From Gammaproteobacteria bacterium (GTDB taxonomy: Bacteria; Pseudomonadota; Gammaproteobacteria; Nitrosococcales; Methylophagaceae), in contig JAMDEF010000017.1 of NCBI GenBank assembly GCA_023488305.1, positions 1-35,296 of the forward strand: a stretch of 35,296 nucleotides of DNA. Reading direction: 5' to 3'. The notes below the pieces were generated by a model, which was not told where the DNA came from, did no database searches, and worked only from the letters and a program-made list of their open reading frames with translations. Shown here piece after piece: positions 1 to 35,296 of this stretch. Each line of letters starts with the position of its first letter. Within the stretch, counting starts at the first letter, position 1. A program made the translations under genes and the position numbers.

Positions 1-1785
1 TCTTGTTCCATCGCTCCAGCTGCTGTAGTTGATTTACTGACGGTTGCTTTCGCCTGGGTAGCTGGCTATGTAGTGGCATTGTTTGCCATTGGTAGCAATG
101 GTGAAATGAATGTCAGTCAATCGTTGTTCCTAAATGCGTTTTTAGCAATTGAAATCTTCAAAGTAATTTTACGCACGGTATTTGCCGGTCGTGATGATGC
201 CTTACGTTTGTTACCGATATCGGCAGAAAGTGCAACCTATTGGCATATCTGGTTGGCACGTCTGACCAACTTTATCGGTTATGGCATGTTGCTGATAGTG
301 CCATTAGTGAATTTGAATATAAACCCTGTAGTGGGTCAATTAGTCAGCGTGCTGGTGGTATTAAGTGCGTTTATTTATGCGGTTGTGGTCATTATGCAAA
401 ACCGCATTGTAGTTAAGCGAAGATTATTGTTCTATGCTCAGCAAGCGACGTTTAGTTTTTCACGCGTCAGTCTCGGTATCCTCGCGCGGAGTTGGCATGT
501 GCTGGGTATCATCTATTTTGCCGTGTTGGCAGCGACATTGTTGCTACGACCGGAAGATGCTTTGCCGATGATGCTCAAAGCAACGTTTCAAACCATTCTG
601 GCAATAGTCATTGGTAGTGTCGCAGCAAAATTCATGGCAAAGACTATTGGTCGGCCGCTACATGTATCCGATGATTTGCGACTGCGGTTTCCTTTGCTCG
701 AAGAGCGAGTTAATGGCTTTGTGCCAAACATCTATAAAAGCTTACGAGTTTTGTTAGTCATTATTGTAGCTGCTGTGATTCTGGATGCCTGGGGCATATT
801 CAGTCTATCGGCTTGGTTGGCTTCAGAAGCGGGTATGCATACTATCGGCACAGTCATTAGTGTCGCCGCAATCCTAATCGGTGCAATGGCAATCTGGATT
901 GGCTTGGCCAGCTGGATTGAACATCGTCTTAATCCTAATGACGAAACCCAATTGCCAACCGCCCGTGCCAAAACATTACTGACGATTTTCCGTAATGCGG
1001 CGGCAATAGCCTTGATTATCATGACAGTGATGATTGTGCTGGCAGAGATCGGCGTCAATATCGGACCGTTATTGGCAGGTGCTGGCGTATTGGGTCTGGC
1101 AATTGGTTTCGGTGCCCAGAAACTGGTACAGGATGTAATTACCGGTGTGTTTATTCAAATGGAAAATGCCATAAACACCGGAGATATTGTGACCGCTGGC
1201 GGTATTACCGGTACCGCTGAAAAACTCACTATTCGTTCGTTGGGATTACGTGATTTATCCGGTACCTACCATATGATTCCCTTTTCAACAGTCGATACCG
1301 TTTCCAACTTTATGCGTGAATTTGCCTACCATGTGGGTGAATATGGGGTGGCTTATCGAGAAGATACCGATCAGGTGATTGTGCATTTGCGCGACGCATT
1401 TGCAGAGTTGATGGCAGATCCAGAGCAGCGCGAAAAACTGTTGACCGAAGAGTTGGAAGTGAATGGTGTAACGGCACTGGCAGATAGCTCAGTGAATATC
1501 CGAGTACGTATTAAAACCCTGCCAGGCATGCAGTTTGGTGTTGGCCGGGCTTATAATCGTCTGGTCAAACAGCATCTTGATGCGGCAGGAATCGAAATCC
1601 CATTCCCGCATATGACTATTTACTTCGGTCAGGATAAAGATGGCTCGGCACCGCCGGCTCCTTTAAAAATGGTCGATGGTTCTGACCAAGCGATTCAGCT
1701 TGAGCAAAAACCTGAAAAGAAGGTGAAATCGAAAGCTTCTAAATCCAATCCCAAAGATAAAGAAGATTTTGACGAAGAGCATTAA
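1..1785 (+). CDS. Mechanosensitive ion channel family protein (MscS-like), 5' truncated by window edge
   Basis: Frame open from base 1 to a stop at 1785. N-terminal TM helices, then the MscS signature region (GAGVLGLAIGFGAQKLVQDVITGVFI) and a C-terminal cytoplasmic domain. Confidence 0.9.
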   Translation, partial: SCSIAPAAVVDLLTVAFAWVAGYVVALFAIGSNGEMNVSQSLFLNAFLAIEIFKVILRTVFAGRDDALRLLPISAESATYWHIWLARLTNFIGYGMLLIVPLVNLNINPVVGQLVSVLVVLSAFIYAVVVIMQNRIVVKRRLLFYAQQATFSFSRVSLGILARSWHVLGIIYFAVLAATLLLRPEDALPMMLKATFQTILAIVIGSVAAKFMAKTIGRPLHVSDDLRLRFPLLEERVNGFVPNIYKSLRVLLVIIVAAVILDAWGIFSLSAWLASEAGMHTIGTVISVAAILIGAMAIWIGLASWIEHRLNPNDETQLPTARAKTLLTIFRNAAAIALIIMTVMIVLAEIGVNIGPLLAGAGVLGLAIGFGAQKLVQDVITGVFIQMENAINTGDIVTAGGITGTAEKLTIRSLGLRDLSGTYHMIPFSTVDTVSNFMREFAYHVGEYGVAYREDTDQVIVHLRDAFAELMADPEQREKLLTEELEVNGVTALADSSVNIRVRIKTLPGMQFGVGRAYNRLVKQHLDAAGIEIPFPHMTIYFGQDKDGSAPPAPLKMVDGSDQAIQLEQKPEKKVKSKASKSNPKDKEDFDEEH

Positions 1786-1797
1786 GCTTTAATTGAA

Positions 1798-1830
1798 ACA
1801 CCCTGTTTAAGACCAGCAGGGTGTTTTTTT
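1798..1830 (+). terminator. Intrinsic terminator
   Basis: ACACCCTG - loop - CAGGGTGT followed by TTTTTT, directly downstream of the MscS-like stop codon. Confidence 0.85.
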
Positions 1831-1832
1831 AT

Positions 1833-2693
1833 CTAACCATTGATGCGTTGCCGAATCAGGTGTTGCATATTCCTTGGGCCGGTACAGTTATCACATTCAG
1901 TGAGAGCCCTTTGCAAAGCGGAATCAGCTGCCTGGTAATCCTGTTTTAAATACAGCAGCGTGGCGGTCATCAACGGAGCATTTTGATAATTATCCAACAG
2001 ATCATCGATCACCAATTGCAATCCAGGATCAGCGCTGAAATAACGTAAATCACGCGTGTCAGATCTTAAGGCTAAATTTAATGCCCAAACGGCTTTATCC
2101 GGTTCACCTTGCAATGCCGTTGCCAGAGCGAAACCAACTTGTGGCAGAGCCGCCTCCGGCTCCTTGCTTGATTGTGATTTAAAAGCGTCAATGGCATTAG
2201 CTGCTTCATAACGCGATAACGCTTCCCAACCATCTATTGTTGTATGACGTGGCAAAGTATTTGTTTGTGCCACTAGATTAGATCGACTACTGACATTACT
2301 TCTGAGTGGAGTAACCGGCTGATAGCTTTGGCTGTAAATCAATGGTGCAATAATACTTATATTGTTGCCACGATAGCGGTAATAACCTGAATGGTGACGT
2401 GGCCGGGTGGTGTCGTAATGCCGATAATAGGGTTTATAGGTGGGATAGCGATGACGATTCAGTCGTGGATCCAGTCCAAAAGAACGATGGCCTGTAATAC
2501 CAGCTGAGGGATGGCGATAATGGCGGTGCCCGGAAAAACCGGGATGAGGTCGATGATGCAGATTCTGACCAAGCTGCACATTCACCGACACATCTGCATA
2601 ACTGGTTTGGCTTGGCATTAAAACCATTAATCCGGCCAGCAGTATGGTGGTAAATAAAGGGATAAACAGAGTTTTCAATAACGACATAGCCAT
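1833..2693 (-). CDS. Secreted His/Tyr/Arg-rich protein of unknown function
   Basis: Signal-peptide-like N-terminus (MSLLKTLFIPLFTTILLAGLMVLMPSQTSYA), a long His/Tyr/Arg-rich segment, then a helical TPR-like C-terminal region. Confidence 0.7.
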   Translation of the reverse strand: MAMSLLKTLFIPLFTTILLAGLMVLMPSQTSYADVSVNVQLGQNLHHRPHPGFSGHRHYRHPSAGITGHRSFGLDPRLNRHRYPTYKPYYRHYDTTRPRHHSGYYRYRGNNISIIAPLIYSQSYQPVTPLRSNVSSRSNLVAQTNTLPRHTTIDGWEALSRYEAANAIDAFKSQSSKEPEAALPQVGFALATALQGEPDKAVWALNLALRSDTRDLRYFSADPGLQLVIDDLLDNYQNAPLMTATLLYLKQDYQAADSALQRALTECDNCTGPRNMQHLIRQRING

Positions 2694-2836
2694 TACCTCG
2701 CAATTGGCTGGCTGATGCAAATCAGACTATGCGTCAGATAGTTGGTTCAATGCCAGAGATAGAAACTCAGGTAAAGCAATGTTTCAGCGAGCTTTTTGGT
2801 ATCATGCTCGCTTTCTTTCCTTCTTTAAAGCTCCCC

Positions 2837-4219
2837 ATGTCTGTTACTGATTTTTCATCACTAAATTTACCTGCCGAACAACTGGCCGTACTTGATTCTC
2901 TGGGTTATAAGCAAATGACTGCTGTCCAGGCACAAAGCCTGCCGTTAATTCTGCAAGGTAAGGATGTCATCGCTCAAGCCAAAACCGGCAGTGGTAAAAC
3001 GGCTGCCTTTGGTATTGGTTTGTTACAAAACATTCAACCGGATTTCTTTGCTGTTCAGGCGCTGATTATTTGTCCAACACGCGAGCTGGCTGATCAGGTC
3101 GGTAAAGAATTACGCCGTTTGGGCCGCGGTATACCGAATCTTAAACTGGTAATGTTATGTGGTGGTAAACCTCTGGGTCCACAAATTGCGTCATTGGAAT
3201 ACGGTGCCCATATCGTCGTTGGTACACCGGGACGGATTCAGGACCATCTTAAAAAATCCACATTGAAACTCAATAAAGTTAAAACCGTAGTGCTGGATGA
3301 AGCCGATCGTATGTTGGATATGGGCTTTGTTGATGCTATGCAAGAGATCATTGGTCAGACGCCAAGCGCCAGACAAACCTTATTGTTTTCCGCAACCTTC
3401 CCCGACGGGATCAAACAGATCAGCCGTACTATTCAGCGGGATCCGACAAGGATTACCGTTGAGTCACAACACCAGCAAACGGTTATTGATCAGCTGTTTT
3501 ATGAAATCAAAAAAAATGAACGTAACAATGCATTGATAATGTTGTTTCAGCATTATCAACCCAAAAACGCCATTGTGTTCTGCCACACCAAAATACAATG
3601 TGATGAAGTCGCTGAGTTGTTAAGAAGTAAAAAAATCGATGCTCAGCCGATCCATGGGGATTTGGAACAGCGTGAACGCGATCAGGTTTTGGTACGTTTT
3701 GCTAATCAGAGCTGTCCGGTATTGGTTGCTACTGATGTGGCTGCGCGCGGGCTGGATATTAAAGCGATTGAAATGGTAATTAATTACGAATTACCACGTG
3801 ATCCGGAAGTATATATCCACCGCATTGGTCGAACTGGCCGGGCAGGCGAATCTGGTCTGGCAATGAGTCTGGTGGCCGAAGCCGAAGTGCCGCGTATGCT
3901 GGCAATTGAGAAATATCAGAAGAAACCTTGCCGCTGTGATGTACCAGCGTCATTAGATCGTGATGATAGTTTTACCCTTGAAGCCGATATGGTGACCATT
4001 CAGCTCGATGCAGGCCGTAAAAACAAACTTCGTCCCGGCGATATTCTGGGTGCCTTGACTGGCGATGCGGGTTTGGACGGAGCCGATATTGGCAAAATAG
4101 ATATCTTTGATATGTCGAGTTATGTAGCCGTAAGCAAATCAGCCTTGCGCCAGGCGATGAATTATCTGGCTGATGGCAAAGTTAAAGGCCGTGCTATTCG
4201 CGCTCGAAAGATTCGTTAA
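2837..4219 (+). CDS. dbpA: ATP-dependent RNA helicase DbpA
   Basis: DEAD-box motifs (AKTGSGKT, PTRELADQ, VLDEADRMLD, SATFP, HRIGRTGRAG) and a DbpA-type C-terminal RNA-binding domain. Start chosen at MSVTDFSSLNLP. Confidence 0.92.
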   Translation: MSVTDFSSLNLPAEQLAVLDSLGYKQMTAVQAQSLPLILQGKDVIAQAKTGSGKTAAFGIGLLQNIQPDFFAVQALIICPTRELADQVGKELRRLGRGIPNLKLVMLCGGKPLGPQIASLEYGAHIVVGTPGRIQDHLKKSTLKLNKVKTVVLDEADRMLDMGFVDAMQEIIGQTPSARQTLLFSATFPDGIKQISRTIQRDPTRITVESQHQQTVIDQLFYEIKKNERNNALIMLFQHYQPKNAIVFCHTKIQCDEVAELLRSKKIDAQPIHGDLEQRERDQVLVRFANQSCPVLVATDVAARGLDIKAIEMVINYELPRDPEVYIHRIGRTGRAGESGLAMSLVAEAEVPRMLAIEKYQKKPCRCDVPASLDRDDSFTLEADMVTIQLDAGRKNKLRPGDILGALTGDAGLDGADIGKIDIFDMSSYVAVSKSALRQAMNYLADGKVKGRAIRARKIR

Positions 4220-4300
4220 ACTTTGTGGGGATTTAGTTTGTAGTCCTTGAGTTGATAATGAAAACAGATACCCTTTGAGTTAAATCTAACGAGTTTTGCC

Positions 4301-5239
4301 ATGACTGATTTGATCAATGATGTACCCACCGTAAACGATGTTTACAAAACTCTACTGGAATCGACTAAAGCGATTCCGTGGAAGATTGACTGGGCAACAT
4401 TGCAATTTACCTACATCGGTCCGCAGATTGAGCAATTGCTAGGCTGGGAACCGGCTAGCTGGCAAACAGTTGAAGACTGGGCAACTCGAATGCATCCGGA
4501 AGATCGGCAGTGGGTAGTCGATTATTGTGTTTCACAGTCACAATCCGGTATCGACCATGAAGCAGATTATCGGGCTCTGAACAAAAACGGGGACTATGTG
4601 TGGATCCGTGATGTAGTCCATGTGGTGCGAAAACAAAATGGTGAAGTCGATTCCTTAATCGGCTTTATGTTCGATATCACTGAGCGCAAAAAAACCGAAC
4701 AGGAACTGTTCAAGCTGCAAAAAGAGTTGGAAGAACTGTCTTTCAAAGATGGTTTAACTGGCGTAGCTAATCGCCGGATGTTTGATACTGTTATCGAAAC
4801 CGAATGGCTCAAGGCCCGGCAGAATAAACAGCCCTTGTCATTGATCATTATGGATATCGACTTTTTCAAAGAATATAACGATTGTTATGGTCATTTGCAG
4901 GGTGATGATTGTCTGAAGCAGGTGGCATCAACCTTAAATGGCGTCGCCGCACGGTCACGTGATTTCTTCGGCCGCTTTGGCGGTGAAGAATTTGTTATGT
5001 TATTACCTGAAACCGATGAAAATGCCGCCTGGGCTGTGGCAGAGCGCTGTCGGCAGGCTTTGTTTAAAAAACAGATTCCACATGAACATTCAAAAGTAAG
5101 TCAGTTACTCACGATTAGTCTCGGTGTTAGCACCATGATTCCCTCGCAAAATGGCGATCATATTGAACTAATCGAAAGAGCAGATAAACAGCTATATCAA
5201 GCCAAGCAGAAAGGGCGTAACTGCATTCAATCAGCTTAA
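4301..5239 (+). CDS. PAS domain-containing GGDEF diguanylate cyclase
   Basis: PAS/PAC segment (YVWIRDVVHVVR...GFMFDITERK) then a GGDEF domain with intact GGEEF (RFGGEEFVMLLPE). Confidence 0.92.
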   Translation: MTDLINDVPTVNDVYKTLLESTKAIPWKIDWATLQFTYIGPQIEQLLGWEPASWQTVEDWATRMHPEDRQWVVDYCVSQSQSGIDHEADYRALNKNGDYVWIRDVVHVVRKQNGEVDSLIGFMFDITERKKTEQELFKLQKELEELSFKDGLTGVANRRMFDTVIETEWLKARQNKQPLSLIIMDIDFFKEYNDCYGHLQGDDCLKQVASTLNGVAARSRDFFGRFGGEEFVMLLPETDENAAWAVAERCRQALFKKQIPHEHSKVSQLLTISLGVSTMIPSQNGDHIELIERADKQLYQAKQKGRNCIQSA

Positions 5240-5357
5240 GCTGGATAACTGGAGACGCGATAAGCCGATATGGCCATTAAACACCATTGACTAAACGCGT
5301 GCGTGGTAAGTCTCAATCGAAAACCAATCACAATGCCGATTATCAGTAACATCGAGG

Positions 5358-5891
5358 TTATTTATTCCATGGCATTTTTGCGATGATTAAGCCCATTGCA
5401 CAGCTATCGGTAATACCAGAAAACATCAAACCAGCGCCGACAAATCCCGATAAGGCAAACCAGGCCGAATGCACAGCAAATCCAAGAATGACGCCGCCTA
5501 ACACCAATCCACCCGCAGCAATGCGAACCTGACGTTCGATTGAAATAGCTTTCCCCTGTGTAATCACCCAGTTTGCATTCATCTTCTCAATGGCCTGAAT
5601 ACCACCTTCAATCACCACTAACGATTTGGAAACTTGCCCATCTATTTGTTTGGCGGCAGTTTCGGCACGTCGTCCTGAATGGCATAAAAGATAAATTTTC
5701 TCTGGATTTACTGATTGCTGGTTAATTGCCTGTTGAAATGTTTCCGTGCTGAAGCTCTGCAATGGCAAATGAATGGCGCTGGGTAAAGCTTTTGCTTTAA
5801 CTTCGGCGGTTGTTCTGACATCGACGATGCATATATCGGCGGGTGTTTTGTTTAAAAACACCGTTTCTGGTTTTTCGATGGAATAACTCAT
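5358..5891 (-). CDS. Rhodanese-like domain plus DUF2892 membrane protein (YgaP-like)
   Basis: Rhodanese active-site loop LLCHSGRRAE, followed by a C-terminal hydrophobic hairpin typical of YgaP/DUF2892. Confidence 0.88.
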   Translation of the reverse strand: MSYSIEKPETVFLNKTPADICIVDVRTTAEVKAKALPSAIHLPLQSFSTETFQQAINQQSVNPEKIYLLCHSGRRAETAAKQIDGQVSKSLVVIEGGIQAIEKMNANWVITQGKAISIERQVRIAAGGLVLGGVILGFAVHSAWFALSGFVGAGLMFSGITDSCAMGLIIAKMPWNK

Positions 5892-6268
5892 GATTTTTCT
5901 CCACATGAAGAAGTTTGATATTCAGGACAGTACAGAGATTGCAAAACCGCGATGATGCGCAGCGCGGCATCGCCATTAAGCCGGTAATAGACGGTTTGTG
6001 AATCTTTGCGTGTTTTGACTAATTCAGCATGACGCAGACTGGCGAGGTGCTGTGATAATGCCGACTGACTTAGTGGTACCAGATAATTGATTTCACTGAC
6101 GGCCAGCTCCTGGTTTCCCAAGGCACATAAAATCATCAGCCGGTGCTCGTTGCTCATTTGCTTAAGCAAATCGGCCGCTTTTTTTGCATGAGCTTGCATC
6201 TCGTGCATATCAGGAAAAGATAGGAGGCTGCTGCTCATGGAATATCCTTGCAAAAAATAATGTTGCAA
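5888..6268 (-). CDS. ArsR/SmtB-family HTH transcriptional regulator (YgaV-like)
   Basis: Winged HTH (LKQMSNEHRLMILCAL...LSQSALSQHLASLRHAELVKTRKDSQTVYYRL); overlaps the rhodanese gene in operon arrangement. Confidence 0.9.
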   Translation of the reverse strand: MQHYFLQGYSMSSSLLSFPDMHEMQAHAKKAADLLKQMSNEHRLMILCALGNQELAVSEINYLVPLSQSALSQHLASLRHAELVKTRKDSQTVYYRLNGDAALRIIAVLQSLYCPEYQTSSCGEKS

Positions 6269-6283
6269 GTGTATCAGTGATTG

Positions 6284-6307
6284 CTAAATTAGATAAATCT
6301 AAATTAG
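6284..6307. promoter_or_regulatory. Imperfect palindrome, candidate ArsR-family operator
   Basis: CTAAATTAGAT-AA-ATCTAAATTAG, a near-perfect inverted repeat just upstream of the ArsR-family gene start. Confidence 0.5.
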
Positions 6308-6361
6308 TGGTTAATGATGTTTAAGGTTGTGAAATGAAAATTTATTGATAAAGTGAAAGGA

Positions 6362-6384
6362 AGCTGGCGCTCAAGTCGCCAGCT
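6362..6384. other. Inverted repeat (possible terminator hairpin without a clear U-tract)
   Basis: AGCTGGCG-ctcaagt-CGCCAGCT downstream of the YbaK-like gene. Confidence 0.45.
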
Positions 6385-6393
6385 GTTAAGGAT

Positions 6394-6891
6394 TTACTCT
6401 ATTTTGATGAATTCGCTAACGGGCACATCGGACATGACTTTCTGTAGATCATTGGCGCTTAATGCCAGCGCATAGCCTAAAACACCACTGCCAATTATCA
6501 CTTGATCAAACTGGAATGCACTGTTATCAGCTAAAACCATAATTGTTTCAGGCAAAGCAATAGGAGGTACGGCACCAACCACATAGCCTGTTGCCTCTGA
6601 GACTTCATCAAACTCGGCCATACGTAGTTTTTTCTCACCCAGTTGTTTACGAAGTGCAGCCCAATCTGCACGTCCACCACCGGCTACTGCCAGCAGGCAA
6701 AACTGACCCGAACCAGTTTTAAATAACAGACTGCGCACCACGGAATTGGGATCGCGACCCTGACTACTCAGTAACTCTTCCAGATTGCGGATTGGTTTTT
6801 TATCTTCACTAAGGGGTATTTCAACCACTTCGAAGGCAACTGTATGCTGAGTTAATAATTCAGTGACTGGCGAGCTGATAGTCTGGCTCAT
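6394..6891 (-). CDS. YbaK/aminoacyl-tRNA deacylase-domain protein
   Basis: YbaK/ProX-like domain (SVVRSLLFKTGSGQFCLLAVAGGGRADWAALRKQLGEKKLRMAEFDEVSEATGYVVGAVPPIAL). Confidence 0.88.
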   Translation of the reverse strand: MSQTISSPVTELLTQHTVAFEVVEIPLSEDKKPIRNLEELLSSQGRDPNSVVRSLLFKTGSGQFCLLAVAGGGRADWAALRKQLGEKKLRMAEFDEVSEATGYVVGAVPPIALPETIMVLADNSAFQFDQVIIGSGVLGYALALSANDLQKVMSDVPVSEFIKIE

Positions 6892-6948
6892 GGATTCTCC
6901 ATCAAGGTGATTCGAAACGCTTACTGTATGAATTTACCACCAAAAATG

Positions 6949-7503
6949 TCAAAGCATGAAAGTGAGCAGACCCAAAACCATAAAAACACTACTGGCCGCA
7001 TAGCGCGCGGCATTTAATGGTAATTTTTGCATCAGCTGATGACCGAATAACACAATAGGTACATTCGCCAGCATCATGCCAACTGTCGTACCGAGTGTCA
7101 CAAGAAAGAACTGCTGATATTGGGCTGCCAGAATAACGGTGGCGATTTGAGTTTTGTCGCCAATCTCGGCCAGAAAAAATAACACTAAAGTCGCGACAAA
7201 TGCCCCGTAACGATTCAGGTTAGAAGAAGCATCTTCTTCTTTATCTGGAATTAATATCCATAAAGCAACCGCAATAAAACTGATACCAATAAGTAATTGC
7301 CCAGTTTGCGGCGAGATAAACTCAGTGATCCAGACACCTAGCCAGGCTGAGAGACCATGATTAAGCAGGGTAGCGATTAATATGCCGAAAATGATGGGAA
7401 TGGGTGCACGGAAACGTGCTGCTAGGAATAACGAAAGGAGTTGGGTTTTATCACCGATTTCCGCCAGAGCAACGGTGGTGGTTGAGACAAAAAAAGCTTC
7501 CAT
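6949..7503 (-). CDS. TMEM165/GDT1 (UPF0016) family transporter, probable Mn2+ exporter (MneA-like)
   Basis: Two copies of the hallmark E-x-G-D-K-T motif (AEIGDKTQLLSLFLAARF and AEIGDKTQIATVILAAQY) in a six-TM protein. Confidence 0.93.
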   Translation of the reverse strand: MEAFFVSTTTVALAEIGDKTQLLSLFLAARFRAPIPIIFGILIATLLNHGLSAWLGVWITEFISPQTGQLLIGISFIAVALWILIPDKEEDASSNLNRYGAFVATLVLFFLAEIGDKTQIATVILAAQYQQFFLVTLGTTVGMMLANVPIVLFGHQLMQKLPLNAARYAASSVFMVLGLLTFML

Positions 7504-7521
7504 GATTTGGGTACTCAGGCG

Positions 7522-7575
7522 GGATAAAAACCAAAGGCAAATAACAACTACCCGCCTATGGAGTTGTTATTTGCC
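7522..7575 (-). terminator. Riboswitch expression-platform hairpin (terminator-like)
   Basis: On the minus strand, GGCAAATAACAACT pairs perfectly (14 bp) with AGTTGTTATTTGCC, followed by TTTGGTTTTTAT. The 5' arm overlaps the 3' strand of the predicted aptamer P1. Confidence 0.75.
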
Positions 7576-7857
7576 TCAGGTCTTGCCAATGCCATTCTAG
7601 CGAATGACACGAATCTGCCATGCGTCTTGAGGACACAAGTATGTTGACAGATTCACGCACTAGGGCCTGTTTGTCTTTCATCGTCACCACTGCTGGAGGC
7701 TATTTTTTCGTCCAACAAGGCGGAAATGATGCGATGTAGCGTTCTACATAAATCATTTGCAACGTTGTTGGGCGGGAAAATAGTCCCAGCCCTACGGGTT
7801 GAGGCGACGATGAGAGATAAACAGGCCCTAAGATGGGTAGACTACTCCCCTAAGACA
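7573..7857 (-). ncRNA. yybP-ykoY-type manganese riboswitch, interrupted by an inserted palindromic element
   Basis: On the minus strand: GTCTTAGG GGAGTAG ... GTCAACATAC ... GGCAAGA CCTGAGGC. P1 pairs GUCUUAGG with CCUGAGGC (8/8 including G-U). Further stems GAAUCUG/CAGAUUC and UGUCAUUC/GAAUGGCA. It precedes a GDT1-family Mn exporter gene, a known context for this riboswitch. Confidence 0.87.
7661..7830. mobile_element. MITE-like palindromic element with TA-flanked terminal inverted repeats
   Basis: TAGGGCCTGTTTgTCtTTCATCGTC ... GACGATGAgAGAtAAACAGGCCCTA. Inner complementary blocks: CTATTTT/AAAATAG, CCAACAA/TTGTTGG, AAATGAT/ATCATTT, ATGTAG/CTACAT. No ORF. Confidence 0.82.
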
Positions 7858-7862
7858 GGGGC

Positions 7863-7891
7863 ATTATAAGCAGGCTGTTAATTTGCTGCAA
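7863..7891 (-). promoter_or_regulatory. Sigma70-type promoter of the riboswitch/GDT1 transcript
   Basis: On the minus strand: TTGCAG - 17 nt - TATAAT. The predicted start site (~7856) coincides with the 5' end of aptamer P1. Confidence 0.85.
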
Positions 7892-7903
7892 TGAAAGGTT
7901 TTT

Positions 7904-8419
7904 TTATTCTCTAAGTTGCCAGGTGGGCTGGTCGTTATCATTAATGATGTGGTGTTTGATTAACCATTGCCGCGCATCTTCAGCATCTTCTTCAAACCAG
8001 GCTTTGGCACTGCCGAGGCGGAAACTGTAACCCCAACTGTCCATATCTAACATCATCCGATCTCGGCCGAGATCAGGCAGAAAATTACTAAGCAGGATCT
8101 GCAGATAACACACGCCATTTTCTTCGTCGTAATCACCGGCCGCATCTGTATCTAAATTGAGACGACGTTGACCATCCATACAGATATAGTGGCCGGCTTC
8201 ATGTAACGCCGAATGCACTGGCGTATCAATCCGCAGCAATAATTGATTGCCTAGCAGTCCAGCTTCACGTTCACCAAAAAAACTGCCGGGTATGGCTTCA
8301 TGCTCAGCAACCTGTTTGATTTCAATACCGTAAGGCTGCAGCAGTGTTTGCAGATGTAGCTGATAGAACGCTGTGCAATTCACCACATTTTGCGGATCAG
8401 ACACGTCGGGCATCACCAA
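7904..8419 (-). CDS. Conserved hypothetical protein with HExxH-like motif (putative metallopeptidase-like)
   Basis: Intact ORF with HSALHEAGHYICMDGQRR; overlaps tcdA by 23 nt in an operon-like arrangement. Confidence 0.7.
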   Translation of the reverse strand: MVMPDVSDPQNVVNCTAFYQLHLQTLLQPYGIEIKQVAEHEAIPGSFFGEREAGLLGNQLLLRIDTPVHSALHEAGHYICMDGQRRLNLDTDAAGDYDEENGVCYLQILLSNFLPDLGRDRMMLDMDSWGYSFRLGSAKAWFEEDAEDARQWLIKHHIINDNDQPTWQLRE

Positions 8420-9134
8420 TAATATGATTAATCACCAGGCCCGCCAGAGTTAAGCCGAATATAGAAGGCATATAACTTACCGTGCCATTTACAGCGCGGG
8501 CCCGTCCGCGACTGACTGGTTCCGGCGGCAATGGTGGTAACGGATATTCCAGCGAATAAACGGTTTGGATACCTTTACCGACACCGCGCTTGCGTAAATG
8601 TGAACGTAATTGTTTGGCGAGTTTGCAAATGGAGGTATTCATTAAATCGCCGGTACGCACCTGGGTCGGATCAAGCTTGCCGCCGGCGCCCATACTGGAG
8701 AATACCGGCAATTGATTACGCCATGCGGTTTCCAGTAATGTGGTTTTGCTGCTCATGCTGTCAATCGCATCAATGATTACGTCAAAGTCTTGATTCAGCG
8801 TGTCGGGAATCGATTCCGGCGTTAAAAAATCAGTAATAAGGTTCAGTTCACATTGCGGATTTATATCTGCGATCCGCTCTGCCATGACCTCGACTTTTAA
8901 TTTACCGACTGTTGAATTCAGTGCCACCAGTTGCCGATTCAGATTCGACGCTGACACGACATCATGATCCACCAGGGTCATTTTACCCACACCCATGCGG
9001 GCCAGCGCTTCAGCGGTAAACGAGCCAACTCCGCCCATGCCTGCCAGAAAAACATGGCTGTTCTGCAGCCGTTCAATACCGGAGTCTCCCAGCAAAATAT
9101 GCGTGCGCTCAAAGAGCGGATTGCTGTGCGCCAT
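8397..9134 (-). CDS. tcdA: tRNA threonylcarbamoyladenosine dehydratase
   Basis: E1/ThiF-MoeB fold: HVFLAGMGGVGSFTAEALARMGVGKMTLVDHDVVSASNLNRQ; TcdA-type C-terminus (KRGVGKGIQTVYSLEYP). Confidence 0.92.
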   Translation of the reverse strand: MAHSNPLFERTHILLGDSGIERLQNSHVFLAGMGGVGSFTAEALARMGVGKMTLVDHDVVSASNLNRQLVALNSTVGKLKVEVMAERIADINPQCELNLITDFLTPESIPDTLNQDFDVIIDAIDSMSSKTTLLETAWRNQLPVFSSMGAGGKLDPTQVRTGDLMNTSICKLAKQLRSHLRKRGVGKGIQTVYSLEYPLPPLPPEPVSRGRARAVNGTVSYMPSIFGLTLAGLVINHIIGDARRV

Positions 9135-9214
9135 TCGTTTTCCTCAATAACAAATTTTAATTCCGGCTATTTTCCGATAACCGTCCGCTAATGGCAAAGG
9201 CGCTGATTGAACAG

Positions 9215-11263
9215 TTAAAGTTGGGGCTTAAATTGCTTCACTGAATCGAAGAAAGCTTCTTCAACGGCATCGCCGCGATAACGTAAATGCAGATAAAGAT
9301 GACTGATGGTCGCAATCTGTTGTTGATAAGCCGGAAGGGCTTGTTGCGCCCGATGAGCAAAATCTTCTGGTCCTTCATGGGGCTGGCGCACAATATCCAG
9401 CCGGGCGAGCTTCGCACAAAATTGCTGATAAACACGTTGACTCTTATCTTGGGATGCCGACTTCAGTCTTAAGGTTGTCCAGGCAATCCAGCTGAATATC
9501 AGCGCAATGCCTATCGCCAGCCAGCTAATCATTTTTTGCCAGTCTGGCTGCTGCATGCCGAGTTTTTTAAGTAAATCGAGTTGTCTTTCCGGCCCATAGC
9601 TGACGACCCACATATCCCAGGCACTATTCAGTGCATCCCAGTTGTTTTTCGCAGACTGCCACATTTCCACCAGCCGATCGTTATTGGCAATTGCTCTGGG
9701 GGATCGTCGCTCAGCCGGTAATAAATCACCAATGCCAAAATCCACCCGGTTACTTGATACCGTGGCGGTAGGATCAATTCGGATCCAACCTTTATTTGGC
9801 AGCCAGACTTCAGTCCAGGCATGCGCATCACGCTGGCGGACAGTGAGAATTTGATCGACCGGGTTGATATCGCCGCCTTGATAACCAGTCACAATTCTGG
9901 CCGGAATGCCGGCAGCGCGCATTAATACGGTAAAACTCGCTGCATAATGTTCACAAAATCCCTGTCTGGTTTCAAATAGAAACTGATCAATGGTATCGCC
10001 GCGCAAGGCTGGAGGTGTCAGGCTATAGCTGAAGTTTTGCTGGCGAAAATAATCTAATACTGACTCTATATAAGCTTCACTGGACTCACTTTTTTCAACC
10101 AAATCCCGGGCCAATCGCTGACTGCGTGGATGGCGATCATCAGGCAGATTTAACCCGTAGCCCAAATAGCCATCCATTTCAGGGTTAAATTGGTATTGAT
10201 GGTGAGAACTTAATTGGTATTGCACCCGTTGCTTAATGGCCTCACGGCTATTTAATTCACCATCTGCTGTGAGCTGGGTTTGCATGGTTTGGGGATAGGT
10301 GGTGGGGAAATCCAGGGCAAACAACCAGCGTCTGTCGTGGGGTTCCAGAGTTATGCTGTAGGAAGTCGGTTTACCAGTGACATGAAGTTGTACGACCTGA
10401 TCCTGTTTTTTCTGCTTCTCATTCAATGGTAACCAACGTTTACCATCGGTATGCCAGAGGACTGGTCCACGCCAATACAGATTCTGCCGATCAGGAAACT
10501 GGTTATTCTCAAATTTAACACGAAAGGCAATAGCATCGGATTGAGTCAGCTGGCTGATATTGCCAATGGTAATGTCATCAGACATGCCACTGATAGCGCT
10601 GTTTCGGGGCGGCACTTCGCCAAGGGTCATAGTGTCTGGCAGGCTGTCGGGAATATCCATCGCATCATTGGGCAATCCCCAAATTGGGCCGGAAATGCGT
10701 GGAAATAACACAAACAATAACAGCATTAATGGCGTGGCTTGCAACACCATTATGCTGGCCTGTTTGACACGGTTTTTGGCTGAGCTGTCAGTTTCGTTGG
10801 CAGTAATCAAACAGCTTGTCAGCAGGATCACATTCACCAGCATCAATATGACGATTGGAATACTTTGATTAAAGAAAAAATGGGTGATGACCAGGAAAAA
10901 CCCCATAAAGCAGCTCAGATAATAATCCCGAAGGCTTTTCACTTCGACAATTTTGAAGGCCGCCATAGTGGTTAATAGAGCGACACCTGCATCACGGCCG
11001 ATGGTGACGCCATAACTGTAAAACACCAGCACGATGGTCAGTACGGCACTGATGGAATGCAGCACTTTTAACAGCCGTTTATCAGCCGGTAACAACCACC
11101 CACGCCAGCTATGCATTACTCGCCAGCTCATCATTAACAGGAATATCAACGCGACCCAGACTGGCTGATAGAAGAAATGCGGAATGGCAATAATCGTCAA
11201 TGTCACCATCAACCAGTGAATGGCAGTTTGTGACGGAGCGACAACCGGCTTTTTACTCGCCAT
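9215..11263 (-). CDS. Transglutaminase-like (DUF3488/TgpA family) membrane protein
   Basis: N-terminal TM helices; core GFCEHYAASFTVLMRAAGIPARIVTGYQGG...RQRDAHAWTEVWLP; C-terminal TM and DUF4129-like tail. Confidence 0.9.
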   Translation of the reverse strand: MASKKPVVAPSQTAIHWLMVTLTIIAIPHFFYQPVWVALIFLLMMSWRVMHSWRGWLLPADKRLLKVLHSISAVLTIVLVFYSYGVTIGRDAGVALLTTMAAFKIVEVKSLRDYYLSCFMGFFLVITHFFFNQSIPIVILMLVNVILLTSCLITANETDSSAKNRVKQASIMVLQATPLMLLLFVLFPRISGPIWGLPNDAMDIPDSLPDTMTLGEVPPRNSAISGMSDDITIGNISQLTQSDAIAFRVKFENNQFPDRQNLYWRGPVLWHTDGKRWLPLNEKQKKQDQVVQLHVTGKPTSYSITLEPHDRRWLFALDFPTTYPQTMQTQLTADGELNSREAIKQRVQYQLSSHHQYQFNPEMDGYLGYGLNLPDDRHPRSQRLARDLVEKSESSEAYIESVLDYFRQQNFSYSLTPPALRGDTIDQFLFETRQGFCEHYAASFTVLMRAAGIPARIVTGYQGGDINPVDQILTVRQRDAHAWTEVWLPNKGWIRIDPTATVSSNRVDFGIGDLLPAERRSPRAIANNDRLVEMWQSAKNNWDALNSAWDMWVVSYGPERQLDLLKKLGMQQPDWQKMISWLAIGIALIFSWIAWTTLRLKSASQDKSQRVYQQFCAKLARLDIVRQPHEGPEDFAHRAQQALPAYQQQIATISHLYLHLRYRGDAVEEAFFDSVKQFKPQL

Positions 11264-12221
11264 ACAATGCCAGAGCCTGCAAACATTGATGACGATGCTG
11301 TTCACCATGACTGATATCAATGGTGTGATTGGGCATCACCAGCCCGTATTGCAATCCGGCGGCATCCGCGGAAAGGATCCACTGGCATAATTGCGATAAT
11401 TTGGCTTCGGTATCCTGCAGATCAGCAACGTCCTGCCACTGCAGCATCAGACTCTGCCCGGTGGGGCTGCTGAACTGTTTGGTGCGTAAAACGCCATCAC
11501 GTGCCAGAGCTTTCCAGGCGATATGTTGTCTGGCATCGCCTTCACGATAACGATGAAAACCGGCAAAATCATCAATGCCTTGCTGATGTTGAAAAGCCAC
11601 ACCAGCTTCCATCGCAGAGGGAAGTGGCATGGGTTTATTACCGATGGGTTTGGGGTAAACCAGAACCCGTTGATTAATATCAATAAAAAACCAACTGAAT
11701 AACAAGCCGACCGGATACACACTGGACAGTCGCAGCCGACCTAAGTCTTGCCATCCTCTTTTCTTGGTGGAGATAGGTAGCAGATGCAGGCTGTTGTGAT
11801 CTGCAGCAATTAAAGCGGCCTTATAAACCGCAACATAGCGGGAAAACTTTTTAAACGGCCACCAACTTGATGCTGAGGGTGATGCCAGGTAAGCCATTTC
11901 CAGTTGCCTGATAGGGCGCGGACTTTGGTTGATAAACGTTATCGGCAACAGAATGTTTTGTTCACAAAATTTCGGTTCAGCATGACCCAGCTGATAATCC
12001 AGCTGCCGTACGTTGCGGTAGCTGTGATGCATGGCAACATGGCCGACACCTACCAACAGAAAACTGAGTAAATGGCCAAGACTGTTGTTGTAATTAATGG
12101 CGCCCAGCAACATGACCAAAATTAAAATCGCGTAGCTCATGCCATAACGGCTGGGCAAAATAAATACCCGATAACGCTGCTGTTGTCGCCAGCGCTGCCA
12201 ATATTGGCGCAACATTAACAT
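11253..12221 (-). CDS. DUF58 domain-containing protein
   Basis: DUF58 segment DFAGFHRYREGDARQHIAWKALARDG; sits between the MoxR and transglutaminase genes. Confidence 0.88.
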   Translation of the reverse strand: MLMLRQYWQRWRQQQRYRVFILPSRYGMSYAILILVMLLGAINYNNSLGHLLSFLLVGVGHVAMHHSYRNVRQLDYQLGHAEPKFCEQNILLPITFINQSPRPIRQLEMAYLASPSASSWWPFKKFSRYVAVYKAALIAADHNSLHLLPISTKKRGWQDLGRLRLSSVYPVGLLFSWFFIDINQRVLVYPKPIGNKPMPLPSAMEAGVAFQHQQGIDDFAGFHRYREGDARQHIAWKALARDGVLRTKQFSSPTGQSLMLQWQDVADLQDTEAKLSQLCQWILSADAAGLQYGLVMPNHTIDISHGEQHRHQCLQALALYGE

Positions 12222-13132
12222 CAGGGGATCGCCACCTGCTGCAGGATTTCTAACGCCCAATCAGCTGATTGCAGATGTTCGCGGGCTTGCAAACGATGTT
12301 GAACGATACTGGGAAAAACCGCCTGTACATCTTCAGGGATCACAAAATCCCGGCCACTGATCATGGCCCAGGCTCTAGCAGCTTGAATCAGACCTAACCC
12401 AGCCCGCGGAGACAGACCGTTATAAAACTGACCAGTTTGTCGGGTATAGGCTAATAAAGCTTGCACATAATCAATCAACGCATCACTCAATGTTATTTTG
12501 CTGGCAGTTTGCTGCAATTCGAGCAATTCATCCGGAGTGATTTCGGCGGAAAGCTGTTTTAGCATTAGCCGTCTATCTTCACCAATCAATAAAGCGCGTT
12601 CGGCCTGATGATCGGGATAACCGATTTGAATACGCATCAGAAATCGATCTAGTTGTGATTCCGGTAATGGAAATGTGCCAATCTGATGGGTGGGGTTTTG
12701 GGTGGCAATAACAAAAAACGGATCATCCAACGGGTAGCTTTCACCTTCAATAGTAACCTGTTGCTCTTCCATCGCTTCCAGCAAGGCACTTTGCGTGCGA
12801 GGCGAGGCGCGGTTAATTTCATCGGCTAACAGTAACTGGGTAAAAATCGGCCCACGATGAAAGCTGAATTGGTGCTTCTCGGGCTCATAAATTGATACCC
12901 CAAGAATATCCGCTGGCAGCATATCACTGGTGAATTGCACCCGCTGAAAACGTAAACCTAATGTGGTGGCAAGCGTATGTGCAAGCGTAGTTTTACCTAC
13001 ACCGGGCAAATCTTCAATTAATAAATGACCACGGGCAATCAGACAGGATAAGGCCAGTTTGACAGCGTGTTGTTTACCCAGGATCACCGCGTTAATCGAG
13101 TGGAGAATACGATCAGTGCTGCCTTGCGTCAT
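12221..13132 (-). CDS. MoxR-family AAA+ ATPase
   Basis: Walker A DLPGVGKTTLA, Walker B LLADEINRASPRTQSALLEAMEE, sensor VIATQNP. Start placed at MTQGSTDR. Confidence 0.92.
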   Translation of the reverse strand: MTQGSTDRILHSINAVILGKQHAVKLALSCLIARGHLLIEDLPGVGKTTLAHTLATTLGLRFQRVQFTSDMLPADILGVSIYEPEKHQFSFHRGPIFTQLLLADEINRASPRTQSALLEAMEEQQVTIEGESYPLDDPFFVIATQNPTHQIGTFPLPESQLDRFLMRIQIGYPDHQAERALLIGEDRRLMLKQLSAEITPDELLELQQTASKITLSDALIDYVQALLAYTRQTGQFYNGLSPRAGLGLIQAARAWAMISGRDFVIPEDVQAVFPSIVQHRLQAREHLQSADWALEILQQVAIP

Positions 13133-13224
13133 GGAAAGTCCTGTATTGATGTAAGTTATTGTTGTTGTTGGAAGAGACATGTTAATTTGAATTGAGTTCT
13201 TTTATTTTTACTTGAGGGTTTTAT

Positions 13225-13518
13225 ATGTCAAATGAAGGTTACCACGAGCCGTTTAATGAGTTATCAGATGAAACCAAAGATATGCATCGTGCGATCGTGT
13301 CGTTGATGGAAGAGCTAGAAGCCGTTGATTGGTATAACCAGCGTGTAGATGCCTGCAAAGATCCGGAATTAAAAAAGATTCTCGAACATAATCGTGATGA
13401 AGAAAAAGAACATGCCGCAATGACACTGGAATGGATTCGCCGTAAAGATAAAAAAATGGATGAGCAATTACGAGATTATTTGTTTACTGATGGTGAAATC
13501 ACCCATCATCACGATTAA
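13225..13518 (+). CDS. Encapsulated-ferritin-like protein (EncFtn family), apparently without targeting peptide
   Basis: HRAIVSLMEELEAVDWYNQRVDACKDPELKKILEHNRDEEKEHAAMTLEWIRR closely resembles the EncFtn core as I recall it, with conserved Glu and ExxH ligands. It ends at LFTDGEITHHHD. Confidence 0.88.
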   Translation: MSNEGYHEPFNELSDETKDMHRAIVSLMEELEAVDWYNQRVDACKDPELKKILEHNRDEEKEHAAMTLEWIRRKDKKMDEQLRDYLFTDGEITHHHD

Positions 13519-14283
13519 TCAGATATTAAATAATTGACGACAATTAGCCGTGGTGATTTCAGCAATATGTTCGCTGGACTCACCGCGCAATTGACTAAGC
13601 TTTTCCAGAATCACTGTGATATTTTCCGGAGTATTACGTTGTCCCTGATGACCGCATAGCGGCATATCTGGCGCATCGGTTTCCAAGACGATTTGCGAAA
13701 GCGGTAATTCAGCAAATAAGCGTTGTAATCTCTGAGCTCTTGGGTAGGTCAATGCGCCGCCAATGCCTAATAGAAAATTGAGATCACGATATTGCTCGGC
13801 TTGCTGGGCACTGCCGCTGAAGGCATGCACGGTTCCACCCGTTAGTTGTTTCTGCCGTAACAGTTTGAGAACTTCATCATGAGCTTTGCGAACGTGCAGG
13901 ATAACCGGTAAATCATATTTAACTGCGACATCCAATTGTGCTTCAAATAAGCTCAGTTGGGCGCTCATATCGGCATCCGCCACATAAAAATCCAGCCCGA
14001 TTTCCCCGATGGCAATCGGCTGGTACTGATGGACAGCCTGATCCAGAAGTTGCGCAGCATCTTCAGGATGTTGTTCCATAAACATTGGATGACAGCCTAA
14101 CGCCAGCGATAACATTGGATTGCTATGACATAATTCGATTTGTTTGGGCCAGCTATTGACTGTGACGCCGGGGATGACAATTTTTTCGATACCTGATTGA
14201 AGGCAGTTTTTCAGGATAGCCTGACGATCTGCATCAAAATCATTAAAGTCTAGATGGCAATGACTATCAATCAGGTGCAACAT
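13519..14283 (-). CDS. TatD-family metal-dependent hydrolase
   Basis: IDSHCHLDF N-terminus, IGEIGLDFY, LPVILHVRKAHDEVLKLL, LETDAPDMPL. Confidence 0.93.
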   Translation of the reverse strand: MLHLIDSHCHLDFNDFDADRQAILKNCLQSGIEKIVIPGVTVNSWPKQIELCHSNPMLSLALGCHPMFMEQHPEDAAQLLDQAVHQYQPIAIGEIGLDFYVADADMSAQLSLFEAQLDVAVKYDLPVILHVRKAHDEVLKLLRQKQLTGGTVHAFSGSAQQAEQYRDLNFLLGIGGALTYPRAQRLQRLFAELPLSQIVLETDAPDMPLCGHQGQRNTPENITVILEKLSQLRGESSEHIAEITTANCRQLFNI

Positions 14284-14317
14284 GTTAAGACTGCCTTTAT
14301 AAACAGAGGAACATACC

Positions 14318-14779
14318 ATGTCAGAAATCTATCATGAAGCCAGTAAGCCACATGAGCGCTTAATGTTCAATGTTGCGATATTTCACTTTTTTGTTCCGGC
14401 GATTTTGTTTGGCACCCGAAACCTGTGGTTGATTTTCTCATTATCGTTACTGGGGTCACTTATTATGATTAGCTCAATAGCTTATAAAGCGCACAACTCC
14501 CACGACCAGACTGCATTGGTTCAAGCCCACTGGAAACTAGCCTGGAAGCGCAGTTTGTATCTATTAGGTGCTTATTTAGTGGCGGGAATTATATTTGGTG
14601 TTGGCTCGTTTTTATTGCAGGCTCAAGCCGATGAAAGCATGCGTTTTATTCAACGTTCGGTCCTGGGGTGGTTTGCTTTGGTACCAATTTCGTTGACATT
14701 AATAGCGTTGATTGTGTTGGAAGGTAGCGCATTGGTTCAATCGCGCAAAGGCGTGATGCCGTCAGAGATGAAGCTGTAA
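14318..14779 (+). CDS. Hypothetical membrane protein
   Basis: About four predicted TM segments; no family recognised. Confidence 0.65.
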   Translation: MSEIYHEASKPHERLMFNVAIFHFFVPAILFGTRNLWLIFSLSLLGSLIMISSIAYKAHNSHDQTALVQAHWKLAWKRSLYLLGAYLVAGIIFGVGSFLLQAQADESMRFIQRSVLGWFALVPISLTLIALIVLEGSALVQSRKGVMPSEMKL

Positions 14780-14789
14780 CCTTTACCTT

Positions 14790-16457
14790 TTAATCGAGCG
14801 TAATGGTTTCAGTTTTTGCCAGGCCCTCACCACGTGGGTCACTGGCTGCACTGACTTTGCCAGTTGTTTTATCGGCAACTACTACCTGCATATTGCCAAA
14901 TTGACGATTTAATATATCCAGTTGATGTCCTCGGCGGATCAAATCCTCTTGCTCCGCCTCACTGAAACCGGGAGTTTCGATTTGGACCCGGTCTGGCAGA
15001 TATTGATGATGTAATCTTGGCGCACTGACAATTGCTTCGGCGTCTTGGCCTTCCATAAAATGCAGAATGCCTTGCATCACCATGGTAATAATCCGGCTGC
15101 CACCCGGGGTGCCGATTACCAACAATCGTTGGTCATTTTCAACAAAACTGGGGGTCATGCTGGAGAGGGGACGTTTGCCTGGTTCGATCGCATTGGCAGA
15201 CTCACTGACCAATTCATACGCATTCGGGCTGCCACTTAACGCTGAAAAATCATCCATTTCATTATTAAGTAATACGCCGGTATTGCCAGCAACAAAGCCG
15301 CTGCCGAAAGGCAGGTTAATACTTAGGGTGGCGGAGACCCGATTGCCGTATTGATCGACTATCGAAAAATGCGTGGTGTCTTCGCCTTTATTACTGAATT
15401 CATCCGGTAATTCATCACTTTTGCTGGCAGTTTCTGCATCAATATCGGCAGCCAGCTGCGCCGCATAGTTGGCATCAGTTAAATAATCAGGTACCTCAAC
15501 AAAATCACTGTCACCTAAATGTACAGTGCGTTCGCGATAGGCCCGGCGCATGGTTTCGATCAACCAATGTCTTTTTTGTTGAGTGTTAGCTTGCAGGTAA
15601 TCCAGTGTATTTAACTGATTCAACATCAAGCTGATTAACTGTCCGCCTGCTGAAGGTAAAGCTGCAGTAGTAATGGTGTAACCAGCAAATTGTGTTTGCA
15701 CCGGTTGGCGGATTTTCAGCTGGTAATCGGCCAGATCCTGTTGTGTCCAGTTACCGCCAGCGGCCTGCACCGATTCCACCATCTGTTGAGCGATATCTCC
15801 CTGATAGAAACCATCGCGACCTTTTTCGGCAATCGCTTCCAGAGTTTTGGCTAAATCCTGTTGAATAATCACAGCGCCTAATTCGGGAATGTCATCTCCA
15901 TCCAGAAAGATTGTTTTGGCTTCGGCATTTAACGCCTGTTTTCTAAACCCCATATAGCGCTGATAGCGCGGTGTGACAGCAAAGCCTTCTTTGGCATAAC
16001 GAATTGCCGGGGCAAGCGTGGTCGATAATGGCAACTTGCCATAATGTTGCGACAAATAATCCAATGCAGCCGGGGTTCCGGGAATAGCGGCGGCCAATGG
16101 ACCATTCAGTGATAAATCTCGTAATACCTCACCATTTTCATCCAGATACATATCACGGTGTGCTTTGCTGGGTGCGGTCTCGCGACTGTCCAGCATGATT
16201 TGCTGTTTATCGGCTTGACGATGCAATAACCAGAAACCACCGCCACCCAGACCAGATCCGGCAGGTTCAACCACAGCAAGCGCAGCACTGACGGCAATTG
16301 CTGCATCAAAGGCATTGCCGCCTTGATGCAGAATTTCAAAACCAGCTTCAGTCGCTAAAGGATGTGCCGAAGCAATCGCCGCTTGTCCGCTTTGAGTATG
16401 AGCAAAGCTAACCGGAATAAAAAATAGATAAAGTAATAAGCTGGTGAATAATCTCAT
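14790..16457 (-). CDS. ggt: Gamma-glutamyltransferase
   Basis: Signal peptide, DSRETAP, autocleavage site region [34 protein letters not shown]. Confidence 0.95.
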
Positions 16458-17452
16458 GAATGCTTTTTTTGTTTGGCGGCAAGCCTATCCTGTTCTCTTC
16501 GACGTATTTTTACCAGCCGGTGTTGTTCTGCTGCCTCGTTTGATTCCAAGCCGATATGTGCTTCACCGCGTTTCAGTGCCAGCTGCACTTGTTTTTCACG
16601 TTCGGCATAGCGGGCTTTCTGATCATCAGTGGTTTTATCAAAACAATGTGGGCAGGAAACGCCGCGCTGGTATTTTTCACTTTGTTTGTCTTCTTCGGTG
16701 ATCGGTAACCGACAGGCATGACACTGATCGTATTCGCCTTTTTCAAGGCTATGATTAACGGTGACGCGTTCGTCAAATACAAAACATTCACCTTCCCACA
16801 ATGACTCCTGTTCAGGCACGTCTTCCAGATATTTGAGAATGCCACCTTCCAGGTGATAAACCTCTTCGAAACCTTGTTCTTTGAGATAAGCCGTGGATTT
16901 TTCACAACGAATCCCCCCTGTGCAGAACATCGCCACTTTTTTGTGTTTTTGCGGGTCCAGATGCTGCTTTACGTATTCCGGAAACTCACGGAAACTTTCA
17001 GTGTGGGGATTAACGGCATTTTTAAAGGTACCAACCTGTACCTCGTAATCATTACGGGTATCGACCAGTAAAACTTCAGGATCACTGATTAACTTGTTCC
17101 AGTCTTTGGGTTTGATATAGGTTCCGACCGACTGTTTTGGATCGATGCCTTCCACACCCATAGTGACGATTTCACGCTTTAGTTTCACCCGGCTGCGCAG
17201 AAATGGCGGAGTATCGGTATACGACTCTTTGTAACTTAAATCTTTTAATCTGGAATCTGTACGTAAATAATCCAACAAGGCATCAATTGACTGACGTGAT
17301 CCCGCGACGGTGCCATTGATACCTTCCTGAGCCAGTAATAACGTGCCACGCACCTCATGATCCAGCATGAATTTGAGCAGCGATGGTTTAATCGCCGCAT
17401 AATCATCCAGAGTGACAAATTCATATAATGCGCAGACCACAGTTTGAGCCAT
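16454..17452 (-). CDS. trhO: tRNA uridine(34) hydroxylase (rhodanese family, TrhO/YceA)
   Basis: [78 protein letters not shown]. Confidence 0.94.
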
Positions 17453-17578
17453 AGAAATATTCCGTAACGATTTTAAAGCCCTATATTTTACAGGGATATT
17501 GTTGGGTCGTGTATGCTTAGTTGATAGCAAGCCTTAACAAGCAAAATGATTTTACCAATCAACACAGTGAGGTGTGAA

Positions 17579-17992
17579 ATGGATGAATTGCAACAACTTA
17601 AAGAAGAAAGCGAACAATGGCGCGCTGATCATCTTCGCTGGTTGGCCGATGCGGATTACTGGACACATCATACTCAACGGCTGGTTGCTATTTTACACAA
17701 GCTTGAACGTAGCCTGCCCGAACACAGTGCCAAGCTTGATCAACATGTTGGATTAATCATGCAACACGAAGAAACCATCAACCGCTATGAATGCGGGCTT
17801 GACCCTAATTGTATGTCCAGCTGTGACAGTTATATTGATTTAGAAAAGCAACGGGCGTTTCACGATAAGTTGCGAAAACTGCATAAAAAAATGCAACTGC
17901 ATCATCAGCAATTTACCGAGCAGTATAAAAACCAGATGGCGAATTTTTACCAACAAGCACAGTTATTGATGCAGGAAATTGCTGAGGGTTAG
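17579..17992 (+). CDS. Hypothetical protein, predicted coiled-coil/helical
   Basis: 138 aa ORF rich in charged residues and His/Gln (MDELQQLKEESEQWRADHLRWLADADYW...). Contains a short Cys cluster, CGLDPNCMSSC. Confidence 0.65.
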   Translation: MDELQQLKEESEQWRADHLRWLADADYWTHHTQRLVAILHKLERSLPEHSAKLDQHVGLIMQHEETINRYECGLDPNCMSSCDSYIDLEKQRAFHDKLRKLHKKMQLHHQQFTEQYKNQMANFYQQAQLLMQEIAEG

Positions 17993-18049
17993 GACCTGTT
18001 TATCTCTCATCGCCATCTCTGTTGTGGGCTTAAAGATAAACAAGCTCTA
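17990..18049. mobile_element. Short (60 bp) degenerate/deletion derivative of the 7661-7830 MITE-like element
   Basis: TAGGaCCTGTTTATCTCTCATCGcC matches the copy-1 end TAGGGCCTGTTTATCTCTCATCGTC at 23/25. The other end (AAAGATAAACAaGcTCTA) is the inverted repeat. TA on both sides. Confidence 0.75.
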
Positions 18050-18051
18050 GA

Positions 18052-18630
18052 TTACCACTGGCGGACTCGCCCAGTATCAATGTGAATAAAGTCGGATTTT
18101 GGATAAAAACCAACGCCACCACCTTGCAGGCTGATCGCCATATCTCGCAATGCTTCAAGTTTTATCCCTGGTAATCGCAAATCTACCGCCATACCAAGTG
18201 TGTGGAGACTTTTTTGAGCAACACCAGTGCTGCTTTTGCGCAGCATTTCATTGCTGGCGGGGGAGCGATAACCGGAAATAATATGAAATGCTTGTTTACT
18301 TTGGGCCTTCTGCTGCAATAGAAACATTAAGTTCAGCAATTGTGGATCCATCTCAGTGTGTTCGCCGCTTCGATGATCACGTAACAGGTAATTAATTTCT
18401 GCCAGTCCGTCAGGTTGATATTCTCCATCTGCCCAATAAACAGCTTTGAGCTTTTCTTCGGTATGCAAGTTATAAAGCGACAATTGGCGAGGGGCTTCTT
18501 TAGGTAAATTTGCCAATGCCGCGGGCATCATTAGTATGGCGCCACTGGCAGCCAGATAACGTAATATTTCGCGTCTGCTAAAGGTTCTTTGCAGAATTGC
18601 GTCAGTTAAACGGTTATCAGAATCAGTCAT
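18052..18630 (-). CDS. DUF882/YcbK-family (peptidase M15-like) protein with Tat-like leader
   Basis: FSRREILRYLAASGAILMMPAALA leader; FHIISGYRSPASNEML...SLHTLGMAVDLRL...GGGVGFYPKSDFIHIDTGRVRQW. Confidence 0.9.
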   Translation of the reverse strand: MTDSDNRLTDAILQRTFSRREILRYLAASGAILMMPAALANLPKEAPRQLSLYNLHTEEKLKAVYWADGEYQPDGLAEINYLLRDHRSGEHTEMDPQLLNLMFLLQQKAQSKQAFHIISGYRSPASNEMLRKSSTGVAQKSLHTLGMAVDLRLPGIKLEALRDMAISLQGGGVGFYPKSDFIHIDTGRVRQW

Positions 18631-18699
18631 ATCAATACCAGCTACAGAATGTTTAAGCATAAATTGCGCATTACAACAGTAGTTAACTATTTCGTTAAA

Positions 18700-19662
18700 T
18701 TAATGCTGAGATTTATATCGCATCAAAAGCCATAAAAAAAACGGCCCGCCTAGTAAGGTAGTAATAACGCCGACAGGTAATTCTGCAGGGGCAATAACCA
18801 ATCTGGCAAGCGTATCGCAAATCACCAGAAAGCTACCGCCAAAAAGCAATGTGGCCGGTATCAGATAGCGATGATCTTCACCGATAATCAATCGGCAGAT
18901 ATGCGGCACCATCATGCCGACAAAACCAATCGGTCCGCATAGAGCAACGATAGCTCCCACGCACAATGAAGTCACAAAGAACAATGCGTAGCGTACGTAT
19001 TTCACCGAAACGCCTCGACTTGTGGCTATTTCATCACCGGCCATTAACAGGTTCAGTTCGCGGCTCAGATAAATAATCACTACTGCCGTCAGTGTAACGA
19101 AAGGCAATAGCTGCTTTAATTCCTGATAACCCACCACCGTTAAACTGCCCATCAACCAGCGGATAATTTGAAATGAATCGGCAACGTTGCTGAGATATTG
19201 AATAAACAATATCAGGCTGGAAAAGAAGAAACTGATAGCAACGCCGGTTAACAATAAGGTTTCGCCGGAAAAACCAAACCGAAACCGACTGATACTGTAA
19301 ACAAAACTGATGGCTATCAAGGCACCTGCAAACGCGCTAAGGCTGGTGGCACTTAATCCTAAAATCGTAAAACTGATACCTGTATAGACACTAATCGCTG
19401 CACCTAACGAAGCACCGCTGGCGACTCCCAGGGTAAATGGTGTGGCTAGCGGGTTACGAAACATTGCCTGAAATACCATGCCACACAATGCCAGACCACA
19501 GCCCGCAGTAAATGCAAATAACACTCTTGGGATCCGCAACTCATAGATGATCATTTGCTGGATGTCTGCGGAACCAGCTGCTGAAAAATCCAGCCACGGA
19601 CTGATAATGACCACCAGAATGGTAAACAGACTTAATGCGATGAGTTTAAGTTTTATGCTCAT
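18700..19662 (-). CDS. FecCD/BtuC-family ABC transporter permease
   Basis: Multi-TM BtuC-type protein: ELRIPRVLFAFTAGCGLALCGMVFQAMFRNPLATPFTLGVASGASLGAA, GPIGFVGMMVPHICRLIIGEDHR. Confidence 0.92.
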   Translation of the reverse strand: MSIKLKLIALSLFTILVVIISPWLDFSAAGSADIQQMIIYELRIPRVLFAFTAGCGLALCGMVFQAMFRNPLATPFTLGVASGASLGAAISVYTGISFTILGLSATSLSAFAGALIAISFVYSISRFRFGFSGETLLLTGVAISFFFSSLILFIQYLSNVADSFQIIRWLMGSLTVVGYQELKQLLPFVTLTAVVIIYLSRELNLLMAGDEIATSRGVSVKYVRYALFFVTSLCVGAIVALCGPIGFVGMMVPHICRLIIGEDHRYLIPATLLFGGSFLVICDTLARLVIAPAELPVGVITTLLGGPFFLWLLMRYKSQH

Positions 19663-20435
19663 GACTCATCTGCCACAGCAATCAGCCGATCATGATGCGG
19701 ATGTTTGGCAAAAACAAACGCTTGCTGGTAAAGCTGCTGTAACCGCTCGGCATTTAAAAACTGTTCAGCAGGACCATGCCACAGACATTTTCCATCGAGT
19801 AATGCCAATACATGTTTGCTGTGCTGCGCGGCGTGATTGATATCGTGAGTTACTTCAATAATGGTTTTATTATGCTGCTGATTAAGTTTGCGGATCAGTT
19901 GATGAACTGCTACCTGATGATGCGGATCCAGAAATGCGGTAGGTTCATCCAGGACCAATACCGGTGTATCCTGCGCCAAAGCAGCAGCGATCATTACTCG
20001 CTGACATTCGCCACCGCTTAAGGTCGACATTTTACGATAACGAAAGGCTTGGCATTCGGTGATATTGAGGGCATTTTCTACCACCTCATTATCATGAGTC
20101 TGCCATTCTGAAAAAACATGATGATGACTATATCTTGCCATTCGCACATAGTCATCCACAATAAAGGTGAGATGGTTGCCACCATTTTGCGGAACGTAGC
20201 TGATAAGCCTTGCCAGCTTTTTGTGGCGATACTGGGAGATAGACTGACCATCAATCATGAGCTTGCCACTGTGAATCGGCAAAATCGCGATCAACGTTTT
20301 GAGGAAGGTGCTTTTACCTGAACCATTTGGTCCAACGATGCACAGATAATCTCCTTGAGCGGCGTTGCAACTAATTGATTCAATAAGTTTTTTATCAGAA
20401 ATCCTGACGGAGATATCCTGCGCGTTAATCAACAT
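19659..20435 (-). CDS. ABC transporter ATP-binding protein (BtuD/FecE-like)
   Basis: Walker A GPNGSGKST, signature LSGGECQRVMIA, Walker B VLVLDEPTAFLDP. Confidence 0.94.
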   Translation of the reverse strand: MLINAQDISVRISDKKLIESISCNAAQGDYLCIVGPNGSGKSTFLKTLIAILPIHSGKLMIDGQSISQYRHKKLARLISYVPQNGGNHLTFIVDDYVRMARYSHHHVFSEWQTHDNEVVENALNITECQAFRYRKMSTLSGGECQRVMIAAALAQDTPVLVLDEPTAFLDPHHQVAVHQLIRKLNQQHNKTIIEVTHDINHAAQHSKHVLALLDGKCLWHGPAEQFLNAERLQQLYQQAFVFAKHPHHDRLIAVADES

Positions 20436-21345
20436 GGTTCACCTGTCCCCAATCGAGGTGAGGGTGTAATATTTGTGCCAGCTGTTCAGCCAACTGAATA
20501 ATCCTGGGCCCGGGGATCACCGCATAATCCGCCTGAATAATATGTAATTGATTGTTTTGAATAGCATGGATTTTATCGAGTCGCTGCCATTGTTGCCGAA
20601 GGGCAGTGATATCCGGTGAATACACCTCAGCATCCGGAAAAATATCGATAATAACATCCGGGTTAAGCCTTAACAGACCCTCAGTAGATAAAGCTGGAAC
20701 ACGGAGCTGAGTGCTCTGATAGACATTGGTGGCACCGATGAATGGCAATAAATCATTATAAAAATCCTGTTGCCCGGCGATATAGACTTTATCCAGATAA
20801 TGAGTGTTTGAACTATGGGCAATGGCGATTAAAACCCTGGGTTTTGTCTGACTCTCTACTTTTTGGTGAATCGCTGCAAGCCGGCTGTCAAAATCACTAA
20901 TAAGCTTCTCAGCTGTTGTAGTTTGACCAACAGCGGCGGCAATATCGATGATACTGCGACGAATGCCGGCCAGGGTGGAGTTATCAATACTTAAAGTGGC
21001 AATACCTAATTGTTGTAGCTGTTTTTGCAGCGCATGTTGGCGTTCCAGCAGGATGACCATATCAGCCTTTAACCGAACAATCTGTTCCAGATTCGGGTCA
21101 AGATAACCGCCCACTTTGGGTAAATTGTTCACTTGTGCGGGATATTGGCAGTAGTCTGTTACGGCAACCACCATATCTCCGGCATTCACGGCAAAAAGTG
21201 TTTCTGTAATGCTGGGAGCCAAGCTAATGATCCGCTGAGATGGAGATAGCGGGGACACGCTGCTGTCTTGCAACGTTTTTTCAGGCTGCAACCAGACAAA
21301 AATAAATACCGCGATAAACAGCAGAATCGGCCAAAAACGTGCCAT
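20425..21345 (-). CDS. BtuF-like periplasmic substrate-binding protein
   Basis: RIISLAPSITETLFAVNAGDMVVAVTDYCQYPAQVNNLPKVGGYLDPNLEQIVRLKADMVI; overlaps the ATPase gene. Confidence 0.9.
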   Translation of the reverse strand: MARFWPILLFIAVFIFVWLQPEKTLQDSSVSPLSPSQRIISLAPSITETLFAVNAGDMVVAVTDYCQYPAQVNNLPKVGGYLDPNLEQIVRLKADMVILLERQHALQKQLQQLGIATLSIDNSTLAGIRRSIIDIAAAVGQTTTAEKLISDFDSRLAAIHQKVESQTKPRVLIAIAHSSNTHYLDKVYIAGQQDFYNDLLPFIGATNVYQSTQLRVPALSTEGLLRLNPDVIIDIFPDAEVYSPDITALRQQWQRLDKIHAIQNNQLHIIQADYAVIPGPRIIQLAEQLAQILHPHLDWGQVNHVD

Positions 21346-21411
21346 TTTGGCTTCCCTGTGACCAAAACAGCCTATTATACTGACTGATGTTGATACATAT
21401 AGGTAAAACGC

Positions 21412-21948
21412 ATGAATCAGGTAATGCAGCAGGCAGAGTGTTTATTTACGTTGCAGGCGATCGACGAAAGTCTTGAACAACTGGCCTCTAAGTTGAATCA
21501 GGAGTATGTGGATAAAAACCCAGTATTGCTGTGTGTGATGAATGGTGCAGTGATGACCATGGGACATCTATTGCCTAAGCTGCAATTTAATCTGGAAACC
21601 GATTACATTCATGCGACTCGCTATGGTGATAAAACGGTAGGCGGATCGTTGGATTGGCGTGCAAAACCCAGCATTGAATTGCATGGAAGGCATGTTTTAT
21701 TAGTTGATGATATTTACGATGAAGGCTTCACATTGGCCGCCTTAAGAGAATTCTGTCAGCAATCCGGAGCCATGTCGGTTAAGACCGTGGTTTTAGCAGA
21801 TAAGCAGCATGGCAACAAGCATGGCACACCGCCTGAATATATAGGCTTATCACTTCCAAATCGCTACGTTTTTGGGTTTGGTATGGATTACAAAGGCTAT
21901 CTGCGCAATGCGCCCGGTATTTTTGCAATCAAGGAAAATGCATCATGA
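21412..21948 (+). CDS. hpt: Hypoxanthine(-guanine) phosphoribosyltransferase
   Basis: PRPP motif LLVDDIYDEGFTLAAL and HGPRT-like N-terminus PVLLCVMNGAVMTMGHLLPKL. Confidence 0.88.
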   Translation: MNQVMQQAECLFTLQAIDESLEQLASKLNQEYVDKNPVLLCVMNGAVMTMGHLLPKLQFNLETDYIHATRYGDKTVGGSLDWRAKPSIELHGRHVLLVDDIYDEGFTLAALREFCQQSGAMSVKTVVLADKQHGNKHGTPPEYIGLSLPNRYVFGFGMDYKGYLRNAPGIFAIKENAS

Positions 21949-22679
21949 TCGGATTGATTGGTGGTAGTGGTTTAAGTCAGTTAGAGGGCTTAGTTCTTGA
22001 ACAGCAAATGCAGCGTGAAACGCCATTTGGTGAACCATCAGCACCATTAATGATTGGTAAGTTTGCGGGTAAAGACGTCGCGTTTCTACCCCGGCATGGA
22101 GAGCATCATACCATTCCGCCACATTCGATAAATTATCGGGCCAATATCTGGGCGATGCATCAGTTAGGCGTCGATCAAATTCTTGCCGTCGCCTCGGTGG
22201 GAGGCATTACCGAAGCATATAAGCCTGGAACGATCGCTTTGCCTGATCAATTGATTGATTACAGCTGGGGAAGGGAATCCAGTTTTGCCAGTGAGGATTT
22301 TTCTGCCGATAAACATATTGATTTCACTTATCCATTTGATGAAACCCTGCGCCAGCAAATACAACTGGCTGCCAATATCGAAGAAATGACAGTGATAGAT
22401 GGCGGCGTCTATGCCGTTACTCAAGGACCTCGACTGGAAACCGCTGCTGAGATCCGCAGATTAAAAACCGATGGCGCCGATATGGTGGGCATGACTTTGA
22501 TGCCGGAAGCTGTGCTTGCTCGAGAGTTAAATATCGCCTATGCCAGTATTGCGATTGTAGCTAATCAGGCTGCTGGTATAAGTTCACACCCGTTGACTAT
22601 CGAAGCCATCCTGGAAACTATGGATGCAACAATGGGCCAGGTTCGTTGTTTATTAAAATGTGTTATTCCGTTGTTGTAG
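21945..22679 (+). CDS. S-methyl-5'-thioinosine phosphorylase (MTAP/PNP family)
   Basis: IGLIGGSGL, LPRHGEHHTIPPHSINYRANIWA, TQGPRLETAAEIRRLKTDGADMVGMTLMPEAVLAREL; overlaps hpt by 4 nt. Confidence 0.87.
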   Translation: MIGLIGGSGLSQLEGLVLEQQMQRETPFGEPSAPLMIGKFAGKDVAFLPRHGEHHTIPPHSINYRANIWAMHQLGVDQILAVASVGGITEAYKPGTIALPDQLIDYSWGRESSFASEDFSADKHIDFTYPFDETLRQQIQLAANIEEMTVIDGGVYAVTQGPRLETAAEIRRLKTDGADMVGMTLMPEAVLARELNIAYASIAIVANQAAGISSHPLTIEAILETMDATMGQVRCLLKCVIPLL

Positions 22680-23298
22680 CTTCACCCTCAGTCGGTAACG
22701 AATAGGTTTCCGGGCCGGTCATATTGGATAACACCTGATCCGGAGTTGATACTGGAATCAGCTGTAAAATTGCCCCGAATCGCGGATGATCGAAATAATG
22801 CACCTGTCGACTACGAATGCGGCGTAATTCCACTAAGCGTGGTTGAGACAAGGTATGAAATGAATCACTTTCAACTGACCGGACACCATCCTGCAACCAT
22901 AAGTCCAGATTGGCATGCAAGTATGTTGCGATATGAAAACGTACTTGGCCTTTCACTCGTTCTGATTCAATAGCAACTGCTTGAGCACGATTGCGATTCC
23001 CTACCGCTTGTTGCCAGGACTGATGACTCACTACCCGATAGCCAGCTGAATTGCGCAAGCGTTGGGCAATATCACCAAGATTTTTATTTTCTGCTGGTTG
23101 AATCGCTTTATTTGCCATACCTACGCTCAACGGAGCGGGATCCTGCAACGTAAATGCGGGTGATTGTTCGTTATCAGAGGGATTAAGAACTTCGAACACA
23201 ATCAGCTCAACGTGGTACCACTGTTGCGCCTGTGCGGCGACGCCGATACTCATTAAACCGACGAATAATATGCTATTGGTTAGGTTCAGAAATTTCAT
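22663..23298 (-). CDS. Putative CsiV-like periplasmic protein
   Basis: Signal peptide then WYHVELIVFEVLNP, typical of CsiV-like proteins. Overlaps the MTIP gene end convergently by 17 nt. Confidence 0.65.
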   Translation of the reverse strand: MKFLNLTNSILFVGLMSIGVAAQAQQWYHVELIVFEVLNPSDNEQSPAFTLQDPAPLSVGMANKAIQPAENKNLGDIAQRLRNSAGYRVVSHQSWQQAVGNRNRAQAVAIESERVKGQVRFHIATYLHANLDLWLQDGVRSVESDSFHTLSQPRLVELRRIRSRQVHYFDHPRFGAILQLIPVSTPDQVLSNMTGPETYSLPTEGEATTTE

Positions 23299-23428
23299 AA
23301 AAAAGCAGTCCCGGATAACGAATGTGGCTATTGTCTTACGCTAACTCGAAAAAGTCCAAGATCCACCCGTTTGATGTACTTTGCTGGTATCATCAAATGA
23401 ACATCAAAAGTCGCAATGGAGCAGAGTA

Positions 23429-24352
23429 ATGGAAGGTTTTTCGCTATTTGTCATCGTGGTACTGGTCCTGGCCATTGTCCTTGTTTTAATGGGCGTCAAG
23501 TCAGTCGATCAGGGGTGGGAATATACGGTTGAACGCTTTGGTCGTTATACCAAAACATTGCGACCAGGTTTAAATCTCATTGTGCCAGTGATTGATAAGA
23601 TCGGCGCACGCATTAATATGATGGAGCAGGTCTTGGATGTGCCTTCGCAAGGCATTATCACTAAGGATAATGCGATGGTACGGGTGGATGGCATAGTCTT
23701 TTATCAAGTTATTCATGCTGCAAAAGCCGCTTATGAAGTCAGCGGACTGGATAATGCGATTCTGAATTTAACCATGACTAACGTGCGTACTGTTATGGGC
23801 TCAATGGATCTGGATGAATTGCTCTCCAAACGTGATGAAATCAATACACGATTATTGACGGTAGTGGATGACGCAACCACACCATGGGGTATTAAAGTCA
23901 CCCGTATTGAAATCAAGGATATTGAACCACCCGCCGATCTGATTGAAGCCATGGGCCGTCAGATGAAAGCAGAGCGGATTAAACGCGCTAATATTCTTGA
24001 AGCTGAAGGTCATCGTCAATCAGAAATTCTGCGAGCAGAAGGTGAAAAACAAGCTGCAGTTTTGGAGGCTGAAGGTCGACGTGAAGCGGCTTTTCGAGAT
24101 GCCGAAGCGCGTGAACGTTTAGCGGAAGCTGAAGCTAAAGCCACAACCATGGTTTCAGAAGCCATTGCACAAGGTGACGTTCAGGCTGTGAACTACTTTG
24201 TGGCACAAAAATACATTGAAGCACTCAAAGATATGGCTAGTGCTAACAATCATAAAATCATCATGATGCCTCTGGAAGCGGGAAGTGTTATCGGATCATT
24301 AGCCGGTATTACCGAACTGGCAAAAGAAGCGTTCGTACGTAAAGAGAATTAA
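23429..24352 (+). CDS. qmcA: SPFH/band-7 membrane protein (QmcA-like)
   Basis: Stomatin/SPFH core: [56 protein letters not shown]. Confidence 0.92.
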
Positions 24353-24354
24353 AA

Positions 24355-24795
24355 ATGCCTTTCATTATCGATTTTTGGCATTGGTGGGTATTGGCAGTGG
24401 TGTTGATCACACTGGAAATCATCTTGCCCAGCTTTTTTGCCTTATGGTTAGGTATTGCAGCATTTATCACCGGCCTGGTGTTGCTGTTATTTCCAGCGAT
24501 TCCCTGGCAGTTCCAATGGCTAATGTTTGCTGTGTTATCGGTGTTGAGTATCGTGTTGTGGCGTAGATATTACGTCAAACATCCCATTGCAACGGATGAG
24601 CCATTACTCAATCGACGGGGTGAACAACATGTCGGTCGAATTCTTACGCTAACTAATCCTATTGTAAATGGGCAGGGAAAAGTCATCCTCGATGATTCCA
24701 CCTGGAAAGTACATGGTCCCGATTGCCCGACCGGTACTCGAGTTCAAGTTATCGCTGTAGATAACGTTATTCTTAAAGTTGAAATTATTGGTTAA
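24355..24795 (+). CDS. NfeD-family membrane protein
   Basis: TM segments then an OB-fold-like C-terminus (VDNVILKVEII); directly downstream of the SPFH gene. Confidence 0.9.
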   Translation: MPFIIDFWHWWVLAVVLITLEIILPSFFALWLGIAAFITGLVLLLFPAIPWQFQWLMFAVLSVLSIVLWRRYYVKHPIATDEPLLNRRGEQHVGRILTLTNPIVNGQGKVILDDSTWKVHGPDCPTGTRVQVIAVDNVILKVEIIG

Positions 24796-24797
24796 CG

Positions 24798-25397
24798 ATG
24801 GCTTTACTGATCGATTTAATGCGTCATGGCGAACCCCAAGGCGGAATGCGTTATCGTGGGCAGCTTGATGATCCGTTAAGTGAGTTGGGTTGGCAGCAAA
24901 TGCGGTCTGCTACTGCCAATGTTCAACCCTGGCAGCACATTGTCAGCTCGACCTTAAGCCGCTGTGCCGATTTTGCCAAAGAAGTTGCCGATAAAAATGC
25001 CATTTCATTACAACTGGATAAGCAATTTACCGAGATAGGTTTTGGTGATTGGGAAGGCAAAACAGCCAGTGAGTTGGAACAACACCATAAAGCAGCATTT
25101 TATGCTTTTTATGATGATCCGATTAACAATACTCCTGCTAATGCCGAATCACTCTTGGCATTTCAGCAGCGCATTCAGTACGCATGGCAAACATTAGTGC
25201 AATCGCATACTGATAAACATATTTTGTTGATCGCTCATGTCGGGGTGATTCGTGTCATTCTCACTGAGATATTAGCGATGCCTCTTGAAGCTATGTTTCG
25301 TATCCAAGTGCCTTACGCTGCGATTAGCCGCATTGTGATATACAACGAAGGCCCGAGACTCTATCCGCAATTACAGTTTCACGCAGGCACGCTATGA
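24798..25397 (+). CDS. Histidine phosphatase (phosphoglycerate mutase/CobC-like)
   Basis: DLMRHGEP catalytic N-terminus, STLSRCADFA, EIGFGDWEGKTASEL, LLIAHVGVIRVIL. Confidence 0.88.
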   Translation: MALLIDLMRHGEPQGGMRYRGQLDDPLSELGWQQMRSATANVQPWQHIVSSTLSRCADFAKEVADKNAISLQLDKQFTEIGFGDWEGKTASELEQHHKAAFYAFYDDPINNTPANAESLLAFQQRIQYAWQTLVQSHTDKHILLIAHVGVIRVILTEILAMPLEAMFRIQVPYAAISRIVIYNEGPRLYPQLQFHAGTL

Positions 25398-26572
25398 CAG
25401 CGTTTTTTAATACCGGTCTTAGCCAGCAGCAGTTTCTGGATGAATATTGGCAAAAGAAACCATTAGTGATCCGGCAGGCTTTTCCTATGCCAGTATGTGA
25501 TCTTAGTCCAAATGATCTTGCGACGTTTGCCTGTGAGGCAGAAGTCGAATCGCGCTTGATTGAAGAATTTGCGGAAAAACCTTGGCAACTGCGTCACGGT
25601 CCATTTGACGACAAAGATTTTGCGGCTTTGCCTGATACACATTGGACTTTGCTGGTCCAGGATATGGATAAGCATTATCCACCGTTACAGAATCTGCTAG
25701 AGGCATTTGTGTTTCTGTCTGACTGGCGCCGTGATGATGTGATGATAAGTTATGCGCCTGAAGGTGGATCGGTCGGGGCACATACCGACAGTTATGATGT
25801 ATTTCTATTACAGGCGCAGGGAACCAGGCATTGGCAAATCAGTGATAAGCCGTTAATTTATGCGGCTTTCAGAGATGATACTGATTTACGCATACTGCAG
25901 CAGTTTTCAGCTGACCAGGACTGGGAATTACAGCCCGGAGATATGCTCTATCTACCACCTCACTTTGCTCATCATGGCGTAGCTTTAAATCCATGTTTGA
26001 CCTTTTCGATAGGATTCAGAGCCCCATCCCAATTACAGTTGCTTGATGCTTTCAGTCACACCTTGTTAGAACAGGATGTTGCCGAACAACTTTATGCGGA
26101 TGCTGATGTGGACGTTACTCACTCTGCAACTGAGATTGATGCCAGTGCAATCCAGCGCTTTCAGAATTTACTGCTGGAAACCATAACTGACAATGAAGGT
26201 TTAATAGCTTTGGCGGTTGGGCGGCTGGTGACTGAAACCAAATCAACTTTGCAGGACTTAGCGGAAGGATTTGTAACGGATAAACCTTCATTAGTTGAAC
26301 TGGATGAACGCTTTCATGCGGGAGAGTATTTACAGCGTAATGACTATTTACGTTTTGCCTGGCATAAAGATTCAGCAGGAGCATATTTATTTGTGGCAGG
26401 AGAAGCCTATATCGCTGAGCTTGCTGCGGCAGAACATCTCCAGTGGCTAACCACTAAAGCTCATATCCATCAAACTGATTGGCAATCTATACGTAATTTT
26501 CCAAAGTTAATGGATATCTGTTGTGAATTGATTGCCGAGGGTGCCTGGTATTGGCCAGCAGATTTTGCTTAA
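25394..26572 (+). CDS. roxA: Cupin/JmjC-type ribosomal protein oxygenase (RoxA/YcfD-like)
   Basis: FLDEYWQKKPLVIRQAFP; metal motif GSVGAHTDSYDVFLLQAQGTRHW; ELQPGDMLYLPPHFAHHGVA. Confidence 0.9.
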   Translation: MTAFFNTGLSQQQFLDEYWQKKPLVIRQAFPMPVCDLSPNDLATFACEAEVESRLIEEFAEKPWQLRHGPFDDKDFAALPDTHWTLLVQDMDKHYPPLQNLLEAFVFLSDWRRDDVMISYAPEGGSVGAHTDSYDVFLLQAQGTRHWQISDKPLIYAAFRDDTDLRILQQFSADQDWELQPGDMLYLPPHFAHHGVALNPCLTFSIGFRAPSQLQLLDAFSHTLLEQDVAEQLYADADVDVTHSATEIDASAIQRFQNLLLETITDNEGLIALAVGRLVTETKSTLQDLAEGFVTDKPSLVELDERFHAGEYLQRNDYLRFAWHKDSAGAYLFVAGEAYIAELAAAEHLQWLTTKAHIHQTDWQSIRNFPKLMDICCELIAEGAWYWPADFA

Positions 26573-26573
26573 G

Positions 26574-27086
26574 CTATTTAGTCTGCCGTTTGAATTCAGT
26601 ATTGTGACATTTCGGGCAGGGTGGAATGCGGCCGGTTTTTTTGAAGTGCATTTCTGTTCCACAAGAATCGCATACTAACGTACCGATGCCGGTAATTTCA
26701 CCAGTGTGATATTGCTGGGCCATTTGTGCTTGTGTCGCCAGTTGGCCGAGTTCGAGCCGGGTTCTATCCGCGACTGAAGCAAACAATTCATAAAGCCGTT
26801 CTTCTACGAGTTGTAAATCGAAGTTAAACCAGGTTGAAAATTCTTTTCCTGTGATTTCAAGATATTCGGCTGCATCCTGCAAATCACGTTCAACATAATA
26901 GGCAATCTTGTCAGCTTCTTCTGCAGTCACTTCTCTTAGCTCTATCGCCCGAAGTTTTGCAAGTTCAATTCGTTGCTTGAGTGTTGGAACTGCATTCGCT
27001 TCAGCATCATCAAAAAAGTGATGAATGCGTTCCATCATTTTGTCATAGGCGGCGGCGAACTTTTCTTCGAAGTTATTATCTGACAT
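26574..27086 (-). CDS. DUF1451/YbeL-like zinc-ribbon protein
   Basis: C-terminal zinc ribbon LVCDSCGTEMHFKKTGRIPPCPKCHNTEFKR. Confidence 0.88.
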   Translation of the reverse strand: MSDNNFEEKFAAAYDKMMERIHHFFDDAEANAVPTLKQRIELAKLRAIELREVTAEEADKIAYYVERDLQDAAEYLEITGKEFSTWFNFDLQLVEERLYELFASVADRTRLELGQLATQAQMAQQYHTGEITGIGTLVCDSCGTEMHFKKTGRIPPCPKCHNTEFKRQTK

Positions 27087-27156
27087 GACTTAACCCTTTA
27101 TCTGATGCGGTTTTTAGGTTAACTTAGCACACATTAATCCAACGGAGGAAACCGTT

Positions 27157-27642
27157 TTGATCACAACACGCAAGCTATTGTTTGGCGGGTTTTTATTTTG
27201 TTTCAGCTTATTTTTGGCTGCTCTGTATATGCAACATGTGATGGAGTTAGAACCATGCCCGTTATGCATTTTGCAACGTGTGTTAGTGATGGTTACCGGG
27301 GTATTTTTCCTGATAGCGGCCATTCATAATCCGGCCAGAACAGGAACCAGAATTTATGTGGGATTGATCAGTTTATCGGCTTTATTGGGAGCATCGGTTT
27401 CAGCAAGACATGTCTGGTTGCAAAACCTTCCTGTTGATCAAGTGCCAAGTTGTGGTCCAGGAATGGGCTTTATTATGGAAAATTTTCCGCTGACCGATGC
27501 ATTGTCTTTGGTGTTACGAGGGTCAGGGGAATGCGCTGAGGTTTCATGGACGTTTCTCAGTCTCAGTATTCCTGCCTGGACACTGCTGACATTTGTGGGA
27601 ATGTTAAGCTTGGCAATTTTCGCTGCCTGGCGGCAGCAATAA
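27157..27642 (+). CDS. dsbB: Disulfide bond formation protein B
   Basis: Four-TM protein with ELEPCPLCILQRV and a second-loop Cys pair (PSCGPGM..., GSGECAEVSW). Confidence 0.92.
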   Translation: MITTRKLLFGGFLFCFSLFLAALYMQHVMELEPCPLCILQRVLVMVTGVFFLIAAIHNPARTGTRIYVGLISLSALLGASVSARHVWLQNLPVDQVPSCGPGMGFIMENFPLTDALSLVLRGSGECAEVSWTFLSLSIPAWTLLTFVGMLSLAIFAAWRQQ

Positions 27643-27683
27643 ACTGAAATTGAATAACTAAGCTGGCGTTAGACTATATTGGA

Positions 27684-27902
27684 TTAACGGGCACGATAGA
27701 CGATGCGGCCTTTGCTTAAATCGTAGGGAGTCAATTGAACAGTTACTTTGTCGCCAGTGAGGATGCGGATATAGTTTTTACGCATTTTGCCGGAGATATG
27801 TGCTGTTACAACATGACCATTTTCCAGTTCAACGCGGAAAGTAGTGTTAGGCATCGTGTCAATTACAGTGCCTTCAAATTCGATATGATCTTCTTTTGCC
27901 AT
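27684..27902 (-). CDS. infA: Translation initiation factor IF-1
   Basis: 72 aa S1/OB fold: [72 protein letters not shown]. Confidence 0.98.
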
Positions 27903-27950
27903 ACAGGTCTTAATTTACCAAGCTATTAAAAGATCCATTTTGCCGTAAAA

Positions 27951-28664
27951 TCACTGATTATTCAAAGCTTTTTTATCAAAATTGCGCCATTGCCCATCAA
28001 ATTGTTGTAAAGCGGAGAATCGGCTCTTGTAACGCATTTTAGGACTATCACTAATCCAATAGCCTAAATATAGCCAAGGCAAATTTTGTTGTTTCGCTAA
28101 TTCGATCTGTTTCAAAATAGCAAAGGTGCCTAAACCTCTTGCAGAATGCTCGGGATCAAAGAAAGTATAGAATGCTGATGCGGCATCGGTAACAAAATCA
28201 GTAATAGCAACTGCAAGCAATTCCTGCCGGGTTCGGAATTCAATAAAGGCCGTATCACTCCAGCTGCTGGTGAGAAACTGCAGATAGGTTTCTTTACTGG
28301 GATTATCCATTCCACCACCAGCATGTCTATGTGCGATATAGCGTTGATAAAGATCATAGTGTTCCGCATTAAAAACAGCGGGTGTGATATTTATATACAC
28401 ATCATTATTATCACGTAAACATCGTCGTTGGCTGCGGTTCGGCTGAAAATTATTTACGTCTATTCTAACCGGAACACAAGCATCACATGCCGGACAAAAT
28501 GGACGATATACGTGGTCACCGCTGCGTCTGAATCCGTGTTGGATGAGCTGACTGTATAGTACGTTGGTCAGCGGACGGAGTGGGTCGGGATAGATGTTTC
28601 GCGCTAGCCGGTCTTCAAGATATGAACAGGCATGCGGTCTGTCCTGATAAAAATCAAGGCTCAT
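27951..28664 (-). CDS. bpt: Aspartate/glutamate leucyltransferase (arginyltransferase family)
   Basis: Ate1-family: CSYLEDRLARNIYPDPLRPLTNVLYSQLIQHGFRRSGDHVYRPFCPACDACVPVRI; adjacent to aat and infA. Confidence 0.94.
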   Translation of the reverse strand: MSLDFYQDRPHACSYLEDRLARNIYPDPLRPLTNVLYSQLIQHGFRRSGDHVYRPFCPACDACVPVRIDVNNFQPNRSQRRCLRDNNDVYINITPAVFNAEHYDLYQRYIAHRHAGGGMDNPSKETYLQFLTSSWSDTAFIEFRTRQELLAVAITDFVTDAASAFYTFFDPEHSARGLGTFAILKQIELAKQQNLPWLYLGYWISDSPKMRYKSRFSALQQFDGQWRNFDKKALNNQ

Positions 28665-29379
28665 AGTTAAATGGTGATGTGTTAGTTTGCCAGGTGCCTG
28701 GTTGGCCGGGTATGGAGCATAAATGCTGTACTTGGCGAACAAAGCTTTCTCTGGGCAGGGTCATTGCGCCAAGACGCGACAAATGCTCAGAATAAACCTG
28801 ACAGTCGATCAAAGGATATCCCCACATTCTAAGCTGTCGGGCAAGGGCAACTAACGCAATTTTAGAAGCATTTGTTTGATAACTGAACATGGACTCACCA
28901 AAAAACATTTTGCCTATGGATACACCGTAAATACCACCAACCAGCTGTTCATCCTGCCAGCATTCTACACTGTGTGCATATCCGGCCTGATGAAGTGCTG
29001 TATAGGCCGCAATCATTTCGTTATGGATCCAGGTTTCATGTTGTTCAGCAGGTACTTTTGCTTGTCTGGGTGCCGCACAGGCCTGCATAACAGCTTCGAA
29101 ATCTTGGTCAAATGTAATATGAAAAGGTTTCTGCCGTAACGCTTTTTTTAAACTTTTACTGATATGCAGATTATCTGTTTGAAAGACCATGCGTGGATTG
29201 GGGCTCCACCATAAAATGGGGTCATATGCATTAAACCAAGGGAAGATCCCTTGTCGATAAGCATTCAACAACCGAGTGAGAGATAAATCGCCACCTGCAG
29301 CCAATAAGCCGTGAGAGGTGGCCTGTTCAACTGGTGGGAATGGACTGTCGGCAGATATACCTAACCAGCTGATAGCCAT
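28654..29379 (-). CDS. aat: Leucyl/phenylalanyl-tRNA--protein transferase
   Basis: FPPVEQATSHGLLAAGGDLSLTRLLNAYRQGIFPWF...ILWWSPNPRMVF; VGGIYGVSIGKMFFGESMFS. Confidence 0.97.
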   Translation of the reverse strand: MAISWLGISADSPFPPVEQATSHGLLAAGGDLSLTRLLNAYRQGIFPWFNAYDPILWWSPNPRMVFQTDNLHISKSLKKALRQKPFHITFDQDFEAVMQACAAPRQAKVPAEQHETWIHNEMIAAYTALHQAGYAHSVECWQDEQLVGGIYGVSIGKMFFGESMFSYQTNASKIALVALARQLRMWGYPLIDCQVYSEHLSRLGAMTLPRESFVRQVQHLCSIPGQPGTWQTNTSPFNYEP

Positions 29380-29382
29380 TAA

Positions 29383-30561
29383 TTAATCATTTAGTTGTAA
29401 AGTAAGCTCTTTAGCCCAGAAAAGTGCATCAAGATATGCAGCCAAGAGCGCATCGGCACTCACAATAGAATAATCAATTCCGGACCAGTTTCCGCGCTCA
29501 TAATTCAACACCTGATTGAGTGCCATGCCAGCGACACCCTCTTTGAGCAGCAGAGCGGAGTGTAATTCTTCACTCAGCGGCAAGTCTTGCAATAAAACCT
29601 CCAGCGGTTTGTCCATCAGGGCATCAAGAGTAGAGAACAGACCGGCAGCAAAAAACACATCAGCATGACCTTTGTAATATTTAGCTAATAGCTCACACAT
29701 CCGTCCTCTGATCATGGCTGTGGTGCGTAATTCATTAGGTTTATTATCGAGGCCTGATAAACACAGCAGACTTGCCCAGGTTTTAATCTTATTCTGACCC
29801 AACATCACAATGGCTTGTCGAGTGCTGCCAACCTCACGCGGAAGACCAAAAAAAGCAGAATTGATTAACCGCAACAATTTATAACTTAAGGCAACATCCT
29901 GATTAATGATGTCAGCCAGTTCATCTACTTCTACTTCAGGATCCTGTAACTTAACCAACAGTTCCATTAAAGTTTGAGCAGCGGGAGCGATTTTTTTATC
30001 AAAACTGGTGTCGGGTAAGGTATAGAAAAAACCCTGTAACAAATCAATATTGTGTAATTGACACAAACTGAATTGCTTGGCCGCATTAACATTTAATGCA
30101 CATAAGACCGCATGTTGTTGACGCCATTTCGGTAAATTTGCGGATAACTCGTCTGCAGAAAAGACATCTAAATCAATCAATAATGTTTGGCTCTCACCCA
30201 CAGTTGATGTTGCATTTGCGGCATAACTGACATGCGTGGAGGGCGGTTTGGATAATGATTTTTCATTTGCTTCGATGATCAGATCAATACCCGGCATTGA
30301 ATAATCAAAAAGTGCTTGTTGCCAGGATGCCGGGATCGTCAATAAGGTTTTTTGATTGTGATTAATTGCTTGCAGAATATCAGAGAGTTGCGACAGAAAT
30401 TCAGGTACCGGAGAATCTTCATCCAGTAAATTACCATTGGTGTCAAGGAATGTCAGATGGTAGCTATCTACATCAAGTTTTTTGGAAATAAACAACGGCT
30501 GGCGGTGAATGAGACCGTTAAAGTGTTTAAGTGAGTCGTAGGCCGTATAGATTTCCGTCAT
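29383..30561 (-). CDS. HDOD-domain protein with degenerate EAL-like N-terminus
   Basis: HDOD core (INQDVALSYKLLRLINSAFFGLPREVGSTRQAIVMLGQNKIKTWASLLCL); N-terminal remnant NIDLLQGFFYTLP, no catalytic EAL. Confidence 0.88.
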   Translation of the reverse strand: MTEIYTAYDSLKHFNGLIHRQPLFISKKLDVDSYHLTFLDTNGNLLDEDSPVPEFLSQLSDILQAINHNQKTLLTIPASWQQALFDYSMPGIDLIIEANEKSLSKPPSTHVSYAANATSTVGESQTLLIDLDVFSADELSANLPKWRQQHAVLCALNVNAAKQFSLCQLHNIDLLQGFFYTLPDTSFDKKIAPAAQTLMELLVKLQDPEVEVDELADIINQDVALSYKLLRLINSAFFGLPREVGSTRQAIVMLGQNKIKTWASLLCLSGLDNKPNELRTTAMIRGRMCELLAKYYKGHADVFFAAGLFSTLDALMDKPLEVLLQDLPLSEELHSALLLKEGVAGMALNQVLNYERGNWSGIDYSIVSADALLAAYLDALFWAKELTLQLND

Positions 30562-30592
30562 GTAAATCCACTCTTAAAATTATCAGATTCGA

Positions 30593-31192
30593 TTAATAGG
30601 TTTCTCTTCCAGAAAATGCATGAGAAAGTGTACCACTGTCAACATACTCAAGTTCACCCCCCAATGGAATACCATGTGCCAAACGCGTCACATAAATGTC
30701 TCTTGTCCGAGCCAATTCGCTGATGTAATGCGCTGTTGCCTGTCCTTCAACCGTAGGGTTAGTTGCCAGAATAACTTCCGTGATGGTTTTTTGCTCGAAC
30801 CGTTCAATCAGAGCGGGTATGCCGAGTGCTTCAGGGCCAATACCATCTAAAGGGGATAAATGACCAGTCAGCACAAAATATTGGCCTTTATAATTTGTTG
30901 CTTGCTCAATAGCTATAACGTCACTCGGCATTTCCACAATACACAGTTGATCTTGGCGGCGGGAACTGTCACTGCAACGACTGCAAATATCAGATTCACT
31001 CAATATTCGGCAACGTTGACAATGTTTTACATTCGCCAATGCTTTGCTCAACATTTCAGCCAGATGTTCGCCACCGCTACGGTCACGCTCCAGCAAATGA
31101 AATGTCATCCGCTGGGCTGATTTAGGACCTACGCCGGGTAAACAGCGCAGAGCCTGAATCAATTGATCAATACTTGGTCCGAGAGTTGCCAT
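30593..31192 (-). CDS. recR: Recombination protein RecR
   Basis: [23 protein letters not shown], zinc finger [39 protein letters not shown]. Confidence 0.97.
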
Positions 31193-31201
31193 ATTTAGGA
31201 A

Positions 31202-31510
31202 CTAGAAAGGCATCTTCATGCCAGGAGGCATCATACCGGCCATACGTTCCTGAGTGGTTTTCTCGACTTGTCTCACCGCATCATTAACCGCTGCAGCAAT
31301 CAGATCTTCAAGCATGTCTTTGTCATCTTGAAACAGGCTGTCTTCAATGCTCACTCGTTTTACATCATGTTTGCCAGTCATAATGATTTGCACCATGCCA
31401 CCACCAGCCTGTCCGGTAACTTCTACCTGGGCCAGCTCTTCCTGGGCTTTTTGCATATTGGCCTGCATTTGCTGGGCCTGTTTCATCAGATTACCTAATC
31501 CACCTTTCAT
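31202..31510 (-). CDS. ybaB: YbaB/EbfC nucleoid-associated protein
   Basis: [53 protein letters not shown]; between dnaX and recR. Confidence 0.96.
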
Positions 31511-31528
31511 AGGAGATCCTCTTTAAAG

Positions 31529-33298
31529 TTATAAGGGTTTAATTGTTGTGTCGATTATACGGGCATTAAATGCATTTTTGATCTGCTCAACTACCGGATC
31601 ATTGTGTATGGCATCCACCGCATTTTGATGTAGTTCAGCGGCCTGTTGCGCACGTTCTGCAGCCAGTGTTGGCACATTTTCTGTATCTATTGCTTCTGTA
31701 AACACCAGTATGACTTCTACATCTAGCTGTTTACTGACTGCAGCTTGTAATTTAGCTACCGATTTTTCATTGGTCAGATGTTGTAATTCTGGTGCAACTG
31801 AAAGATAGATTTTTTGATTATCAGTACGGATGAACGCACAGTGATCGGCAAGCTGTCTGGCAAAAGCCGAGAGTTTTAACTGGGCGATCAAAGCCGTCCA
31901 GTTTGCCGTCGTTAAATTGACCAGTTGTTCGACAGACTCTGGCACAGATCTTTCTGATACTGTGATTTGAGGTTCGTTTACAGCCAATGAATCCGATGTC
32001 TGTTCAACTTGAGCTTCATTGATTTCCAGTGTTGCAACAGATTGAGGTGTTGCAACGATTTTTGGTGCTGATTCAGATGCATGATTATTGGTGGTATCTG
32101 GATAAGAAGTTGTTGAAGTAGATTCAACAATTACATGTGCCGGTGCGGTAGGCACAAATTCTGAGTCAGCTTGCGGCTTTTTTACGGGGGGCTGTCCCAA
32201 ATTGGCATTTACCGCTTGAGGTTGGAAGCTCATCATCCGCAATAAGGTCATTTCAAAACCGCTGCGTGGATCAGCCGCGTAAGGCATGTCGCGTTTACCA
32301 TGCAAGGCAATCTGATATAGCAGTTGTACCGTTTCTGTGCTGAAAATAGTGGCGAAATTCTGTAAAGCCGCGTCATCTTGCTGGTCAAGCGATTCTGCAT
32401 CAGCAATCAATTGGATTGTTGCAATGCGCTGCAGACTGGTCATCAAGCCATCAAGTACCACAACAAAGTCACGACCTAAGGAAGCCAGTTCGTCAGTATG
32501 TGCCAGCAATGCTTTGGCATCTTTAGCTGCAAAGGCGTCAAGTAATTGAATCAGTTGCTGTTGTGACACACTGCCCAGCATCTGGCTGACAATTTCAGCT
32601 GTTACCATTCCACCAGCAAACGCAATCGCTTGGTCAAGAAGGCTCAACGCATCTCGCATACTGCCATCTGCAGCAAAGGCAATCTGGTTTAATGCTTCGA
32701 CTTCAAACTCAATGTTTTCTTGCTGCAGGATAAATGCGAGATGGTCAGCGATTTGTTTGATATCCAGCCGCCGCAAATTGAATTGCAAACAGCGCGATAA
32801 AATCGTTACCGGCAGTTTTTGCGGATCAGTGGTGGCAAACAAAAATTTAACGTGGGGAGGGGGTTCTTCCAGCGTTTTTAACAAAGCATTAAAACTGCTG
32901 GTAGACAGCATATGCACTTCGTCAATCAGATAGACTTTGTATCTTCCGCGACTTGGCGCGTATTGAACATTATCGAGCAACTCACGGGTATCATCGACTT
33001 TGGTGCGTGATGCGGCATCCACTTCAATCAAATCGACAAAACGTCCACTGTCGACTTCCACACAGCTGTTGCATACACCACATGGAGTGGAGCTGATGCC
33101 TTGTTCACAGTTGAGAGATTTAGCGAAGATTCTTGCTAAGGTTGTTTTGCCCACCCCACGAGTGCCTGCAAACAAAAACGCATGATGCAAACGATTTTGA
33201 TCGAGACCGTTGATCAGCGCGCGTAATACATGCTGCTGGCCGACGACTTCGGCAAATTTTTTGGGGCGCCACTTGCGGGCCAGTACCAGATAACTCAT
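31529..33298 (-). CDS. dnaX: DNA polymerase III subunits gamma/tau
   Basis: MSYLVLARKWRPKKFAEVVGQQHVLRALINGLDQNRLHHAFLFAGTRGVGKTTLARIFAKSLNC; zinc-binding Cys cluster; LIDEVHMLS. Start placed at MSYLVLARKWRP. Confidence 0.96.
   Translation of the reverse strand: MSYLVLARKWRPKKFAEVVGQQHVLRALINGLDQNRLHHAFLFAGTRGVGKTTLARIFAKSLNCEQGISSTPCGVCNSCVEVDSGRFVDLIEVDAASRTKVDDTRELLDNVQYAPSRGRYKVYLIDEVHMLSTSSFNALLKTLEEPPPHVKFLFATTDPQKLPVTILSRCLQFNLRRLDIKQIADHLAFILQQENIEFEVEALNQIAFAADGSMRDALSLLDQAIAFAGGMVTAEIVSQMLGSVSQQQLIQLLDAFAAKDAKALLAHTDELASLGRDFVVVLDGLMTSLQRIATIQLIADAESLDQQDDAALQNFATIFSTETVQLLYQIALHGKRDMPYAADPRSGFEMTLLRMMSFQPQAVNANLGQPPVKKPQADSEFVPTAPAHVIVESTSTTSYPDTTNNHASESAPKIVATPQSVATLEINEAQVEQTSDSLAVNEPQITVSERSVPESVEQLVNLTTANWTALIAQLKLSAFARQLADHCAFIRTDNQKIYLSVAPELQHLTNEKSVAKLQAAVSKQLDVEVILVFTEAIDTENVPTLAAERAQQAAELHQNAVDAIHNDPVVEQIKNAFNARIIDTTIKPL
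32177..32183 (-). promoter_or_regulatory. Candidate programmed -1 ribosomal frameshift site in dnaX
   Basis: In-frame GTA AAA AAG contains the A AAA AAG slippery heptamer. The -1 frame reads GCC GCA AGC TGA (stop 32166-32168). Confidence 0.75.
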
Positions 33299-33330
33299 GT
33301 AGCTTGTCAGATACCCAATGTGGTCATAAG

Positions 33331-33445
33331 GGTGGTGACCCAAACCAGCCCAATCTCGGCGCCCGAGTCCGATGGCTGCGCTGCTCCCTTCCGGGCCTGA
33401 CGTGGTAACCAACATATCGTCGCGAGGAGACCGGCTGGGCCACCA
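33331..33445 (-). ncRNA. ffs: Signal recognition particle 4.5S RNA
   Basis: On the minus strand: GGTTACCACGTCAGGCCCGGAAGGGAGCAGCGCAGCC, the SRP domain IV hallmark. Flanking arms GGTGGCCCAGCCGGTCTCCTCG ... GGGCTGGTTTGGGTCACCACC are complementary. Confidence 0.93.
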
Positions 33446-33639
33446 TAGAGTTGGCTATTCTATGCTTTTTTTGGTTTTAGTGCCATGCATCAAGCCAATA
33501 AAAAACGAGAATTTTAGATAAGACCGCGTATGAAAATAAACAGACCAACATCTACACGCGCAAAAGATTATTTAGGGCATGACTTGAGGGCAAATCAATT
33601 GGTATAAAGAGACGGTGTTTTGCTTAAGTTGTTCTTGGC

Positions 33640-33671
33640 GTAACTAATTGAATTAAAATTAATTTAGTTAC
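33640..33671. repeat. AT-rich palindrome downstream of tRNA-Ser
   Basis: GTAACTAA TTGAATTAAAATTAAT TTAGTTAC: 8-bp perfect arms with further internal AATT symmetry. Confidence 0.6.
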
Positions 33672-33682
33672 ATTGGTTTAAT

Positions 33683-33773
33683 TGGCGGAGAACGAGGGAT
33701 TCGAACCCTCGATAGGCTATTAACCTATACACACTTTCCAGGCGTGCGCCTTCAACCACTCGGCCAGTTCTCC
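33683..33773 (-). tRNA. tRNA-Ser (GGA anticodon)
   Basis: Acceptor GGAGAAC/GTTCTCC, encoded GCCA 3' end, anticodon loop CTGGAAA, long class II variable arm, T-loop GGGTTCGAATCCC. Confidence 0.95.
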
Positions 33774-33795
33774 TATAAGGGGGCGAAAGCTTATC

Positions 33796-34635
33796 TCAGT
33801 TCGTGTTTTCTGGCAATGCTGTTGAATCTTCTTCAGTAATTTCATCTGTCGACGATTCTGTTTCTTTTACGGATTTATTCTGATTGCGTTGATTGGTTTG
33901 TCTTGCGTATTGCGCCAATCCTTTAAGGACTAGATCCGGTTCATGAATAAGTGGTTGTGGAAGTAACGGTATTAATTCACTCGCGTCACCACCTGTAATC
34001 AAAAAGCGAATTTCGTTTTTGAAATTTTGTTGCAGATCGTTGATGAGGTTTTCCAAGGTAGCTGTCACCATATAAAGTGTTCCAGCTTGAATGGCACTGT
34101 GAGTGTTGCTTGCCAATAACTTAAACTCACTTTCCTGTGTCACGTCATTTAAAGCATCTGTGTTATCAGTGAGCATTTGTTTCATCAAGGATAATCCAGG
34201 CAAGATTAATCCTCCTTGATGCATGCCTTTTTCAGTGACGATATCGACAGTAATTGCGGTGCCACAATCAATAATGCAGGTAGCTTGTCTGGCATGCTGG
34301 CGGCCAGCAACAATTGCTAACCAACGATCCACGCCTAATGTCTCTGAATGATCATAGGCATTAGTGACACCAAAACGTCTTTTCTCACTTTGAACAAATA
34401 TGGGTGTAAGTTGCCATTGTTTTTCGATCCAGTCGATGAGTTGAGTTGCTATTTTCTCACCGGCTACATTGCTGACAAAAACAGCTTCGATCTCTTCTAG
34501 AGATTTCCAGGCTTTGTTCAAGGCTGCTTTGATGCCTGTCTTTGGTCGGGCGAAGTTCTGTGATTCAGCCAGGACTTTGGATTGTATGGTGGTCCATTTA
34601 ATCTGACTATTACCAATATCGACTAATAAGATCAT
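33796..34635 (-). CDS. coaX: Type III pantothenate kinase
   Basis: MILLVDIGNSQIKWT, TLGVDRWLAIVAGR, CIIDCGTAITVDIVTEKGMHQGGLILPGL. Confidence 0.95.
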   Translation of the reverse strand: MILLVDIGNSQIKWTTIQSKVLAESQNFARPKTGIKAALNKAWKSLEEIEAVFVSNVAGEKIATQLIDWIEKQWQLTPIFVQSEKRRFGVTNAYDHSETLGVDRWLAIVAGRQHARQATCIIDCGTAITVDIVTEKGMHQGGLILPGLSLMKQMLTDNTDALNDVTQESEFKLLASNTHSAIQAGTLYMVTATLENLINDLQQNFKNEIRFLITGGDASELIPLLPQPLIHEPDLVLKGLAQYARQTNQRNQNKSVKETESSTDEITEEDSTALPENTN

Positions 34636-35296
34636 GAAGCAAACCTGATACTGAGGTGGCTGTTGGACAAGTAAGCAACTTGCTGGTCGCGCATATAACG
34701 TAATTCACCTTGTTCGTTGATACCACAAGCAAGCGCGGTAAATTGACCGTCTTCACTGATGATATTGATGGCTTGATTATGCAAGGCATCATATTGTGGC
34801 CATAACGGCAAAAAGTCGTTAAGACCACGATGAGAAAATAGCTCTAAAGTTTCAATCATATTTTGAATTATTTTGGCTGCCAGCCGATTGCGACAGGGGA
34901 GCGGGTTACAAAGTTGCTCCAGGCTGATAATAGGCTGAGGGATGGCAGTCTGTATATTGTCCGGTAGTGAGAGGTTCAAGCCGATGCCGACGGTAACGTA
35001 GTTTTGGCTTCCGTAACGTGATTCTACAAGAATTCCTGCAAGTTTACGCCGCTTATGTAAAACATCATTAGGCCATTTCAGTTGTAAGTCTTCGATCCCC
35101 AGTTCACGAAGAGTATTGATTAACGCAATGCCAATGGCGATGCTTAGGCCGTTGCGTACCGATTCGACCTTGAGCGGACGCATTATTGACAGATATATAT
35201 TGCCCGTAGCGGGGGATAGCCATTGACTCCCGCGACGTCCGCGACCAGCTGTCTGCATTTCTGCCATACATATGGCAATACCTTTAATTCCGCTAT
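34632..35296 (-). CDS. birA: Biotin--[acetyl-CoA-carboxylase] ligase, 5' truncated by window edge
   Basis: AEMQTAGRGRRGSQWLSPATGNIYLS, LKWPNDVLHKRRKLAGILVE, VGIGLNLS. The frame stays open upstream to the window edge (…IAICMAEMQ…). Confidence 0.95.
   Translation of the reverse strand, partial: SGIKGIAICMAEMQTAGRGRRGSQWLSPATGNIYLSIMRPLKVESVRNGLSIAIGIALINTLRELGIEDLQLKWPNDVLHKRRKLAGILVESRYGSQNYVTVGIGLNLSLPDNIQTAIPQPIISLEQLCNPLPCRNRLAAKIIQNMIETLELFSHRGLNDFLPLWPQYDALHNQAINIISEDGQFTALACGINEQGELRYMRDQQVAYLSNSHLSIRFAS

Follow-up and report, generated by a model that had tools for sequence, protein, structure and literature searches.

The analysed window was the whole stretch of 35,296 nucleotides from a methylophagacean draft genome. 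On its minus strand, positions 7856–7573 read as a Mn2+ aptamer of the yybP-ykoY type (RF00080), which is interrupted at 7661–7830 by a TA-flanked palindrome. The aptamer blocks GTCTTAGGGGAGTAG (7856–7842), GTCAACATAC (7648–7639) and GGCAAGACCTGAGGC (7587–7573) are followed, in 5′ to 3′ direction, by an intrinsic terminator and by the gene of a GDT1 (UPF0016) cation exporter (Table 1). GDT1 is a usual partner gene of the yybP-ykoY riboswitch, and the Mn2+ exporter context named in the original prediction was borne out by the PF01169 match of this gene. The promoter-like hexamers described just upstream of the aptamer were likewise present; both TTGCAG and TATAAT are kept in all species carrying the insert, with a variable spacer, and transcription probably starts at about 7856. 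The promoter was not listed by a pattern scan, because TTGCAG fits the sigma-70 −35 consensus at 3 of 6 positions only. Directly upstream lies a 171-aa open reading frame (7904–8419, minus strand) without Pfam or NCBIfam match, which adjoins a ThiF-family (TcdA-like) gene at 8397–9134.

Table 1 Features of the interrupted riboswitch locus (positions in the window)
Feature	Position	Strand	Basis
Promoter-like TTGCAG-17-TATAAT	7863–7891	−	Read in sequence; −35 at 7891–7886, −10 at 7868–7863
P1.1 5′ strand GUCUUAGG, switch helix	7849–7856	−	Pairs with 7573–7580 in 14/14 orthologues
L1 (GGAGUA) and P1.2 5′ strand (GUC)	7840–7848	−	RF00080 consensus match; invariant in 14 orthologues
P2 base 5′ strand (AC.CA)	7834–7838	−	Pairs with 7655–7659
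MITE-derived insert GGGCCTG...CAGGCCC, TA on each side, in P2 apical loop; long hairpin arm	7661–7830	−	Multi-copy, empty site, fold
P2 base 3′ strand (UG.GU)	7655–7659	−	Pairs with 7834–7838
P3.1, L3 (AACAUAC metal-binding loop), P3.2	7611–7654	−	RF00080 match; covarying pairs in P3.1 and P3.2
P4	7590–7609	−	Both sides changed in 5/8 pairs
P1.2 and P1.1 3′ strands GGCAAGACCUGAGGC	7573–7587	−	RF00080 match; pairing across orthologues
Intrinsic terminator hairpin with U-tract	7526–7580	−	Fold −26.9 kcal/mol; 8/17 pairs changed on both sides
gdt1, GDT1 (UPF0016) divalent cation/proton antiporter, 184 aa, regulated gene	6949–7503	−	Pfam PF01169, E 2.2e-42

At the Rfam gathering threshold (45 bits), RF00080 was not reported for the window. 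In a permissive search it matched 7588–7862 (275 nt, full model, positions 1–177, E 2.7e-6) with 29.2 bits, below the gathering score, and the alignment, insert included, placed the extra sequence into the P2 loop; the predicted yybP-ykoY identity is supported by this sub-threshold match. Natural short-arm and empty alleles were scored in RF00080 in place of an excised window sequence. The orthologous Methylophaga leaders reached 34.6–44.3 bits, all under the gathering score, the best being an element-free leader (G018, 44.3 bits), about 15 bits above the window allele. Matches to mir-982 and mir-137 in the permissive search were chance hits to the terminator hairpin and were rejected. L1 GGGGAGUAG and L3 CAACAUACUUG are exact in the window and invariant in 14 orthologues bar one L3 position. 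P1 (GUCUUAGG/CCUGAGGC) pairs at 8 of 8 positions as had been claimed, and this pairing is kept in all 14 orthologues.

The insert measures 166 bp between the TAs (7829–7830 and 7661–7662) and 170 bp when both TAs are counted. It had been described as a palindrome with perfect terminal repeats, and the outer 11 bp do form a perfect palindrome; the terminal repeat extends to about 23–26 bp with two mismatches. Five more copies of the element were found in the window's own genome (a 56%-complete draft) and 36–40 matches in each of four Methylophaga genomes (G006, G016, G017 and G021), so that terminal inverted repeats and multiple dispersed copies in own and related genomes agree with the proposed MITE nature. 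Longer family members span about 268–330 bp between exact terminal repeats and have the common ends TAGGGYCTGTTKATCTTTCAT; the window copy has been shortened internally. G006 and G021 have similar 166-bp forms at unrelated loci, and hairpins consisting of the terminal repeats only (48–60 bp) were found at unrelated loci, too. Among plasmid records, the sole relative of the element lies on a Methylophaga frappieri plasmid. A search for a parent transposon, using exact terminal inverted repeat matches in two genomes, yielded no repeat pair 0.7–1.8 kb apart, and an Rfam scan of 20 copy neighbourhoods revealed no further case of the element lying within a structured RNA, with only two tRNAs nearby.

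Some further members of the family were noted. The window itself contains a second, short hairpin at 17989–18052 on the plus strand (TAGGACCTGTTTATCTC...GATAAACAAGCTCTA), and in G006 a 56-bp terminal-repeat hairpin is located directly upstream of a metH-like gene. Several longer copies (L118, L125, L129 and L002) hold a different inner segment, GTGAGATACATCCATGTATCTCACCCC..., which suggests a composite or nested repeat.

The orthologous leader was compared in 15 Methylophaga genomes, window included. Eight leaders are element-free, six species have a short arm (47 bp in G016, G017, G020 and G021, 46 bp in M. pinxianii, about 36 bp in G006), and the long 166-bp arm was present in the window only, i.e. 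in one of 15 genomes, a 56%-complete draft assembly. The search for element-free relatives returned an empty-site allele, nearest to the window in G018, whose P2 region CCACTTTGGTG has a tiny loop (CAC-UUUG-GUG); in G019 and G011 P2 reads CAC-YTCG-GTG. With 20 nt, the G018 region has the length of that of the window minus the element and one TA, and differs from the excised window P2 at three bases (ATCTTA vs. ACTTTG), the TA itself being absent from G018. Together with the TAs flanking the insert, this empty site is in line with the TA target proposed. The motifs GGGGAGTAG and GTCAACAT lie 25–49 nt apart in other gdt1 leaders of diverse bacteria, 69–70 nt apart in most carriers and 193 nt apart in the window.

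Because position, TA junctions and repeat sequence are common to the seven carriers, the alignments point to their derivation from one ancestral insertion; in the window and G016 the left repeat is identical, with two repeat mismatches in common. Since the same insertion was found in six related species, it is older than several species, and the 170-bp arm is an outlier. The original prediction did not include this age, the sharing among species or the trimming that most carriers show; with trimmed 36–47-bp versions in six related species, the insertion is not a lone recent event. Trees of gdt1, the downstream flank and the upstream flank grouped the window with G020, then with G016, then with the others, the empty-site species being placed outside or weakly. 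The window promoter and 5′ leader are G016-like (112/117 identical positions vs. 97/120 to G020), and since the genes are closest to G020, local recombination at the locus is probable. The arm history can be read as an ancestral 47-bp arm with one regain or as an ancestral 170-bp arm with repeated trimming, each requiring about two events.

For the conservation analysis, 14 distinct leaders were aligned at full length after removal of the insert from each carrier. The aptamer structure was paired in 98.3% of cells, with 9 pairs changed on both sides; when one strand was slid as a control, pairing fell to 30–43%. Changes on both sides sit in P3.1, P3.2 and P4; in P1 the variation is confined to one side of each pair, and the P2 base hardly varies. 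The 5′ arm of the terminator includes the entire P1.1 3′ strand, so that P1.1 and terminator are mutually exclusive. Among the seven carriers, identity amounts to 97.6% and 94.5% in the aptamer halves and 95.4% in the terminator, far above the 61.1% at gdt1 third codon positions, which indicates strong constraint on aptamer and expression platform since the insertion. On this evolutionary evidence, conservation and covariation after insertion, the riboswitch would remain functional, as proposed. The arm itself is 81.7% identical, between the aptamer and gdt1 third positions; in a test for selection on arm pairing, neither the pairing of its strands (84%) nor their compensatory changes exceeded shuffles. 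These values fit an arm which is tolerated, with at most mild constraint.

Two observations concern the expression platform. The terminator loop GGCGGG (7551–7556, minus strand) is exactly complementary to CCCGCC (7518–7523, minus strand) before the gdt1 ribosome-binding region; both are invariant in 14/14 distinct orthologous leaders and may constitute a second, translational control layer in the read-through RNA. The element-free outgroup leaders (G019, G011, G022, G012, G007, G023 and G014) have no clear U-tract (UUUGGUACUG, CUUGGUAUUG), and a U-tract on the hairpin is present in G018 and the carriers; within the genus, the platform may have changed its mode of control, with intrinsic termination on one side and a translational or Rho-dependent mechanism on the other.

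Folding was assessed with equilibrium models, the scope of which is secondary structure outside tertiary contacts and Mn2+. The leader folds with z = −8.6 vs. shuffles, which, like the RF00080 E-value and the five further copies of the element in the same genome, speaks against a chance pattern. The insert is predicted to fold independently, the remaining helices being the same as in the excised leader, which, together with the RF00080 alignment, speaks for the predicted accommodation as a P2 extension. The energy difference between OFF (terminator) and ON (antiterminator) states was −11.7 kcal/mol with the insert present or removed, and P1.1 formed with a probability of 0.97 with and 0.96 without insert; its mean was 0.82 with 168-nt shuffled and 0.93 with random inserts. 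P2-base pairing was weak, at 0.20 with the natural insert, 0.12 without insert and 0.00 with shuffled or random inserts. In the models, palindromy would hence matter for keeping P2 helical, less so for the other helices. Because shuffled inserts also usually spare P1, P3 and P4, preserved folding alone does not argue strongly for accommodation.

On the level of sequence, the aptamer, the insert, the terminator and its mutual exclusion with P1.1, the shared insertion and the empty site are established. We consider it probable that the locus encodes a yybP-ykoY Mn2+ riboswitch controlling gdt1 by antitermination, into whose P2 loop a MITE inserted in a common ancestor. In the studied homologues from L. 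lactis and X. oryzae, Mn2+ docks L1 onto L3, whereby P1.1 is stabilised and the terminator prevented (PMC6754395; PMC11087558). As the same parts occur here in the same order, Mn2+ is expected to turn gdt1 on. A TA-targeting MITE would have entered the four-base P2 apical loop in the ancestor of the seven sampled Methylophaga species. Being palindromic, the element would fold back during transcription and lengthen P2 outward, and would thereby leave the four-way junction, the L1/L3 metal site and the P1.1 switch helix undisturbed, the arm presumably pointing away from the docking face. With Mn2+ present, the aptamer would bind the ion and dock, P1.1 would form, the terminator would be blocked and gdt1 transcribed; with Mn2+ absent, the terminator would form. 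Later internal deletions would have cut the arm to hairpins of 36–47 bp in most species, the window species having the 166-bp arm. The best reading is a putatively working Mn2+-induced antitermination switch, with a transposon-derived P2 helix that is tolerated and perhaps mildly used.

A broken or uncoupled switch in the window, with gdt1 locked ON or OFF and only the trimmed 47-bp alleles working, appears unlikely. It could arise if the long arm slowed folding, if RNase III cut the arm, or if the 5′ P1 strand mispaired, and it would agree with the trimming of the arm to 36–47 bp in all six other carriers, with the proposal that RNase III targets the long RNA hairpins formed by NEMIS, a MITE of Neisseria (PMC2229807), and with a delay of P1 3′ strand synthesis by seconds, which 168 nt would be expected to cause. 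However, the modelled two-state energetics are unchanged by the insert, and core, terminator and promoter hexamers of the window are intact, without visible decay; moreover, the two strands would stay paired after cleavage in the distal arm, and the ON/OFF choice is made while transcription is still under way. An origin of the 170-bp version as an assembly artefact, by which the riboswitch hairpin was fused with inner sequence from another copy of the MITE, is very improbable. The draft, 56%-complete assembly, some 40 repeats per related genome and the nesting of the long arm among short-arm species would be compatible with such a join, but the inner junctions CATCGTCGCCTCAACCCG and CAGTGGTGACGATGAAAGACAAACAG have no other exact occurrence in 24 genomes (the window's own being 56% complete), so that no known copy offers an assembler a stretch on which to jump. 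The inner repeat ends also match one another (CATCGTC/GACGATG), and a similar 166-bp form exists at the other loci in G006 and G021.

It is unlikely, to about the same degree as a broken switch, that the arm was exapted as a functional P2 (junction stabiliser, protein binder or kinetic tuner) and kept by selection. Its persistence in seven species at an identity above that of third codon positions, the compact, nearly perfect hairpin of G006 and the finding that, among the tested kinds of insert, the palindrome alone gives any closure of the P2 base would speak for such a role. Against it, the pairing of the arm is incomplete and its compensatory changes do not exceed shuffles, a 3-bp P2 suffices in element-free species, and recombination between repeats could explain arm conservation. 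A speculative idea with a small chance of being correct is that transposon-derived hairpins, differing in length from one Methylophaga species to another, set how fast the Mn2+ switch folds or how sensitive it is. The preferred reading remains the tolerated P2 helix in a switch that probably still works.

The layout of L1, L3, P3, P4 and four-way junction corresponds to that in the L. lactis yybP and X. oryzae crystal structures (RF00080), as do the overlap of P1.1 with an intrinsic terminator and the Mn2+ homeostasis gene downstream. The locus differs from both in its P2, a MITE-derived arm of 36–170 nt instead of a small hairpin, and in its score below gathering. Rickettsia palindromic elements (RPE) sit in tmRNA and RNase P M1 RNA genes, perhaps neutrally, according to a secondary account (PMC2229807, citing Ogata 2002). 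As far as that account goes, a palindromic mobile element is tolerated there within a structured RNA in an apparently neutral manner, as here, but in housekeeping RNAs, whereas the present case involves a ligand-sensing aptamer and an allelic series across species. The Correia/NEMIS MITEs of Neisseria are also TA-flanked and transcribed with neighbouring genes into long RNA hairpins; they differ in lying near or in mRNAs, with proposed RNase III action, and not within an aptamer. A review of prokaryotic MITEs regards riboswitch formation as merely conceivable and cites T-box motifs that BOX elements may contain (PMC10969869). In the open-access literature, to which the search was confined, no case of a mobile element inside a riboswitch aptamer was found; palindromic mobile elements in structured RNA genes were already known.

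The deficit of the window allele relative to its element-free orthologue illustrates how genuine switches can escape detection at covariance-model thresholds. In the locus, nature provides an allelic series (0, 36, 46–47 and 166 bp) for a mobile element in a ligand-sensing RNA with conserved core. With it, the tolerance of a riboswitch for foreign structure can be tested directly, as can the idea that transposons may give rise to the variable arms of structured RNAs.
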